Assembly: GCA_001429255.1 (NCBI GenBank)
Contig: LMJI01000001.1
Location: 372,001-436,000, forward strand
Direction of reading: 5' to 3'
Source: Cellulomonas sp. Root930
GTDB taxonomy: Bacteria > Actinomycetota > Actinomycetes > Actinomycetales > Cellulomonadaceae
DNA: 64,000 nt
A program made the position numbers and the translations under genes. The notes under the pieces were generated by a model that was not told where the DNA came from, did no database searches, and saw only the letters and a program-made list of their open reading frames with translations. Below, in pieces: positions 1-64,000 of this stretch; positions within the stretch are counted from its first letter, which is position 1, and the number at the start of each line of letters is the position of its first letter.

Positions 1-549
1 GGAGCGCTCGGCGAGACCGGCCAGAACGTGCTCAAGCGCTCGATCAGCGGAGACAACGCCCTCAGCCTGTTCAGCGAGGGGCAGAGCGCGTTCGTCGTTG
101 AAGGCCCCTGGCAGCTCCCCAACCTGGCCAAGGGCACCATCCCGTACGCGATCTCGCCGGTCCCCGGGTACGAGGGCGGTCCCGCCGCCTCGCCGTTCAT
201 CACGGTCGACGCGTGCTACGTCGCGAGCAAGGGCGAGAACAAGGTGCTCGGGCAGGAGTTCGTCACCGACTTCTGGGGCCGGACGGACGTGCAGCTCGCC
301 TACCAGGAGGCGGCGGACAGCGTGCCTGCCTCGACGGCGGTGCTGGAGGAGATCAGCGCCACCGCCCCGGACATCGTCGCGGTGGCTGACGCGGCCGCGG
401 CAAGCGGTCAGATCATGCCGAGCATCCCGGAGATGGCTGCCGTCTGGGACCCGCTGGGCAAGGCGCAGGCGGCGATCATCGCTGGCGCCGACCCGCAGAC
501 CACCATCACGCAGGCAGCCTCCACCATCGAAGCGGCCATCGGCGGCTGA
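1..549 (+). CDS. Sugar ABC transporter substrate-binding protein (MalE type), 3' part
   Basis: The reading frame is open from the first base and ends at a TGA at 547-549, so only the last 182 residues of a periplasmic-type binding protein are present. The fragment contains the family-typical stretch with FVVEGPWQLPNL, the conserved part where a glycine-proline-tryptophan segment closes the sugar cleft in extracellular solute-binding proteins family 1. The rest is alpha-helical and ends in an alanine-rich helix, as usual. It is followed after 46 bases by two permease genes and an ATPase, so it is the lipid-anchored maltose/maltodextrin-class receptor of that importer. The exact sugar cannot be read from this piece. 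The start and lipobox lie outside the window. Confidence 0.9.
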   Translation, partial: GALGETGQNVLKRSISGDNALSLFSEGQSAFVVEGPWQLPNLAKGTIPYAISPVPGYEGGPAASPFITVDACYVASKGENKVLGQEFVTDFWGRTDVQLAYQEAADSVPASTAVLEEISATAPDIVAVADAAAASGQIMPSIPEMAAVWDPLGKAQAAIIAGADPQTTITQAASTIEAAIGG

Positions 550-595
550 CAGCTCACCTCCCCACGCCTTGCCCCCTACGACCCAGGAGGTCGAC

Positions 596-2203
596 ATGGC
601 CCGCTCGACCGCAGACGTCGAGACCACCCGCTCGGCCGGTGCACCGCCACCGTCCCCGTCGGGCAAAGAGGTCGGCCTGACCGCCGACGGGACCGGCAGC
701 CCGCTCGGTCTGCTGTTCAAGATCCTCGCGCTCGGTCTGTTCGCGGCCGTCGCCGTCTTCGCCTGCATCCCGTTGATCCGCACGGAGCGTTGGGTGTGGC
801 TCGCTGTCGTCGTGGTCGTCACGGTGATCGCCTTCTGGGTGTACCTGTCTCCCCGGCCCATCCCCCTCAAGTACCTGCTGCCAGGCACGCTGCTGCTGCT
901 GGTGTTCCAGGTGCTTCCGGTCGTGTTCACCGTGTCGACGGCGTTCACCAACTTCAGCGACGGCCATCGCGGGAGCCAGGAGGAGGCGATCGCCGCCATC
1001 GAGGGGGCCTCGCTCCAGCGCGTTCCCGACTCCCCCGTGTTCTCGCTCTCCGTGGCGACGCAGGGCAGCGACCTCGCGTTCCTGCTCCTCGACCCGGACA
1101 CGGGCGACACCTTCGTCGGCACGGAGGACGGGCTCGACGAGCTCCAGGGCGCCGACGAGTCCGACGGGACGATCACCGCGGCGGACGGCTTCACCGTCCT
1201 GACCACCGCGGAAGTCGCCGCGCGCAGCGAGGAGGTCGCGACGTTCACGGTCCCGACCGACGACGGCGTCATCAAGAGCCAGGGAGTGTCGATCGCGTAC
1301 GTCGGCGCACCGCAGCAGACCTACGACCCGGCGTGTGACTGCATCACGGACGCCGTCACGGGCGAGGTCTGGACAGCCGACGGCGACGTCGGCTCCTTCG
1401 TGGACGCCGACGGCAACGCCCTGGCGCAGGGCTGGCAGGTCAACGTCGGCCTGGAGAACTTCTCCCGTGTACTGACGGACCCGACGATCCGAGCGTCGTT
1501 CCTGCGGATCATCGTGTGGAACTTCGCGTTCGCCATCATCACCGTCGTGATCACGTTCGCCCTCGGGCTGCTGGTCGCCCTCGCGCTCAACAACTCCCGG
1601 CTGCGCGGCCGCACGATCTACCGGTCGCTGATCATCCTGCCGTACGCGATGCCCGTGGTGGCGATGTACCTGGTCTGGCGGGAGATGTTCAATACCGACT
1701 TCGGCCTGATCAACCGGATGCTCGGCACCGAGATCAACTGGTTCGGGAACACCGCCAGCTCGATGATCGCGATCCTGCTGGTGCAGCTGTGGCTCGGCTA
1801 CAACTACATGTTCCTGGTCATCACCGGGGCGCTGCAGTCCATCCCGGCGGACCTGACGGAGGCCGCCAGCGTCGACGGCGCCAAGAAGTTCTACTCGTTC
1901 CGGACCATCACGTTCCCGCTGCTTCTGGTGGCGCTGGCGCCCCTGCTGATCGCGTCCTTCGCGTTCAACTTCAACAACTTCTCCGCGATCTACCTGCTGA
2001 GCGAGGGCGCACCGTTCTCCCCGGACAACCCGGCGGCGGGCGCGACGGACATCCTCATCACCTACACCTACCGGCTGGCGTTCGGCGGAGCCGGCGCCGA
2101 CTACGGCTTCGCGGCTGCGATCTCGGTGTTCATCTTCCTCATCGTCGGCGTCATCTCGGTCGTCGGCTTCCGGCAGACCCGCGCACTGGAGGAGGTCAAC
2201 TGA
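596..2203 (+). CDS. Maltose/maltodextrin-type ABC transporter permease MalF
   Basis: This 535-residue membrane protein forms one half of the importer's channel. The ATG at 596 follows an AGGAGG ribosome site (584-589). Hydrophobic segments lie at roughly residues 42-65, 70-90 and 98-122. They are followed by a soluble extracytoplasmic loop of about 150 residues (about 125-280), which is the P2 domain that distinguishes MalF proteins from shorter sugar permeases. The remaining transmembrane helices start near residue 303. The coupling EAA motif begins at residue 422 (EAASVDGA). The gene overlaps malG by one base (TGATG), so translation is probably coupled. The loop contains a short CDC pair not expected in E. 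coli MalF; its role is unknown. Confidence 0.92.
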   Translation: MARSTADVETTRSAGAPPPSPSGKEVGLTADGTGSPLGLLFKILALGLFAAVAVFACIPLIRTERWVWLAVVVVVTVIAFWVYLSPRPIPLKYLLPGTLLLLVFQVLPVVFTVSTAFTNFSDGHRGSQEEAIAAIEGASLQRVPDSPVFSLSVATQGSDLAFLLLDPDTGDTFVGTEDGLDELQGADESDGTITAADGFTVLTTAEVAARSEEVATFTVPTDDGVIKSQGVSIAYVGAPQQTYDPACDCITDAVTGEVWTADGDVGSFVDADGNALAQGWQVNVGLENFSRVLTDPTIRASFLRIIVWNFAFAIITVVITFALGLLVALALNNSRLRGRTIYRSLIILPYAMPVVAMYLVWREMFNTDFGLINRMLGTEINWFGNTASSMIAILLVQLWLGYNYMFLVITGALQSIPADLTEAASVDGAKKFYSFRTITFPLLLVALAPLLIASFAFNFNNFSAIYLLSEGAPFSPDNPAAGATDILITYTYRLAFGGAGADYGFAAAISVFIFLIVGVISVVGFRQTRALEEVN

Positions 2204-3141
2204 TGGCGATCATCGGCACCCAGGCCGGTCCAGCACTCAGCACACCGGACGACACCCCACCGCCGTACGAGGTCGTCGAGCTCGGCGGGGCTCAGGGCGG
2301 CTGGTTCCGGCGGGTTGGCTGGAGCCACCTCGTCGGGATCCTGGCCCTCGCCTTCTCGCTGTTCCCGATCGTGTTCGTGGTCTCGGCAGCGCTGAACCCG
2401 GTGGGCACGCTGAGCTCGTCGACGCTCTTCCCGACGCAGGTCAGCCTCGTGAACTTCACCGACACACTCGCAGGGTCCTTCCCCCGCTGGTTCGCCAACA
2501 CGCTGATCGTCGGGGTGCTCTCGGCCGGTGTCGCCATGTTCATCTCGGCTTCGGCTGCCTTCGCGTTCTCCCGCTTCCGGTTCCGCGGACGCCGCGGCGG
2601 GCTGTTGTCGGTCCTGCTGATCCAGCTGTTCCCGCAGTTCCTGGCCATCGTCGCGCTGTACCTGATCTTCACCGAAATCACCGACGTGTGGCCGGCTATC
2701 GGTCTCAACTCGATCTGGGGCCTCACGCTGCTCTATCTCGGTGGCGCCCTGGGCGTGAACACCTGGTTGATGAAGGGTTTCTTCGACACCATTCCGAAGG
2801 ACCTCGACGAGTCCGCCAAGGTCGACGGGGCGACCCACTCGCAGATCTACTTCGGCATCATCCTGCCGCTCGTGCGGCCGATCCTTGCCGTCACCGGGCT
2901 GCTCGGGTTCATCGGTGCCGTCAACGAGTTCCTCATCGCGAGCGTGTTCCTCACCGACGACCGCGCCAAGACCGCTGCCGTCGGCCTGTACGGCCTGATC
3001 GCCGACGACCAGACGCGGAACACCCAGTTCGGTCTGTTCTGCGCAGGTGCGGTCCTGCTCGCCATCCCGACCGTCCTGCTCTTCATGTACCTGCAGCGGC
3101 ACATCGTCGGCGGCCTCACCGCCGGCGCAGTCAAGGGCTGA
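2203..3141 (+). CDS. Maltose/maltodextrin-type ABC transporter permease MalG
   Basis: This 312-residue permease is the second channel subunit. It has a polar N-terminal tail of about 45 residues, six hydrophobic segments, and the EAA-type ATPase-contact motif near residue 203 (ESAKVDGA). The C-terminus GGLTAGAVKG is the characteristic MalG end. The start codon shares its A with the malF stop, so the two subunits should be made in equal amounts. Together with the preceding gene and the ATPase that follows it completes an importer for alpha-glucosides. It resembles the second permease at 62839-63696, but that one belongs to a different carbohydrate family. Confidence 0.92.
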   Translation: MAIIGTQAGPALSTPDDTPPPYEVVELGGAQGGWFRRVGWSHLVGILALAFSLFPIVFVVSAALNPVGTLSSSTLFPTQVSLVNFTDTLAGSFPRWFANTLIVGVLSAGVAMFISASAAFAFSRFRFRGRRGGLLSVLLIQLFPQFLAIVALYLIFTEITDVWPAIGLNSIWGLTLLYLGGALGVNTWLMKGFFDTIPKDLDESAKVDGATHSQIYFGIILPLVRPILAVTGLLGFIGAVNEFLIASVFLTDDRAKTAAVGLYGLIADDQTRNTQFGLFCAGAVLLAIPTVLLFMYLQRHIVGGLTAGAVKG

Positions 3142-3169
3142 CCCCGACCCCCAAGCGAAGGAGCCTCTC

Positions 3170-4360
3170 GTGGCCCAGGTCGTTCTCGACAAGGTGAACA
3201 AGAAGTACGACAACGGCTTCCACGCCGTACAAGACCTCGACATCGACGTCGCGGACGGGGAGTTCCTCGTCCTCGTCGGTCCCTCCGGCTGCGGCAAGAC
3301 GACCGCGCTGCGGATGGTCGCCGGCCTCGAGGACATCAGCAGCGGCACGCTGCGCATCGGCGACCGGGTGGTCAACACCCTCTCCTCGCGCGAGCGGGAC
3401 ATCGCCATGGTGTTCCAGTCGTACGCGCTCTACCCGCACATGACCGTGTTCGACAACATCGCCTACGGCCTGAAGATCCGCCGGATGTCCAGCACGGAGA
3501 TCGAGCAGCGCGTGCGAAAGGCCGGCGACATGCTTGAGCTCGGGCACCTGCTCGACCGCAAGCCCAAGCAGCTCTCCGGTGGCCAGCGCCAGCGCGTCGC
3601 GATGGGGCGCGCAATCGTCCGCGAGCCGCAGGTGTTCCTCATGGACGAGCCGCTGTCCAACCTCGACGCCAAGCTGCGGGTCCAGATGCGCGCCGAGATC
3701 TCCGAGATCCAGCGCGACCTCAAGACCACCACGCTCTACGTCACGCACGACCAGACCGAGGCCATGACGATGGGTGATCGGGTCGCTCTCATGAAGGCCG
3801 GCGTCCTGCAGCAGCTCGGCAGCCCGCAGCACCTCTACGACCACCCCGACAACATCTTCGTCGCCGGGTTCATCGGCTCCCCGCCCATGAACATGGCCGT
3901 CGCGCGCCTGATCCGCAGCGACGGGCTCAGTCTCCAGCTCGCCGAGACCGTCCTGCCGATCCCCGAGAGCGTCGTGCGGGCACGACCCGGCCTGGCCCGA
4001 TACGTCGACCGCGACGTCGCCATCGGCATCCGCAGCGAGGACATGGAGGACGCCTCGCTCGCCCGCGACGATGCCCCCGAGTCCCGGGTGCGGGCGAAGG
4101 TGGCACTCACCGAGGCGCTTGGCTCCGAGATCGTCGTGCACTTCGACGTCGCCGCTCCGAAGCCCGTGACCGCCGACACCAAGGCGCTCGACAAGGACGC
4201 GCAGACGTCCGACGTGCCCGTCGCGCACCGCGGGAACGTGTTCGTCGCCTCGTTCGGACCCCGCTCGCGCGTCCGACCGCGTGACGACATCGAGATCGTC
4301 GTCGACCGCGAACGGATCCACTTCTTCGACCCGGACACCGGGCACGCCATCCGCGACTGA
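3170..4360 (+). CDS. Sugar ABC transporter ATP-binding protein (MsmK/UgpC/MalK family)
   Basis: This 396-residue ATPase powers the MalFG importer. The GTG at 3170 is preceded by GAAGGAG (3157-3163). Visible motifs are Walker A GPSGCGKT from residue 37, the ABC signature LSGGQ from residue 135, Walker B LMDEPLSNLDA near residue 156, and the switch histidine in YVTHDQTEA. The C-terminal third is the TOBE-type regulatory domain, slightly longer than usual because of an insertion around residues 320-355. In Actinobacteria such an ATPase often serves several sugar importers. Its presence inside this operon suggests it mainly serves MalFG, but it could also energise the ATPase-less importer at the right end of the window. 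Confidence 0.92.
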   Translation: MAQVVLDKVNKKYDNGFHAVQDLDIDVADGEFLVLVGPSGCGKTTALRMVAGLEDISSGTLRIGDRVVNTLSSRERDIAMVFQSYALYPHMTVFDNIAYGLKIRRMSSTEIEQRVRKAGDMLELGHLLDRKPKQLSGGQRQRVAMGRAIVREPQVFLMDEPLSNLDAKLRVQMRAEISEIQRDLKTTTLYVTHDQTEAMTMGDRVALMKAGVLQQLGSPQHLYDHPDNIFVAGFIGSPPMNMAVARLIRSDGLSLQLAETVLPIPESVVRARPGLARYVDRDVAIGIRSEDMEDASLARDDAPESRVRAKVALTEALGSEIVVHFDVAAPKPVTADTKALDKDAQTSDVPVAHRGNVFVASFGPRSRVRPRDDIEIVVDRERIHFFDPDTGHAIRD

Positions 4361-4376
4361 CGACGCCACCCCGACG

Positions 4377-5693
4377 ATGGCCATCCCCACGCGCCCCCGG
4401 CTGCGCCCCTCCGACGTAGCGCTCCGGCACCCCGAATGGAGCGCCGCAGCATCGATCTACCAGCTAAACACCCGGCAGTTCACGGCCGAGGGCACGTTCC
4501 GCGCCGCCGAGGCCCACCTGCCACGGCTCGCCGAGCTGGGCGTCGACATCCTGTGGCTCATGCCGGTGCACGAGGTCGGCACGCTCCACCGCAAGGGCAC
4601 CCTTGGCAGCCCGTACGCGGTCAAGGACCACTACAGCGTCAACCCCGAGCTCGGGACCGTCGCAGACCTGCGCCACTTCGTCGACGCCGCGCACAGCCAC
4701 GGGTTCCGGGTCCTTCTCGACTGGGTCGCCAACCACACGGCCTGGGACCATGTACTGGTCGCGGAGCACCCGGAGTGGTACCTCCGCGGTCCCGACGGCG
4801 GTTTCGTCGGCACCCCATGGTGGGACTGGGACGACATCATCGACCTCGACTACGACCAACCCGACCTCCGGGACTACATGGTGTCCGCCATGGAGTACTG
4901 GGTGCGTGAGGTCGGCGTCGACGGCTACCGCTGTGACGTCGCCGGGTTCGTCCCCACCGACTTCTGGGAGGACGTCCGAGCCGCCCTCGAACGGATCCGC
5001 CCGGTTTTCCTGCTGGCCGAGTGGGAGTCGAGGGAGCTGCACCACCGCGCGTTCGACATGACCTACGCCTGGTCGTGGCATGAGGCCATGCGCCGGGTCG
5101 CCGCCGGTCAGGCCGACGTGGACGCGCTACGCGTGTACTACGCCTGGAACGCCAAGGCCTTCCGTCGCGACTCCATCCGGATGCTATTCGTCTCCAACCA
5201 CGACACCAACGCCTGGGAAGGAACCGCGTCCGAGCAGTTCGGCGACATGCTCGACACCGCTGTCGCGCTCAGTGTCCTCAGCGAAGGCATGCCGCTGATC
5301 TACAACGGACAGGAAGCCGGGTACGACAAGCGCCTCGAGTTCTTCGAGCGCGACCCCATCGTGTGGCGCGACCATCCGATGGGCGATCTCTACCGGTGGC
5401 TCCTCGCCCTGAAGAAGGCGCATCCTGCGCTCTGGAACGGGACGTGGGGAGCTCCCATGGTGGAGCTGCCGACGACAGACCGCCACGCCGTGCTTGCCTT
5501 CGTGCGCGACGCCGGCGACGACTCCGTCGTCGGGATCTTCAACCTCTCCCCCGAATCACGGACGGTCAGGCTCCTCGGCGGCTCCGCTCACGGCGACCAC
5601 GTGGACGTCAGCTCAGGCGCAACGGTCGTTGTCGCTCCGGGGACGCGCGTCGATCTAGACCCATGGCAGTACTTCATCTTCGTCAGGCCGTGA
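4377..5693 (+). CDS. GH13 family alpha-amylase/alpha-glucosidase-type enzyme
   Basis: This 438-residue glycoside hydrolase lacks a signal peptide and so acts in the cytoplasm on sugars brought in by the upstream importer. The four GH13 regions are visible: DWVANH (I), GYRCDVAG with nucleophile Asp187 (II), LLAEWE with acid/base Glu215 (III) and SNHD with Asp276 (IV). A short C-terminal beta domain follows. It starts 16 bases after the ATPase stop and ends the operon. Cytoplasmic members of this size split maltodextrins, trehalose or sucrose-like substrates; the sequence does not decide which. A stem (5793-5809) lies 100 bases downstream. Confidence 0.88.
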   Translation: MAIPTRPRLRPSDVALRHPEWSAAASIYQLNTRQFTAEGTFRAAEAHLPRLAELGVDILWLMPVHEVGTLHRKGTLGSPYAVKDHYSVNPELGTVADLRHFVDAAHSHGFRVLLDWVANHTAWDHVLVAEHPEWYLRGPDGGFVGTPWWDWDDIIDLDYDQPDLRDYMVSAMEYWVREVGVDGYRCDVAGFVPTDFWEDVRAALERIRPVFLLAEWESRELHHRAFDMTYAWSWHEAMRRVAAGQADVDALRVYYAWNAKAFRRDSIRMLFVSNHDTNAWEGTASEQFGDMLDTAVALSVLSEGMPLIYNGQEAGYDKRLEFFERDPIVWRDHPMGDLYRWLLALKKAHPALWNGTWGAPMVELPTTDRHAVLAFVRDAGDDSVVGIFNLSPESRTVRLLGGSAHGDHVDVSSGATVVVAPGTRVDLDPWQYFIFVRP

Positions 5694-5792
5694 ACCCGGA
5701 TGCCGGCACACCCGAACGCCCTCAACGAAGAGATCGACGAACGTGCGCTGAGCCCTTCCTTGGGCGCGTGCGGGTGGCGGACCGCCTCGGCT

Positions 5793-5809
5793 AGCCACTT
5801 GCAGTGGCT
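5793..5809 (+). terminator. Short hairpin after the maltose operon
   Basis: AGCCACT and AGTGGCT form a perfect 7-bp stem with a 3-base loop. It sits between the GH13 gene and the AbiEi-like gene. There is no following T run, so termination is only inferred from position; it may instead belong to the regulatory region that follows. Confidence 0.4.
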
Positions 5810-5813
5810 GCAC

Positions 5814-5870
5814 ATCTCGATACGAGATATTGCTACGAGTCGGCAGAATCGCGTATCGTGATGTACACGA
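5814..5870 (+). promoter_or_regulatory. Promoter and operator region of the AbiEi-like gene
   Basis: Two inverted repeats bracket a plausible promoter. ATCTCG-ATA-CGAGAT (5814-5828) lies just upstream of a -35-like TTGCTA (5830-5835). A -10-like TATCGT (5854-5859) follows after 18 bases and overlaps TCGTG-ATGTA-CACGA (5856-5870). AbiEi antitoxins repress their own operon by binding inverted repeats at the promoter, so these are the natural candidates. Binding is inferred, not shown. Confidence 0.5.
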
Positions 5871-5883
5871 GGAGCGAGTTGCC

Positions 5884-6528
5884 ATGAGCTCAAAGATCGA
5901 AGACCGGATCCTAGGCAGCAGCGGGAGGCTCTGGACGCCTGCCGATCTGTCCGGCGCGCCCTCGACGAAGAGCCACCTTCTGTCCTGTCTCACAGCCAGG
6001 GGAGAACTGCAACGCATCCGCAAAGGCCTGTACTGGCGCGGGCGCATGACGCCTCTTGGGATGGCCCCGCCGCCGCCGGAGCTGATCACCCGAGCTCTCC
6101 TTCCGAAGGTCAAGGGGATCGGGCCTGCTGGCCTGTCCGCAGCCAACCGCCTTCGCCTGTCGACGCAGGTGCCGCGACGAGCGCACATCGCTGTGCCGCA
6201 TCGTGCGCCGACGTCCACACAGGCGGTCCGGTACCTGTCCCGGGCGGCACGTCACGAGCGTGGGCGGCAAGCCTTGAGCGAGACCGAAGTCGCCCTGCTG
6301 GAAGTGCTTGAAGCGTGGAACGACGTCATTGAGGTGTCCGAAGCTCAAGCCTGGGCCTTGCTCGGACAGCTCGTCAGGTCTAGTTCCGTGCGCCCAGACC
6401 GGTTGGCGGCCGCAGCGAAGACCGAGCCGGCAGCGGTGAGGTCTCGCCTGGCCCGCCTCTTGCGTGAGACAGATCAGCAGGCCGCCGCGGCAAAGATCCC
6501 GGCAGTCGACCGGCGCGTGAGCGTGTGA
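5884..6528 (+). CDS. AbiEi-like antitoxin / DUF6088-type transcriptional regulator, solitary
   Basis: This 214-residue protein starts at the ATG at 5884 behind GAGGAG (5870-5875). An earlier in-frame codon at 5830 would lie inside the promoter. The N-terminal winged-helix part (about residues 1-45, with RIRKGLYWRG) matches the AbiEi/DUF6088 antitoxin family that represses type IV toxin-antitoxin operons. The C-terminal part is helical (ALSETEVALLEVLEAW). AbiEi genes are normally followed directly by the AbiEii nucleotidyltransferase toxin; here the next 328 bases encode nothing similar and the next gene is a HEPN-type protein. It is therefore an orphan antitoxin, a regulator recruited to the neighbours, or a remnant. 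Assignment rests on motif and layout. Confidence 0.65.
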   Translation: MSSKIEDRILGSSGRLWTPADLSGAPSTKSHLLSCLTARGELQRIRKGLYWRGRMTPLGMAPPPPELITRALLPKVKGIGPAGLSAANRLRLSTQVPRRAHIAVPHRAPTSTQAVRYLSRAARHERGRQALSETEVALLEVLEAWNDVIEVSEAQAWALLGQLVRSSSVRPDRLAAAAKTEPAAVRSRLARLLRETDQQAAAAKIPAVDRRVSV

Positions 6529-6856
6529 CCTGTTGGCCGCACGCGGAACCTCAACCGTTCGGTCAGACGCGTCGCTCTTGTACACAAGAGCGCAGTGCGG
6601 GTGTCTAGGTGCGTCAGCTTGGCCCTCTCGAGCCGGCGCATTCGCCGATCAATGGAGGGCGTGGACGTCACCTGACTCCTGGCGCGTCGTGTTGTTCCGC
6701 ACGAGATCGCCACCTTCGCCACCCGTGGCCGGCATCTCGTCGAGTTGGTCGCCGGCGTTTCACTCGCCTTTGCGGGCGAACTCCTTCTTAGGTCACCGCA
6801 GCGGTCGACAGGACCGGTACCGTCGCCGAGATGATCACGCCTATTCAGGAGCTTCG
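6529..6856. other. Non-coding stretch between AbiEi-like gene and HEPN gene
   Basis: This 328-base stretch has no convincing coding frame in either direction. An open frame runs into the next gene, but its composition is erratic until the ribosome site at 6847-6851 (AGGAG). The only structure seen is the 9-bp inverted repeat at 6573-6592. It could be the scar of a lost AbiEii toxin gene; no residual similarity was recognised. Confidence 0.5.
6573..6592. repeat. Dispersed island inverted repeat, copy A
   Basis: CGCTCTTGT-AC-ACAAGAGCG is a 9-bp inverted repeat with a 2-base centre. The same core followed by CAG recurs at 11875-11897 (19 of 23 positions) and its left half recurs at 13832-13839. 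All three copies lie between genes of the accessory island. Confidence 0.55.
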
Positions 6857-9514
6857 GTGAGCAGGAAAGCCCAGCCAGTAGGCCCTGACGACGTCGGCGC
6901 CATCTCGATCCCCTTCCTGGCGGAGCGCGAACAGCACGCCGCCCTGGCGGCGATAGCTGTGATGATGCCGACCGCGCAACCTGTTCAGGGCCAGAGCATG
7001 CAAGCCTTGGCAGCCGCCGCCGCTCGGGCCGAGGGCTTCGCCTGGTGGTGGCGCACCGTGAAGCACCTCGAGCCAGACCTGCAGGCGTGGATGGCCTCGA
7101 TCGAGAGTCTCCCCTCACCGTTGGTCGTCCCATCACCCTTCGACACCGAGGTAGAGGCCTTCCTACTGGTGGGCTCGACCACCCCGCCTGGCCAGCGCCA
7201 TATGACGGCCGACGACCACCTGCGCACGCTCATCTACGGACGCATCGCGATGGACGACGCCATCGCGCGTCGCATCGCTCTGGCAGCCGTCACTGAAACA
7301 CAGATGCCGCAGGACATGATGGCCCGGGTCTGGGCCGTCCTCGGGGAGGCCAAGGATCCTGAGCTCCGGCGTCATCTCGTCGGTTCCGCGGTCTCGGTGC
7401 GACCGGCTGATCTCGCGCTGCTGCAAATGTTGAGCGCACCGTGGAGCGCTGCCGAGAGTGATGCAGTCGCCACCGCGCTGCTCCCACTGCTCAGCAGCCC
7501 TGGTGACCGAAGGCTCGATGTCGTCGCTCAGCTACTCCGCCAGTTGGAGCCCGAGAAGCTCGCCGAGCTGCTGCTCGTCGTCCCCGCCGCTCTTCCCCGG
7601 CTGATCGACGACGGGATGACCGCGCGGCTCGGTGGCGAGCGACTTCGAGCAGTCGTCGAAGCGATCCAGTCCTCGACGACTGGGGATGAGGCAGTCCGAA
7701 CTTCTGTCCAGAATGGGCTCGTGCGCAGCGCCGAGAAGCTCGAAGACGGTCGCCAGGAGTTTGCGACGTGGGCCAGCGGTGAGTTCGGGAACGCAAGTCT
7801 GGGTGTCTACTTCGAGCGCCGTGTTGCCCTCTTGCCGATCTGGGACGCCGAGCGGTGGGCAACTGAGCGTCGCCAGCTGCTCCGACTCCACATGCTCGAT
7901 CCGACCACGAGTGCCGAGGCCGCCCTCTCCGAGTCGATCCATCTGGAGGACGTCGACGTCGAGATTCTTGATGGGGGTGAGGCTGGCCGTCTTGGGCTAG
8001 GGATGGTTCTTGGTCGTGCGGCGGCGCGCCTGGGTGTGGAGCGGGTAGTCGCCCACCTGCAGGCACTGGATGCACAGAAGCCCACCGAGGCGGGGGCGCT
8101 CATCGCTGGGACCTTGGTTCGCCTCGAGGAGCAGCCCTCGGAGCTCGTGGACCTGGCCACGAAGACCCCTGCGGGAGTCGCAGCCTTGTTCGCGGCTGGC
8201 CGGGGTCCGCTGGCGGTCGGAGCCTTGAGGACGCGCGAGGCGAGCACCGACGAGCTGGTTGCAGCAGTCGAGGCGATCGCGAGCGGGATCGATGGTCGAG
8301 ACGCTGGAGCCACCGAGGATGAACTCCTGGCTCTGATCCACCCGCCCAGCCTCACCCGCGACTACAGCGAACGACTCATTGCAGCCCTGGGAACCGGGCC
8401 GCAGATCGCCGAGTTCACCTGGAGAATGCTGGCGACGCTGCCCGAACCCGAGGCGCGACAGGTGGATACCGGTGCGCTCGCCACGCTGCTCGCGTACGTC
8501 GCCGGCAGCCAGCACGCAACCGTCAAGGTGATCGACGGTGCCCTGCTCTCTGCGGCACGCGTCGCTGTGCACCTGCCCGGTCAGGGCATGCAGGCCGCGG
8601 CAGCGGCATGGCTCGCGACGGCGCCGCTGGGGGTTGAGGTGCTGCAGATCGTGATCGATACCGCGGAGAGCCATGTCCGCGACGACAACGCGTACGTCGA
8701 CGCGCGACGAGCCCTCGCAAAGCGGTACGTGGCCCGCGCCGAAGACCCGGCACAGACGACAGGCGACCGTGCGGACGACCTCCGGTCAGCGGCACGGGCG
8801 GCCGGGTCTGTCGCGCGGGCGTGCGCGTTCAGGCTCGCGACCAGCTCGAACATCGAGCTGCGGAGAGTGGCGGCGGAGATCCTCGCCTCGACCGCTGGTT
8901 CGATCGACGAGATCGAGACGCTCCGCGAGCTCCAGCTGGGCGAGCACGACCGGGCCGCCGCCGAAGACCTGCGCGGCGCGCTGCGCCGGATCCAGTCCGG
9001 GGACGTCGGCGCCGCGCTGCACAACCTCATCGGCCTTCTGGGCCTGCCCGAGGTCGCCGACGCCCACCTGCGCACGTACCTGCCGCACGCGGAGTGGGAC
9101 GACACCTTTATAAGCTGCGTCGACAAGCTCCGCTCCGGAGCCGCCGCCGACCCTGAGGACGCCGCTGCCGGAGCGATCCGTCTCGGCGAGCACCTGGTCT
9201 TAATGGCCGTCGCTGACACGCTGGCACACGGCAACCCCAAGCAGCAGAAGCAGAGCGCCGACCTGATCGCGGGCGCAGTGGGGAAGCCCGAGGTCGGGAC
9301 GCTGATGAACCAGCAGGACCTCATCCAGAAACTGCCTTGGCTGCACGCCTACGCGACGCTGCGGCAGCACCGCTCCGTCCACCCCGCACCTGCCGGCTCA
9401 ACGCAGCCCACGCCTCCGCCAGAGTCCGTGAGTCTGGTGCTCTCGCTGATGCGCGACGTCGTCGCGGGCTGGATGAAGACCATGCGCGAACTGCCTACCG
9501 ACCCCGTGCCCTGA
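6857..9514 (+). CDS. Large helical protein with C-terminal HEPN-like domain
   Basis: This 885-residue protein starts at the GTG at 6857, chosen because AGGAG lies 5 bases upstream. Most of it is leucine- and alanine-rich helix pairs, resembling HEAT-type repeats, with no ATPase, nuclease or membrane motif seen. The last 110 residues look like a HEPN domain: a helix with EHLVLMAVADTLA, then LRQHRSVHP carrying an R-x5-H pair (Arg836, His842), then a long terminal helix. HEPN domains with this pair are metal-independent RNases in many abortive-infection and toxin-antitoxin systems. The gene sits between an AbiEi-like regulator and a second HEPN protein. A defence role is inference; the family of the large N-terminal part is not recognised. 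Confidence 0.55.
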   Translation: MSRKAQPVGPDDVGAISIPFLAEREQHAALAAIAVMMPTAQPVQGQSMQALAAAAARAEGFAWWWRTVKHLEPDLQAWMASIESLPSPLVVPSPFDTEVEAFLLVGSTTPPGQRHMTADDHLRTLIYGRIAMDDAIARRIALAAVTETQMPQDMMARVWAVLGEAKDPELRRHLVGSAVSVRPADLALLQMLSAPWSAAESDAVATALLPLLSSPGDRRLDVVAQLLRQLEPEKLAELLLVVPAALPRLIDDGMTARLGGERLRAVVEAIQSSTTGDEAVRTSVQNGLVRSAEKLEDGRQEFATWASGEFGNASLGVYFERRVALLPIWDAERWATERRQLLRLHMLDPTTSAEAALSESIHLEDVDVEILDGGEAGRLGLGMVLGRAAARLGVERVVAHLQALDAQKPTEAGALIAGTLVRLEEQPSELVDLATKTPAGVAALFAAGRGPLAVGALRTREASTDELVAAVEAIASGIDGRDAGATEDELLALIHPPSLTRDYSERLIAALGTGPQIAEFTWRMLATLPEPEARQVDTGALATLLAYVAGSQHATVKVIDGALLSAARVAVHLPGQGMQAAAAAWLATAPLGVEVLQIVIDTAESHVRDDNAYVDARRALAKRYVARAEDPAQTTGDRADDLRSAARAAGSVARACAFRLATSSNIELRRVAAEILASTAGSIDEIETLRELQLGEHDRAAAEDLRGALRRIQSGDVGAALHNLIGLLGLPEVADAHLRTYLPHAEWDDTFISCVDKLRSGAAADPEDAAAGAIRLGEHLVLMAVADTLAHGNPKQQKQSADLIAGAVGKPEVGTLMNQQDLIQKLPWLHAYATLRQHRSVHPAPAGSTQPTPPPESVSLVLSLMRDVVAGWMKTMRELPTDPVP

Positions 9515-9646
9515 CCTTTCCAACCCGGAAGATCGTGAGTCAGGCAGCACCTGGCCCTGACGACCATCGGCAGACCGCGAACACTCCTCAGCGACCGCGC
9601 CTCGGAGGCTGGCGCAAGGTGGATCCGTGCGTGCACTGTTCGAGGC

Positions 9647-10789
9647 GTGGGAACCGACGCGTGGGAAAACTGGCGGGCCTTCGATGCGGGAGCGTCGGAG
9701 CTGGAGAACATCCTCGACGAGCACCATTCCGACCGAGCCTTCGTGGGTAGCCAGCGCGCGTTCGGCCCCTTCGTTATCTCCGCGATCCTCCGCGACGAGG
9801 GGGACGTCGGTCCGGCACTCCTGATGCACGCTGGGATCCACGCGCACCTCGGAGCGGAGCTCATCGTCGGTAAGGAGTTAGCACCCGCCGACTCCAGCGC
9901 CCACCACGGCGGGATCATGAGCGATGAGATCGCCGCCCTGATCAGCCTCGAGCTGGGCGTGCGGCTCCGCTACGCCGGAACCCGGCAGCTCTCGCTGCTG
10001 CACGACGGCGATCCGCACCCGCCACTTCACTTCGAGGTATCTCGTCTCGCGCGGCCCGGACGAAGGGGCCATGAGCAGATCCCTCGAGCGATGTCGCGGC
10101 CTGCAAGCTTGGACGTGCTTGGCCGTTTGCCCACCTTCCCGCGAGTTGGCGAGGTCGACCAGATCGAGCTGGTCCGCGCCGCCCGCGCCTACGCCACGGC
10201 GCTGTGGTGGGCAAATGAAGACCCGAACCGCGCTTGGCTCGACCTGATAACCGCGACCGAGATCGCTGCCAACTGCAGGCAGACCAGAAGAACAGACTCG
10301 GTAGACCTGCTCCGCGATGCATGGCCAGAGCTCTGGAACGACCTCGAGGGCTCCGACGCGGAACTTCGTGCAAAGGTCGCCGGGCGAGTCTCCCCTCAGA
10401 TGAAGGCGACCCGAAGGTTCATCGACTTCATCGGGGAGCTGAGCCCGGCGCCCCCTGAGCCGCGACCTGAATGGGAGGAGCTTGACTGGACCGAGATGCG
10501 GGACCACGCACGCCTCATCTATGCCCATCGGTCGAAGGCTCTGCACGCCGGGAAGCCGTTCCCGACGCCGATGCTCGAGGAGCCGAGGCGCGACCCCAAC
10601 GGCGCCATCCAAGAGGCGCCCTGGGGTAAGACCGCGGGCGGGGCCTCTCGTGCGATCTGGAAGAAGGCCGAGATGCCGATGTTCCTGTCGACGTTCGAGT
10701 ACATCGTGCGCGAGGCGCTGCTGCGCTGGTGGGACGAGCTCGCAGGGCCGGACGGGACAGCGCACGAGGTGCCGCAGGCTCAGCGCTGA
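9647..10789 (+). CDS. Apea-like HEPN domain protein
   Basis: This protein of about 380 residues begins at the GTG at 9647; the ribosome site is weak (CGAGG), so the start may be different. The C-terminal half contains IYAHRSKALHAGKPFP, the Apea-type HEPN signature with Arg295 and His300 as the R-x4-H pair, followed by a tryptophan-rich helix ending in RWWDEL. The N-terminal half has an aspartate-rich segment and HGGIMSDEIAALISLELGVRLRYAG, which resembles the N-terminal part of other Apea-like proteins. Such proteins are predicted RNases in anti-phage defence. It lies 132 bases after the 885-residue HEPN gene in the same direction, so the two may be co-transcribed. Confidence 0.7.
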   Translation: MGTDAWENWRAFDAGASELENILDEHHSDRAFVGSQRAFGPFVISAILRDEGDVGPALLMHAGIHAHLGAELIVGKELAPADSSAHHGGIMSDEIAALISLELGVRLRYAGTRQLSLLHDGDPHPPLHFEVSRLARPGRRGHEQIPRAMSRPASLDVLGRLPTFPRVGEVDQIELVRAARAYATALWWANEDPNRAWLDLITATEIAANCRQTRRTDSVDLLRDAWPELWNDLEGSDAELRAKVAGRVSPQMKATRRFIDFIGELSPAPPEPRPEWEELDWTEMRDHARLIYAHRSKALHAGKPFPTPMLEEPRRDPNGAIQEAPWGKTAGGASRAIWKKAEMPMFLSTFEYIVREALLRWWDELAGPDGTAHEVPQAQR

Positions 10790-10884
10790 CTTGTCAAAGA
10801 CGATCAGCTTGAATGCCGATTCAGCCGCATGGTCAGCGACTGACGGCGCCCAGAAAGCTGTAGGGCACCCGCCATCATGGTCCG

Positions 10885-11277
10885 ATGAGAGACGACATAC
10901 CTGATCAGGTGGCTGAGCTCGCTTCGTGGTCGACGTGGATGCCGTTCACCTTGGACACGGTCCGGACCGCACCGACCACACCGGGCGTCTACCTGTTCCG
11001 CCAGGAGGACTCCCTCGTCTACGTCGGTCGGGCCGGCGAGCGCAGCGGAAAGGGCCTGCGACGTGGAACCTGGACAGCTACTCCTAGTGCGAGCCAGGCG
11101 CGTCAGGTCTGCCCAGTGCCGCCCTCGGTGGTCGATACAGGCATTCGCTCAAGAACCTCCCGGACCTGCGCGCTTGTCAGCGCGAGCGGGTGGTCGAAGT
11201 TCGTGTACCTCCCGCCCTGCACGTTCAGACCATCGGTGAGAGCGCGGGAGACATCCCTGATCGCGGCCCAGCGCTGA
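10885..11277 (+). pseudogene. Truncated GIY-YIG nuclease-like gene
   Basis: The first 60 codons encode a recognisable GIY-YIG start: PGVYLFR, then LVYVGRAGERSGKGLR. After about position 11070 the similarity stops and the frame continues as arginine/serine-rich sequence running antisense through the 3' end of the metallopeptidase-like gene (11103-11723, minus strand). The later residues that complete the nuclease, including the metal-binding glutamate, are missing. The simplest reading is that recombination joined the minus-strand module to the middle of this gene. A short GIY-YIG-only peptide could still be made, but a working nuclease is unlikely. Confidence 0.65.
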
Positions 11278-11723
11278 GCAACGTTCCGTTCAACGCGCGA
11301 GACCGATGCACTCAGGATGGGGTCGATCGCTGCCCGATCGACTTCGCGGGTTTGACCGGTGCCGATCCTCCAGAGACGGATGTCGCCTTCGTAGCCCCGA
11401 TTTAAGTAATGGTCGAACGCTGCGCGCTCGGCCAAGCTTCCTGCGAGGAGGAGATCGAGCGCTTCATCTCCGCGGGCAGGAACCCAGACGGTCGGGTCTT
11501 CCTCGACGAGACGAACCCCGCCAGCGACTGCATGGTCGTCCGACTCGATCGCGGCGATCACGTTCACCGGGGTATCGATGCTGACGTCGACGAACTCGAT
11601 TCCGAGGTCGATCGCGAAGACAGCATGTGCGGCCTCGTGCACAGCGGCGTGCGACAGCCAGCCGTGTCTGGGGCACGAAAGTTGGTCAAGCACGAAGATT
11701 GCCTGGTTGCTCACAGAGCCCAT
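11103..11723 (-). CDS. Putative zinc metallopeptidase (M41-like HEAAH protein)
   Basis: From the ATG at 11723 the product is 206 residues; an earlier start at 11735 or 11870 is possible because no strong ribosome site is seen. The zinc-binding HExxH motif is visible as HEAAH at residues 29-33 in the context AAVHEAAHAVFAIDLG, like the peptidase domain of FtsH but without its AAA ATPase. A later segment LDLLLAGSLAERAAFDHYLN has the look of the helix that follows the active site in M41 relatives. There is no membrane segment. Its 3' end overlaps the remnant GIY-YIG frame. Substrate unknown; in this island it could process one of the neighbours. Confidence 0.55.
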   Translation of the reverse strand: MGSVSNQAIFVLDQLSCPRHGWLSHAAVHEAAHAVFAIDLGIEFVDVSIDTPVNVIAAIESDDHAVAGGVRLVEEDPTVWVPARGDEALDLLLAGSLAERAAFDHYLNRGYEGDIRLWRIGTGQTREVDRAAIDPILSASVSRVERNVAQRWAAIRDVSRALTDGLNVQGGRYTNFDHPLALTSAQVREVLERMPVSTTEGGTGQT

Positions 11724-11874
11724 AGTGCCCGGCATCGTGGTGCTCGTGATTGAGCGGCCCAAGTGCTCACCTAGAAGAACTACGTCGGTTCCCTGGGAGC
11801 GTTCGTCGCCGCCAGTTCCAGGTCGGCGAGCGGGACAGCCACGCGGCCCCGACCGAGACGTGAGGCGCAAACTT

Positions 11875-11897
11875 CGTGCTTGTCCGCAAGAGCGCAG
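11875..11897. repeat. Dispersed island inverted repeat, copy B
   Basis: The sequence from 11875 matches copy A (6573-6595) at 19 of 23 positions, including the shared end CAAGAGCGCAG. The inverted symmetry is weaker here: only CTTG (11879-11882) and CAAG (11887-11890) pair. It sits between the metallopeptidase-like gene and the HEPN gene. Confidence 0.45.
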
Positions 11898-11923
11898 CCT
11901 CGGCTTCCTCCCTCGCTGGCGGC

Positions 11924-13639
11924 TTAGGTGAGTAGATCGGCGACGCCCGTCGTCGTTCCGACCAGACCGAGACGCACATTCGCCCTCGCAGCGAGGGCGA
12001 GTGCATCGACACCATCGACGAGTTGCGCATGCGCAACTCGGTCAAGCGCCGCCCCCACCAGTGGCGCCGTAGTTCGCAGCGTAATGTCGAGCCCGGCGGT
12101 GCTGGCAGCGCCACCGTGAACGACGATGTTGCGCATGCGATACATGCGGCGGAATGCCTGCTGGATGTGAACTCGAACTTCGTCCAGCGTCGCGCGAGGG
12201 TTAACGACGAGAGCCAGCATTCGTTCTTGCGCGGCGATGTCGGAGGGCCCAGTCAGGCGCCCACAAGTGCCCAACGCGTAGGCATCGAGGAGCAGACGAC
12301 ATCGTTCGAGGTTGCTGTTAGCGGTCTCAAGATTCGCTTCGAGCTGCGCGTGTGCGGAGTCACGACCGGCTGGGTTGGAGCTGAGACTGACGCTCCGAGC
12401 TAGGTCACCAACCAGAACAGCCGGCTGTGCGGAATGACCTGTCGGCGCATAGGCCAGCGAGGTCAACTCGGCGCGAGGCCACGCACACACGACGAGCTCC
12501 GCCGCGCGGTCGCATACGACTGCCCCGCGCCCGTCCTTGCTGTCCTGGGGATCGCCAGGGCCATAGAGCAGCGACTCGAGCGCCGACCACCCGCTGGCGA
12601 GCGCGGGACCGCGTGAACTTGAGTTGTTCAATGCGGCGGCAAGCTCGAGAGCATCGTCCAGGTTCGTGGCGCTGGTCCCAACGTGGTGCAGGTTCCGCTC
12701 GCGAACGAGCGACTTGACGTACGTTCCCCGATGCTCCTTGGTGATCGGCATCGAGCGGACGGGACGCGTGGGGCCGTCGATCTGTCGCAGCCATGTGATC
12801 TCCGCTGCTGCCATCTTTGCGAATCCGGAGACGTAGCTGGCGCGTGCGAACAGCCGGTCGTGGATACCTACCACCGTGCGTGCAGCTGCCCAGTCGTCGC
12901 GTGCTTGGACCTCGTACCTGAAGCCACCCACGTGGCGAATCTCCGTGCGAGCTTTCCTGGAAACGTCGTATTTATCGAGCCACTGGGTAAGTTCGCCTGC
13001 AGTAAGCCAGTTCTCCTGGGACTGCGCGATTTCTGGCTTAGGCATCCGGACAAAGGGAAGGATTATCTCGTAGCGAGCTTCGACGTCGTCCGCGAGTCGA
13101 CACGCGTCAGCGAACAGCTCGCCAAGCGTGTGCTGGTCCCTCAAGTGGCTGCGCACCCAGCCGTGCAGGTACGTCTGGCTGTACCCCTTGTCGAGTAGGT
13201 GGGCGGCAAGTGCCCGAGCCGTGCGCTCGGCTCCCGGTGGCTGCGGGGCGTCGACTGCCGCCATCCAGCGCGCAAGGTAGTTGCCCTCGATCGTCGGCAT
13301 CAGCTGCTCGAGCGCACGCCAGTGTCGGCTATCGAACGGGATGTTCGAGCGCAACTCATCTGTGAGTCGACGGCGCACTGCCGAGTCCCCGACCCCTACA
13401 TCTCGGCCGGCGATCCGTTCGACCTCTCGGGCAAGCCAGGTCACGGACGCCGGGCTCAGGACGTTCTCGCTCTGCCATCGAGACGCTTCGAGCAGTTCGC
13501 GCAAGGTGAACAGCGTGCCGGCGTCCCACAGTCGTCGCTGCCAGGGTGCCGTCGCGAAGAAGAAGTCCTGCAGGCGCACGGCGACGTGCGTCGCGTACCA
13601 ATCGACTCCGATCCTGCCCATGCTCGGGAGGTTGCTCAC
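11924..13639 (-). CDS. HEPN-like domain protein of unknown family
   Basis: This 571-residue protein starts at the GTG at 13639 (an ATG at 13621 is an alternative). The N-terminal 200 residues are helical with many tryptophans. A middle part (about residues 200-300) has the order of a small DNA- or RNA-binding fold. Near residue 340 the sequence has ALASGWSALESLLYGPGD, typical of the first helix of Apea-type HEPN domains, and near the end RMRNIVVHGG gives the catalytic-type pair Arg503 and His508 (R-x4-H). It is the third HEPN-like protein in the island and is transcribed opposite to the other two. An RNase role in phage defence is likely but not proven by sequence. Confidence 0.6.
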   Translation of the reverse strand: MSNLPSMGRIGVDWYATHVAVRLQDFFFATAPWQRRLWDAGTLFTLRELLEASRWQSENVLSPASVTWLAREVERIAGRDVGVGDSAVRRRLTDELRSNIPFDSRHWRALEQLMPTIEGNYLARWMAAVDAPQPPGAERTARALAAHLLDKGYSQTYLHGWVRSHLRDQHTLGELFADACRLADDVEARYEIILPFVRMPKPEIAQSQENWLTAGELTQWLDKYDVSRKARTEIRHVGGFRYEVQARDDWAAARTVVGIHDRLFARASYVSGFAKMAAAEITWLRQIDGPTRPVRSMPITKEHRGTYVKSLVRERNLHHVGTSATNLDDALELAAALNNSSSRGPALASGWSALESLLYGPGDPQDSKDGRGAVVCDRAAELVVCAWPRAELTSLAYAPTGHSAQPAVLVGDLARSVSLSSNPAGRDSAHAQLEANLETANSNLERCRLLLDAYALGTCGRLTGPSDIAAQERMLALVVNPRATLDEVRVHIQQAFRRMYRMRNIVVHGGAASTAGLDITLRTTAPLVGAALDRVAHAQLVDGVDALALAARANVRLGLVGTTTGVADLLT

Positions 13640-13660
13640 GTCTAGAGCATGCCGTATCGT

Positions 13661-13678
13661 TGCTGCTCAAAGGCAGCA
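13661..13678. promoter_or_regulatory. Inverted repeat upstream of the minus-strand HEPN gene
   Basis: TGCTGC-TCAAAG-GCAGCA is a perfect 6-bp inverted repeat 22 bases upstream of the HEPN start. Its position at the promoter makes it a candidate operator; no regulator is assigned. Confidence 0.35.
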
Positions 13679-13697
13679 TCTACGTTTTAAGGCTAAA

Positions 13698-13746
13698 GCA
13701 GGGGAGCCGCCCACTTCGGTGGGCCGCTCCCCGCTTCTTTTTGCGT
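13698..13746 (+). terminator. Strong intrinsic terminator
   Basis: A long GC-rich stem (GGGGAGC paired with GCTCCCC, inner CCCAC with GTGGG around a TTCG loop) is followed on the plus strand by TTCTTTTT. It is the best rho-independent terminator in the window. No plus-strand gene precedes it nearby, so it either ends antisense transcription or works in reverse for the ImmA gene, whose stop is at 13870. Confidence 0.75.
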
Positions 13747-13831
13747 GGTAGAGCCGCCAACGCCTGCGGGTGCTGAATCACCGTCGCAGCGCGCGGCGAG
13801 TGAGGCGGCGAGCGCGGGCGGCCCGCAACCT

Positions 13832-13853
13832 CGCTCTTGCTCTAGCAAGTACG
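13832..13853. repeat. Dispersed island inverted repeat, copy C
   Basis: CGCTCTTGC, a TCTA centre and GCAAGTACG form a partly matched inverted repeat. Its left half (TCGCTCTTG) is identical to copy A at 6572-6580. It lies just downstream of the ImmA gene. Confidence 0.4.
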
Positions 13854-13869
13854 TGTCGAGTGCCCGCCG

Positions 13870-15072
13870 CTACAGGCCCTGTAGAACGGGACGCGGGTCT
13901 TCGTATCCGAGGAGCGTCCGCACGCGACGAGCAGTGCAATGCAGTTCGTCTGCGAGATCGCTAATAGTCAGCCCGTCGCCTGCCGCCACGTCGAACGCCC
14001 GCGAAAGCAGTGCCGGAACCTCGCCGGCGTGCGCGGTCGCTGGGTCTGGTCGAAACAGCCCGACCTGGCGCAGTTGATTGATGCGCTGGAACGCTCGGCG
14101 GTATGTCGACTCAGAGATGGTTCCGACCTCGCGGCTTCGGTACACGAGCGACTCGACAGACACGCCCCACTCGCTACCCAGACCGTCGAGGGCCTGCAGG
14201 TCCATCCGGGGCGGCAGGCTCGGCAAGATGCTGTCTAGCGGGGTAAGGAACTCAGCAGCGAACTTGTCGGCTTCCTTCTCGCGGACCGGGTCGCCCGGAG
14301 CGTCGTCGGAATGCAGCAACAAGTGACCGAGCTCGTGCGCGGCAGTGAACCGGTGACGGTAGACGTCGTTGGCACGGTCAGGGGTCAAGACGACGACCGG
14401 TCGTGGGAGTCGCGATGTGGAGAACGCGTCAACAGTCGCTGTCGCTCGTCCTGCGAAGGGAACGAGCGTGACGATTATCCCGTGCTTCTCCATCACCCGG
14501 ACCATCTGCGCGATCGGCCCAACGCCCAGCCCCCAATGCTCTCGCAACGCTCGCGCCGCACTGCGTGGTTCCGTCGGGAAGTCGGTGTGCTTGACTTCAC
14601 CCCCCTTGAAGCCCGGCAGATCCACCGGCGGGAACTGCACCCGCTTCTCGAGGGCAAACGTCAACTCCCAGACCTGCTCGGTGAACGCGATCGCCTTGTC
14701 CCGCTCTCTTGCCGGAGTGGATCGGAGGCTGCGGAAGTGCGCGGCGTCAGCCTCCAACCGGGCATAGGGGCGACCCGCGGCCAGGAACGAGACAGGCACG
14801 TCGAGACTTTGAGCGAGCCGGCCCATGTGATCGGCCCTCGGCGTCGTTACGCCCGATTCCCACTGACTGACGGCAGTGGGCGAGACGTCGAGCACTTCGG
14901 CAACCGCGCGCTTGGTCATACCCGCGAGCCGGCGCGCTTGCAAGAGACGCGCTGGGTCGAATGCGGCAGCGAGGTCTACGAGCGTCGGAACGTGATCTGT
15001 TTGCTCCCGCCGCGCGGTGGGAGCCCCCGAGCCGACTACGCGAAGGTGCCGGTCCACGTTCCTACTGGTCAT
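13870..15072 (-). CDS. XRE-family regulator with ImmA/IrrE metallopeptidase domain
   Basis: This 400-residue protein begins at the ATG at 15072, which overlaps the end of the upstream gene by 11 bases. An N-terminal XRE helix-turn-helix (about residues 40-95, with MTKRAVAEVLDVSPTAVSQWESG) is followed by a COG2856 ImmA/IrrE peptidase domain with the zinc motif AAHELGHLLLH (His246, Glu247, His250) and the downstream EKEADKFAAEFLTP that supplies the third ligand. Proteins of this type cleave or displace repressors in mobile elements and toxin-antitoxin-like pairs. A C-terminal segment of about 70 residues after the peptidase looks like a second small helical domain. Overlap with the previous gene implies a two-gene unit. 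Confidence 0.88.
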   Translation of the reverse strand: MTSRNVDRHLRVVGSGAPTARREQTDHVPTLVDLAAAFDPARLLQARRLAGMTKRAVAEVLDVSPTAVSQWESGVTTPRADHMGRLAQSLDVPVSFLAAGRPYARLEADAAHFRSLRSTPARERDKAIAFTEQVWELTFALEKRVQFPPVDLPGFKGGEVKHTDFPTEPRSAARALREHWGLGVGPIAQMVRVMEKHGIIVTLVPFAGRATATVDAFSTSRLPRPVVVLTPDRANDVYRHRFTAAHELGHLLLHSDDAPGDPVREKEADKFAAEFLTPLDSILPSLPPRMDLQALDGLGSEWGVSVESLVYRSREVGTISESTYRRAFQRINQLRQVGLFRPDPATAHAGEVPALLSRAFDVAAGDGLTISDLADELHCTARRVRTLLGYEDPRPVLQGL

Positions 15073-15964
15073 CGCCGTCGGCCGTCGTTCCGGTGTCCAG
15101 CTGCAGTGCGGGCGCGTCGGCACTGGGAGTTTCGTCGCGACGCGGCGACAGACCCAACTCGTCGTCGAAGGGGACGTCGCCAAAGCGCGGGCGCGCTGCT
15201 GCGACGTCCCGCAGGACAGCGCGCTGGACGACGACGTCGGCGGCGGTCGCGACCGGGAGCACCTCCCAGTGGTGCCAGATCACGTCACCCGTCTCGCGGT
15301 CGACCAGTTCGACGTCGCCCCAGCCAAGTTCGAAGATGCCGTCGGGGCTGGAGCTCACTGCCACGACCACGACGGCCCCTAGGCGCACCAGCTCGTCTCG
15401 CAAGTCGGCTTCCTGAGCCCACTGCGACTCCAGCTCCTCGATCGGAGCATCGACATCCATGAGCGTTGGCTGAACGGTGCCAGCCGTCGCAGAGAGTGAG
15501 AACGTCGCAGCGCGCAGATCGGATACCGGTCGACGCAACTTGGCGTCCTCGTGCCGGACCTTCGGGCTGTCCCCGAATCGCCACGGGTACACGGCCACGT
15601 TCGAGTCCTCGACGATCAGGAGTCGGAACCGGGAGCGCACCTCCTCTGGCTTGATCGCGATCAAACCGGAGGAGCCAGTCATGGACTCCTCTCGCATTTC
15701 GTCGTCGCCGGGCAGCGCGAGCGCCACCAGTTCCTCGTTCATCCGGACGAGCATCGTGTTGCCGTACGTGTCGTTCGACTTCATGTTCCCTGCAATGTGT
15801 GCGGCGACCGCGTCGTGGTGAGCGGTGCTGACTGCGCGCGCTACGGCACGGCTCATCTCGGTGGCGAGTGCCCCGAATCGGGCTGCGGCCCACGGGCTCG
15901 GTTCGTTCCACTCCACGATGACCTCCGTGACCACTGACGTTATCGACGACTTGGCTGCCCCCAT
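15062..15964 (-). CDS. Conserved-looking protein of unknown function, partner of the ImmA gene
   Basis: This 300-residue soluble protein begins at the ATG at 15964 after AAAGGTGA. No family is recognised. It has a first half with helices and the sequence HHDAVAAHIAGNMKSNDTYGNTM, then a beta-rich part (FRLLIVEDSNVAVYPWRFGD), and an acidic, proline-rich tail. Its last 11 bases overlap the start of the XRE-ImmA gene, so the two should be translated together. In analogous pairs the partner is the toxin, effector or cleavage target of the protease-regulator; which applies here cannot be read from sequence. A TTGACA hexamer lies upstream. Confidence 0.7.
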   Translation of the reverse strand: MGAAKSSITSVVTEVIVEWNEPSPWAAARFGALATEMSRAVARAVSTAHHDAVAAHIAGNMKSNDTYGNTMLVRMNEELVALALPGDDEMREESMTGSSGLIAIKPEEVRSRFRLLIVEDSNVAVYPWRFGDSPKVRHEDAKLRRPVSDLRAATFSLSATAGTVQPTLMDVDAPIEELESQWAQEADLRDELVRLGAVVVVAVSSSPDGIFELGWGDVELVDRETGDVIWHHWEVLPVATAADVVVQRAVLRDVAAARPRFGDVPFDDELGLSPRRDETPSADAPALQLDTGTTADGDDQ

Positions 15965-15986
15965 ACTTCACCTTTGCACGTAGTAC

Positions 15987-15992
15987 TGTCAA
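15987..15992 (-). promoter_or_regulatory. Consensus -35 hexamer upstream of the 300-residue gene
   Basis: TTGACA, read on the minus strand, lies 22 bases before the ATG at 15964. A -10 at normal spacing would fall on the start codon, so either transcription is nearly leaderless or the hexamer is coincidental. The overlapping GTAGTAC is a small palindrome. Confidence 0.35.
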
Positions 15993-16230
15993 CGGGTGCG
16001 CTGGTCGTGACCATCGACCTTGGCTACCGACGCATGGGCGGCTTCAAATGTCGATGACTCATGGGCGTCACACGGACGCCGGAAAGCAAGGAGGATCGGG
16101 CTCGAATCGCGCTCTCGGTCGGCATGAAGCGCTTCCCGTACCGCCTCTCACTGGCGTCAACGTCGCCGCAGGTCAGAGCCAGATGACCACCCTGCAACCC
16201 GAGGGGGTAGGCAAGCTGCAACCATCCGCG

Positions 16231-16305
16231 TGGCTCCGCCCCCAGGATTCGAACCTGGACTGCACGGCTCCAAAGGCCGGCGTGCTGCCGTTACACCAGG
16301 GCGGA
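16231..16305 (-). tRNA. tRNA-Gln (anticodon TTG)
   Basis: On the minus strand the 75-base gene starts TCCGCCC and ends GGGCGGA-G-CCA, giving a complete 7-bp acceptor stem with encoded CCA. The T arm contains GGTTCGAATCC. The anticodon loop CTTTGGA carries TTG at positions 34-36. The outermost anticodon-stem pair appears to be a C-T mismatch. Its 3' end faces the accessory island, the usual side for integration of mobile elements. Confidence 0.92.
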
Positions 16306-16374
16306 CCGACACCTGACGCGTCGTGGCCGCCAAGTCTGCCAGGCAGGACGCACCCCTCACGGCATGATGGGCGC

Positions 16375-17010
16375 GTGGCCCCCGACTCCAAGCGCGCTCC
16401 CCGCTCCCGCATGACGGGGACGCAACGGCGGGCACAGCTGCTCGACGTGTCGCGTCGCCTGTTCGCCGAGAAGGGCTTCGACGGCACCAGCGTCGAGGAG
16501 ATCGCCGCCCGCGCCGAGGTGTCCAAGCCCGTCGTGTACGAGCACTTCGGCGGCAAGGAGGGCGTCTACGCCGTCGTCGTCGACCGCGAGATCCAGGCCC
16601 TCACGAGCGCGCTGACCGGTGCGCTCGAGGGCGGCGGCCACCCGAAGGTGCTGGTGGAGCGGACTGCGCTGGCGCTGCTCGGCTACATCGAGGCGTCGGA
16701 GGACGGGTTCCGGATCCTCGTGCGCGACTCCCCCGTCGCGCAGGCGACCGGCACGTTCTCCAGCTTGATCGGCGACGTGGCCACGCAGGTGGAGCACCTG
16801 CTGGCGGACCAGTTCAAGAAGCAGGGGCAGGACCCGAAGACGGCGCCGATCTACGCGCAGATGCTCGTCGGCATGGTCGCGCTCACCGGGCAGTGGTGGC
16901 TGGACGCCCGCAGCCCCAGCAAGAACGTCGTCGCGGCGCACCTGGTGAACCTGGCGTGGAACGGGCTGTCGGCGCTCGAGCGGCGGCCCACGCTCACCCG
17001 CACGGTGTGA
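16375..17010 (+). CDS. TetR-family transcriptional regulator
   Basis: This regulator of 211 residues begins at the GTG at 16375; an ATG at 16411 is the alternative. The N-terminal helix-turn-helix is clear: RRLFAEKGFDGTSVEEIAARAEVSKPVVYEHFGGKEGVY. The C-terminal ligand domain resembles TetR_C of actinobacterial fatty-acid or efflux regulators, without a specific identity. A -10-like CATGAT lies six bases before the GTG, suggesting a leaderless transcript. It is followed by a MarR gene in the same direction after 35 bases, but that gene seems to have its own promoter. The target is unknown. Confidence 0.88.
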   Translation: MAPDSKRAPRSRMTGTQRRAQLLDVSRRLFAEKGFDGTSVEEIAARAEVSKPVVYEHFGGKEGVYAVVVDREIQALTSALTGALEGGGHPKVLVERTALALLGYIEASEDGFRILVRDSPVAQATGTFSSLIGDVATQVEHLLADQFKKQGQDPKTAPIYAQMLVGMVALTGQWWLDARSPSKNVVAAHLVNLAWNGLSALERRPTLTRTV

Positions 17011-17033
17011 GAGGGATCTCTGTCGACGTCGAG

Positions 17034-17046
17034 TAATCTCGCGTCA
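17034..17046 (+). promoter_or_regulatory. Leaderless promoter of the MarR gene
   Basis: TAATCT (17034-17039) is a good -10 hexamer placed six bases before the ATG at 17046, so transcription should begin at or next to the start codon. No ribosome site is present. The same spacing is seen at 32458, 60081 and 41380. Confidence 0.5.
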
Positions 17047-17570
17047 TGGCGACACGCACCTCCCCGGACGCCCCGGGGGCCCGCGACGAGGTCGATCGCA
17101 TCGTCCTCGCCTGGGAGCGCGAGCGCCCCGACCTGGACGTGCGCCCCCTGACCGTCCTGTCCCGCGTCAGCCGGCTGGCCCGGCACCTGGACCTGGCCCG
17201 GCGCTCCGCGTTCGCGCGGCACGACCTGGAGACGTGGGAGTTCGACGTCCTCTCCGCGCTGCGGCGGGCGGGCGCCCCGTACCGGCTCTCCCCCGGCGCG
17301 CTGCTCACCCAGACCCTGGTCACCAGCGGGACCATGACCAACCGGATCGACCGCCTCGCGGAGCACGGCCTCGTGGAGCGGCTGCCCGCCCCCGACGACC
17401 GCCGCGGGGTCCTGGTGCAGCTCACCCCCGCCGGCCTGGCCCGGGTGGACGCGGCGTTCTCGGACCTCCTCGACGTCGAGCGTGGCCTGCTGGGCGACCT
17501 GGACGAGGCCGACCGCGACAAGCTCGCCGACCTGCTGCGCGAGGTGACCGCGCCGTTCGACGCGTCGTGA
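17046..17570 (+). CDS. MarR-family transcriptional regulator
   Basis: This 174-residue protein has the MarR winged helix: LSPGALLTQTLVTSGTMTNRIDRLAEHGLVERLPAPDDRRGVLVQLTPAG, where the recognition helix is followed by the DDRR wing. An acidic arm and a C-terminal dimer helix flank it. It ends four bases before an MFS transporter gene, so it most likely controls that exporter and itself in response to a small aromatic or drug-like ligand. Confidence 0.93.
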   Translation: MATRTSPDAPGARDEVDRIVLAWERERPDLDVRPLTVLSRVSRLARHLDLARRSAFARHDLETWEFDVLSALRRAGAPYRLSPGALLTQTLVTSGTMTNRIDRLAEHGLVERLPAPDDRRGVLVQLTPAGLARVDAAFSDLLDVERGLLGDLDEADRDKLADLLREVTAPFDAS

Positions 17571-17574
17571 GGGC

Positions 17575-18746
17575 ATGACGGCGGCACGGTCCGCCGCCCG
17601 GGGCCTGCTCCTCGCCGCCGTCCTCCTCTACGCCCTCAACCTGCGGGCGCCGATCACGGCACTCGCGCCCGTGGTCGACGACGTCCGCCGCGACCTGGGT
17701 CTGAGCGCCGCCGGCGTCGGCGTGCTGACGGGCGTCCCCGTCCTCTGCTTCGCCCTGGCCACGCCGTTCATGGCCGTGCTGCTCGGACGCCTGGGCACCG
17801 GCCGCGTCGTCGCGGCGTCGCTGGTCACCGTGCTGGCCGGGACCCTGCTGCGCTCCGCCGACGGGTTCGGCACCGCGCTCGTCGGCACCGTCCTCATCGG
17901 GGTCGCCATCACCGCGGGCAACGTCGCCGTCCCGGTGGTGATCGGTCGCGACTTCCCCGGGCACGTGCCCCGCGTGACCGGCCTGTACACCGCCGCGCTC
18001 AACGGCGGCAGCGTCCTGACCACCACCCTGACGGCACCGCTGGCGGACGTCGTCGGCTGGCGGTGGGCGCTGGCGTCCTGGGGTCTGCTGGCCGTGGTCG
18101 CGCTGGTGGTCTGGCAGCGGGCGTACCCGCTCGGGCGGCCCGAACCCGTCGTGGTCGTCGCCACCTCCGCGGCACCCGACGTGTGGCGGCGGCCGGTCAC
18201 CTGGTTCCTGGCGGTCGCGTTCGCCGGGCAGGCGTTCGGCTACTACGCGGTCAGCGCGTGGCTGCCGTCGCTCCTGCACGACACGCTCGGGCTCGAACGG
18301 GCCGCGTCCGGCGGTGCCGCGGCGCTGTTCCAGCTGTTCGGGATGGTCGGCGGCATCGCGGTACCGATCGCCCTGGGTCGGCGCGCGCCCGTCGCCGCGG
18401 TGTCCGCGGCGATCGCCCTCGGGTGGGTGGCCCTGCCCGTCGGCCTGCTGCTCGCGCCGTCCTGGTGGCCGGTGTGGTGCACGTTCGCGGGCGTGGCCCA
18501 GGGCGGCAACTTCGCGGTGATCTTCACCGTCATCGCCTCGAGCGCCGGGTCGCCCGCGGCCGCGCGGCGCATGTCCGCCACCGTGCAGAGCATCGGCTAC
18601 GGGTGCGCCGCCCTGGGCCCGAGCGTGCTGGGGGCGGTGCACGCGTCCAGCGGCGGGTGGACGGCGCCGCTGCTCGTCGTGCTCGCCGCGGTGCTCACCA
18701 TGGGGGTCTCGTCGGGCCTCGGGCTGCGGAGCATGCGCCGAAGCAG

Positions 18747-18750
<4 letters not shown>
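17575..18750 (+). CDS. MFS transporter, CynX/NimT type
   Basis: This 391-residue membrane protein has twelve predicted hydrophobic segments and begins LLLAAVLLYALNLRAPITALAPVV, which is the hallmark N-terminus of the CynX/NimT group of the major facilitator superfamily (cyanate or 2-nitroimidazole transport). The loop after the second helix shows the short basic MFS motif. It is co-transcribed with the MarR gene (four-base gap), pointing to regulated export of a toxic compound. Its stop overlaps the end of the convergent ABC-F gene by four bases. Confidence 0.9.
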
Positions 18751-20534
<1,784 letters not shown>

Positions 20535-20621
20535 TTCCTGTGAAGGCTACCCGCACACCCGCACAGGTCCTCCACGCAGACCGCCGGTACCGCCACTGAC
20601 CTGCGCACTAGCGTCCGGAGC

Positions 20622-21809
20622 ATGACGCAGCACGCGCGCGCCCACGGGCGGACCTGGCCCCGGTTGGTCGGCCTCGCAGCCGTCGGCGTCCTGGCGTTCG
20701 GCGTCGCCGGCGCAGCCGCGGTCTACCTCGAGCTCCAGTCGAACATCGGCGAGGTCGACCTGACCGGCCTCGTGGGCGACGACAGTGCACGGCCCCAGGT
20801 GACGGAGCCGCCGCCCGGGGACGCCCGCGCGGGATCGCCCGTGAACCTGCTGATCATCGGGTCCGACGACCGCAGCGGCGAGAACGGCACGATCGGCGGC
20901 GCGGAGGAGGGGATGCAGTCCGACACGACGATCGTCGCGCACGTGGCCGCGGACCGGTCCCGCGTCGAGCTGGTCTCCATCCCGCGGGACCTGCTGGCCG
21001 ACCGGCCGTCGTGCTTGATGACGGACGGCAGCACGACGCCGGCACGCGAGGCCCGGCAGTTCAACGAGGCGTTCCGGATCGGCTGGGACCACGGCCACGA
21101 TGTCCGGTCCGCGTCGGCGTGCACGTGGAAGACGGTGGAGAGCCTCACGGGGGTGCGCCTGGACGGTCTGGTGCTCGTGGACTTCGTCGGTCTGCGCGAC
21201 ATGGTCGAGGCGATCGGCGGCGTCCCCATGTGCCTGGCGACGGACCTCGACGACCCCGAGTACACCGGCCTGCACGTCAAGGCCGGCCCGCAGGTGTTCG
21301 ACGGCCCCACAGCCGTGCAGTTCGCCCGGGCCCGGCACAACATCGGCGACGGCTCCGACACCGGACGGATGAAGCGCCAGCAGGACCTCATGGCCGCCAT
21401 GGTCCGCTCGGTGCTGAGCCGCGACGTGCTGACCAGCCCGACCGCACTGTTCCAGTTCGCCCAGGCCGCGACCGGCTCGCTGACCGCGAGCACGGGGTTC
21501 CGGGACCTCACCGACCTGACCGGGTTCGGGCTCTCTCTGCGCGGCCTGCAGGCGGACCGGATCGTCTTCGCGTCGATGCCCACGGTCGCGTCGACCAGGC
21601 AGCGCTACCGGGTCGAGGCCACCGCCGAGGCCGCCGAGCTGTGGGCCCGGATCGCCGCGGACCAGCCCGTGGGTGAGGCCCCGGCGGCCGCCGACGCGCC
21701 GCCGGCGGACCCCGCGGCCCCGGCCACCCCGCCGCCGGCCGTGGAGACCCCCTGGACCCCGCCCGGTGGCGTGCTCACCTCAGCGGACGACTCGTCCACC
21801 TGCGCCTGA
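20622..21809 (+). CDS. LytR-CpsA-Psr (LCP) family cell-wall glycopolymer ligase
   Basis: This 395-residue protein has a single N-terminal membrane anchor (about residues 14-35) and an extracytoplasmic LCP domain. The domain shows LLIIGSDDR, SDTTIVAHVAADRSRVELVSIPRDLL with the arginines that bind the pyrophosphate, and the central GGVPMCL. LCP enzymes attach teichoic-acid-like or arabinogalactan polymers to peptidoglycan. The last 50 residues form a proline/alanine-rich tail. A -10-like TAGCGT lies seven bases before the ATG. It is transcribed away from the ABC-F gene. Confidence 0.93.
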   Translation: MTQHARAHGRTWPRLVGLAAVGVLAFGVAGAAAVYLELQSNIGEVDLTGLVGDDSARPQVTEPPPGDARAGSPVNLLIIGSDDRSGENGTIGGAEEGMQSDTTIVAHVAADRSRVELVSIPRDLLADRPSCLMTDGSTTPAREARQFNEAFRIGWDHGHDVRSASACTWKTVESLTGVRLDGLVLVDFVGLRDMVEAIGGVPMCLATDLDDPEYTGLHVKAGPQVFDGPTAVQFARARHNIGDGSDTGRMKRQQDLMAAMVRSVLSRDVLTSPTALFQFAQAATGSLTASTGFRDLTDLTGFGLSLRGLQADRIVFASMPTVASTRQRYRVEATAEAAELWARIAADQPVGEAPAAADAPPADPAAPATPPPAVETPWTPPGGVLTSADDSSTCA

Positions 21810-21815
21810 GCACCG

Positions 21816-22289
21816 TCAGCGCGCGAGGTACTCCGCGAGCACGTCGAAGATGCCCTGGAAACCGGCCTCGCGCTGGCTGCCGTCCTCCTGGCCGTCCAGG
21901 AACACGCCCTGCTCGGTGTACGTGAGGCGGGTGCCGCCCTCGACGGCGGTGAACTCCGTCGTGGTCAGGGATGTGGACAGGTGCCGGCCGCCGACCCACA
22001 TGTCGTAGGTGGAGACGATCCGCGCGCGCTCGACGATGTCGGTGTACGTGGCGACGTACCGGCTCGTGGGGCCGTCGTGCCACTGCCCGTCCTGCACCGC
22101 CTGGCCGCCCACGCGGAAGTCCTCGGAGGCCTCGGTCTCGGTGAACCCGGGGTCGGAGCCGAACCACCGGGCGTGCTGCTCCGGGTCGGCGAACGCGTCC
22201 CACACCCGGTCGAGGGGCGCGTCGAACGTGCGGTCGACGACGAACGTCGCGTGCGCGACGGTGCTGGTGTCGGTGGTGTCGGTGGGCAT
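21816..22289 (-). CDS. SRPBCC (AHSA1-like) family protein
   Basis: This 157-residue cytoplasmic protein begins at the ATG at 22289, two bases after the ArsR stop. It has the START/SRPBCC pattern: FVVDRTFDAPLDRVWDAFADPEQHARWFG at the N-terminus and a final helix (GIFDVLAEYLA). Such proteins form a hydrophobic pocket and commonly pair with an ArsR repressor; the role of these pairs is poorly known. The close spacing makes one operon. Confidence 0.92.
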   Translation of the reverse strand: MPTDTTDTSTVAHATFVVDRTFDAPLDRVWDAFADPEQHARWFGSDPGFTETEASEDFRVGGQAVQDGQWHDGPTSRYVATYTDIVERARIVSTYDMWVGGRHLSTSLTTTEFTAVEGGTRLTYTEQGVFLDGQEDGSQREAGFQGIFDVLAEYLAR

Positions 22290-22291
22290 GG

Positions 22292-22630
22292 TCAAGCTCC
22301 TGTCGTCGAGGTGTCGGTGGCGAGGAAGTCGCCGAGCCGGTCCAGCCGGCGCTCTGCCGGGAGTCGTTGGCGACCCATCCACTCCCCCGCGCCGGTGAGG
22401 GCGTCGGGGGCGAGCTGGACCGTGCGGACGCGGCCGATCTTGTGCGAGGTGACGATGCCGGCGTCCTCGAGCACGGCGAGGTGCTGGTGCACGGCGGGGA
22501 GCGACATCGCGAACGGTGCGGCGAGCCCGCTGACCGAGACCGGACCGCGCACCAGTCGTTCGACCATCGCGCGGCGGGTCGCGTCGGACAGGGCCCTGAA
22601 GACCTTGTCCAGCTCGCCATGGTTAAGCAT
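22292..22630 (-). CDS. ArsR-family transcriptional repressor
   Basis: This 112-residue winged-helix protein has ALSDATRRAMVERLVRGPVSVSGLAAPFAMSLPAVHQHLAVLEDAGIV, the standard ArsR recognition region. It lacks the metal-binding cysteines of arsenic or cadmium sensors, so it belongs to the non-metal subgroup that pairs with SRPBCC proteins. The start codon lies inside a palindrome (22623-22638), so autoregulation is very likely. Confidence 0.93.
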   Translation of the reverse strand: MLNHGELDKVFRALSDATRRAMVERLVRGPVSVSGLAAPFAMSLPAVHQHLAVLEDAGIVTSHKIGRVRTVQLAPDALTGAGEWMGRQRLPAERRLDRLGDFLATDTSTTGA

Positions 22631-22638
22631 GTGCTTAA
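22623..22638 (-). promoter_or_regulatory. Operator overlapping the ArsR start codon
   Basis: TTAAGCA-TG-TGCTTAA is a perfect 7-bp inverted repeat that contains the ATG at 22630. TACTTA just upstream can serve as the -10, giving a leaderless transcript. Repressor bound here would block both RNA polymerase and the start site. Confidence 0.7.
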
Positions 22639-22678
22639 GTATTGCTCCTGACGGACAGATGTCAAGAGGGAGGTGACG

Positions 22679-23617
22679 TCAGTCGGTCGAGCTGACCACG
22701 CGCGCGCCGGCGACCGGGCCGGAGGCGGTCAGCACCCGGTCCGCGACGCCGGAGGCCGTGAACGCGGCAGCGAGCACGAGCGCGTGCTGGCGGCTGCGGC
22801 CGAGGGCGGCGACCGTGGGGCCGGACCCGGACACGACCACGCCGAGCGCCCCGGCGTCCTCGGCGACCGCGAGCGGCTCGGCGAGGCCCGGGTCGAGCTC
22901 GAGCGCCGCCATCTGCAGGTCGTTGTGCAGGGCGGCACCGAGCGCCCGCGGGTCCCCCGCCCGCAGCGCCTGCATCAGAGGCACGTCGTCCTCGGGGTCG
23001 GGCACGACCGTGCCGGCGTGCAGGTCGTCGAACGCCGCGTACACCGCGGCGGTCGACAGCCCCCGGTCCTGCACCGCGAACGCCCAGTGGAACTCGCCCC
23101 GGCTGAGCGCGGCCGTGAGCAGGTGACCGCGGCCGGACCCGACCGCGGTGTGGCCGGCGAGCGAGAACGGCACGTCCGACCCCAGCTGGGCGGCGAGCTC
23201 GAGCAGGTCGTCGCGGCTGAGCCCGGTGCGCCACAGGGCGTCGCAGGCCACCAGCGTGGCGGCCGCGTCGGCCGAGCCGCCCGCCATGCCCCCCGCGACC
23301 GGCACACCCTTGATCAGGTGCAGGTGAACGCCCTCGTCGATGCCGGCGTGCTCGGCGAGCAGATCGGCCGCACGCAGGGCCAGGTTGGTCCCGTCCGTGG
23401 GCACCAGCTCGGCCTGCGGACCGCTCACGGTGAGCGAGCGTGACTCCGCCGAGGTCGCGACGACCTCCTCGAACACCGACACCGCCTGGAAGATCGTCGA
23501 CACCGGGTGGTACCCGTCGTCCTCCCGCGGGCCGACCCGCAGCGAGAGGTTGACCTTCCCGGGCGCACGGACCTTGACCTCGTGATCGGGCAGCGGGGCC
23601 ACGGGGGTCAGCGTCAC
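22679..23617 (-). CDS. ispE: 4-diphosphocytidyl-2-C-methyl-D-erythritol kinase
   Basis: This 312-residue GHMP kinase phosphorylates CDP-methylerythritol in the non-mevalonate isoprenoid pathway. Visible signatures are [13 protein letters not shown] at the N-terminus, the glycine-rich ATP loop [15 protein letters not shown], and [15 protein letters not shown] near the C-terminus. Its GTG start overlaps the ksgA stop by four bases (GTGA), so it is coupled to ksgA. The pairing ksgA-ispE is conserved in Actinobacteria. Confidence 0.96.
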
Positions 23618-24561
23618 GGCTCCACTGTGCCAGGTCGGCCGCCGACGGGCTCGGGGTGCCCGAGGTGCTCCGCGATGCGCGCGAAGCCCGCGATGTCCAC
23701 CCGCTCGCCGCGGGCCTGCGGGTCCACACCGGCCGCCTGGAGCGCCGCGACGGCCGCCTCCGCCGAGCCGGCCAGGGAGGACAGCGCGGACCGGAGCATC
23801 TTGCGGCGCTGCGCGAACGCGGCGTCGACCACGGCGAACACCGCCTCGCGGGACGCGTCGGTGGCGGGCGGCTCGCGGCGGTCGAAGCGCACCAGTGCCG
23901 AGTCGACGTTGGGTGCGGGCCAGAAGACCGTGCGCCCGACCGTGGCGGTGCGCCGGGCCGACGCGTACCAGGCCGCCTTGGCGGACGGCACGCCGTAGGT
24001 GCGGCTGCCGGGGGGCGCGGCGAGGCGGTCGGCCACCTCGGCCTGCACCATGACGAGCACCCGTTCCAGGGAGTCGAACCGCTCGAGGAACGTGAGCAGC
24101 ACGGGCACCGAGACGTTGTACGGCAGGTTGGCGACGAGGGCCACGGGCGGCGGTCCCGGCAGCGCGTGCAGGTCGAGCGCGTCGGACAGCACGATCGTCA
24201 GGCGGTCGCGGCCGGACTCGTCGCGCAGCACCACCGGCTCGTCGTCGGCCCCCGCGTGGATCGTCAGCCCGGGGACGTGGCGGGCGACCGTGGCCGGCAG
24301 GAGACGCGCGAGCGTGGGGTCGATCTCCACGGCGACGACGTCGGCACCGGCCTCGATCAGGCCGAGGGTCAGCGATCCCAGGCCGGGGCCGACCTCGACC
24401 ACGCGGTCGCCCTCGGCGACGTCCGCCTGCCGCACGATCTTGCGCACGGTCCCGCCGTCGAGCACGAAGTTCTGGCCGAGGGCCTTGGTCGGGCGCACGC
24501 CCGCGCGCTCGGCGAGCTCGCGGATCTCCGCAGGCCCGAGCAGCGTGGTGGTGGTCGGCAT
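23614..24561 (-). CDS. ksgA: 16S rRNA (adenine1518-N6/adenine1519-N6)-dimethyltransferase
   Basis: This protein (also called RsmA) dimethylates the two adenines near the 3' end of 16S rRNA. The ATG at 24561 is taken as the start; a GTG at 24567 would add two residues. [10 protein letters not shown], the SAM-binding [11 protein letters not shown] and the catalytic NLPYNVS are all present, and the protein is of normal length (about 315 residues). A terminator-like hairpin separates it from the rpf gene upstream, so it may have its own promoter or receive read-through. Confidence 0.96.
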
Positions 24562-24590
24562 GCGCACGAGCCTAGGCGAGCGGGGACGAC

Positions 24591-24623
24591 GAACCCCCCG
24601 CCCGGAGTCCGGACGGGGGGTTC
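24591..24623 (-). terminator. Hairpin between rpf and ksgA
   Basis: GAACCCCCCG and CGGGGGGTTC form a perfect 10-bp stem with a 13-base loop, 11 bases after the rpf stop. There is no strong T tract, which is common for GC-rich hosts. Confidence 0.65.
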
Positions 24624-24633
24624 GAAGGGTGCG

Positions 24634-25866
24634 TCAGGTGAAGAGGTTCTTCCCGCAGTGCGGCCACTGGCCGGCACCGGAGCGGTTGTAGAGCATCTTC
24701 GCGCGGGCGGTCTGCTCCTCCGGCGAGGCCTGCGAGGGCAGCCCGGCGCCGCCGACGGCCTGCCAGGTGCTCACCGAGAACTGGTAGAGCCCGTGGTACT
24801 TGCCGGTGCTCGACACGGCCGTGGGGTTGCCGCCGGACTCGCAGCGGGCCAGCGCGGCCCAGTTGAGCGAGTCGGCGTCGCCCCCGGCGGTGACCGGGGT
24901 GCCGGTGGCCGCGGGCGTCTTGGCGACCGGCGTCTTCGTGACGACCGGTCGGGCCTTCGTGCCGACGCTGAGGACCTCGTCGACCGGGGCCTGCGTGACG
25001 GCGTCGGAGAGGGTGACGCGGCCGGACTCGACCCCGTCCACCGTGGTGACGCGCTCGACGAGCGTGCGGACGCCGGGGGCGCCGGCCGTCAGCGTGCGCT
25101 TCTGGTCGGTGTAGCGCGAGGCGTCCTGCTGCGTGGTCGACGCGAACGCGACCTCGTGCGTCGACGTGACGTCCTGCACGGCGACGCGGTTGACGACCAC
25201 CTGGACGCGCCCGGTGTCGCTCTGCACCACCGAGACGCGGTCCAGCGGGTTCAGCGTGATGCCCAGCTCGCCGAGCACCTGCGCGACGCGGGCGTCGGCG
25301 TCCGGGACGGCGAGCGTGGTGCCGTCGACGAGGACGTCGGCCGGGCCGTGCAGCGCCAGGTCGAGCGACAGCTCGGGGCGACCGCCGGCGGCGGACCGGG
25401 ACGCGACGAGGGCCACGGCCTGACCGCGCGCGGAGAGCGAGTCGAGCGCCTCGTCGGCGGACAGCGCGGTCGTCCACACGGACGTCTCCTGGCCGTCGAT
25501 GCTGACCGCCACCTGGTGCGCGTGGCGCACGACGATGTCGGCGCCCTCGGGCAGCGCGCCCGTCAGGCTCACCTCGTCGCGGGCTCCGACGACCACACCC
25601 TGGTCCTCCAGGAGCCCGTCGACCGAGCCGGCGAACGTGCTGAGGTTGGTGACCTCGCCGTCGACGTCGAGCGTCACGGACTTCTGGGCGTGCGCGAACG
25701 CGGCCGAGCCGCCCGCGAGGACGAGCGCCACCGCGGCGGCGGTGATCGGCAGGATGCGTGCCCGACCGGACCGCTGGTCCGTCGGGAGGAGCTCGTCCGG
25801 GGTGTCAGGCTCGGACGTGGCGCGTGATCGCGCGGACAGACCAGGGATCAGGGTCGAGAACTGCAC
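24634..25866 (-). CDS. Resuscitation-promoting factor (RpfB type)
   Basis: This 410-residue secreted lytic enzyme cleaves peptidoglycan and promotes regrowth of dormant cells. The GTG at 25866 follows a GGAG and is followed by a cytoplasmic lead and a membrane/signal segment (ITAAAVALVLAGGSAAFA, about residues 40-58). Then come three DUF348 repeats, a G5 domain (about residues 230-310), and the C-terminal Rpf domain with LNWAALARCESGG, in which Glu343 is the catalytic residue. The domain order is that of RpfB. It lies directly downstream of a second, related gene (26233-27432), an unusual tandem arrangement. A 232-base gap separates its start from a repeat resembling MtrA boxes. Confidence 0.94.
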   Translation of the reverse strand: MQFSTLIPGLSARSRATSEPDTPDELLPTDQRSGRARILPITAAAVALVLAGGSAAFAHAQKSVTLDVDGEVTNLSTFAGSVDGLLEDQGVVVGARDEVSLTGALPEGADIVVRHAHQVAVSIDGQETSVWTTALSADEALDSLSARGQAVALVASRSAAGGRPELSLDLALHGPADVLVDGTTLAVPDADARVAQVLGELGITLNPLDRVSVVQSDTGRVQVVVNRVAVQDVTSTHEVAFASTTQQDASRYTDQKRTLTAGAPGVRTLVERVTTVDGVESGRVTLSDAVTQAPVDEVLSVGTKARPVVTKTPVAKTPAATGTPVTAGGDADSLNWAALARCESGGNPTAVSSTGKYHGLYQFSVSTWQAVGGAGLPSQASPEEQTARAKMLYNRSGAGQWPHCGKNLFT

Positions 25867-26088
25867 GGGGCTCCAGCCGTCGAGGTGCCCGGGCACGGGG
25901 TGCGGAGTGCCGCTAGCAGCACCCGACGGTGGACCCCTGGTTCGAGGCTCTGCGGTCACCCGGAGGGGGGTGACTCCCGTCGGTCCCGGATCCCCGATCC
26001 GGCCGTCACGGCGGCCCGCCTGGAGCGGGCGCCGACCACCCGGCAGGAAGGGAAGCGGCACAGGTGGGCCACCGTCCAGATCGCCGAG

Positions 26089-26116
26089 CGTGACCGACCG
26101 TAACCGGATCGTGATC
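26089..26116 (-). promoter_or_regulatory. Direct repeat resembling MtrA boxes, upstream of rpf
   Basis: On the minus strand three GNTYACG-like elements follow one another: ATCACG, GTTACG and GTCACG, spaced 11 and 10 bases apart. The same pattern precedes the neighbouring rpf-like gene (27485-27514). Direct GTCAC/GTTAC repeats are the type of site reported for the response regulator MtrA, which controls rpf genes in Actinobacteria. Confidence 0.5.
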
Positions 26117-26204
26117 GAAACGCCAGGCGCGCCTCCCGCGCGATGCGCTAGAAGCGTGGCTCGTTCAGCCGTTCTCGCACGTCAGGGGCGTGAGCACCGT
26201 CACA

Positions 26205-26218
26205 GGGGCAATTGCCCC
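26205..26218. terminator. Palindrome after the second rpf-like gene
   Basis: GGGGCAATTGCCCC is a perfect 14-bp palindrome 15 bases past the stop at 26233. It may be a short terminator stem or a protein-binding site; there is no T run. Confidence 0.35.
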
Positions 26219-26232
26219 CGGAGGCGGACAGA

Positions 26233-27432
26233 TCAGTACCAGCCCTTGGCCTGGCTGTGCGCGTAGGCGCCGCACGGATCTCCGTAGCGGCCGCCGATGT
26301 AGTTCAGGCCCCAGGTGATCTGGGTGGCCGGGTTGGTCCGCCAGTCGTCGGCCACGGTCGCCATCTTGGTGCCCGGCAGAGCCTGCGGGATGCCGTAGGC
26401 GCCCGACGACTTGTTCTCGGCGTTCACCCGCCAGCCGCTCTCCTTGTTCCAGAGCGAGAGCAGGCACGCGAACTGGTCGTCGCCCCAGCCGCGGGCCGCC
26501 GCCATCTCCTTGCCGAGCGCCTGCGCGGTACCCGGCTCGACCGCGACCACGGACGGGTCCGGCAGCTCGGCGGTACCGACCTTGGTGACCTGCGTGACCG
26601 GCGCGACCGTGACCACCGAGGCGATCGGCGTGCGGCCGGTGACGACGCCGCCGACCACCTGCAGCTCGTACGTGGTGGTGCGGACGCCGGCCTTGCCCTT
26701 GGTGGCGATGACCGTGTTGCCCTTGATCATCCCGGGGTCCTCGACCTCCTGGGACTCGAACGGCATGGCCTCGGTCACGGTCTCGCCGCCGGTGCTCGCC
26801 CGGGTCACCAGGACCACGAGCCCGTCGACCGCGGTGGCGTCGAGCGAGACCGACACCTGGTCGCCGTCGTTGAGCACGAGGCCGATGTCGCGCAGCGAGT
26901 CGCGGACCGTGGCGGCGCTGCTCACGCCGTCGATGACCTGGCCGTCGACCACGAGGTGCAGGGTCTTGAGCGTGGACACGCGCAGGGTGTCGCGGCCGAG
27001 CGACGCGGACCGGGACGCCGACAGGCGCACGTCGTCACCGCGCAGGCCGAGGCCGTCGACCGCCTCGCCGACGGTCAGCGCCGTGGTCCACACCGAGCGC
27101 TCGGACCCGTCGACCTCGACCGCGAGCTCGCGCCCGTGCCGGACGACGATCTGGCCGGACCGCGCGATCGGCTGGTCCACGGCGGGGGCGACGAGGTCGC
27201 GCTCCCCCACCTCGATCTCCGCGCTGGCGAGCATGTCCCCGACCGTGCGCCCGAACGCCTCGACCTCGACCGACGTGCCGTCGACGTCGACCGTGACCGT
27301 CTTGTGCAGGACCGCGAACGCGCTGGTCGCCGCGGCGACGACGGCGAGCACGGCCGCCTGGGCCACCACACGCGCGGCACGTCGACCACGGAGTCCGCGA
27401 CGCTGGGTCGCACGCTCCTGATCGGGCCTCAC
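26233..27432 (-). CDS. Secreted DUF348-G5 protein with lytic transglycosylase-like domain
   Basis: This 399-residue exported protein begins at the GTG at 27432 (AGAGGA upstream). A membrane/signal segment at about residues 22-41 is followed by three DUF348 repeats, a G5 domain (about residues 230-300) and a C-terminal lysozyme-fold domain. The last shows LWNKESGWRVNAENKSSGAYGIPQALPG, with Glu331 as likely catalytic residue, and ends in a tryptophan-tyrosine (AKGWY). This end is the aggregation-promoting-factor/Slt-like type, not the classic Rpf domain of the next gene. The two share N-terminal architecture, implying a duplication followed by exchange of the catalytic domain. Likely role: peptidoglycan remodelling. 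Confidence 0.9.
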   Translation of the reverse strand: MRPDQERATQRRGLRGRRAARVVAQAAVLAVVAAATSAFAVLHKTVTVDVDGTSVEVEAFGRTVGDMLASAEIEVGERDLVAPAVDQPIARSGQIVVRHGRELAVEVDGSERSVWTTALTVGEAVDGLGLRGDDVRLSASRSASLGRDTLRVSTLKTLHLVVDGQVIDGVSSAATVRDSLRDIGLVLNDGDQVSVSLDATAVDGLVVLVTRASTGGETVTEAMPFESQEVEDPGMIKGNTVIATKGKAGVRTTTYELQVVGGVVTGRTPIASVVTVAPVTQVTKVGTAELPDPSVVAVEPGTAQALGKEMAAARGWGDDQFACLLSLWNKESGWRVNAENKSSGAYGIPQALPGTKMATVADDWRTNPATQITWGLNYIGGRYGDPCGAYAHSQAKGWY

Positions 27433-27484
27433 GCGGTGGGTCCTCTCGACACAAAGGATGCGTCCGTCCTGGACGCAGGTCCGA

Positions 27485-27514
27485 CCGTAACCGATCCGTG
27501 ACCGAGGCGGTAAC
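27485..27514 (-). promoter_or_regulatory. Direct repeat resembling MtrA boxes, upstream of second rpf-like gene
   Basis: Reading the minus strand, GTTACC, GTCACG and GTTACG follow at 12- and 11-base spacing, about 55 bases before the start codon. The core GGTTACGGTCGG is identical to that at 26089-26116. Confidence 0.5.
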
Positions 27515-27577
27515 CCGAGGTCCGTCCTCCGGGACCGGGATCACCCGACTGTCCGGCGACAGACCGGGTCATACCGC

Positions 27578-28519
27578 TCACCACGTGCCGTAGACCGCCT
27601 CGGACGTGGCCGCGAGCGCGGCGCACACGTCCTCCAGCGGTCGGCCGGTGACCTCCGCGACCGTGCGGACCGTCCCGGGCAGCAGGTAGGGCGCGTTCGG
27701 GCGGCCGCGGAACGGGTGCACGGTCAGGTACGGCGCGTCCGTCTCGACGAGCAGCTGCGACGGCGGCACCTCGCGCAGGGCGGCGCGCAGCTCGTCGTTG
27801 GCACCGAACGACACCGGGCCGGCGAACGAGAGGTACCAGCCGTGCGAGACCGCCAGGCGGGCCAGCGACGCGTCGCCCGAGAAGCAGTGGAAGACCGTGC
27901 GGTCCGGGGCGCCGTCGGCCAGGAGCACCTCCACGACCTCGTCGTGCGCGTCCCGGTCGTGGATCTGCAGCGCGAGGCCCAGCTCCTTGGCCAGCGCGAT
28001 GTGCGCGCGGAACGCCTCGCGCTGCACCGCCCGCCCGGCCGGCCCGGCACGGAAGTGGTCGAGGCCGGTCTCCCCGATCGCGCGGATGCGCGGGTTGGAC
28101 CGCGCCGTCTGCTCGACGCGGTCCAGCGCATCGGCCAGGCCGACCTCGTGGGCCTCCTCCGGGTCGAGCCCGTCGGGCGCCACCTCGACGATCCCCGCGT
28201 GCCGGACCGCCTCGTTCGGGTGGATGGCGACGGCTCCGAGCAGCTGTGGATGCTCCTGGACGACGCGGTCGGTCCACGCGATCGACTCGTAGTCGCAGCC
28301 CACCTGCACCATGCGGGTCACGCCGACCGACGCGGCGCGCTCCAGGTGCGCGGCGAGGTCCGCCGCCGGACCGTCGGCCGCCGTGCCGCCCTCGTCGCGG
28401 TGCCAGCCGTCGGCCCGCCACGTCACCACCGAGTCGAGGTGCGTGTGGTTGTCGACGACCGCGACCGGCAGCGGCTCGGGCGGCGCGGGCCAGCCGCGCT
28501 CCCCCTTCGACCGGGCCAT
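27578..28519 (-). CDS. tatD: TatD-family metal-dependent DNase
   Basis: This 313-residue TIM-barrel hydrolase begins at the ATG at 28519, which overlaps the metG stop by one base. Metal ligands are visible as DNHTHLD at the N-terminus, the glutamate in AIGETGLDH, IHDRDAHDE, FHCFSG and the aspartate in VETDAPYL. TatD enzymes are 3'-5' DNases acting in DNA repair and degradation. The order metG-tatD-rpf-ksgA-ispE is conserved in Actinobacteria. Confidence 0.95.
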   Translation of the reverse strand: MARSKGERGWPAPPEPLPVAVVDNHTHLDSVVTWRADGWHRDEGGTAADGPAADLAAHLERAASVGVTRMVQVGCDYESIAWTDRVVQEHPQLLGAVAIHPNEAVRHAGIVEVAPDGLDPEEAHEVGLADALDRVEQTARSNPRIRAIGETGLDHFRAGPAGRAVQREAFRAHIALAKELGLALQIHDRDAHDEVVEVLLADGAPDRTVFHCFSGDASLARLAVSHGWYLSFAGPVSFGANDELRAALREVPPSQLLVETDAPYLTVHPFRGRPNAPYLLPGTVRTVAEVTGRPLEDVCAALAATSEAVYGTW

Positions 28520-30312
28520 CAGGCCTGGCGCAACCGCTCGAGCTCCTCCTCGACGATCGAGTCGTCGAGCTTGGTGAACACCGGCACCGGCTTGGCCACC
28601 GGCGTCCCCGGCACCACCTGCTCGGAGCGCCACGGCGCGACCGTGCGACCGAGCTCGTAGTCGCCCGTGATGATCGGGTAGTGGCGCGAGTCGTCGTCCA
28701 GGTCGGTGACCTCGTCGATGCGCGGCAGCGGCGAGAACGTCCCCGTGCGGCCGAACGTCTCGTGCACCGCCTGCGCCGAGTGCGGCAGGAACGGCGCCAG
28801 CAGCGTGTTGGCGTCACTGACCGCCTGCGCGGCCGTGTGCAGCACCGTGCCCAGGCGGTCGCGATCCTGCGTCAGCTTCCACGGCTCGGTCTCGGAGATG
28901 TACCGGTTGGCCTCCTGGACCACGCGCATCGCCTCGCTGACCGCGGCGCGGTTGCGGTGGGTGCCGAGCAGCTCGCCGACCTTTCCGAAGCCCGCCGTCG
29001 TCGTCGCGAGGAGGCCCTGGTCCACCGGCTGGAGCTCGCCCGGCGCCGGGATCTCACCGAAGTTCTTGTGGATCATGCTCGCGGTCCGGTTGACCAGGTT
29101 GCCCCAGCCCGCCACGAGCTCGGAGTTGGTGCGCGTCTTGAAGTCGGCCCACGTGAAGTCCGAGTCCTGGTTCTCCGGCCCGGCCACCGACAGGAAGTAC
29201 CGCAGCGCGTCGGGCTGGTACCGGGACAGGACGTCGCGCACGTAGATGACGACGCCGCGCGACGAGCTGAACTGCTTGCCCTCCATGGTGAGGAACTCGC
29301 TGGACACCACCTCGGTGGGCAGGTTCAGCGTGCCGAACTGCCCCGGCGAGCCGCCCTTGGTCCCGCGGCCGTCGTACGCCAGCAGCTCGGCCGGCCAGAT
29401 CTGCGAGTGGAAGGTGATGTTGTCCTTGCCCATGAAGTAGTAGCTCAGGGCCTCGGGGTCGTTCCAGAACGGGCGCCACGCATCCGGGTCGCCCTGGCGG
29501 CGCGCCCACTCGATCGACGCCGACAGGTACCCGATGACCGCGTCGAACCACACGTACAGGCGCTTGGCGGGGTTCTCCTCCCAGCCGGGCAGCGGGATGG
29601 GGATGCCCCAGTCGATGTCCCGCGACATGGCCCGCGGGCGCAGGTCGTCGATGAGGTTGAGCGAGAAGTTCAGGACGTTCGGGCGCCAGTCGGTGCGGGT
29701 GCGCAGCCACGCCTCGAGCGCGCTCGCGAACGCGGGCAGGTCCAGGAAGAAGTGGTTCGACTCGACGAACTTCGGCGTCTCGCCGTTGATCCGGCTGTGC
29801 GGGTTGATCAGGTCGATCGCGTCCAGCTGGTTGCCGCAGTTGTCGCACTGGTCGCCGCGCGCGCCGTCGTACCCGCAGATCGGGCAGGTGCCCTCCACGT
29901 ACCGGTCGGGCAGCGTGCGGCCGGTGCTCGGCGAGATGGCGCCCATGGTCGACTGCTCGATCATGTAGCCGTTCTTGTGCACCGTGCGGAACATCTCCTG
30001 CACGACCGCGTAGTGGTTGCGCGTGGTCGTCCGCGTGAACAGGTCGTACGACAGGCCCAGGTTGGTCAGGTCCTCGACGATCACGCGGTTGTACCGGTCC
30101 GCCAGCTCCTGCGGGCCCACACCCTCCTGCTCGGCGAGCACGAGGATCGGCGTCCCGTGCTCGTCGGTGCCGGAGACCATGAGCACCTCGTTGCCCGCCA
30201 TCCGCATGTACCGGCTGAAGATGTCGGAGGGGACACCGAAGCCGGCGACGTGACCGATGTGACGGGGGCCGTTCGCGTAGGGCCACGCGACGGCCGAGAG
30301 GATGCGAGACAT
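28519..30312 (-). CDS. metG: Methionyl-tRNA synthetase
   Basis: This 597-residue class I enzyme charges tRNA-Met. The ATP-binding HIGH motif lies at residues 18-21 (PRHIGHVAG), and the second signature appears as KQFSSSRG, the variant common in Actinobacteria. A zinc knuckle with CPICG and CDNCG is inserted near residues 142-160. The anticodon-binding helical domain forms the C-terminus; the dimerising EMAP-like extension of some relatives is absent. It heads the operon with tatD. Confidence 0.96.
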
Positions 30313-30345
30313 GCGCCCGATCCTAGGTGAGCGGCGCGACGGCTT

Positions 30346-31479
30346 TCAGTCGACGACCACGCGCAGGATGCGGTCGTCGCCCGGGCGGATGCTGCCGCGA
30401 CCGTCGGTGTTCCCCGTGACCACCCACAGCGAGCCGTCGGGGGCGGGCTCGACCGCGCGCAGCCGGCCGCGCTCGCCGTCGAGCAGCGCGTGCGGGGTGC
30501 CGACGCCGTCGTCGGTCAGCGGGACCCGCCACAGCCGCTCGCCGCGCAGCCCCGCCAGGTAGACGGCGTCGGCGGTGACGGCCAGGCCGCTCGGTGACGC
30601 GTCGTCGGTCCCCCAGACGGCCACGGGCTCCACGAAGCCGTCGACAGCGCCCTCGCCCTCGACCTCCGGCCAGCCGTAGTTGCCGCCCGGCTCGATCAGG
30701 TTCAGCTCGTCCCACGTGTTCTGCCCGAACTCCGAGGCGAACATCCGCCCGTCGGGAGCCCAGCCGATCCCCTGCACGTTGCGGTGCCCGAGGCTCCACA
30801 CCGGGGAGCCCTCGTCCGGGTTCCCCGGGGCGGGGTCACCGTCGGCCGTGATGCGCAGGATCTTGCCGTTCAGGCTGTCCGGGTCCTGCGCGGAGGGCGG
30901 GTCGCCCGCGTCGCCGGTCGTCACGTACAGGGACCCGTCCGGCCCGACGGCGAGCCGGCCGCCGTCGTGGTTGCCCGCCTTGGCGATGCCGGTGAGGATC
31001 GGGCGCAGCTCGCCCAGGGTCGACCCGTCGAGCGTCCCGCGCAGGACCCGGTTGTCGTCGGCCGCGGTCGCGTACAGGGCCAGGTCCACCGCGCCGTCCG
31101 ACGACCCGAGCACGGCGACGCCCAGCAGCCCGCCCTCACCGCCGGGGACGACGACGTCGGCGAGCTCGTCGGCGCCCGGCCCGGTCACGTCGGTCGCGGC
31201 ACCGTCGGGCCCGACGAGGACCAGCTGGGCGGCGTCCCGCAGCGTGACGACGGCCTGCCCGTCCGGCAGGAACGCGATCCCCCAGGGCACGGCGAGGTCC
31301 CCGATGATGTCGTCGACCTCGGTCACCTGGCCGGTGGCCGGAGCCGAGGTCGGCGGGCTCTCGGCGCTGGTCCGGGTCGGCGTGGTCGTCGGGTCCGGGG
31401 ACTCCGCCGGGGACGTGCAGGCCGCGAGCCCCGCGACGGCCACTGCCAGTCCGACCCACGCCGTCCGTCGCACAGTCAT
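30346..31479 (-). CDS. PQQ-dependent sugar dehydrogenase-like lipoprotein
   Basis: This protein of 377 residues starts at the ATG at 31479 (a GTG at 31494 is possible). A signal peptide ends in the lipobox LAAC, so it is membrane-anchored outside the cell. A threonine/proline linker is followed by a six-bladed beta-propeller of the glucose/sorbosone dehydrogenase family: VPWGIAFLPDG, GGEGGLLGVAV, NHDGGRLAVGPDGSLYV and GWAPDGRMFASEFG. The family oxidises aldoses with pyrroloquinoline quinone; many actinobacterial members have no PQQ synthesis nearby, and none is visible here, so the true substrate is open. Confidence 0.88.
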   Translation of the reverse strand: MTVRRTAWVGLAVAVAGLAACTSPAESPDPTTTPTRTSAESPPTSAPATGQVTEVDDIIGDLAVPWGIAFLPDGQAVVTLRDAAQLVLVGPDGAATDVTGPGADELADVVVPGGEGGLLGVAVLGSSDGAVDLALYATAADDNRVLRGTLDGSTLGELRPILTGIAKAGNHDGGRLAVGPDGSLYVTTGDAGDPPSAQDPDSLNGKILRITADGDPAPGNPDEGSPVWSLGHRNVQGIGWAPDGRMFASEFGQNTWDELNLIEPGGNYGWPEVEGEGAVDGFVEPVAVWGTDDASPSGLAVTADAVYLAGLRGERLWRVPLTDDGVGTPHALLDGERGRLRAVEPAPDGSLWVVTGNTDGRGSIRPGDDRILRVVVD

Positions 31480-31525
31480 GCCCCAGCCGATCACGCGCCG
31501 CGCGGCCGCGCACCCCGTGACCGGG

Positions 31526-32386
31526 TCAGCGCGTCTTCGCCGCCAGCGCGGCCGCGTACAGGTCCCGCTTCGGGACGCCGGCCGCCAGCGCCACCTCGGC
31601 GACGGCGTCCTTCAGCCGCTCCCCGCCGTCCGCGCGGGACAGCACCTCGGCCACCAGGTCCGCCGTCGACAGCTCCACCGCCTTCAGCGCCCCGCCGACC
31701 ACCACGACGATCTCCCCGCGCACCTGGTCGGCGGACGCCCAGGCGACGAGGTCCGCGAGCGGTCCCCGCACGATCTCCTCGTACGTCTTGGTCAGCTCGC
31801 GGCACACCGCGGCGGGGCGGTCCCCGCCGAACGCGTCGGCCATCGCGGCCAGCGTGTCGTCGAGCCGGTGCGGCGCCTCGAAGAAGACCATCGTGCGGCG
31901 CTCGTCGGCGAGCAGCTCGAACGCCCGCGCGCGCTCCCCGGGCTTGCGCGGAGGGAAGCCCTCGAAGCAGAACCGGTCCGTGGGCAGCCCCGAAAGCGCG
32001 AGGGCGGTCAGCACGGCGCTCGGACCGGGCGCGGCGGTGACCGGCAGGCCCGCGGCCACGGCGGCGCCCACCACCCGGAACCCCGGGTCGGAGACGGCGG
32101 GCATGCCGGCGTCCGTCACGACGACCACCGTGCCCCCGCCGGCGACGACCGCGAGCACCTCCGCCGAGCGCTCGACCTCGTTGTGCTCGTGGAAGCTGAG
32201 CACGCGACCGCCGATCTCGACGCCCAGTCGAGCCGCCAGCGCGCGGAGCCGTCGGGTGTCCTCGGCGGCGACCACGTCGGCCTCCGCGAGCAGCCTGCGC
32301 AGGTGCGCCGACGCGTCCTCCGTGTTGCCGATCGGCGTCGCTGCCAGCACGAGGCGGCCGGGGGTCTGCTGCTCTGCGTGGCTCAC
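31526..32386 (-). CDS. rsmI: 16S rRNA (cytidine1402-2'-O)-methyltransferase
   Basis: This 286-residue SAM-dependent methyltransferase modifies the ribosomal P site. The tetrapyrrole-methylase fold is clear from VLAATPIGNTEDAS, AAEDTRR and VVTDAGMPAVSDPG. Its divergent neighbour is the protein mannosyltransferase gene, the same pairing as in mycobacteria. Start at the ATG at 32386; length is normal. Confidence 0.95.
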   Translation of the reverse strand: MSHAEQQTPGRLVLAATPIGNTEDASAHLRRLLAEADVVAAEDTRRLRALAARLGVEIGGRVLSFHEHNEVERSAEVLAVVAGGGTVVVVTDAGMPAVSDPGFRVVGAAVAAGLPVTAAPGPSAVLTALALSGLPTDRFCFEGFPPRKPGERARAFELLADERRTMVFFEAPHRLDDTLAAMADAFGGDRPAAVCRELTKTYEEIVRGPLADLVAWASADQVRGEIVVVVGGALKAVELSTADLVAEVLSRADGGERLKDAVAEVALAAGVPKRDLYAAALAAKTR

Positions 32387-32457
32387 GCGGTCAGCCTGCC
32401 ACCTCCACGACGGCGTCCCGAAGCGCTGAGCCCTCCCCGCCGTACAGGCGCCGCCCC

Positions 32458-32470
32458 TACGATGACGCCG
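32458..32470 (+). promoter_or_regulatory. Leaderless promoter of the mannosyltransferase gene
   Basis: TACGAT (32458-32463) is a good -10 hexamer, six bases before the GTG at 32470. No ribosome site is present, so transcription and translation probably begin at the same base. Confidence 0.6.
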
Positions 32471-34212
32471 TGCCGCCCCTCGGAGACGACGACGCCCCGA
32501 CCCTGACCGCCCGTCAGGGAGACGTCGCCCCCTCCCCGGATCCCGACGAGGTCGGCACGGAGCTGCCGGACTCCGCCGAGACGGTCCCCCCCGGCGAGCC
32601 CCGCGAGTTCGAGGGGCCCCAGGAGTCCACCCACCGCCGCCTGCTCCGGCGGCTGATCGGCGACGACACGCTCGCGATGGACGCGACCCCCCGCGCCCGC
32701 CTGACCGGCTGGTTGTGGCCGCTCGCGGTCACGCTGCTCGCGGCGGTGCTGCGGTTCTGGGACCTGGGACGCCCGCACAACCTCGTGTTCGACGAGACGT
32801 ACTACGTCAAGGACGCGTTCTCGCTGCTGGTCAACGGGTTCGAGGCCACCTGGGGTGAGGAGCCCAACCCTGCGTTCGAGGCCGGCGACACCAGCGGCCT
32901 CACCACGACGGGTTCGTACGTGGTGCACCCGCAGGTGGGCAAGTGGCTGATCGCGCTCGGGATCCACGTGGGCGGCGGGGTCGGCAGCTCGGCGGCGTGG
33001 CGGCTGGCGGCGGCTGTCTGCGGGGTCCTGGCGGTCCTCATGGTGGCGCGCATCGGCCGTCGGCTGTTCGCGTCGACCGCGCTGGGCACCCTGGCCGGCC
33101 TGCTGATGGCGGTCGACGGCGAGGCGATCGTCATGTCGCGGATCAGCCTCCTCGACCCGTTCCTCATGTTCTTCGTGCTCGCCGCCTTCGGCGCACTGCT
33201 GCTGGACCGCGACCAGGCGCGACGACGCCTGGCGGCACGGACCGCCCAGGTCCTCGACGCCGGGGAGGAGCTCGGCGACGGCCCGCGGCTCGGCGTCCGC
33301 TGGTGGCGCCTCGCCGCGGCGGTGCTGCTCGGGCTCGCGCTGGGCACCAAGTGGTCGGCGATGTACTTCCTCGCGGTGTTCGGGCTGATCAGCGTGGCCT
33401 GGGACCTCACCGCCCGCCGCAGCATCGGGGTGCGCCTCTGGTGGCGTGCGGGGATCCTCAAGGACGGCGTCGTCGCCGGGATCTCGATGGTCGGCATCGC
33501 GCTCGTCGTGTACGTCGGCTCGTGGTGGTCCTGGTTCGCGCACCGGGGCGCCTACGGCCGGCTGTGGGCCGAGCAGAACCCGGACCTGGGCGTCCAGTGG
33601 CTGCCACCGGCGCTGCGCTCGTTCTGGAAGTACCACCAGGACATGTGGGCGTTCCACAACGGCCTGGAGACCCCGCACTCCTACGCCGCGCACCCGCTGG
33701 GCTGGATCGTGCAGTGGCGGCCGACGTCGTTCTGGTACCCGACCGAGGTCTCCGAGCTGTCCGGTCAGGCGGCCCAGGACGCGTGCGGTGCGGCCAGCTG
33801 TTCGCAGGCGATCGTGGCGCTCGGCAACCCGGTGCTCTGGTGGTGCGCCGCGGCGGCGGTCCTGGTGGCGGCGGTCTGGCTGTTCCGGTACCGCGACTGG
33901 CGGGCGGGCGCCGTGCTGTCGGGCATCGTCGCCGGCTGGCTGCCGTGGTTCGCCTACGCGCACCGCACGATCTTCACGTTCTACTCGATCGCGTTCACGC
34001 CCTGGGTGGTGCTCACCCTGGTCTACGTCATCGGTCTCGTGGTCGGGCCGAAGGACGTGGACGAACGCGGTCGGCGCTGGGCGATCGTGGGCTGCGGGGT
34101 GCTCGTGGCCCTGATCCTGGGCGTCAGCGCGTTCTTCTACCCGATCTGGACCGCGTGGATCGTGCCCTACGACTTCTGGCACTCGCACATGTGGCTGCAG
34201 ACCTGGGTCTAG
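32470..34212 (+). CDS. Dolichyl-phosphate-mannose--protein mannosyltransferase (PMT, GT39)
   Basis: This 580-residue membrane enzyme transfers mannose from polyprenyl-phosphate-mannose to secreted proteins. After a disordered N-terminus of about 75 residues come about ten membrane segments. The first extracytoplasmic loop carries the catalytic acidic pair in FDETYYVKDAF, and HPQVGKW follows. Large loops near residues 350-440 match the actinobacterial PMT pattern. Substrates would be exported proteins with Thr/Pro-rich linkers such as the sugar-dehydrogenase-like lipoprotein nearby. It diverges from rsmI. Confidence 0.94.
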   Translation: MPPLGDDDAPTLTARQGDVAPSPDPDEVGTELPDSAETVPPGEPREFEGPQESTHRRLLRRLIGDDTLAMDATPRARLTGWLWPLAVTLLAAVLRFWDLGRPHNLVFDETYYVKDAFSLLVNGFEATWGEEPNPAFEAGDTSGLTTTGSYVVHPQVGKWLIALGIHVGGGVGSSAAWRLAAAVCGVLAVLMVARIGRRLFASTALGTLAGLLMAVDGEAIVMSRISLLDPFLMFFVLAAFGALLLDRDQARRRLAARTAQVLDAGEELGDGPRLGVRWWRLAAAVLLGLALGTKWSAMYFLAVFGLISVAWDLTARRSIGVRLWWRAGILKDGVVAGISMVGIALVVYVGSWWSWFAHRGAYGRLWAEQNPDLGVQWLPPALRSFWKYHQDMWAFHNGLETPHSYAAHPLGWIVQWRPTSFWYPTEVSELSGQAAQDACGAASCSQAIVALGNPVLWWCAAAAVLVAAVWLFRYRDWRAGAVLSGIVAGWLPWFAYAHRTIFTFYSIAFTPWVVLTLVYVIGLVVGPKDVDERGRRWAIVGCGVLVALILGVSAFFYPIWTAWIVPYDFWHSHMWLQTWV

Positions 34213-34216
34213 CGGC

Positions 34217-35686
34217 TCAGCGCTGCGGCCAGTCCACCTGCGGGCTCGCGTACCAGGACAGCCCGAGGCGGTCCCAGAACGGTGCCTGCTGCGCGATCCG
34301 GGTGCGAAAGTCCTCCCAGTCGCGGCGCTCCGGCGCGGACCAAGCCACCTCCGCGATCGCCGCCAACCGGGGCAGGAGCATCTGCGTCAGGGCCGGCAGG
34401 TCGCGCAGCGTCTCGGTCCAGATGGCCGCCTCGACGCCGATCACCGCGTCGCCCGGCACTCCCTCGATCAGGGTCGACGGCTCCCAGTCGTAGGCGTCGC
34501 GCAGCTCGATGTGACCGGCCCACTCCAGGCCCAGCTCGGTGCTCGCGTCGTACTTCATGTCGAGGTAGGCCTTCGACCCGGGGGACATCAGCAGCAGCGC
34601 ACCCGCCTCGGCCGCCGCGACGAACGGCGCCGGGTCCACTCGCGTGTCCCAGTACTGCACGACCGTGCCGGGCTCGAGCGGGGTGTGCGCGATCTCCTGC
34701 CAGCCGACCACCTTCTTGCCGGCGGCCCGGACCGCGGTGGAGGCGGCCGCGACGAGGGTCGCGTACTCGTCCGCCTCCATGGTGAGCACCTCGTCGCCGC
34801 CGATGTGCACGTAGTCGCCCGGCGTCATCGACGCGACGTCGGAGAACACGTCGGTGAGGAAGGCGCCCGTGGCGGGCAGGTCCGCGTGCAGCCGGCTGAA
34901 CCCGACCTCGATGCCGGTGTAGGAGTCCGTCGGCTCGCCGGACGGCGTGAGCTCCCCGTACGCGTGGGTGGCGGCGTTGACGTGACCGGGGACGTCGATC
35001 TCCGGCACCACCCGCACGCCTCTGGCCGCGCCGAAGCCCACGATGTCGGCGAAGTCCTCCGCCGAGTAGAAGCCGCCCGGGTCGCCGTCGACCGACGTGC
35101 TGCTGGACAGCCGCGTGAGCAGCGGGCGCGACGGCACGTGCAGCCGCCAGCCCTGGTCGTCGGTGAGGTGCAGGTGCAGGACGTTGAGCTTGTAGTGCGC
35201 CATGACGCCGATGACGACCTTGAGGTCCCGCACGGGGACGAAGTGCCGGGCGACGTCGATCGACAGGCCACGCCAGTCGTAGCGCGGCGAGTCCTCGATG
35301 CGCACCGCGGGCACGCGCAGGACGCCGCCGGGCGCGGACACGATCAGCTGGCGCAGCGTGACGATGGCGCGGACGAGGCCGGCGGGGGTGCGCGCCTCGA
35401 GGTCGATGCGCCCGTTCCGGGAGATCACGCGATAGGCCTCGTCGCCGGGCGGCAGCGACTCCACGAGCCGCAGGCGCACGATGTCGGACGCGCCGCTCTC
35501 GGCGTACCGCACCTCGACGGCCCGTCCGCCCACCCGGCCGAGCAGGTCGGCGACCAGCACCGCGATGCCGATGAGGTCGGGGCGGCCGTCGGCCACCACG
35601 GTGGTCGCCTCGGTCAGGACGAAGGGGGCGTCCCCGGTCCGCTCCAGCACAGCGGGCTGCGGGATGACGGCGATCACGTCGGGCAC
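34217..35686 (-). CDS. GH20 beta-N-acetylhexosaminidase
   Basis: This 489-residue enzyme removes terminal N-acetylglucosamine residues, from chitin or cell-wall fragments. An N-terminal GH20b domain (about residues 1-120) precedes the barrel that begins YDWRGLSIDVARHFVP. The catalytic Asp298-Glu299 pair is in HIGGDE, and the substrate-binding tryptophans are seen in VVGWQEI and YDWEPS. No signal peptide is present, so it acts inside the cell on imported sugars. The GTG at 35686 follows AGGAG. It ends four bases before the convergent mannosyltransferase gene. Confidence 0.94.
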   Translation of the reverse strand: MPDVIAVIPQPAVLERTGDAPFVLTEATTVVADGRPDLIGIAVLVADLLGRVGGRAVEVRYAESGASDIVRLRLVESLPPGDEAYRVISRNGRIDLEARTPAGLVRAIVTLRQLIVSAPGGVLRVPAVRIEDSPRYDWRGLSIDVARHFVPVRDLKVVIGVMAHYKLNVLHLHLTDDQGWRLHVPSRPLLTRLSSSTSVDGDPGGFYSAEDFADIVGFGAARGVRVVPEIDVPGHVNAATHAYGELTPSGEPTDSYTGIEVGFSRLHADLPATGAFLTDVFSDVASMTPGDYVHIGGDEVLTMEADEYATLVAAASTAVRAAGKKVVGWQEIAHTPLEPGTVVQYWDTRVDPAPFVAAAEAGALLLMSPGSKAYLDMKYDASTELGLEWAGHIELRDAYDWEPSTLIEGVPGDAVIGVEAAIWTETLRDLPALTQMLLPRLAAIAEVAWSAPERRDWEDFRTRIAQQAPFWDRLGLSWYASPQVDWPQR

Positions 35687-35743
35687 GGGGCTCCTCGGCG
35701 GGACGGGCGGTGGACGACCTGGTCGAATCGTTCCGGGGAGACG

Positions 35744-36745
35744 CTACTCGACCTGGGCGGCAAGTCGCCGCGCGAGCACCGCGCACGTCGCCAGCTGCAG
35801 CTGGTGGAACGCGATCACGGGCAGCGCGACGCTGGCCGCGAGCGCCGGGTCGAACAGGACGGCGGCCATCGGCAGGCCCGTGGCCAGGCTCTTCTTCGAC
35901 CCGCACATCAGCAGCGCGATGCGGTCGCCGCGCTCGAGCGAGAGCCACCGTCCGCTGTTCCACGTGAGCAGGAGCATCGCCACCAGCATCACCGCGCACA
36001 CGACGAGCAGGATGACGAGAGCCACCCAGGTGACGTGCGACCAGGCACCCGAGACGGTCGCCTCGCTCACCGACGTGTACGCGACGAGCACGATCGTGCT
36101 GCGGTCGGTGACCCGGGTGAGCTGCGGCCGGGCACGCAGCCACGGCCCGATCCAGCGCTGCACCAGCTGCCCGAGCGCGAACGGCAGCAGCAGCTGCAGG
36201 AGGATCCCGGTGACGTTGCTCCCCGACACCGCGGCGGTGCGGACCATGAGGACCGCGACGAGCAGCGGCGTGAGCACGATGCCGACGACGTTCGAGATCG
36301 TGGCGCCGGTGATCGCGCCCGCCACGTTGCCGCGCGCGATCGACGTGAACACGACCGACGACTGCACGGTCGACGGGAGCAGCGCGAGGTACAGCAACCC
36401 GGTCTTGAGCTCGGAGGAGAGGACCGCGTCGGGCAGCAGCTGGACCAGCAGGCCGAGCACGGGGAACGCCACGTAGGTGGACGCGAGCATGGACCCCTGC
36501 AGCCGCCAGTTGCGCAGCCCGGCCCAGACGTCGCCGGTGGCCAGACGCGCGCCGTACAGGAAGAACAGGACGACGATCGCCGCGGTGCGCACCACGTCCA
36601 GCACGTCCGCGACGCTGCCCCGCGCAGGCAGCAGCAGCCCCAGCAGGAGCGCCGAGAGGATCATCACGACCAGCGGGTCGACCCACGCGCGAATCCGGTT
36701 CCAGCGGCTCTGTGAAGCGATTCGGGCAGGCACGACGCGGGGCAC
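35744..36745 (-). CDS. Bile acid:sodium symporter (SBF-like) family membrane protein
   Basis: This 333-residue protein has ten hydrophobic segments and the SBF-like pattern seen in the YfeH-type group: LLPSTVQSSVVFTSIARGN, which carries the discontinuous-helix region, and LMCGSKKSLATGLPMA at the second crossing. Relatives are sodium-driven organic-anion transporters, but most bacterial YfeH types have no assigned substrate. It is 57 bases upstream of the GH20 gene on the same strand, so the two may share a transcript. Confidence 0.88.
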   Translation of the reverse strand: MPRVVPARIASQSRWNRIRAWVDPLVVMILSALLLGLLLPARGSVADVLDVVRTAAIVVLFFLYGARLATGDVWAGLRNWRLQGSMLASTYVAFPVLGLLVQLLPDAVLSSELKTGLLYLALLPSTVQSSVVFTSIARGNVAGAITGATISNVVGIVLTPLLVAVLMVRTAAVSGSNVTGILLQLLLPFALGQLVQRWIGPWLRARPQLTRVTDRSTIVLVAYTSVSEATVSGAWSHVTWVALVILLVVCAVMLVAMLLLTWNSGRWLSLERGDRIALLMCGSKKSLATGLPMAAVLFDPALAASVALPVIAFHQLQLATCAVLARRLAAQVE

Positions 36746-36845
36746 GGCGCCAGTGTGCCATCGCGCTCGACGCGCGAATCCGACAAATCACCCCTAGATT
36801 CATCGGTCGTACCCGATCGAACCCCTCGAAGTCTAGGAGTTCCAC

Positions 36846-37121
36846 ATGACACCCGAAGGCATCATCTCCGCCATCATCATCGGCGCGGTGATCGGCATCC
36901 TCGGCCGACTCCTCGTGCGCGGTCGTCAGCGCATCTCGCTGCTGCTGACCATCGTGATCGGAATCGTCGCCGCCCTGATCGGCACCTACCTGGCGTCGCT
37001 GGTCGGCGTCCAGGACACCGCCGGCGTCGACTGGATCGAGCTGCTGTTCCAGGTGGTGCTCGCCGCGGTCGGCGTGGCCGCCGTCTCGGGCAACCGCAGC
37101 CGCCGCCGCAGCCTGCTCTGA
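36846..37121 (+). CDS. Small GlsB/YeaQ/YmgE-like membrane protein
   Basis: This 91-residue protein has two or three hydrophobic segments with glycine zippers (IIIGAVIGILGRLL, LTIVIGIVAALIGTYLASLVG), typical of transglycosylase-associated GlsB/YeaQ proteins, which are induced in stress. A ribosome site CTAGGAG precedes the ATG. It stands alone and is followed by a strong hairpin. Confidence 0.85.
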   Translation: MTPEGIISAIIIGAVIGILGRLLVRGRQRISLLLTIVIGIVAALIGTYLASLVGVQDTAGVDWIELLFQVVLAAVGVAAVSGNRSRRRSLL

Positions 37122-37145
37122 GCCTGCGCGACCCCCGAGAACGAC

Positions 37146-37176
37146 GAAGGCGGCCTCCCGATGGGGGGCCGCCTTC
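37146..37176. terminator. Hairpin after the small membrane protein
   Basis: GAAGGCGGCC and GGCCGCCTTC form a perfect 10-bp stem with an 11-base loop. It lies between the small membrane gene and tRNA-Ala and can serve both directions. Confidence 0.75.
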
Positions 37177-37184
37177 GTGCTGCG

Positions 37185-37259
<75 letters not shown>

Positions 37260-37313
37260 GCGAGCGGGCTAAAGACTAACACCAGCGCCCGGTGGATCGC
37301 GAAATCCGGCGGG

Positions 37314-38444
37314 TCACTCCCCGGCGACGCGACGCTTGGCCAGGACCGCGTTCAGGTCGATGCTGCCGGTCGTCTCGACGGGCGCCTCGAGCGGCGTGCG
37401 CTCGGTGTCGGCGGGCGCCTCGACGTCGGCGGTGCGGGCGGCGGTCGACCCCTCGAGGTTCTCCAGCGGGACCGGCTCACGACGCGGTGCGGACGCCTTC
37501 ATCGTGTAGGTGGGGCGCGGGACGGGCACCGGGGACCAGGCCTCGTCGTCCTCGGCCGCGGCCGTACCGGTGGACTGCTCGGCGACGGACCTGCGGACCA
37601 CCGGCACCTGCCCGGTGGACGCGTGCCGCGCGGGGCCCTCGGACTCGCCCTTGTCCTCGACGATGCGGGCGAACACCTCGGTGCTGGCGTCGGACGGGTG
37701 GACGGCGCGGCCGGTGACGAAGGCCATGGGCGCCTCGAGCGGTGCAGCCGGCGCCTCCTGCGCAGGGGTGGGTGCGGGCTTGGCGACCGGGGCGGTCCGC
37801 GACGCGGTGGCCACCGCGCGCATCGCACCCGTGCGCGGCCCGGAGGCCACCCGGCGCTCGTCGGCGATCTTCTGCGCCCAGGCCTCGTCGGCCTCCCGGC
37901 CGGCCAGCACCGCGCGGCGGCCGAGCACCAGGACGGAGCCGAGCAGGACGGTGGGCACGGCGCCCGCGACCCAGGTGACCAGCGGGTTCAGCCCGACGAC
38001 GGTCCAGCCGACCACGGTCGCGACCACGAGGAACCCGGCCAGGAGCGCGCGACGGCGCGCGGCGGCGCCACGACGGGCGACCGAGGCCGCTCTCGCGGCA
38101 CGTGCCTGCGCGGCGCGGCGAGCCGCGTCGGCGGTCATCCGGTCCTGGGTGCCGTGCGGTCGGTCCACGGTGGTGCCTCCTGTCGCGCTCCCGGTGGCCA
38201 CCGGGAGCCCCTTGCCCGGGGTCAGCAGCCCCGCGGTACTGCTCGCCGTCGGCCCGCACTCCGCGGACGAGGCCTCGAGGCGGATGCGCCGGTCGCTCAC
38301 CGCGACCACGCGCAGCGCCTCGGAGAACCGGTCGTCCGCCCGGGACTCGAGCAGCTGCTGCCGGTGCCGCAGCTTGTGCGGCACCAGGTATGCCACCCAC
38401 AGGCCGACCAGCGCGAGCGCGACCGGTCCTGCGAGATCGTTCAC
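37314..38444 (-). CDS. SepX/GlpR-like actinobacterial divisome membrane protein
   Basis: This 376-residue protein starts with a membrane segment and basic stop (ALVGLWVAYLVPHKLRHRQQLLES), the pattern of SepX of Streptomyces and GlpR of corynebacteria. Two further membrane segments lie at about residues 133-178, followed by a long disordered cytoplasmic tail. GlpR binds a MoeA paralogue (Glp) that interacts with FtsZ. Here a MoeA-type gene lies two genes upstream in the same operon (galU-moeA-rimJ), the conserved setting. Identification is from the N-terminus and synteny. Confidence 0.75.
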   Translation of the reverse strand: MNDLAGPVALALVGLWVAYLVPHKLRHRQQLLESRADDRFSEALRVVAVSDRRIRLEASSAECGPTASSTAGLLTPGKGLPVATGSATGGTTVDRPHGTQDRMTADAARRAAQARAARAASVARRGAAARRRALLAGFLVVATVVGWTVVGLNPLVTWVAGAVPTVLLGSVLVLGRRAVLAGREADEAWAQKIADERRVASGPRTGAMRAVATASRTAPVAKPAPTPAQEAPAAPLEAPMAFVTGRAVHPSDASTEVFARIVEDKGESEGPARHASTGQVPVVRRSVAEQSTGTAAAEDDEAWSPVPVPRPTYTMKASAPRREPVPLENLEGSTAARTADVEAPADTERTPLEAPVETTGSIDLNAVLAKRRVAGE

Positions 38445-38507
38445 GTCACGACGGTAGGCGTCCCGACCGCGCCCACCCGGGACCAGTGCGGCGTGTCGGC
38501 CTGTGCG

Positions 38508-39104
38508 TCACCCGTTCCGGGCGCGCCACCGCTCCAGCAGCCCGCCCGGCACGTCTTCGACGGTGAGCGCGAACGAGCGGTGGTCGCACCAGCGGTCCTG
38601 GATGTGCAGGTACCGCTCGCGCAGCCCCTCGTCCCGGAACCCCAGCTTCTCGACGACCCGCAGCGACGGCCCGTTCTCCGGGCGGATGTTGATCTCCACC
38701 CGGTGCAGGCCCAGCGCGTCGAAGCAGTGGTCGGTGGCCAGCGCGACGGCCGTCGGGGTCACCCCCAGCCCGGCGACGTGCTCGGACACCCAGTACCCGA
38801 CCGCCGCGGACCGCAGCGACCCGTAGGTGATCGACGACACGGTCAGCTGCCCGACGAGCCGACCGTCGAGGTCGATGGCGAAGGGCAGGGTCACGCCCGC
38901 GCGTGCCTGTGAGGACAGCGACCGCACGAACGTGCCGAACGACGGCCGGGGGCCCGTGACCGGCACGGGGCTCGTGGCGTCCCACGGTTCGAGCCACGCG
39001 GCGTTCTGCGCCCGAAGCGCCATCCACGTGTCCTGGTCGCGCCGGCGCAGGGGACGCAGCCGGACGTTGCCCTCGACGAGGACGGCGGGCCACCCGATCG
39101 CCAT
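38508..39104 (-). CDS. GNAT N-acetyltransferase (RimJ-like)
   Basis: This 198-residue protein resembles RimJ-type acetyltransferases. The acetyl-CoA region is partly seen (SEHVAGLGVTPTAVALATDHCFDALGLHRVEINIRPEN), followed by SLRVVEKLGFRDEG. The start codon overlaps the MoeA stop by one base. It belongs to the conserved galU-moeA-rimJ-sepX cluster. Its protein substrate is unknown. Confidence 0.9.
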   Translation of the reverse strand: MAIGWPAVLVEGNVRLRPLRRRDQDTWMALRAQNAAWLEPWDATSPVPVTGPRPSFGTFVRSLSSQARAGVTLPFAIDLDGRLVGQLTVSSITYGSLRSAAVGYWVSEHVAGLGVTPTAVALATDHCFDALGLHRVEINIRPENGPSLRVVEKLGFRDEGLRERYLHIQDRWCDHRSFALTVEDVPGGLLERWRARNG

Positions 39105-40342
39105 CAGCCCTCCAGGACGAGGCAGTGGACCACCTGTCCAGGGTGCACGGTCAGGTCCTGCTCGCCGACGACCGCGAGCGCGTTGGCGTGCGCGAGGGCG
39201 CTCACCGTGGGTGCCGAGGGGTCACCGAGGGGCGTCACGCGGTAGCCCTCGTCGGGCGAGCCCAGCACGGTGGCCGGCACGAACTGGCGCAGCCCCGGCG
39301 GCGAGACCCAGCCCTCGACGACCTCGGCGGCGACGGACGGGCGGAACAGCTCGGCGTGCCCGGCCATGGCCCGCAGCGCCGGTCGGACGAACACCTCGAA
39401 CGACACCTGCGCGGCGACGGGGTGGCCCTGCAGCGCGAAGATCGGCACGGACTTGTCGCTCGCCAGGTCGTCGGCCACCGTGCCGAAGCCGTGCCGCTGA
39501 CCCGGCGTCATCGCGATCTGGTCCAGCCGGACGCTGCCCATCGGGGCCAGCACGTCCTTGACCGTGTCGTGCGTCAGCTCGGACAGCCCGCCGGTGATGA
39601 CGATGAGGTCGGCGCGCACCAGCTGGTCCTCGATGGCCTCGCGCAGGATCGCGCGGTCGTCGCCGAGGATGCCGACCCGGACGGCCGCGGCTCCGGCGTC
39701 CCGGACGGCCGCCTCGAGCGCGTGCCCGTCCGCCTCGAACACCTCGGCCCCGGTGCGGTCCGCGTGGGTACCCGGCTCGATCAGCTCGTCGCCGACCGAC
39801 AGCAGCACCACGCGCGGCGTCGGGTGCACACGCAGCCGTCCCCGGCCCATCGCGGCGGCCAGCGCCAGCTGCCGGGCGCCGAGCCGGGTGCCCGCCTCGA
39901 GCACCACGTCGCCCGCGCGCACGTCGGAGGCCGCCGCGCGTACGTGCTGGCCGGCGACCGCCGGGCGCTGCATGGCGACGCGCGAGGTCCCGCGGTCGGT
40001 CTCCTCCAGGGGCACGACGGCGTCGGCGCCCAGCGGCAGCGGGGCACCGGACGCGATGCGGACCGCCGTGCCGGGCACCAGCCGGAGCGGGCCGCCGGGC
40101 CCCGGGCGGACGTCGTGCGCCACGGGCAGCGCCTGCGCGCTCGCGTACCCGGCACCGGCGGTCTCGTGCGCGGCCACGGCGTACCCGTCGCGCGCCGCCA
40201 CCGCGAGCCCGGGCAGGTCGTGCGTCGCGGTGACGTCGGCCGCGAGGATGCAGCCGACGGCGTCGCGCAGCACGACGTCGAGCGGTGCGACCGGTCCGAC
40301 GGCGGCCAGCACGGCCGCGAGGTGATCCTGGACCGATCTCAT
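39104..40342 (-). CDS. MoeA/Glp family molybdopterin molybdotransferase-like protein
   Basis: This 412-residue protein has the four MoeA domains: the PVAHDVRP and LVPGTAVRIASGAPLPLGADAVVPLE segment, the MogA-like VVLLSVGDELIEPG and VITGGLSELTHDTVKDVL, and a C-terminal beta domain. MoeA inserts molybdenum into molybdopterin; its corynebacterial paralogue Glp instead supports cell division with GlpR. The sequence keeps MoeA-like motifs, with GGLSELTHD where the enzyme usually has GG-S-D. The setting beside galU and sepX suggests the Glp-type paralogue, and no other molybdopterin genes are seen. Confidence 0.88.
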   Translation of the reverse strand: MRSVQDHLAAVLAAVGPVAPLDVVLRDAVGCILAADVTATHDLPGLAVAARDGYAVAAHETAGAGYASAQALPVAHDVRPGPGGPLRLVPGTAVRIASGAPLPLGADAVVPLEETDRGTSRVAMQRPAVAGQHVRAAASDVRAGDVVLEAGTRLGARQLALAAAMGRGRLRVHPTPRVVLLSVGDELIEPGTHADRTGAEVFEADGHALEAAVRDAGAAAVRVGILGDDRAILREAIEDQLVRADLIVITGGLSELTHDTVKDVLAPMGSVRLDQIAMTPGQRHGFGTVADDLASDKSVPIFALQGHPVAAQVSFEVFVRPALRAMAGHAELFRPSVAAEVVEGWVSPPGLRQFVPATVLGSPDEGYRVTPLGDPSAPTVSALAHANALAVVGEQDLTVHPGQVVHCLVLEG

Positions 40343-40368
40343 GCGCGCATTGTGCCCCGCCCGGGGGG

Positions 40369-41271
40369 TCAGTCGGTGAGGGTCTGCGCGAACTCGCCCA
40401 ACCAGGTGCGGAAGTCGGGGCCCAGATCGGGGCGGTCGACCGCGATCTGGACGACGGCCTTGAGGTAGTCGAGCCGGTCGCCGGTGTCGTAGCGCCGTCC
40501 GCGGAACACGACGCCGTACACGCCGCCCCCCTCGGACGCCGGCAGGTCCGCGAGCGTGGCCAGCGCGTCGGTCAGCTGGATCTCGCCGCCGCGGCCGGGT
40601 GCGGTGCTCTCGAGCACCTCGAACACCGCGGGGTGCAGGACGTAGCGACCGATGATCGCGAGGTTGCTGGGGGCCTCGTCGGCGGGGGGCTTCTCGACGA
40701 GCCCGGTGATCTTCACCTGGTCCACGTCCGCCGCGCCGTCGAACGCCTCGACAGCGGCGCACCCGTACATCGAGATCTGCGCCGGGGGCACCTCGAGCAG
40801 GGCGATGACCGAGCCGCCCGTGCGCTCCTGCAGCGCGAGCATGGTGCTCAGCAGCTCGTCGCGCTCGTCGATCAGGTCGTCGCCGAGCAGGACCGCGAAC
40901 GGCTCCCGCCCGACGTGGTGCTTGGCCTGGAGCACGGCGTGGCCGAGACCCTTCGGCTGGCCCTGGCGGACGAAGTGCACGTGGCCGAGGTCGGTGGACT
41001 CGCGGACCTTGGCGAGCCGTTCGAGGTCGCCCTTCGCCTCCAGCGCCGCCTCGAGCTCGGGCACGGCGTCGAAGTGGTCGGCGAGGGTGCGCTTGGAGCG
41101 GCCCGTGATGAGCAGGACGTCGTCGAGCCCGGCCCGCACGGCCTCCTCGACGACGTACTGGATGGCCGGCTTGTCGACGACCGGGAGCATCTCCTTGGGA
41201 GTCGACTTCGTGGCGGGCAGGAACCTGGTCCCGAGGCCCGCGGCGGGGATGACTGCCTTGTGGATGGTCAT
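40369..41271 (-). CDS. galU: UTP-glucose-1-phosphate uridylyltransferase
   Basis: This 300-residue enzyme makes UDP-glucose for envelope polymers. The N-terminus has AVIPAAGLGTRFLPATK; EMLPVVDKPAIQYVVEEA and LLGDDLID follow, then GLVEKP. It starts the operon galU-moeA-rimJ-sepX and diverges from the 5-FCL gene. Confidence 0.96.
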   Translation of the reverse strand: MTIHKAVIPAAGLGTRFLPATKSTPKEMLPVVDKPAIQYVVEEAVRAGLDDVLLITGRSKRTLADHFDAVPELEAALEAKGDLERLAKVRESTDLGHVHFVRQGQPKGLGHAVLQAKHHVGREPFAVLLGDDLIDERDELLSTMLALQERTGGSVIALLEVPPAQISMYGCAAVEAFDGAADVDQVKITGLVEKPPADEAPSNLAIIGRYVLHPAVFEVLESTAPGRGGEIQLTDALATLADLPASEGGGVYGVVFRGRRYDTGDRLDYLKAVVQIAVDRPDLGPDFRTWLGEFAQTLTD

Positions 41272-41379
41272 GTCCGGACCCTAGCCGCGGGGGTGGGCGG
41301 TGCGCAGTGGCGTCCGTCACCACCTGGACGAGGAGACAAGTCATACCCCGGTCGGTCGTGGGTGAGCCTCCGGGTTTGC

Positions 41380-41392
41380 GACACTGGTCCCA
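41380..41392 (+). promoter_or_regulatory. Possible leaderless promoter of the 5-FCL gene
   Basis: GACACT (41380-41385) lies six bases before the ATG at 41392. It is a weaker -10 hexamer than those at 17034 and 32458, but no ribosome site is present. Confidence 0.4.
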
Positions 41393-42030
41393 TGAGCAGC
41401 GTCGCCCAGCCGTATCCGCGCGTGTCCGAGGGGGACGAGGTCGAGGACGTCAAGGAACGGCTCCGGGTGGCCATCCGCAACGCCCGCAAGATGCGCTCCG
41501 TGCGCCTCCGCGAGGCCGCCGCCCAGCAGCTCGCCGACGTGGTCCTCACCATCCCCGCCGTCGCCGACGCCTCCTGCGTCTCCGTCTACGCCGCGCGGGC
41601 CACCGAGCCCGGCACCGGTCCCCTCCTCGAGGCCCTGGCAGCCCGCGGCGTCCGCCTGCTCATGCCCGTGCTGGGCAGCGGCCTGCAGCGCGACTGGGCG
41701 GAGTACTCCGGCGCCGACGACCTGCGCGAGCGCGCCCCCGGCCGCCCCCCGGAGCCGGGCGGTCCCACCCTCGGCGCAGCGGCGCTGGCGGAGGCCGACG
41801 TCGTGATCGCCCCGGCGCTGGCCGTCGACACCACCGGCGCGCGGCTCGGTCAGGGTGGCGGCTGGTACGACCGGGCGCTGGAGCACATCCGGCCGGGCGT
41901 CCCCGTCATCGCCCTGGTCTTCCCCGAGGAGCTCTACGACGCCGGCACGCGCCCGCTGCCCCGCGAGCCGCACGACCGGCTGGTGGACGCCGTGGCGACC
42001 CCCGAGGAGTGGCACCGCATCACGGCGTGA
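41392..42030 (+). CDS. 5-formyltetrahydrofolate cyclo-ligase
   Basis: This 212-residue enzyme recycles 5-formyl-THF to 5,10-methenyl-THF with ATP. The N-terminus has ALRNARKMRS-like basic helix, and the substrate/ATP motif LGQGGGWYDRAL is clear. It diverges from galU, as in other Actinobacteria. The 3' end overlaps the end of the penicillin acylase gene by 11 bases. Confidence 0.94.
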   Translation: MSSVAQPYPRVSEGDEVEDVKERLRVAIRNARKMRSVRLREAAAQQLADVVLTIPAVADASCVSVYAARATEPGTGPLLEALAARGVRLLMPVLGSGLQRDWAEYSGADDLRERAPGRPPEPGGPTLGAAALAEADVVIAPALAVDTTGARLGQGGGWYDRALEHIRPGVPVIALVFPEELYDAGTRPLPREPHDRLVDAVATPEEWHRITA

Positions 42031-44587
42031 GCGTCAGCCTGTCCCGGGCGTCCGCCTCGGTGGCGGCCTGGGTGAACGGCCACGGGAAGGTCTCCCCGCG
42101 CGACCAGGGGCCCAGCTGGTCGGAGTAGTGCACGCTCGCCGGGTGCCCCGAGGCGCCGGTGAAGGTCACCCACGTCGACGCATCGAGGTCGCCGAGGTCG
42201 ACGACCATGCGCATCGACGGCCCCGCGGTCACCCCGAACGACTCGGAGCTGGCGTCCCAGGCGGTGGCGTTGACGATCGAGGACCCGCCGCCCACCGCGA
42301 CAGCGTCCGGGTTGACCAGGTTGCGGATCACCCCGGGCAGCGACGCACCGCCCAGCACCGGGTGCTCGGGGGCTGCCGTGTGCACCAGGCCCCACCGCCA
42401 GTCGGACGCGTCGCGGCCCAGCTGCGCGGTGAGCTGGCGGCGCGCCTCGACCATGGCGCGGGTCAGCACCTCGTCGCGTCCCTCGACGACGCCCGCGGTC
42501 GTCTTGTCGTCCCACCACGGTGACGCCGGCTCCTCGAGCAGCCGGCGGACCACCTCGAGCCAGCGCGACCCCCCGTTGGGGCCGTAGCCCTCGGGCAGGT
42601 CGTCCGCGAACGCCGACCGGAGCACGTCGACCCACACGGCCGCGAAGTACGCGGCTGCGGCCGAGTCGGAGGACTGCACCCGGTCCCACGTGCGGAGCAG
42701 CTCCTGCCCGTCGTCGTAGAACGAGTCCTCGATGTCGAGGGTCAGCAGCACCGGGACCAGCACGTCCGCGAAGGGGCTGTGCTCGTCGCTCTGGATCCGG
42801 GCCATGTCCGCCACGTCGACCTTGTCGTCGGTCGTCGCCGCCGTGAGCAGGGTGCGGATCCGCTGCGCGCGGTAGCCGTAGTCCCAGTCGTCGGTGAGGA
42901 ACGGGCCCACGCCGGCGGGGGTGACCGCCTGGTTGGCCGTGACGACGAACCCCTCGACCGGGTCGAGCGCGCGCGGCATCGCGGCCGCGTCGACGAAGCC
43001 CTGCCAGTCGTACCGGCTGTCCCAGCCCGGCCGCGGCCACGTGCCGTCGGAGGGCACCGGGCCGTCGGAGACGTTCGCGCGGACAGGGATCCGGCCCGGA
43101 GCCTGGTAGCCGATGTGGCCGTCCGTCGTCGCGAAGACGATGTTCTGCGACGGCACGTCGAACAGCGCGGCGGCCGCCTGGATGTCCGCGGCGGTCTTGG
43201 CGACGTTGATCGCCAGCACGGCGTCCATGGTCCGACCCGGCTGCAGGGCGGTCCACGCGAGCGCGACCTCGAAGGTCCTGCCGGGCGCGCCCTCGGGGAC
43301 GGGGGCGGTGCCGACGCCCACGAGGTCCAGCACGTCGGACACCAGCGGCCCGTGCACGGACTCCCGCACGGTCAGCCGCACGTCGTCGCCGCCGTTGACC
43401 TTGATGACCTCGGTGCGCTCCGTGATCGGCGCCGACGCCCCGTCGAGCCGGGTGGTGTCCTCGTCGACCCGCTCGAGGACGAAGTCGGTGACGTCGGCGC
43501 CCAGGTTGGTCAGGCCCCACGCGAGCGAGGCGTTGTGCCCGATGACCACGCCCGGCAGGCCCGCGAACGCGAACCCGGAGACGTCGTACGGGCACGCGGC
43601 GGACACGTCGTCGCACCGCAGGCCGATCTGCTCCCAGATGCCCGGCGCCGAGATGCCGAGGTGCGGGTCGTTGGCCAGCAGCGGCTTGCCGGACTCGGTG
43701 AGGGCGCCGGAGACCACCCACGAGTTCGACCCGACGCCCTCGCCGTCGCCCACGAGGTGCGGCACCGCGGCGAGCGCCGCGGACGCCGACGCCATCGCCT
43801 CCTGGAGGTCCGCGCTGTCGAGGTCGAGCGAGGTCGTCCTCGACGCCGCCTGCTCCACCGTGGTGACCGGCAGGTCCGCCGCGGTGAGGATCGGCAGGTT
43901 GAGGTCCTGCGGGTACGTGGGGAAGAGCTCCTCGACCCGGGCGACGTCACCGATGGTCGAGTACGAGGCCGCGCGCTCCAGCTCGGCGTCGTAGTTGCCG
44001 CGCAGGTCCCAGGCCATCGCCTTGAGCCACGCCAGCGAGTCGACCGGGTCCCACTCCTCCGGCGCCGCGACGTCCACCTGCAGGCCGAGGACGCTGTACT
44101 CGACGGCGACCGCACCCGGGTCGCGGTCGGCGAGGTAGTCGTTGACCCCGTCGGCGTAGGCCTGCAGGGCGTCACGCGTGGCGGGTTGCAGGAGGTCCCA
44201 CTCCTGCTGGGCCACCCGGCGCCAGCCGAAGGTCCGGATCACCTTGTCGGCCGCGAGCGCGTCCTCGTTCTCCCCCACCAGCTCCGACAGGCGGCCCGAC
44301 GTCACGTGCCGGCGGTAGTCCATCTCGAAGAAGCGGTCCTGCGCGGCGACGTAGCCCTGGGCGCGGAACAGGTCGCGGGAGGTCGTCGCCGTGATCGTCG
44401 GGACTCCCCGGTCGTCGCGGGTCACGATGACGTCGGCGTCGAGGCCCGCCAGCTCCTTCTCGCCGGAGACCTCGGGCAGCGGGCGCCGCACCACGATGAC
44501 GGCGGTGACCATCACGGCGACGAGCGCGAGGACGACCACCGCGGCGACGGTGACCAGGGAGAGACGAAGGAGGCGGCGACGAGACAC
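42020..44587 (-). CDS. Penicillin acylase family (Ntn) hydrolase
   Basis: This 855-residue exported protein has an N-terminal membrane/signal segment (about residues 8-33). The N-terminal chain of about 250 residues has the VTRDDRGVPTITATTSRDLFRAQGYVAAQDRFFEMDYRR motif of the family. The autocatalytic site is GVGSNSW with Ser287 as new N-terminal nucleophile, and LLANDPHLGISAPG follows. Such enzymes cleave amide bonds in acylated antibiotics, lactones or other compounds; the substrate is not predictable. Placement outside the cell suggests degradation of signals or antibiotics. Confidence 0.92.
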   Translation of the reverse strand: MSRRRLLRLSLVTVAAVVVLALVAVMVTAVIVVRRPLPEVSGEKELAGLDADVIVTRDDRGVPTITATTSRDLFRAQGYVAAQDRFFEMDYRRHVTSGRLSELVGENEDALAADKVIRTFGWRRVAQQEWDLLQPATRDALQAYADGVNDYLADRDPGAVAVEYSVLGLQVDVAAPEEWDPVDSLAWLKAMAWDLRGNYDAELERAASYSTIGDVARVEELFPTYPQDLNLPILTAADLPVTTVEQAASRTTSLDLDSADLQEAMASASAALAAVPHLVGDGEGVGSNSWVVSGALTESGKPLLANDPHLGISAPGIWEQIGLRCDDVSAACPYDVSGFAFAGLPGVVIGHNASLAWGLTNLGADVTDFVLERVDEDTTRLDGASAPITERTEVIKVNGGDDVRLTVRESVHGPLVSDVLDLVGVGTAPVPEGAPGRTFEVALAWTALQPGRTMDAVLAINVAKTAADIQAAAALFDVPSQNIVFATTDGHIGYQAPGRIPVRANVSDGPVPSDGTWPRPGWDSRYDWQGFVDAAAMPRALDPVEGFVVTANQAVTPAGVGPFLTDDWDYGYRAQRIRTLLTAATTDDKVDVADMARIQSDEHSPFADVLVPVLLTLDIEDSFYDDGQELLRTWDRVQSSDSAAAAYFAAVWVDVLRSAFADDLPEGYGPNGGSRWLEVVRRLLEEPASPWWDDKTTAGVVEGRDEVLTRAMVEARRQLTAQLGRDASDWRWGLVHTAAPEHPVLGGASLPGVIRNLVNPDAVAVGGGSSIVNATAWDASSESFGVTAGPSMRMVVDLGDLDASTWVTFTGASGHPASVHYSDQLGPWSRGETFPWPFTQAATEADARDRLTLTP

Positions 44588-44672
44588 GCTTCGGAGGGTA
44601 CTTCGCCGCCACCGGTCCGGCTGGCGTGGCGCCCGGCGCGGGCGGTCGGAATGTCCTGAGCGGCGTAGCGGT

Positions 44673-44704
44673 TACGATTGGCACTCGGACGACGCGAGTG
44701 CCAG
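44673..44704 (+). promoter_or_regulatory. Promoter with CIRCE-like HrcA operator upstream of the FmdB gene
   Basis: TTGGCACTC-N9-GAGTGCCAG (44678-44704) is a 9-bp inverted repeat with the exact spacing of the CIRCE element bound by the heat-shock repressor HrcA (consensus TTAGCACTC-N9-GAGTGCTAA). A -10-like TACGAT (44673-44678) abuts it, so transcription should start inside the operator, as at groE promoters. Confidence 0.75.
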
Positions 44705-44743
44705 ACCGACTGACCCGCTCGATGAGCTGCCAGGAGAACTTCA

Positions 44744-45055
44744 GTGCCCACCTACGCCTACGCCTGCACGGCATGCGGTCACGCCTTCGAGACGGTGCAG
44801 TCGTTCAGTGACGACTCGCTGAGCGTCTGCCCCGAGTGCGACGGACGCCTGCGCAAGGTGTTCTCCTCGGTCGGCGTCGTGTTCAAGGGCTCCGGGTTCT
44901 ACCGCAACGACGCGCGCGCCGGTGCGAAGTCGTCGGCCCTGACCCCGGCCGCGAGCACGACGAGCCCCGCGCCGGCGTCCTCGTCGTCGGACTCCTCGAC
45001 GTCCACCGCGTCCTCGACGCCCGCGCCGGCCGCGAAGCCCGCCGCCTCCGCCTGA
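44744..45055 (+). CDS. FmdB-family zinc ribbon protein
   Basis: This 103-residue protein begins at the GTG at 44744 after AGGAG. A zinc ribbon is formed by YACTACGHAFE and VCPECDGRLRKVFS; the following GVVFKGSGFYRND is the FmdB signature. The last 40 residues are a serine/alanine/proline tail. Function of FmdB proteins is unsettled. Its CIRCE-like operator suggests it is part of the heat-shock response. Confidence 0.93.
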   Translation: MPTYAYACTACGHAFETVQSFSDDSLSVCPECDGRLRKVFSSVGVVFKGSGFYRNDARAGAKSSALTPAASTTSPAPASSSSDSSTSTASSTPAPAAKPAASA

Positions 45056-45206
45056 CCCTCGTCGCCTGAGCCTCGGCGCCGTCACCTGCGGGTGGGGGCG
45101 CCGAACTCGTCTGTCGAGCCGCCCGCAGCCCGCGCGCACGCGGGGCTGTTCACATCGTCGCCGTCCCCGGCGTCCCGCACCCGCGGCCGCTCTACCGTCG
45201 GCCGTC

Positions 45207-45887
45207 ATGCTCCCCCACCTGCTCGCCGGCCGCCCGCCGCCGCTCCCCCACCGCCGCCGCCCGTGGCAGGTGACCCTGCGGTCCGCCCTGTGGCGCACTC
45301 GGTTCGCGGTCGCCGCGGCGTTCCTCGGCGTCGCCGCCGCCTGCATAGTGCAGTCGCTGCGCCCGCCGGACCCGCCGACGTCCGCCGTGGTGGTCGCGGC
45401 GCGGGAGATCCCTGCCGGGACCACGCTGACCAGCGCCGACGTCCGCGTCGGCCGGTTCCCCCGGTCCGTCGCCCCCGACGGAGCGGTCACGGACCCGGCG
45501 GACGTGGTCGGCTCCGCTGCCGCCGTCCCCCTCGCGACCGGCGTCCCGGTGCTCCCCGGCCTGCTGGCCGACGACGAGGTGCGCGGACCGCCCGGCACGG
45601 TGGTGGCGACGGTCCGGTTCGCCGATCCCGCCGTCGCGGGGCTGCTGTCCCCGGGCGTGCGGGTGGACGTGCTGGCAGCGACGGCGGAGGGCGGCCCGGG
45701 CGGGGTGGTCGCGACGAGGGCGCTCGTCCTGCCGGTCGCCCGTCAGGACGGCCCCGGCGGTGCGCTGGGTCTGGGCGGCTCCGGTGACGCGTCGGTTCCG
45801 GTCCTGCTCGCCGTCTCCCCGACCGAGGCGCCCGCTCTCGCGGGGGCCGCCGCTTCCGCGTTGCTGTCCGCGGTCGTCGTGCCATGA
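45207..45887 (+). CDS. SAF-domain (CpaB/RcpC-like) membrane protein
   Basis: This 226-residue protein has an N-terminal membrane helix (about residues 34-50) and an extracytoplasmic SAF domain with VVVAAREIPAGTTLTSADVRVGRFPRS. This is the fold of CpaB, a pilus-assembly protein, and of antifreeze-like proteins. No Flp pilus genes are near; in Actinobacteria this protein recurs between FmdB and MscL genes, so a pilus role is doubtful. Confidence 0.82.
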   Translation: MLPHLLAGRPPPLPHRRRPWQVTLRSALWRTRFAVAAAFLGVAAACIVQSLRPPDPPTSAVVVAAREIPAGTTLTSADVRVGRFPRSVAPDGAVTDPADVVGSAAAVPLATGVPVLPGLLADDEVRGPPGTVVATVRFADPAVAGLLSPGVRVDVLAATAEGGPGGVVATRALVLPVARQDGPGGALGLGGSGDASVPVLLAVSPTEAPALAGAAASALLSAVVVP

Positions 45888-45994
45888 TCGTGCATTCCGG
45901 GCGCGCTGCGCCGACGGACCACGACAACCCCCAGAACCCTGACCCACCTCAGTGGCCGCAGAAGGCGGACCACCGACCGAAGGGAATCGCGACG

Positions 45995-46462
45995 ATGCTC
46001 CAAGGATTCAAGGACTTCATCTCCCGCGGCAACGCGATCGAGCTGGCCGTCGGTGTCGTGATCGGTGCCGCGTTCGGCGCGGTCGTCCAGTCGCTCGTCG
46101 ACGGCTTCATCGGGCCGCTGATCTCGGCCATCCTCGGCCAGACGGACCTGAGCCAGGTCTGGACCTTCGAGATCAACAACGCGATCTTCTCGTTCGGCCT
46201 GATCCTGCAGGCACTCATCCTGTTCCTGTTCACGGCCGCCGCCGTGTACTTCTTCATCGTCGTGCCGATGAACGCCCTGGCCGCGCGCCGCAAGCGCGGC
46301 GAGGAGGTCGAGCCCGAGGCGCCGGCCGAGGACGTCCTGGTGCTCCAGGAGATCCGCGACCTGCTGGCCCGCAACCTCACGCCGGCGATCATCAACGACG
46401 CGGGCGCGGGCGCAGGAACCGGCCCGACCACGCCGCCGCCGTCGATCCCGCCGACCGCCTGA
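45995..46462 (+). CDS. mscL: Large-conductance mechanosensitive channel
   Basis: This 155-residue channel releases osmolytes when the membrane is stretched. The start is the ATG at 45995 with GAAGGGA upstream. The N-terminal amphipathic helix and first membrane helix (MLQGFKDFISRGNAIELAVG, then VVIGAAFGAVVQSLV) are diagnostic, as is the second membrane helix around residue 75-100. The acidic C-terminal helix is followed by a proline-rich tail. Confidence 0.96.
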   Translation: MLQGFKDFISRGNAIELAVGVVIGAAFGAVVQSLVDGFIGPLISAILGQTDLSQVWTFEINNAIFSFGLILQALILFLFTAAAVYFFIVVPMNALAARRKRGEEVEPEAPAEDVLVLQEIRDLLARNLTPAIINDAGAGAGTGPTTPPPSIPPTA

Positions 46463-46520
46463 CCGGACCCCTGCGCACGTCGGCGGGAGCCGGACGAGCT
46501 CCGGGCCCCGCCGACGGCCG

Positions 46521-47462
46521 TCAGCGGCCGTCCGGCTGCGCGCGCTGGCCGAGCATGGCCAGCGCCGCGCGTGCGACGGCGACGCGCTGCTCCGGCCGGG
46601 TGGCGTCGGGGTGGGTGGTGACCTTCACGCCGATGTAGCGCGCCGTGCCGGTGGTGGCGGCGAGCGTGGCGTCCACCTGGGCACGATCGAGGAGGCTGGC
46701 GCTCGACGCGGCCAGCGCCGGGTCGTCGCCCGCCGGTGGGATGTGGGTGTCGTCCCACGGCCGGCCCCAGGCGGTGACCTGGTCGGTCGCGCCGGAGAAC
46801 ATCACCCCGCCGAGGAGACCGGCGTCGACCGCGGCACGCACGTGCTCGGCCGGTGTGGATGCGGAGCGGCCGTCGATCGCGGACCGTCCCCAGTTCACCG
46901 TCAGACGCGCCGGTCCACCGGCCAGCACGGCGAGCTCGTGCTCGAGGGACAGGAAGCCCTTCTGCGGTACGCGCGTCGACTCGGCGGCGTCGCAGTGCTC
47001 GATCGTGACCAGCGCGCCTGCGAGGTCGAAGGCAGCGATCTGCTCGATCGAGCGGGCCAGGGCGTCGGGCGAGGCCAGTGTCGTCGGTGCCGAGTTCACC
47101 TGCACGGCACGCACCCGGACGCGCCCCGCCTGCTGTGCGAGCTGCTGCGCGAGCCGAGCGGCCTCCGCGACGTCGTCGAGCGCGGCGCGGCGGCCGCCCT
47201 CGTCGGTGGACGCCAGTCCGTACCGTGGGTCTTCTCCGAGTCGCTGCATCACCGTCGGGATCGCCGTGACCACCAGGTCCCACGACGGCAGGACGTGCTC
47301 GTCCCACCACGTCGCGGGGGCGGACGCAGCGGCGAGCGGGAGCTCGAGGCCGGCGATCGGCAGGTCGGCGAGCAGTCGGAAGGTCTCGCGCCCGGCGGTC
47401 GGCGGCATGCCCGCGACCAGGGCGTACGCGCCGAGGAACGGCCTGTCGGCTCCTGAGGTCAT
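46521..47462 (-). CDS. TIM-barrel-like protein, probably DUF4862 family
   Basis: This 313-residue cytoplasmic protein resembles sugar-isomerase-like barrels and in particular the DUF4862 group of Actinobacteria: FLGAYALVAGMPP at the start, ALVTIEHCDAAE and LTVNWGRSAIDGR in the middle, and GVMFSGATDQVTAWGRPWDDTH. Acidic and histidine residues in these strands could bind a metal. No function is established. It stands alone between mscL (convergent) and a hydrolase gene. Confidence 0.65.
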   Translation of the reverse strand: MTSGADRPFLGAYALVAGMPPTAGRETFRLLADLPIAGLELPLAAASAPATWWDEHVLPSWDLVVTAIPTVMQRLGEDPRYGLASTDEGGRRAALDDVAEAARLAQQLAQQAGRVRVRAVQVNSAPTTLASPDALARSIEQIAAFDLAGALVTIEHCDAAESTRVPQKGFLSLEHELAVLAGGPARLTVNWGRSAIDGRSASTPAEHVRAAVDAGLLGGVMFSGATDQVTAWGRPWDDTHIPPAGDDPALAASSASLLDRAQVDATLAATTGTARYIGVKVTTHPDATRPEQRVAVARAALAMLGQRAQPDGR

Positions 47463-47609
47463 GCGCTCGACGACGTGTCGAGGGTGCGCACCGTGGCGAG
47501 AGCACGGCGCCGTCCGGGCGGGGACTGAGTGATCTTCAACGGACTCTCCTGACAGATGACGTCTGAGCGATCAGGGCGTCCACCACCGCCGACCAGGCCG
47601 GGACCTGCG

Positions 47610-48188
47610 CTACCGCAGCGCGGCGAGGAACGTCAGCGTGCGCTCCGTGAGCAGCTGCGCCGCCGCGGGGTCGTACGAGGACAGGCTGCTGTCCGCGAAG
47701 AGGTGCTGCTCGCCCGGGTAGACGAAGAGCTCGGCGAGCTCGGTCTCCTTCACCAGCGCGCGGGCGGCGTCGATGTCGCCCTCGCCCGCGAAGAACGGGT
47801 CGGCGTCCATCCCGTGGATCTGCACCGGCACACCCGCCGGCCACGGGCTGTCGAACTCCGCCGTCGGCACGCACGAGTGGTAGAACAACGCGCCCCGAGC
47901 GCCGGGACGCGTCTGGGCGAGCATCTGCGCGGGCAGGACCCCGAGGGAGAACCCGGCGTAGACCAGCGCGGCGGGCAGCGTGTCCACGGTCTGCTGGCCG
48001 CGACCCATCACGGTGCCGAACCCGACCTCGCCGGCGTACGCGAGCCCCGCCTCGAGGTCGTCGAACACGTGCCCGTCGAACAGGTCCGGCACGTGCACGG
48101 TGTGCCCGGCGCCACGCAGCGTCTCCGCGAACTCCTGGACGCCGGACGTCAGACCCTGGGCGTGGTGGAACAGCAGGACCTCGGCCAT
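47610..48188 (-). CDS. Dienelactone hydrolase family protein
   Basis: This 192-residue alpha/beta hydrolase starts at the ATG at 48188 behind GAAGGAG. The nucleophile elbow is GFSLG, a serine in place of the cysteine of classical dienelactone hydrolase. The acid and histidine are likely in GMDADPFF and GEQHLF. Substrate unknown. Confidence 0.9.
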   Translation of the reverse strand: MAEVLLFHHAQGLTSGVQEFAETLRGAGHTVHVPDLFDGHVFDDLEAGLAYAGEVGFGTVMGRGQQTVDTLPAALVYAGFSLGVLPAQMLAQTRPGARGALFYHSCVPTAEFDSPWPAGVPVQIHGMDADPFFAGEGDIDAARALVKETELAELFVYPGEQHLFADSSLSSYDPAAAQLLTERTLTFLAALR

Positions 48189-48256
48189 CGACTTCTCCTT
48201 CGTGGGTGCACTCGGTCGGCTCGGCGATCCTCCCGCACGGGTCCGACACGCGCGCG

Positions 48257-48511
48257 CTACCAGTGCGGTGGCTTGTCCTGGCTCAGCCGGTCGTCGTTGG
48301 AACCGGCCTCGCGGTCGCCCCAGCCGACGTCGGAGTCGTCGACGCTCCGCCGCGCGACCACCGGCTCGGGCGCGGGTGCCGCCGACCCCGTCGGAGCCGG
48401 AGTCTCCACAGCGGGGTGGGTGGAGACGAGGTTCGCGTCGTCGCCGCCGACCGTCCCCGCGTGGCGCACGGCACGACGCGGCCGGCGTGCTGGCTTCTCG
48501 GACGCGGTCAC
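48257..48511 (-). CDS. Small actinobacterial protein with C-terminal DKPPHW motif
   Basis: This 84-residue protein begins at a GTG at 48511, 29 bases after the helicase-like gene. Most of it is disordered, but the acidic end with VGWGDREAGSNDDRLSQDKPPHW resembles a C-terminal motif that recurs in small actinobacterial proteins of unknown role. No membrane segment or metal site is seen. It probably shares the transcript of the large upstream gene. Confidence 0.7.
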   Translation of the reverse strand: MTASEKPARRPRRAVRHAGTVGGDDANLVSTHPAVETPAPTGSAAPAPEPVVARRSVDDSDVGWGDREAGSNDDRLSQDKPPHW

Positions 48512-48540
48512 GGTCCGATGATCCCACCGGGGCGGGTGGG

Positions 48541-51500
48541 TCAGCGCATCGCCCGGGTGATCGCGCTGCGCACCGCGGTGTCGATCCGGTACGACCGCCG
48601 CGTGATGCCCAGCTCGTCCCGGAGGGCCGCAGCCAGCTGCTCGCGGGTCCGCTCCTTCTCGTCCGACTGCAGCCACGTCACCAGCTCGTCCAGCTGGTCG
48701 TCGCTGTAGGCACCGATCGGCAGACCGCGTCGCACGTCGGGCCGCTGCAGCGTGGGCACCGCGAGGGCGAGCTGGAGGGCGCGGCTCGGCGGCTCGTCGG
48801 CGGCGTCGGTTCCGCTGTCAGAAGGCGCAGCGGGCTCGGCAGGCTCGGCGGGCTCAGCGGGCGACGCGTCGGCGGCCTCGATGACCTCGACCGTCGACCA
48901 CACCCCGGTCGCAGGGCGGGGCTCGTCCGGGTGGGCCGATGCCCGCGCCGCCGCCCGAGCAGCCGAGGACTCGGGCGTCGGCAGCTCCTCGGTCTCGTCG
49001 GCCTCGTCGAGCAGGCCCAGCTGCAGCGGGGCGCTGCGGGGCGCCGCCGGTGCAGGGACGCGCGCATGCACGGCCCGGCGGATCCGGTCGACCTCGGCCT
49101 GCGGGTCCATGAACGCGGCCGCGGACCAGACGCGGATGACGCTCCAGCCCACCCGCTCGAGGCGGTCGGCGGTGAGCCGGTCGCGGACCCGGACGCTGCG
49201 CTCGGCGGTGTACTCGGCGTCGTCGGTGAGGACGGCGACGAGCATCTCGCCCGGCAGGTCGGGGTGGCCGACGACCAGCGGGATCCGGTCGCCCCCGGGG
49301 ATGCCGTGGTCGGCCTCGACCAGCAGGCCGTGCTTCCAGAGGCGCTCGGCGAGGTCGAGGAGCAGGCGGTCGGGCTCGGTCGCCGCGGCGAGGGCCTCGT
49401 CCGCGGCGGCTGTCGCAGCCGCCAGGGTCCGCAGCAGCGGGTCGGTGGGCTCGGGCGGCGTGACCAGGTCGGACACGTCCTGACCGGCACCGCGGCGGGC
49501 GGCGAACGCGAGCAGGTCGGCCAGCAGCCGCGGACCCGGACCGCGCAGGCGCTCGGGGTCGAGGTCGTCGGCGCCGAAGCAGGCGACCACGGTCAGCCGG
49601 TGCCGCGTGGACCCCAGCGCGTCGAGCAGCAGGGCGTCGCCCCCGGGCGCGGAGATCGGCCCGAACGTGTGCAGCACGCGGCGGTGCGGGGTCCGGCCCA
49701 GACCGAGCGACAGGATGATCGCCTCGCGGCGCAGCCCGGCGACGTTGGGCAGGTCGGTGACCACGAACGGGTCGACGCGGCCGGAGTCGAAGAAGGCGGC
49801 GAGCGCCGGGTTGCCACGGACCTCGGACAGGACCGCCTCGCGCACGGCCTCGGCGTGGGTGGAGGTGGCGGTGATGACCGCGAGCGACTCGTCGGGGCGC
49901 AGCAGCGCGTGCGTGAGCACCAGCTCGACGACGTGCTCCACCTCCTCGCGCGTCGAGTCCACCGATCCCGTGTCGCGGTCGGGCATGCCCGTGCCGTCCA
50001 CGAGGTCGAGGCCGACCAGCGGCCGGTACTGCGGGAGGGGCGTCGCGCGGAGCACGCCGGCGTAGCCGTGGGCGGCGAGGAACGCGGTGAGGTAGGGGTC
50101 GCGGCGGGACGAGTCGGCGCGCAGCGCCACCGAGGGCAGCACGTCGGCCAGCTCGCGGACCGCGGAGCCGGAGGCGCACCGGGCGTCGCCGACGACGACC
50201 ACCTGCCGCCCGCGCGCGACCGCGGCGAGCGCGACCTCGACGGGCAGGTGCGCGGCGGAGTCGATGACCACCAGGTCGACCGTGCGCGTCGGCGGCAGCA
50301 ACTGCGGGACCAGCATGGGGCTGGCCGCGATGACCGGCCGCAGCCGCCTCGCCACCTCGGGGTGCCGCACCACCGTGTCGCGCAGCGACGTGAGCCGCTC
50401 CTCGACCAGGTCCGCGAAGAGCGCCTCGGCCTGCTCACGGTGCTGGCGCAGCGCGTGCGAGACGTGGCCGACGACCGCGCCGAGCACCGGTCCGGACAGG
50501 CTCTTCACGTGCGCGCGGTCGAGCGTCGCGTACTGCGCGGACATCGCGCCCAGCGCGGTGCCGTCGTACCCGGCCAGCGCGGGGTCCTCGGAGAGGATCT
50601 GCTCGATGACGGTGCTCCACCAGGCCAGGTCGAGCTCGGCCGGGGCGAGCGCGGGGTCGATGCGGCGGGTCGCCAGGTCGTCGACGAGCGCGCCGAGGCC
50701 GGCCGAGCGCAGGCGGTGCAGGAGACCGGTCCGGTCGGGCAGGTCGGACAGCGCGTCGGTGTCGGAGCGCAGCCGCGTGAGGCGCTCGGTCAGCGCCGCG
50801 AACGGCAGGCTGGACAGGCCGGCCCCGCCGGGGGTCGTCGCGAGCACCTCGTCGAGCGCGTCGAGGTCGGCGCGCACGGCGGCGAACTCCTCCTCGATGT
50901 GCTCGAGGCCGTCGGGCAGCCGCGGCCACCCGCCGGACGGGCAGTGCGCCTGCCAGATCTCCCGCTGCGCCTGCACCTCGAGCAGCCCCGCGTGCAGGTC
51001 GGCCACCGGGCGCCCGGGACGGACCATGTCCTTCGACTGCTTGCGCAGCCGGCGACGGAGCCAGTAGCCCATCTCCATCCCGCGCTCGGCCCGCCACTCC
51101 TTGGTGGCCGTGGCGGCGACGAGGTCGGCGGCGGTGCGCTCGAACACGATCGGCTGGAACACGTCGAGCGCCGCGCGGACGCCGTCGAGCATGGTCAGCT
51201 GCTCGGCCCACGCCACGACGGTGGTCGCCTGGGTCAGACCGGTCTCCGCGGCCACCTGCGCGGTGCGCTCGACCAGGGCCGGGAGGGTGGAGTCGAGCAC
51301 GCGGGCCAGCCGGCGGACCACGTTGTCGGCGTCGGCACGCGTGCGCAGGTCGGCGCCGTACCAGGGGGTGTCCGTGGGCCGCAGGCGGAAGGCGCCCAGC
51401 TCACCCGCGCGCACCAGGTCGGTCGTCAGGTCGGCACGGCGCTCCGCGTCGAGCACCCGGGCCACGTCCGGCGACAGGCGCACGGTCGTCTTGGGGGTCG

Positions 51501-52926
51501 GCCGCGTGGAGGTCAGGCGGGCGAGCTGCTGCAGCGCGTCGTACGCCGAGACACCCCACGGGGCGCGCTCGGCGTGCAGCGCGTCCACGTACGCCCGGAG
51601 GCGTTCCCGTGTGGCGACCAGCTCGCTGCGCAGCGCGACGACGCCGTTCGCGTCGACCGCGGGTGCCTCGAGAGTCATCGCGCCGAGCAGGCGTCGCGCG
51701 ATCGCGGACCGCCAGCCGGCGTCGGGGGCGACGTCGAGCAGCAGGTCGCCCAGGCCCAGCGCGCCCAGCCGGTCCGCGAGCGCGGTGGCCGCGCGGCGGT
51801 GCCCGGGCACGTACAGGACGGTGCGACCGGTCGCGGCGGCATCGGCGACGAGGGCCGCCAGGGTGCCGGTGACGTCGGCACCGGCGGGGGCGTCGACGAA
51901 CAGGTGCGTGCCGGTGGCCACCACGTCGAGCACGTGCTGCTGCGCGGGATCGAGGTCGCCGACGCCGCGCTCGTGCCCGGGGTCCCGGTCGCCCCGGACC
52001 GGGACGGGCAGCACCCGACGCAGCCGCGCCCGGGACTCCTCGACGCCCGCGAGCGCGGAGACGACCTCGTGGCGCTCGAGCGTGCCGGACAGGCTGTCCA
52101 GGTCGTCGACCAGGATCTGCCCGGGGTGGACGAAGGTGCCGACGACGACGCGCTCGCTCAGGGAGAAGTCGTCGAGCACGGCCTCCCCCAGCGACGTGAG
52201 CCGCTGGAGCGCGCCGCGCGGGTCGAACCCGTTCGACGTGAAGGTGCCGCGCGCGACGGCACCCGGGTCGAGCAGTGCACCGCGGGCGCGCAGGGCCCGC
52301 GCGAGCACGGGGTTCACCTCGAGCGACGGCTCGAGCGCGAGCTCGTAGTCGCTCTCGCCCGAGCCGCGGGCGCGCAGGGTGACGGGGCGCAGGAGGACGG
52401 GAGCGCGGACGGTGCGCGGAGCCGCGGCGTCGTGCTGCTCGCCCTCCCCCGACCGCTGACGCGTCACCGAGGCGAGCGCGGCGACGTCGTCGCTGGCGAT
52501 GTCCGGGGTGGTGCGCTCGGTCCAGGTGGCGACGCCGATGGCCAGGGACGTGGGCGCGATCCCGTACCGCTGCGCGTACACGGCGGCGCGGGCGCTCACC
52601 GCCCGGGCGCGACGGCGGGCGGTCGAGAGGGCCGACCCCTCGCGGATCAGGTTGGACAGGCGCGTCTCGCGGCCGGCGAACAGCTGCGAGATGCCGGACG
52701 GGTGCGCGGCCGACAGGTCGAGCGCGGCGTCGCCGAGCAGCTCGACGTCGACGAGCGTCGACCCCCCTGCGGCCTCGACGAGCGAGGCGCGCCAGGTGGC
52801 GACGGCTCCTTCGAGGAGCTCGGCAGGCGTGGGGGGCTCGACGAGCACCGGGCGGTCGGCTGGGTCTGCGCCGGTCTCAGGAGCCTGGTCGGGTCCCGGG
52901 CCGGAGGCGCGCACGGGGACGGTCAC
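48541..52926 (-). CDS. Large SF1-helicase-like protein with REase-like domain, degenerate ATPase motifs
   Basis: This 1461-residue protein has the layout of the DUF4011/SF1-helicase/Vsr-type endonuclease family. Its DUF4011-like N-terminus leads to a helicase core at about residues 330-1180, but the Walker A site reads DAPAGADVTGT from Asp345, without the GKT/S lysine. The Walker B equivalent is VVIDSAAH (Asp889) where DEAS/DEAQ is expected, and motif III is VVGDARC. A nuclease-like fold follows (about residues 1190-1290) with LTDDAEYTAERSVRVRDRL and GWSVIRVWS, like DUF559/Vsr. The C-terminal 80 residues look like a small DNA-binding domain. It may bind DNA without hydrolysing ATP. Confidence 0.8.
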   Translation of the reverse strand: MTVPVRASGPGPDQAPETGADPADRPVLVEPPTPAELLEGAVATWRASLVEAAGGSTLVDVELLGDAALDLSAAHPSGISQLFAGRETRLSNLIREGSALSTARRRARAVSARAAVYAQRYGIAPTSLAIGVATWTERTTPDIASDDVAALASVTRQRSGEGEQHDAAAPRTVRAPVLLRPVTLRARGSGESDYELALEPSLEVNPVLARALRARGALLDPGAVARGTFTSNGFDPRGALQRLTSLGEAVLDDFSLSERVVVGTFVHPGQILVDDLDSLSGTLERHEVVSALAGVEESRARLRRVLPVPVRGDRDPGHERGVGDLDPAQQHVLDVVATGTHLFVDAPAGADVTGTLAALVADAAATGRTVLYVPGHRRAATALADRLGALGLGDLLLDVAPDAGWRSAIARRLLGAMTLEAPAVDANGVVALRSELVATRERLRAYVDALHAERAPWGVSAYDALQQLARLTSTRPTPKTTVRLSPDVARVLDAERRADLTTDLVRAGELGAFRLRPTDTPWYGADLRTRADADNVVRRLARVLDSTLPALVERTAQVAAETGLTQATTVVAWAEQLTMLDGVRAALDVFQPIVFERTAADLVAATATKEWRAERGMEMGYWLRRRLRKQSKDMVRPGRPVADLHAGLLEVQAQREIWQAHCPSGGWPRLPDGLEHIEEEFAAVRADLDALDEVLATTPGGAGLSSLPFAALTERLTRLRSDTDALSDLPDRTGLLHRLRSAGLGALVDDLATRRIDPALAPAELDLAWWSTVIEQILSEDPALAGYDGTALGAMSAQYATLDRAHVKSLSGPVLGAVVGHVSHALRQHREQAEALFADLVEERLTSLRDTVVRHPEVARRLRPVIAASPMLVPQLLPPTRTVDLVVIDSAAHLPVEVALAAVARGRQVVVVGDARCASGSAVRELADVLPSVALRADSSRRDPYLTAFLAAHGYAGVLRATPLPQYRPLVGLDLVDGTGMPDRDTGSVDSTREEVEHVVELVLTHALLRPDESLAVITATSTHAEAVREAVLSEVRGNPALAAFFDSGRVDPFVVTDLPNVAGLRREAIILSLGLGRTPHRRVLHTFGPISAPGGDALLLDALGSTRHRLTVVACFGADDLDPERLRGPGPRLLADLLAFAARRGAGQDVSDLVTPPEPTDPLLRTLAAATAAADEALAAATEPDRLLLDLAERLWKHGLLVEADHGIPGGDRIPLVVGHPDLPGEMLVAVLTDDAEYTAERSVRVRDRLTADRLERVGWSVIRVWSAAAFMDPQAEVDRIRRAVHARVPAPAAPRSAPLQLGLLDEADETEELPTPESSAARAAARASAHPDEPRPATGVWSTVEVIEAADASPAEPAEPAEPAAPSDSGTDAADEPPSRALQLALAVPTLQRPDVRRGLPIGAYSDDQLDELVTWLQSDEKERTREQLAAALRDELGITRRSYRIDTAVRSAITRAMR

Positions 52927-52997
52927 GCTGGAACGCTAACCGCGCTGCCGCGTGATCTCGGGCATGGCGCGCCGTAGGGGGCCGACCCGGACACACA

Positions 52998-53033
52998 GAG
53001 AGCGGGACGGGTCAGGGGACCCGTCCCGCTCTC
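52998..53033. terminator. Perfect 16-bp hairpin downstream of the peptide genes
   Basis: GAGAGCGGGACGGGTC and GACCCGTCCCGCTCTC pair completely around an AGGG loop. It isolates the peptide operon from the helicase-like gene. There is no T run. Confidence 0.8.
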
Positions 53034-53043
53034 CGGACGCGAA

Positions 53044-53084
53044 GACGGTGCGCACCGCGCAGGGGGCAGGCGATGCGCACCGTC
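53044..53084. repeat. 11-bp inverted repeat
   Basis: GACGGTGCGCA and TGCGCACCGTC flank a 19-base spacer. It could be a second hairpin or a two-site operator for the helicase-like gene about 120 bases further on. Confidence 0.55.
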
Positions 53085-53285
53085 AAGACGAGTGTGCGGC
53101 ACGAATACGGTGCTGGTCAAACGTCCAGGCCGCCCATGCGGGTGAATCCCGCGGGTGGAATCGCCAACCTGGGAAGACCCTGAGATGCACCCCGGAGAGC
53201 GCCGGATGGCGCGCACCGGTCCGTGTGCCGCGTGCGGGCGTCACCGCACCGTGGTCGAGGCGTCGGAGGGCTCAGGTCCCGCTGG

Positions 53286-53420
53286 TCACGAGCCACCCTT
53301 GCAGCACGGCTGAGCGAGCACGGAGGTGCCGGCCGCGGGTGGGGTGAGGGCTGCTCCCGTGACACCCGTGAGGGCGGTGACGGCGAGGACGAGGGTCAGG
53401 GCGATGCTGCGCTTCTTCAT
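53286..53420 (-). CDS. Small secreted propeptide 2 (44 residues, ends in AQPCCKG-GS)
   Basis: The ATG at 53420 follows GGAAAGG at good spacing. The product has a basic start (MKKRSIAL), a hydrophobic stretch to about residue 25, a small-residue linker, and VLA-QPCCKGGS at the end. V at -3 and A at -1 allow cleavage before Gln37, which would release an octapeptide. The 21 bases encoding AQPCCKG are identical to those of the neighbouring peptide gene. It has no recognised family. It is the second of two tandem copies downstream of an XRE-TPR regulator. Alternatives: a metal-binding or antimicrobial peptide. Confidence 0.75.
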   Translation of the reverse strand: MKKRSIALTLVLAVTALTGVTGAALTPPAAGTSVLAQPCCKGGS

Positions 53421-53451
53421 GAGAGACCTTTCCGAGTACGTGTCATTCCTC

Positions 53452-53489
53452 ACGCGTCGCCGCCTCCGGGGGCAGCTGCGGCGACGCGT
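53452..53489. terminator. 12-bp hairpin between the two peptide genes
   Basis: ACGCGTCGCCGC and GCGGCGACGCGT pair perfectly around a 14-base loop, 13 bases after the peptide-1 stop. It may terminate or process the transcript so that the first peptide is made in greater amount. Confidence 0.65.
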
Positions 53490-53502
53490 CCTGACGGTGG
53501 TC

Positions 53503-53625
53503 TCAGAACGTGCCCTTGCAGCACGGCTGAGCGGTGACGGGGGCGTCGGCGGACGAGCCCGTGGCTCCTGCAACACCGGCGAAAGCGGCGAGGGCGATGG
53601 CCAGGGCGATGCTGAGCTTCTTCAT
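53503..53625 (-). CDS. Small secreted propeptide 1 (40 residues, ends in AQPCCKG-TF)
   Basis: The ATG at 53625 follows GGGAAGG. The product has MKKLSIAL, a hydrophobic core to about residue 20, a polar linker and VTA-QPCCKGTF at the end; the -3/-1 residues V and A would allow release of an octapeptide with N-terminal Gln. It is a close paralogue of the peptide at 53286-53420: both start MKK-SIAL and share AQPCCKG, with free variation between. The gene follows the XRE-TPR regulator in the same direction, with 119 bases between them holding a palindrome. This order matches signal-peptide genes of RRNPP systems. No export or uptake gene is nearby. Confidence 0.78.
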   Translation of the reverse strand: MKKLSIALAIALAAFAGVAGATGSSADAPVTAQPCCKGTF

Positions 53626-53645
53626 GAGGGTGCCTTCCCGAGGAC

Positions 53646-53664
53646 GTACGGGGCTGTCCCGTAC
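53646..53664 (-). promoter_or_regulatory. Candidate operator upstream of the peptide genes
   Basis: GTACGGG-N5-CCCGTAC is a 7-bp inverted repeat, 20 bases before the peptide-1 ATG. It is the obvious candidate for binding by the XRE-TPR regulator. It may also act as an mRNA leader hairpin. Confidence 0.55.
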
Positions 53665-53744
53665 ACCTGGAATGGTCCCTAGCCCGTGTCTGGACCGCAA
53701 TGACGCAGGACAACGGGGGGGTAGACATCGGCTCGAGGCCGGTT

Positions 53745-55055
53745 TCAGACCCGCCTGGGCGGCGGGAGGACTCCGCGGATGCCGGCCGCCGCGAGCGCCC
53801 GGCCGTACGCCTCCACCACGCGCTCGTCCTCGTCGCCGGCCACGCGGAGGCGATCGCCGATGCGGCGCCAGAGCACCGCGGCGGACCGTCCCGACGAGAT
53901 CATGTCCAGCAGCTCGGCGGCGGAGCGGTACTGCTTGACGGCCTCGGTGCGGGCGCTCTGCGCGAGCATGGCGTCGCCCAGGGCCTCGTGCGCGGACGCG
54001 GCGTCGCGGCGCACTCCCTCGCGGAGCAGGTCGACCGACTGCTTCGCGTACTGCTGGGCCCGCGCCGGGTCCTCCAGCAGCAACCAGGCGCGGGACCGGA
54101 CCGAGTCGGCGCGGGCCAGCTCGATCTGCGACTCGCCGACCTCGAGCGCGGTCTGCGCGGCGTCGAGGTCGGCGAGCGCCTCGGCCGGCCGCGGGGGGTC
54201 GACCGAGACGAGCAGCAGCGCCCGGTCCAGCCGGAGGCGCGGCAGGTCTCGGTCGATCTCGTCGGACCCCGCGAGCGCGATCGCCGCCTCGAGCTGCTCC
54301 AGGGCGGCGTCGGGCTCCCCCAGGGCGTCGTCGACGAACGCCAGGTTCCAGTGCACCGACGACACCGCGCGCGCCGAGCCGTGCCGCCGCGTGTGCGCGA
54401 GCAGCTGCCGGCCGCGGTAGCGCGCGTACGTGGTGTCCCCGCGGGCGATGTAGGCCCAGATGATCGTCGACTCCAGGCGCACCACCTCGTCGCTGCCGGC
54501 CACCGACTCGGGCAGCTGCGCCAGCAGGGCCTCCCCGCGTGCGACGGCCCGGTGCAGGTCCGCGAACTCGGTCAGCGCCATGACGATCCGCATCGCCGCG
54601 TAGGCGGCCTGGGTGTACCGGCGCGCCTCCATCAGCTGCGCACAGACGCCCTCCAGCGCCTCGACCGACGCCTCCAGGTCTCCCGCCAGGTCGAGGGCCT
54701 CCGCGTGCGCGAGCCCGACACGAGCGGCGGTGTCCACGTCGAGACCGGACAGCTGCACCTGCGCGAGCACGTCGGCGGCCTGGGCTGCCTCGCCCATCCG
54801 GGACAACCGGCGTGCCTCGATGAGCGCCCCCTCGGCGGAGCGGTACTCGGGCGCCTCCTCACCGTCGAGGAGGAACGCCACGGACACGCCCAACACGTCG
54901 GCCACGCGGGCCAGGGCGTCCTCGCCGAGGGTGCGGCGGTCGCGCTCGACGTGGGAGATGTAGGTGGGGTGCACTCCGGCCCGACGCGCGAGCTCGCCCT
55001 GGCTCAGCCCGGCCTTCTGCCGCGCGTCGCGCACACGTCTGCTCAGCGGATTCAC
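53745..55055 (-). CDS. XRE helix-turn-helix regulator with TPR domain (RRNPP-like)
   Basis: This 436-residue protein begins at the GTG at 55055. The first 65 residues are an XRE domain (LSQGELARRAGVHPTYISHVERDRRTLGEDALARVADVLGVSVAFLLDG). The rest, about residues 75-420, is a series of paired helices of tetratricopeptide type (such as AALEQLEAAIALA and AYAAMRIVMAL). HTH-TPR proteins of this length are the receptors of RRNPP peptide signalling, where the TPR solenoid binds a re-imported oligopeptide. The two genes downstream encode small exported peptides with a common C-terminus. In Actinobacteria such regulators also act in stress or development without known peptide, so the pairing is the key evidence. 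Confidence 0.88.
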   Translation of the reverse strand: MNPLSRRVRDARQKAGLSQGELARRAGVHPTYISHVERDRRTLGEDALARVADVLGVSVAFLLDGEEAPEYRSAEGALIEARRLSRMGEAAQAADVLAQVQLSGLDVDTAARVGLAHAEALDLAGDLEASVEALEGVCAQLMEARRYTQAAYAAMRIVMALTEFADLHRAVARGEALLAQLPESVAGSDEVVRLESTIIWAYIARGDTTYARYRGRQLLAHTRRHGSARAVSSVHWNLAFVDDALGEPDAALEQLEAAIALAGSDEIDRDLPRLRLDRALLLVSVDPPRPAEALADLDAAQTALEVGESQIELARADSVRSRAWLLLEDPARAQQYAKQSVDLLREGVRRDAASAHEALGDAMLAQSARTEAVKQYRSAAELLDMISSGRSAAVLWRRIGDRLRVAGDEDERVVEAYGRALAAAGIRGVLPPPRRV

Positions 55056-55087
55056 GTACTCACGATAGGGACCGTCGCCGCGACCGG

Positions 55088-56065
55088 CTACATCGTGACG
55101 ACCACCTTCGCCCGTGCGTGGTCGCTCTCGAGGTACCGCAGGGCGTCCGCCGCGGCGGGCAGCGGGTACGTCCGGTCGACTGCCGGGGTGATCGTCCCGG
55201 CCTCCGCCAGCTCGCGCAGGGCGTCGAGGTGCTCGGCGCCCGGCCGCGTGGACAGGGAGACGATCCGCTGCCGCCGCGCGAACGCTGCCGCCAGCCGGCT
55301 CCGCACCAGCAGGACGATCGGGCCGAGCAGCGAGCCACCCTCGTACACCCCCCCGCCGGACAGGACCAGGGTCCCGTCGGGCGTCAGCGCGCGGCGCAGG
55401 TCGCGCAGGGAGCGGTTGCCGACGAGGTCGAGCACGACGTCGTACCGGCGGTCGCCCCGGAACGCGTCGTCGCGCGTGTAGTCGACCACGTGATCGGCGC
55501 CGAGCGACCGGGCGAGGTCGACGTTGCGGGTGCTGCAGACCGCCGTCACCTCGGCGCCCCACGCGTGGGCCAGCTGCACCGCGAACGTCCCGACGCCCCC
55601 GGACGCACCGTTGATCAGCACGCGTCGGCCGGGCTGGACCAGCCCGTGCAGACCCTGCAGGGCGGTCGTCCCCGCGAGGGGCACGGCCGCGGCCTGCTCG
55701 AACGTGAGGTTCCGCGGCTTGCGCGCCACGAGCCGCTCGGGAGCGCTCACGTACTCCGCGAGCGCTCCGTCCGACTCCCCGTAGACCTCGTCGCCGACCT
55801 GCAGGCCGGTGACGTCCCGGCCGACCGCCTCGACGGTGCCGGCGAAGTCGGAGCCCCGGATCGGCTCCTTCGGTCCTCGTCGGCCGAACTCCGGAGACAG
55901 CCGCGCGATGTACGGGTCGCCCCGCATGAGGTGCCAGTCACGGGCGTTCAGCGACGCCGCGCGCACCCGCACCAGCACCTCGTCGGCCGCGGGTACCGGT
56001 TGCTCGACGTCGTCGAGCGTGAGCACGTCCGGGGAGCCGTAGCGGCTCTGCACGATCGCCTTCAT
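55088..56065 (-). CDS. MDR-superfamily NAD(P)-dependent quinone oxidoreductase-like
   Basis: This 325-residue protein belongs to the zinc-independent quinone-oxidoreductase branch: GSDFAGTVEAVGRDVTGLQVGDEVYG and the nucleotide-binding INGASGGVGTFAVQLA. The zinc-binding cysteines of true alcohol dehydrogenases are lacking. Two TetR-type operators lie between its start and the adjacent TetR gene, so it is probably induced by an electrophile or drug. It ends 32 bases before the XRE-TPR gene. Confidence 0.93.
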   Translation of the reverse strand: MKAIVQSRYGSPDVLTLDDVEQPVPAADEVLVRVRAASLNARDWHLMRGDPYIARLSPEFGRRGPKEPIRGSDFAGTVEAVGRDVTGLQVGDEVYGESDGALAEYVSAPERLVARKPRNLTFEQAAAVPLAGTTALQGLHGLVQPGRRVLINGASGGVGTFAVQLAHAWGAEVTAVCSTRNVDLARSLGADHVVDYTRDDAFRGDRRYDVVLDLVGNRSLRDLRRALTPDGTLVLSGGGVYEGGSLLGPIVLLVRSRLAAAFARRQRIVSLSTRPGAEHLDALRELAEAGTITPAVDRTYPLPAAADALRYLESDHARAKVVVTM

Positions 56066-56074
56066 GACAGTCCT

Positions 56075-56111
56075 CCTTACGCCGTAAGGGAAGACTGTCT
56101 TACAACGTAAG
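56075..56111 (-). promoter_or_regulatory. Two TetR-type operators
   Basis: CCTTAC-GCC-GTAAGG (56075-56089) and CTTAC-AAC-GTAAG (56099-56111) are near-identical inverted repeats with centres 23 bp apart, between the TetR stop and the oxidoreductase start. Centre spacing of about two helical turns suggests two dimers on the same face of DNA. Confidence 0.75.
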
Positions 56112-56116
56112 GTTGG

Positions 56117-56797
56117 TCAAGACCCCGCGCGCCGCTCCAGACCGTCGAGCAGCAGATCCAGCCCGAACTCGAACTCCGTGCGGTCGTCGCACCAGCCGAT
56201 GGTCGAGTCGGGGTCGTCGTGCGCGACCTCCGCCAGCATCGCGGTGAGGAACGGGAGGTCGGCGGCGAGGTCGGCCGGCACGGGTGCCGTCGACTCGCCG
56301 GGGTCGGGGTCGAACAGCTCCTGGGAGAAGCCCAGCGCCCGGCTGCCCAGGGCGTGCAGCGCGTGGTGGATGAGGTCGTACGACAGCCCGCCCTCGTGCA
56401 GGAGGCCGACGAGCCGGTCGTGGTAGCGCACCACGTTCGGGCTCACCGCCGAGCGCGTCTCCAGCACGCGCGGGGCCCAACGGTGCCGGAGCAGCACCCG
56501 GCGGGCGGTGAGGATCCGGGCGCGCACGGCGGCCTTCCAGTCGTCGCCGCGATCCAGGCCGTCGACGGCCTCGTTGATCTCGGCGACCACCAGGTCCACC
56601 GCGCCGTCCAGCAGGTCCGCCTTGTTGGCGACGTGGTGGTACAGCGACATCGCCTCGGCGCCCAGCTCGTCGCCCACCCGGCGCATGGTGACCGCGTCGA
56701 TCCCGTGCTCGTCGGCGATCGCGACCGCCGTCCGCAGCACGCGCTCGCGGCTGAGCGGGAGGCGCTGCTCAGGCACCTGGACCGGGTCGGCCGTCAC
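56117..56797 (-). CDS. TetR-family regulator with TetR_C tetracycline-repressor-type domain
   Basis: This 226-residue protein starts at the GTG at 56797. The helix-turn-helix reads LRTAVAIADEHGIDAVTMRRVGDELGAEAMSLYHHVANKADLLDG, which is the TetR/ActR subfamily. The C-terminal ligand domain is of the classical tetracycline-repressor type. It most likely binds the two operators 56075-56111 and represses the oxidoreductase downstream. Confidence 0.93.
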   Translation of the reverse strand: MTADPVQVPEQRLPLSRERVLRTAVAIADEHGIDAVTMRRVGDELGAEAMSLYHHVANKADLLDGAVDLVVAEINEAVDGLDRGDDWKAAVRARILTARRVLLRHRWAPRVLETRSAVSPNVVRYHDRLVGLLHEGGLSYDLIHHALHALGSRALGFSQELFDPDPGESTAPVPADLAADLPFLTAMLAEVAHDDPDSTIGWCDDRTEFEFGLDLLLDGLERRAGS

Positions 56798-56844
56798 GCG
56801 ACATCACCTCTCTCCTCAGCGGATCGTACGAGGTGAGCGTCGGG

Positions 56845-58275
56845 TCAGTGCGACCGGACCCGGCTCCGGACGCGTGCCGGCACGCCGCGGCGGCGCACCC
56901 GGGTGATCCGCCGCGGCGCCGCGGCCCCCCGCACCACCGTCCCGTCGGCCGCGGCGAGCCGTCGCTGCGCGGCCGCGTAGGCGGGCACCAGCAGGACGAC
57001 CGCCCCGATCCACGCCAGCGGGTTGCCCCAGACCACGCCGCTGTACCCGTAGGCCGCCCCGAGCACGCCCGCGGCGCCGACGCGGCAGACCAGCTCGATC
57101 ACGCCGGTCATGGTGGGGACGGCCGTCTGGCCGAGGCCCTGGAGGGCTCCGCGCAGCACGAACAGCACGCCGAGGACCACGTAGAGCACCCCGTTGACCA
57201 GCAGGTAGTGCGCGGCCATGTCGACGACCCGCTCCTCCCCCGCGCCCACGAAGACGCCGATGATCGCGGACCCGCCGGCCACGAGCACCACACCCAGGAC
57301 AGCCGAGCCGACGACCGAGATCCACATGCCCTGCACGACGCCCTCCCGGATGCGGTCCAGCCGGCCGGCGCCCAGGTTCTGCGCGACGAACATCGACACC
57401 GCCAGGCCGAGCGACGCCAGCAGCGCGACCGCGAGCCCGTCCACCCGCGCGGCCGTGGTGTACGCGGCGACCGCGTCGGAGCCCAGCGCGTTCAGGCGCA
57501 CCTGCACGGCGAGCGTGCCGATCGCGATGATCGACGCCTGGAAGCCCATGGGCAGGCCGAGCCGCAGGTGCTTGCGCAGCTCGGCGCCACTGACCCGCCA
57601 GTCGGCGCGGTGCACGTGCAGGACGGGCACGCGGCGCCGCACGAACTCGAGGCAGAGGGCCACCGAGACGCCCTGCGAGAGGACCGTCGACCACGCCGCA
57701 CCGGCCACGCCCATCCCCAGACCGGCCACCGCGCCGACCACCAGGACGATGTTCAGGACGCAGCTGAGCGTGAGGAAGATCAGGGGCGTGCGCGAGTCAC
57801 CGATCGCCCGGATGACCGCCGACAGGAAGTTGAAGAACATCATCGTGCTGGCGCCGAGGAAGCTGATGACCGCGAAGGTCGTCGCCTCCGGGAGCAGCTC
57901 CTCGGGCGTGTGCATCAGCCGCAGCGCCGGGCCCGCGAGCAGGGGCGCCGCCACGGTGAGCACCACGCTGGTCGCCGCCGACAGGACCGCCCCGGCCGCG
58001 ACCGACCGGCGCACCGCGGCGTGGTCCCCGGCGCCGAACGCGTGCGCGGTCGGGATCGCGAAGCCGTTCGTCATGCCCCACGCGAAGCCGAGCAGGAGGA
58101 ACAGCAGCGCGCCCGTGGCGCCCACGGCGGCCAGGGAGTCGACGCCGAGCACGCGGCCGACGACGACGGCGTCGGCCGCTTGGTAGAGCTGCTGGACGAC
58201 GTTGCCGACGAGCAGGGGGACGGCGAACAGGAGGATGACGCGCCAGGGACGACCGGCGGTGAGGACCTTGGGCAC
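56845..58275 (-). CDS. MATE-family multidrug/sodium efflux transporter
   Basis: This 476-residue protein has twelve membrane segments in two bundles. The N-terminus has AVPLLVGNVVQQLYQAADAVVVGRVLG, typical of MATE exporters, and LGLPMGFQASI starts the second bundle. It would pump cationic drugs in exchange for sodium or protons. An 18-bp palindrome lies 74 bases upstream; the nearest regulator (TetR, 47 bases after it) recognises a different box. Confidence 0.93.
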   Translation of the reverse strand: MPKVLTAGRPWRVILLFAVPLLVGNVVQQLYQAADAVVVGRVLGVDSLAAVGATGALLFLLLGFAWGMTNGFAIPTAHAFGAGDHAAVRRSVAAGAVLSAATSVVLTVAAPLLAGPALRLMHTPEELLPEATTFAVISFLGASTMMFFNFLSAVIRAIGDSRTPLIFLTLSCVLNIVLVVGAVAGLGMGVAGAAWSTVLSQGVSVALCLEFVRRRVPVLHVHRADWRVSGAELRKHLRLGLPMGFQASIIAIGTLAVQVRLNALGSDAVAAYTTAARVDGLAVALLASLGLAVSMFVAQNLGAGRLDRIREGVVQGMWISVVGSAVLGVVLVAGGSAIIGVFVGAGEERVVDMAAHYLLVNGVLYVVLGVLFVLRGALQGLGQTAVPTMTGVIELVCRVGAAGVLGAAYGYSGVVWGNPLAWIGAVVLLVPAYAAAQRRLAAADGTVVRGAAAPRRITRVRRRGVPARVRSRVRSH

Positions 58276-58348
58276 AGCGGAACCTTGAGACGGAGGGGCG
58301 GGGGTCGTACGTCCGCGGGGGTCGGGGTGCCGGGTCGCGTCGCACGTC

Positions 58349-58366
58349 GATCGTATCGATACGATC
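58349..58366. promoter_or_regulatory. 18-bp palindrome upstream of the MATE gene
   Basis: GATCGTATCGATACGATC is a perfect palindrome, the longest uninterrupted one in the window. Such sites are typical of TetR-, GntR- or PadR-type repressors. No gene for the repressor is adjacent. Confidence 0.7.
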
Positions 58367-58506
58367 CCGCCGGGACGAAGCTAATTGATGCAGGTCACAG
58401 CGCCTGTACCGCCGGGATCCGGAGGACTCGGGCATCCCGGGCCCCGGACATGGCTGCGGGCGCCGGCGATGGTCGCCGACGCCCGCAGTGGTAGGGCCTG
58501 TCGCGC

Positions 58507-59196
58507 CTAGACGGCACGGTTCCGCAGACTCCGCGCGTGGGAGTACGCATTGACCATCGCCTGGTCCCAGATGCCCGTCGGCGCGCGGCCGAGGGCCCGC
58601 TGGATCGCAGCGGTCGTCTGGTCGTGAGCCGCGCGGGACTGGTTGCCCCACACGCCGTCGTCGGCGACGCCGACCACGCGCTGCGTGAACTCGATGCCGT
58701 GCGGGAAGGTGACGCCCATGAGGTTGCTCGCCGCCTTGACCGCCTCGGCGCGCAGGTCGGTGTCCGCACCCCACACCTGGTCGGCGCTCCCACGCACTGC
58801 GCGCTGGAGCGCCTCGGTGAGCACGTCGCCGCCGCCCCGCGGTGTGAACGAGCTCTGACCGAGGTGGCTGAACGGTCCGACGTCCACGTGCAGGTGGTTC
58901 TTGTGGTGGCCGGCGACGCCTGCGACGCCGTCGCGCGCGAAGATGACGCCGAGGCCGAGCTCCTGCGCCCGGTCGACGGCCGCGATCAGCTGCTCGCGCT
59001 CGTCGGGACCGTTCTTGTTGATGTCGGCCGCCTTGCCGAAGCCGCCGTCGCTGTCGAAGTGCCACGAGCCGTGCGTGTGCACGGGGTGGACGGCGGAGAA
59101 GCCGTGCATCTCCCCGACCGAGTAGCCGTTGCGCTGGGCCCACAGGCAGAACGTCACGAGCGTCTGCGTGGGCGACAGCTGATTTCCGAGTGCCAT
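58507..59196 (-). CDS. M15-like peptidase / endolysin-type protein with peptidoglycan-binding region
   Basis: This 229-residue protein begins at the ATG at 59196 behind AGGGAAGGA. The first half has the zinc-site pattern of M15-type peptidases: HGSWHFDSDGGFGKAADIN and NHLHVDVG. The second half contains two repeats resembling peptidoglycan-binding domains (ADDGVWGNQSRAA, APTGIWDQA). There is no signal peptide, unusual for a cell-wall enzyme but common in phage endolysins and in effectors released by lysis. No phage genes surround it. Confidence 0.7.
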   Translation of the reverse strand: MALGNQLSPTQTLVTFCLWAQRNGYSVGEMHGFSAVHPVHTHGSWHFDSDGGFGKAADINKNGPDEREQLIAAVDRAQELGLGVIFARDGVAGVAGHHKNHLHVDVGPFSHLGQSSFTPRGGGDVLTEALQRAVRGSADQVWGADTDLRAEAVKAASNLMGVTFPHGIEFTQRVVGVADDGVWGNQSRAAHDQTTAAIQRALGRAPTGIWDQAMVNAYSHARSLRNRAV

Positions 59197-59279
59197 CAGA
59201 GGTCCTTCCCTTCCAGAGTCGCGCGCCGGTGCGACGCGTGTGATGTAAGGGAAGGGAGGGCCCGGAGGGTGCAGATACG

Positions 59280-60038
59280 TCAGGCGGTGGATGCCCCCTG
59301 GATCGCGTCGAGGTCGCGCACGGCGTAGCGGTGGTGCTCCCACTCCTCCTCGAGGATCGTGTGCAGGCACGACAGGACGGTCTCCGGGTGCTGCGGCGCC
59401 CACGGGTTGGTGCGCGGTGCCGCCAGCTCCTCGGGCGTGACGGTCGCGAGGAAGTCGGTCACCATCGCGACGCGCTCCGCCCGGACCGCGAGCACCTCGT
59501 CGTACGACGGCCGCCCGGTGACGAAGATCGACAGGTCCAGCCCGTCGCCGCTGGCCCCCGTGTTCGGCTGACCGATCGGGTGGTACGGCTGCTCGACCTG
59601 CTGGACCGCCCTGCGCAGCCACGTGTCGATGGCCATGACCAGGTGCCGCAGGGTCTGCGCGAACGACCACTCCCCGTCCACCGACACGTCGACCGTCCCG
59701 GCCGGCATCGCGTCGACCCGCGCGAGCGTCGCCGCCCAGGTGCGCTGCAGCACCTCCCAGGCCGCACGCAGACCGTCCGGGTCCGCGGCACGCTGGTCGG
59801 CCCGTCCGGGGAACCGGCGGTTGAGCTCGGCCTCGACGAACGGGACGACGTTCACCCCGTTGACGAGCAGCACGGAGTCGCCCTCGAGCAGCCACGGGGC
59901 ATCGACGTCCAGGCCTGCCGCGTCGACCCCACGCATCACGACGCCGGACACGTCCGACCCGACGAACCGGGCGCCGCGCAGGTCGGCGCCGCGGAACTGC
60001 GCGCCCTGAAGGTCGTCGGACCCGGTGAAGGTGGCCAC
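59280..60038 (-). CDS. Pentapeptide repeat-DinB/DUF664 fusion protein
   Basis: The GTG at 60038 follows GGAG. The product has 252 residues. Residues 5-45 are pentapeptide repeats (LQGAQFRGADLRGARFVGSD), and the rest is a DinB-like four-helix bundle with the histidines LRHLVMAIDTWLRRAV and LEEEWEHHRYAVRDLD. DinB proteins are thiol- or metal-dependent transferases, often linked to mycothiol or bacillithiol; the pentapeptide segment is a common actinobacterial addition. Target unknown. Confidence 0.88.
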   Translation of the reverse strand: MATFTGSDDLQGAQFRGADLRGARFVGSDVSGVVMRGVDAAGLDVDAPWLLEGDSVLLVNGVNVVPFVEAELNRRFPGRADQRAADPDGLRAAWEVLQRTWAATLARVDAMPAGTVDVSVDGEWSFAQTLRHLVMAIDTWLRRAVQQVEQPYHPIGQPNTGASGDGLDLSIFVTGRPSYDEVLAVRAERVAMVTDFLATVTPEELAAPRTNPWAPQHPETVLSCLHTILEEEWEHHRYAVRDLDAIQGASTA

Positions 60039-60080
60039 GGGCTCCAGTGTCGTGGCGACCGATCGGGGCTGTCCACGACC

Positions 60081-60095
60081 TACCCTGGTCGCGTG
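60081..60095 (+). promoter_or_regulatory. Leaderless promoter of the AlkD-like gene
   Basis: TACCCT (60081-60086) lies six bases before the GTG at 60093, the same spacing as at 17034 and 32458. Confidence 0.5.
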
Positions 60096-60761
60096 GAGTC
60101 CACAGTCAGCGGCGTGCTCGCCGAGCTCGCGGCGTTGGAAGACCCGAAGATCCGGGCGGTGAACGAGCGCCACGGCGACGACCACGGGGTCAACCTGACC
60201 AAGCTGCGGGCGGTCGCCAAGGAGCTCAAGATCCAGCAGGACCTCGCCGGCGAGCTGTGGGAGACCGGCGACACCGCCGCCCGGCTCGTCGCGATCCTGA
60301 TCAGCCGCCCCACGCTGTACACCGCCGCCGAGCTGGACGCGATGCTGCGCGACGCCCGCGTACCCAAGGTGCACGACTGGCTGGTCGGCTACGTCGTCAA
60401 GAAGAACCCGCACGTCGAGGAGCTCCGCATCCTCTGGTTCGCCGACCCGGACCCGGTCGTGGCGAGCGCCGGCTGGGCGCTGACCAGCGACCGCGTCGCG
60501 AAGTCGCCCGACGGGCTGGACCTGCCCGGGCTGCTCGACCTCGTCGAGGCGCAGATGAAGGACGCCCCGGACCGGCTGCAGTGGGCGATGAACGAGTGCC
60601 TGGCGACCATCGGGATCCACCACCCCGCGTACCGCGCCCGCGCGCTCGGGATCGGTGAGCGGCTCGAGGTGCTCAAGGACTACCCGACGCCGCCCGGCTG
60701 CACGTCCCCGTACGCGCCGATCTGGATCAACGAGATCGTCCGGCGGCAGGCGGTCGGGTAG
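60093..60761 (+). CDS. DNA alkylation repair protein (AlkD-like)
   Basis: This 222-residue all-helical protein resembles AlkD DNA glycosylases, built from HEAT-like repeats: LRAVAKELKIQQDLAGELWETGDTAARLVAILI, then WLVGYVVKKNPHVEEL and LQWAMNECLATIGIHHPAYRARAL. It would remove alkylated bases. It diverges from the DinB-fusion gene, only 54 bases away, and converges on the GH2 gene. Confidence 0.85.
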   Translation: MESTVSGVLAELAALEDPKIRAVNERHGDDHGVNLTKLRAVAKELKIQQDLAGELWETGDTAARLVAILISRPTLYTAAELDAMLRDARVPKVHDWLVGYVVKKNPHVEELRILWFADPDPVVASAGWALTSDRVAKSPDGLDLPGLLDLVEAQMKDAPDRLQWAMNECLATIGIHHPAYRARALGIGERLEVLKDYPTPPGCTSPYAPIWINEIVRRQAVG

Positions 60762-60765
60762 CCGC

Positions 60766-62808
60766 TCAGGGGCGCGCCCCCCGCCGGTTCGGCTCCTCGA
60801 TCGGGGCCGCGTCGACGAAGGTCCGGGCGTGCACCACGTCGGCGTCGTCGACCAGCCACAGGTGCAGGCGTGCGGCCGGGACGTCCCCTGGAGCAGGGAC
60901 CCGCAGCCGCACCGCCCCGGACAGCACGAACGGTTCGGCCTTCAGCTGCTCCGACTCCACGACGAACGCCCGCTCGACGTCCGGCCGCCCACCGGGCGTC
61001 GACCACGCGCCGCGCACCCGTCCCGCCAGCGGTGAGGACCCGTGGTGAGACACGTGCACGTCCAGCGCGAGCTGGCTGTCGGGCACCGGGATGTCGGCTC
61101 CGGCGCGGGCCGGCACCAGGTCCACGACGAGGACGCTCGTCGCGTTGACGAGGGCGGGATCCAGTCCGCCGAGGTCCTTGGGCCGTCGGTCGGCGTCCAC
61201 CACCCCGGCCATCTCGTGCTCGACGTCCGCGAGCTCGGTGTAGACGTAGCCGGCGAACCGGTCGTGGCGGCGCAGCTCCTGCGTCTGCCAGCGCATGCTC
61301 CACGCGCGTTCGAGGCTGGTGAACCCGGCGCCGTACTCGCTGTTGAGGATCGGCACCCCGGACCGCGGGAACTCCGGGGAGCCGTAGAGCGACTTGTCGA
61401 CGACGAAGTCCGGGCCCAGCTTCACCTCGAAGTGCTCCAGTGAACCCTCGGCCATGGCGGCGAGGTTGTCCGCCCACGCCTGCGGGTCCTCGTCGTAGTA
61501 GTGCCAGTCGACCAGGTCGCTGCGGACGTGGGACCAGCCCGAGTTCTCGACGATCGGGCGGGTGCTGTCGAGCGCGTGCATGACGTCGTAGGCGTGCGCC
61601 GCCGCGGCCGCGCGCTCGGGGCTGCCGGGGATGTCCCAGTCCAGACCCCACTCCTCGTTGTACAGCCCCCACACCACGATGCTCGGGTGGGTGCCGTCGC
61701 GCTCGACCATCGGCGCCAGCTGCGCCTCGAACGCCTGGGCGGCGTCGGGCGACCAGCGGCTCGGGGCGGGCGGCTCGGCCCACACGAGCATGCCCATCCG
61801 GTCGGCCTGGTGCAGCCAGCGGGGCTCCTCGAGCTTGAGGTGCTTGCGGACCAGGTTGTAACCGAGGTCGCGCGCCAGGTCGAGGTCGGCGACGAGAGCC
61901 TCGTCGGTCGGCGCGGTCAGCCCGCTGCCCGGCCAGTAGCCCTGGTCGAGGACGCCGCGGACGTAGAGGCGTTCGCCGTTGAGCAGCAGCTTCTCGCCCT
62001 GGATCTCGACGCGCCGCAGGCCGCCGGTCACCAGCACGCGGTCCACGGGATCCCCGTCGACGGTGAGCTCGACGGTGTACAGGTGGGGGTGGGCGGGCGA
62101 CCACAGGTGCGGATCCGGAACCTCGAGGCGCCCGGACACGCGGCCGCCCTCGTCGGAGACGAGCTCCACGCCGGCCGTCTCGCCGGCGAGCCGGACGGTC
62201 ACCCAGGTGCCTGCGGGCGCGTCGCCGACGAGCACCCCGGAGACGTCGAACCCGGTGAGCGAGTCACCGCGCAGCGCCACGCTCGCCAGGTGGGTGCGGC
62301 CGCGCGCCTCCAGCCAGACCGGCTGCCAGATCCCCGACGTCGGGGTGAACGAGACGCCGTCGTAGTCGTCGCGCGGGATGGACCGCTGCTTGCCGTGCGG
62401 GATCGCGCGCTTGTCCGCCGGCGCCTCGACCTCGACGGTCAGCTCGGCCTCGTCGCCGGGTGCCAGCACGTCGCTGACGTCCAGCTCGAACGACTCGTAC
62501 CCGCCCACGTGCACGCCCACCTCGACACCGTCGAGCAGGACGCGGGCACGGTGGTGCACCGCGCCGAAGCAGAGCACGACGCGCGACGAGCCCCACGCGG
62601 CCGGGACGCTGACCCGGCGCCGGTACGTGCCGCGCTCCAGCCAGGTGCGCCGCAGCCCGGAGGCCGCGGTCTCCCACGCGAAGGGCACCACGATCGTCGC
62701 GGGGCCGTCCTCGGAGTCGAAGTCCCACTCGCCGTTGAGCGTGAGCCACGAGGCCGACCGGTCACGGTCCGGACGCGGGTACTGCGAGCGCGGCGGGGAT
62801 GAGGTCAT
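60766..62808 (-). CDS. GH2 family glycosidase (beta-glucuronidase/beta-galactosidase type)
   Basis: This 680-residue cytoplasmic enzyme has the GH2 order: jelly-roll (about 1-170), immunoglobulin-like domain (about 170-275), barrel (about 275-560) and a C-terminal beta domain. The acid/base is Glu385 in GLYNEEWG; the nucleophile is Glu491 in ILNSEYGAG. The short form and the motif GYNLVRKHLKLEEPRWL match bacterial beta-glucuronidase-like GH2 proteins. It follows two ABC permeases in one operon, so it hydrolyses the imported oligosaccharide. Confidence 0.93.
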   Translation of the reverse strand: MTSSPPRSQYPRPDRDRSASWLTLNGEWDFDSEDGPATIVVPFAWETAASGLRRTWLERGTYRRRVSVPAAWGSSRVVLCFGAVHHRARVLLDGVEVGVHVGGYESFELDVSDVLAPGDEAELTVEVEAPADKRAIPHGKQRSIPRDDYDGVSFTPTSGIWQPVWLEARGRTHLASVALRGDSLTGFDVSGVLVGDAPAGTWVTVRLAGETAGVELVSDEGGRVSGRLEVPDPHLWSPAHPHLYTVELTVDGDPVDRVLVTGGLRRVEIQGEKLLLNGERLYVRGVLDQGYWPGSGLTAPTDEALVADLDLARDLGYNLVRKHLKLEEPRWLHQADRMGMLVWAEPPAPSRWSPDAAQAFEAQLAPMVERDGTHPSIVVWGLYNEEWGLDWDIPGSPERAAAAAHAYDVMHALDSTRPIVENSGWSHVRSDLVDWHYYDEDPQAWADNLAAMAEGSLEHFEVKLGPDFVVDKSLYGSPEFPRSGVPILNSEYGAGFTSLERAWSMRWQTQELRRHDRFAGYVYTELADVEHEMAGVVDADRRPKDLGGLDPALVNATSVLVVDLVPARAGADIPVPDSQLALDVHVSHHGSSPLAGRVRGAWSTPGGRPDVERAFVVESEQLKAEPFVLSGAVRLRVPAPGDVPAARLHLWLVDDADVVHARTFVDAAPIEEPNRRGARP

Positions 62809-62838
62809 GGTGGTGGTGCCTTTCAGGGTGGGTCGGGC

Positions 62839-63696
62839 TCAGCCCTTGACGCTGCCGGCGAGGATGCCGTTGATGAAGTGCTTCTGGAGGACGATGAAGA
62901 TGAGCAGGAGCGGGACGAGCGCGATCGACGCCGCTGCCAGCAGCTCGCCGGTGACCGTGGCGTAGTCCGCCCCGATCCGGTTGCCGGTGATGTTCTGCGC
63001 CAGGCTGGACAGGACCACCTGGAGGGTCGACATCCGCTCGGAGCTGGCGATCACGACGGGCCAGACGAAGTCGTTGTAGATGTTCATCACCGTGAGCACC
63101 GCCAGACCGGCCAGTGCCGGCTTGATGACCGGCAGCACGATCCGCGCGAAGATCCCGAACTCGGAGCACCCGTCCACGCGGGCCGCGTCGAGCAGCTCGT
63201 CCGGCACGGCCGCGATGACCTGCCGCATCCAGAAGATGGCGAACGCGTCGATCGCGCCCGGCAGGATCAGTGCCTGGTACGTGTTGACCCAGCCGAGCTC
63301 CTTCATCTCGAGCAGCAGCGGGATGATCAGGACGATCGTCGGGAGCATGAGGGTGATGAGGACCGTGCCGAACAGCAGGTCCTTGAACGGGAACTCGTAC
63401 TTGGCGAACCCGTAGGCAGCCAGCGGCGCGAAGAACAGGGTCAGCCCGCCCTTGAGCACCAGCACGATGCCGGTGTTGACGAACCCGCGCACGATCGGGA
63501 CGTCCTGGAACATCCGCTCGAAGTTGTCGAGCGTGATCTGGGACGGGTCGAAGCCGAGCGGGTCGCTGATGATCTGGTTGGCCGGTTTGAACGCGGACAG
63601 GAACGCCCAGACCACGGGGGCCAGGAACAGCAGGGTCAGCAGGACCAGGAACACCTGCGTGACGACACTAGTCAGGGTGAGGCGGGTGCGCGTCAT
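62839..63696 (-). CDS. Carbohydrate ABC transporter permease (MalG/UgpE type)
   Basis: This 285-residue permease has six membrane segments and the coupling sequence DAARVDGCSEFGIFARIVLPVIKPAL. The end LAGSVKG is typical. It begins one base after the stop of the upstream permease gene and precedes the GH2 gene. Confidence 0.95.
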   Translation of the reverse strand: MTRTRLTLTSVVTQVFLVLLTLLFLAPVVWAFLSAFKPANQIISDPLGFDPSQITLDNFERMFQDVPIVRGFVNTGIVLVLKGGLTLFFAPLAAYGFAKYEFPFKDLLFGTVLITLMLPTIVLIIPLLLEMKELGWVNTYQALILPGAIDAFAIFWMRQVIAAVPDELLDAARVDGCSEFGIFARIVLPVIKPALAGLAVLTVMNIYNDFVWPVVIASSERMSTLQVVLSSLAQNITGNRIGADYATVTGELLAAASIALVPLLLIFIVLQKHFINGILAGSVKG

Positions 63697-63697
63697 C

Positions 63698-64000
63698 TCA
63701 GTCCTCCGACCGCAGGAGCCGGACGAAGCCGAGCGACAGGACCGTCACGATGATCACCAGCAGGAACGAGTTGGCCGCCCCCGTGCCCAGGTCGGCGCGG
63801 GTGATGTGGTTGTAGAGGTAGAGCCCGGCCGTCGTCGTCGAGCTGTACGGGCCGCCCTGCGTCACGACGAACGGCTCCGCGAACATCTGGAAGATCGCGA
63901 GGGTCTGCAGGACCACCGAGAACAGGAGCGTCCGGCGCACCAGCGGGATGGTCATGCTCCGGAGCTGCCGGAGCCGTGACGCGCCGTCGATCGAGGACGC
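63698..64000 (-). CDS. Carbohydrate ABC transporter permease, 3' part (MalF/UgpA type)
   Basis: Only the last 100 codons are in the window; the frame is open to the right edge. It begins with SSIDGASRLRQLRSMTIPLVRRT, which is the EAA coupling motif, followed by two membrane segments. It forms the channel with the next gene. Confidence 0.94.
   Translation of the reverse strand, partial: ASSIDGASRLRQLRSMTIPLVRRTLLFSVVLQTLAIFQMFAEPFVVTQGGPYSSTTTAGLYLYNHITRADLGTGAANSFLLVIIVTVLSLGFVRLLRSED

Follow-up and report, generated by a model that had tools for sequence, protein, structure and literature searches.

The XRE-type regulator and the two small genes that follow it in this Cellulomonas genome probably work like the RRNPP systems of Bacillota, with a peptide that carries vicinal cysteines as the signal. 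The RRNPP or RRNPPA systems of Bacillota include PlcR-PapR, NprR-NprX, Rgg-SHP, ComR-ComS, Rap-Phr and PrgX, and AimR-AimP is found in phages. The reading is based on the conserved pairing of regulator and peptide genes, a constant peptide core, a palindrome, an HTH domain with predicted helical repeats, and Opp-type binding proteins encoded in the genome. From these we infer export, maturation, import, binding, the sign of regulation and further targets. The two small genes would give rise to propeptides that are exported by Sec and processed extracellularly, leaving a short C-terminal peptide with a Pro-Cys-Cys-Lys core. An oligopeptide permease would re-import the processed peptide, which would then bind to the regulator's TPR superhelix. 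Sitting on the palindrome where the peptide transcript begins, the regulator would control both peptide genes, probably by repressing them until the peptide relieves the repression, which would give positive feedback. If this is true, Actinomycetota would possess an RRNPP-like peptide language, with a Cys-Cys signal chemistry unlike the RRNPP pheromones ADLPFEF, RRGHTAS and ERPVGT. The scheme is directly testable, with peptides short enough for synthesis, a defined candidate operator, and receptors of about 430 residues that are predicted to be soluble.

The regulator and the two peptide genes

We analysed a window of 64,000 nucleotides, in which the features of interest all lie on the reverse strand (Table 1). 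The coordinates and sequences first assigned to the regulator and to both peptides proved correct on rechecking. The Pfam HTH_3 domain matched the N-terminus of the regulator (1.5e-14). In the AlphaFold2 model, which is based on 14 sequences, the HTH is followed by a superhelix of helical repeats (mean pLDDT 89.1, pTM 0.76). For the window regulator every Pfam TPR model in the match list stayed under its cut-off; the homologues L146, L167 and L176 exceeded Pfam TPR cut-offs, and the structural matches of the model were TPR proteins. The model resembled NprR (Z 20.2) and RapH (Z 20.6), and Foldseek matched it to PlcR-PapR7-DNA with an E value of 9.1e-6. The TPR likeness of the model is generic, since the eukaryotic LGN/Pins proteins rank best (Z 25.9) and long TPR proteins generally reach such Z scores; the predicted fold is compatible with that of RRNPP receptors. 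A family profile aligned with PlcR over residues 7-188, covering both HTH and TPR (E 2e-6, 30.3 bits), in a search where several HTH-only proteins and also designed TPR proteins outscored PlcR, and this match is no more than suggestive of common ancestry with RRNPPA receptors beyond the TPR fold. On the basis of sequence and model, we propose that the window regulator is a candidate cytosolic peptide receptor and DNA-binding protein. The host genome (4.24 Mb) encodes five SBP_bac_5 proteins, possible importers by sequence that speak to capacity only.

Table 1. Features of the regulator-peptide locus, with positions counted from the first nucleotide of the window
Feature	Position	Strand	Description
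XRE (HTH_3) and TPR-like regulator	53745..55055	-	436 aa, GTG start; HTH_3 match, AlphaFold2 model, orthologues
Putative promoter	53672..53700	-	-35 TTGCGG 53700-53695, 17 bp, -10 GACCAT 53677-53672
Palindrome GTACGGG-ACAGC-CCCGTAC (GTACGGGACAGCCCCGTAC)	53646..53664	-	Candidate regulator operator at putative start of peptide transcript
Exported-looking propeptide 1	53503..53625	-	40 aa, MKKLSIALAIALAAFAGVAGATGSSADAPVTAQPCCKGTF; end ...TAQPCCKGTF; present in 13/13 relatives
12-bp hairpin ACGCGTCGCCGC...GCGGCGACGCGT between peptide genes	53452..53489	-	78-nt fold, z -2.8
Exported-looking propeptide 2	53286..53420	-	44 aa, MKKRSIALTLVLAVTALTGVTGAALTPPAAGTSVLAQPCCKGGS; end ...LAQPCCKGGS; tandem second gene, in window and 5/13 relatives
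Conserved structured non-coding stretch, two hairpins	52986..53096	-	Probably outside the unit

The RRNPP signature, in the available part of its description, comprises five criteria: a propeptide of 10-100 aa, Sec-dependent secretion by SignalP, a receptor of ~250-500 aa, TPRs detected by HMM, and genes that are direct neighbours (PMC10075063). The lengths of the regulator and of both peptides fall inside these ranges, and 119 bp separate the regulator stop codon from the first peptide ATG, which makes the two genes direct neighbours. Both peptide ORFs begin with MKK and continue through a hydrophobic stretch and a short linker into the QPCCKG-bearing tail. When the window was filtered for ORFs of 25-90 aa with an ATG or GTG start, a hydrophobic stretch after a basic start and CC within the last 12 residues, the two peptide ORFs alone were returned from the 64 kb. 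The reversed window returned one ORF, as did 200 kb of reversed locus sequence, and the single window is weak evidence because each reversed control also yields one. The same filter applied to the 7.3-kb loci of the relatives, L004-L016, returned the regulator-linked peptides and nothing else. The case draws its strength from these relatives.

Conservation of the pairing in Cellulomonas

One scan recovered 13 regulator orthologues, all from close relatives within Cellulomonas and 57-92% identical across almost the full length. Each of the 13 is followed directly downstream by an exported-looking ORF of 39-48 codons that ends in PCCK and 2-3 further residues. Two tandem peptides are present in the window and in L004, L005, L006, L008 and L009, and a single peptide in eight relatives. 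With two peptides at 6 of the 14 loci compared, the presence of two differing signals at one locus is not peculiar to the present strain. In the five two-gene relatives the C-terminus of peptide 1 reads PCCKHII, PCCKHVI or PCCKQAI, and that of peptide 2 reads PCCKTGT or PCCKSGT; these similar ends of peptide 2 imply that the second gene is common to several species.

The residues P-C-C-K were the invariant ones in the C-terminal part of a 20-peptide alignment, for which peptides were selected partly by CC while P and K played no part in selection. In the 35 type A ORFs the Pro is encoded by CCG in 22 and by CCC in 13. The first-pass annotation had read AQPCCKG, encoded by 21 identical bases in both genes, as a C-terminus kept by selection or recent duplication; this identity holds in the present strain, but elsewhere the alignment keeps P-C-C-K only. 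The octapeptides QPCCKGTF and QPCCKGGS that it had derived were ruled out as the conserved unit by the variable Gln and Gly.

To cover the whole genus, a profile built from 18 regulators was used for searching, as it was for the class and the phylum; the order was searched with the window protein. At each regulator locus an ORF was counted if it lay no more than 500 bp from the regulator, spanned 25-90 codons, had a basic start and a hydrophobic stretch, and carried Cys-Cys among its last 14 residues. The control was the reversed locus sequence, which preserves composition and not codon structure. Across 60 Cellulomonas genomes an exported-looking Cys-Cys ORF was found at 70 of 71 regulator loci and at 0/71 in the reversed control; these 71 loci account for all 73 match rows of the genus search. 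A peptide gene beside nearly every regulator is the reverse of the absence that the first-pass annotation had named as grounds for refutation. The sole locus lacking a Cys-Cys ORF was L134, where relaxed looks gave no exported-looking ORF either. The peptide lies downstream on the same strand at 21 loci, including that of the window (type A), and upstream on the same strand at 49 (type B). Ten genus genomes had no regulator match, and eight of these also lacked a type A peptide. The other two, G057 and G826, have kept a PCCK peptide in the absence of a regulator match and of the conserved promoter; the regulator of G826 was perhaps lost to an assembly gap, because the PCCK ORF lies less than 700 bp from the contig start.

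Up to four peptide genes stand in tandem, with four in G102 and in G115. Such arrays, and the adjoining of small exported-looking Cys peptides to a dedicated regulator, would also suit secreted antimicrobial or RiPP-like products or membrane-active toxins of which the XRE-TPR protein is merely the repressor. We consider this very unlikely, given that no modification or immunity gene was recognised among the neighbours of the unit and that eight peptides tested against NCBIfam and Pfam matched no peptide family above the cut-off. The genes beside the unit in the window encode an alcohol dehydrogenase, a TetR regulator and a MatE transporter; a further one encodes a protein that has an MTES_1575 REase domain. 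Within the 3-kb flanks of the 13 relatives, alcohol dehydrogenase recurred in 5, TetR in 4 and MatE in 2.

The putative peptide promoter and the hairpins

Type A loci share CATTGC...GGGACCAT upstream of peptide 1, followed by the palindrome, and we infer from the sequence that this element is a -35/-10 pair. A strict consensus scan called no promoter and no terminator. The palindrome centre lies 27-34 bp ahead of the start codon in type A loci. Pairing was counted in the 23 of 35 type A ORFs that have CATTGC at most 120 bp upstream, with the highest-scoring of 38 centres taken for each. Out of nine positions, at least 7 were complementary in 21/23 promoters, 6 in one and 5 in one; upstream control stretches of equal length reached 4-6 at best. 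The one clear failure, L128 (5/9), probably has a misassigned start codon. Among the 18 distinct palindrome sequences, paired changes occur at ±4, ±5 and ±6 (one sequence each) and at ±7 (several), and the outer positions ±8 and ±10 are paired in only 10/18 and 6/18. The window palindrome carries a compensated change at ±5, of which L005, L007 and L009 carry half only. By these counts and paired changes, the palindrome first noticed in front of peptide 1 is conserved as part of the peptide promoter. Since it lies at the putative transcript start, the simplest reading is that the regulator binds there and represses the peptide genes. Several type B promoters have another palindrome, TGACNNNNNGTCA, at a similar position (seen by eye, uncounted).

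In its own genome the palindrome has no second copy at 0-1 mismatch, and at up to two mismatches there were 12 forward and 13 reverse matches versus 10 and 13 for the control. With matches at the control rate and no other close copy, no regulon is visible.

Paired changes of this kind would be expected for an operator in DNA and for a hairpin in RNA alike. The 12-bp hairpin between the peptide genes folds as the first-pass annotation claimed. By eye, inverted repeats akin to it also follow peptide 1 in other loci. An Rfam search over 50000-58000 gave no match at E 0.1. The conservation of the palindrome and hairpins around the ORFs raises the reading that the small ORFs are untranslated and that what is conserved at the locus is a regulatory RNA or a leader. 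Codon comparison is compatible with it to a degree, as type A peptide pairs differ by 3-6 synonymous and 3-10 non-synonymous codons, counts that show no strong purifying selection in peptides too short for dN/dS. Against it, PCCK is kept between type A peptides while other codons change. Furthermore, the Cys-Cys peptide architecture is found in varied arrangements relative to the regulator, upstream or downstream of it, divergent or convergent, which a shared RNA would not explain. An RNA as the conserved product is thus extremely improbable in our judgement, and we continue with translated peptides as the preferred reading.

A 16-bp terminator had been thought to close the unit. This strong hairpin, at about 53035-52996, is the second of the two in the conserved non-coding stretch, and it was rejected as the unit end for its variable distance to the peptides and its steady nearness to the next gene. 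Because the block stays near that gene as the distance to the peptides varies, it probably lies outside the unit.

The wider actinobacterial family

The same genome encodes a paralogous regulator, 38% identical, that is preceded by its own peptide ORF with the end SGCCRITLN. The order search gave a Cys-Cys ORF at 12 of 13 loci (control 0); three of the 13 lie in genomes that the genus count covers, and two come from the same family. In other genera of the order the proportion was 9/10. Two further order rows, L040 and L041, are copies from the array that also contains L037; the filter gave no Cys-Cys ORF for either, and both were left out of the locus counts. In L038 the Cys-Cys pair lies in the middle of the ORF. 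Over the class, 53/89 regulator loci had a Cys-Cys ORF (control 2), with the second-copy rows G1039:C16, G941:C43, G934:C416, G875:C26 and G1095:C6 left out, and over the phylum 2/22 (control 0). The gene arrangement at the 53 class-level loci was divergent in 41 and convergent in 11, and L148, L150, L153 and L155 have one peptide gene on each side of the receptor. In the class-level family f107 the peptide terminates in Cys-Cys itself (...SPGDFCC, ...WPGMCC). Overall, the peptide ends vary between receptor clades: PCCK, GCC[RK], xCC-COOH, WPxCC and WP. As judged by these sequences, the module is one member of a broader family in actinobacteria that appears to have clade-specific peptide ends. 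The RRNPP-type layout proposed at the outset survives in its core, an HTH-TPR protein beside exported-looking ORFs that is kept in the genus and recurrent in the class, but not in its octapeptides or its terminator.

The filter left 36/89 class loci without a Cys-Cys ORF. Six of these, from family f105 (L172, L184, L187, L190, L192, L195), have a small divergent ORF with a Trp/Pro-lettered end, for example ...GWGWPG, ...PWQWPI or ...WNGPW. Another 13 are f105 second copies (178-230 bits), five are weak homologues (124-143 bits), and 12 are strong homologues (213-410 bits) that belong neither to the second copies nor to the Trp-Pro group. Two of the 12 are L200, where a longer frame 568 bp away contains ...PHWCCG, and L186, with a small exported-looking ORF that has no motif. 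These 12 strong class-level homologues without a peptide slightly lower our confidence that the locus works like an RRNPP system.

Tiny exported-looking ORFs ending in Trp-Pro or Pro-Trp were seen at 13/22 phylum loci, a count made by eye and with no control; the ends include FPWPK, NWPHH, WPKH and PWPHCC. Some peptides carry both a Cys-Cys and a Trp-Pro signature (WPGMCC, NWPKCC, PWPHCC, PWPPCC), which suggests that the two kinds of end are versions of a single signal. A tree made by a quick method kept 103 of 192 regulators at 80% identity, with the Trp-Pro labels assigned by hand. The f105 Trp-Pro receptors retained (five, with L186) form one branch beside Cys-Cys receptors, within an 11-row clade with SH-aLRT 96. 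The 26 changes of arrangement or motif class on the 103-row tree are a raw count, and the tree is used for the sole claim that the ends differ between clades.

In the 141 Cys-Cys peptides collected, A-x-A follows the start of the hydrophobic region in 126, a raw count with no control, and 128 have no Cys beyond the pair; the constancy of the pair itself is built into this collection, which required Cys-Cys. The lack of any further Cys, and a pair that is present at 70/71 genus and 53/89 class loci as the flanking residues vary, could also point to a self-monitoring probe instead of a density signal. An exported Cys pair would be oxidised or metal-bound, and the returning form or the unexported precursor would report envelope redox, metal or Sec status to the TPR regulator. 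A homeostatic loop of this kind would suit the peptide promoter being the only site found. However, Cys-free Trp-Pro ends occupy a like gene position in related clades, so that Cys chemistry is not needed everywhere, and tandem peptides with differing tails in one locus suit signalling specificity better. We regard the probe as unlikely. A broader reading, conceivable if on balance doubtful, would join the two ideas in a peptide signalling with intracellular receptors and a vicinal Cys-Cys code throughout Actinomycetota. The peptide would be oxidised or metal-bound outside and read reduced inside, the receptor would sense density together with envelope redox or metal, and several lineages would have switched between Cys-Cys and Trp-Pro, perhaps from an ancestral code of Trp-Pro-x-Cys-Cys.

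Under the preferred reading of RRNPP-like signalling, the locus would share with known systems a putatively cytosolic HTH protein of 250-500 aa with TPR-like repeats, an adjoining small gene for an exported-looking propeptide with its C-terminal end as the proposed signal, and a modelled regulator fold similar to NprR, Rap and PlcR. Unlike the Bacillota systems, it has an Actinomycetota host, a proposed core of Cys-Cys (PCCK, GCCR, xCC-COOH) or Trp-Pro, and several gene arrangements. More than one related signal per receptor is also a feature of Rap3T-Phr3T and Rap105-Phr105; there, in the part of the source available, the pheromones are multiplied within one propeptide, whereas here they are encoded by separate genes (PMC11343458). 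The accessible part of the RRNPP_detector paper describes a survey of Firmicutes and viruses, and presents the quorum-sensing signals of Actinomycetota as typically enzyme-made small molecules (PMC10075063). A 2026 review, in its available portion, attributes RRNPP-type mechanisms to Bacillus and 'other Firmicutes'; for Streptomyces it names gamma-butyrolactones (PMC13220807). Among the titles and opening lines of abstracts listed in full-text searches, none described an actinobacterial RRNPP-type system, and no actinobacterial terms were found in the mBio 2022 and NSMB 2025 RRNPPA papers. The architecture of HTH and TPR-like repeats is also that of the NsdA family (NCBIfam NF053720), with a weak profile match (2.9e-8 for L146); unlike members of that family, the four regulators tested fell under the curated cut-off, the window protein with E 0.29.

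Mobile elements were searched as well. Phages gave one weak match over 17% of the regulator, in the HTH part, and viral contigs gave four regulator matches, in the HTH part only. The window protein found no match among plasmids, and the homologue L146 found 16 records. Six of these were examined: five Streptomyces plasmid homologues have no exported-looking Cys-Cys ORF, and the homologue on a Nonomuraea gerenzanensis plasmid has a divergent ORF with the end ...DAGCC.

Conserved sequence beside the unit

The unit of regulator and peptide genes lies next to two further conserved features.

Features adjoining the regulator-peptide unit
Feature	Window position	Strand	Domain	Context
Non-coding block	52930-53149	-		Near gene 48541-52926; conserved among Cellulomonas loci
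Gene for 1461-aa protein	48541-52926	-	MTES_1575 REase	Adjoins unit

Nine of the 13 Cellulomonas orthologue loci contain sequence 82-96% identical to the non-coding block, in two cases only across a core of 86-90 bp. The block contains one stem-loop, near-invariant across the matching loci, together with a terminator hairpin in which pairs are altered on both sides; such two-sided changes affect 6 of 35 pairs overall. An Rfam search over 50000-58000, which takes in the block, returned no match at E 0.1. The block is a candidate small RNA. The neighbouring protein is matched at 92-97% identity in seven of the 13 relatives and at 71-75% in two more.

Loci with several peptides or none of the regulator

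At two loci (L132, G115; L133, G102), one regulator is followed downstream by four tandem genes for peptides with the Pro-Cys-Cys-Lys (PCCK) core, whose tails differ within the arrays (SAGQ, QAIR, SAIR). Two Cys-Cys peptides also accompany each regulator at L148, L150, L153, and L155, the divergent one of the ...SPGDFCC type and the convergent one, on the other side, of the ...PDGGSDFCC type.

Two genus genomes carry PCCK peptide genes without a match to the regulator profile (L018/L135 in G057; L238 in G826). Their upstream sequences are alike and lack the conserved palindrome. These orphans may represent decayed systems or a moved gene or, for G826 only, a contig end.

Duplicated and split regulators

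Tandem regulator pairs flank a single Cys-Cys peptide gene at L104 (G071) and L110 (G809). Tandem copies are also arrayed on one contig of G194 (L037, L040, L041), with just one Cys-Cys peptide seen. At L130 (G811), where the peptide gene lies upstream on the same strand (type B), the regulator is split across frames (1501-2481 and 2472-2774), and the Cys-Cys peptide reading frame is open.
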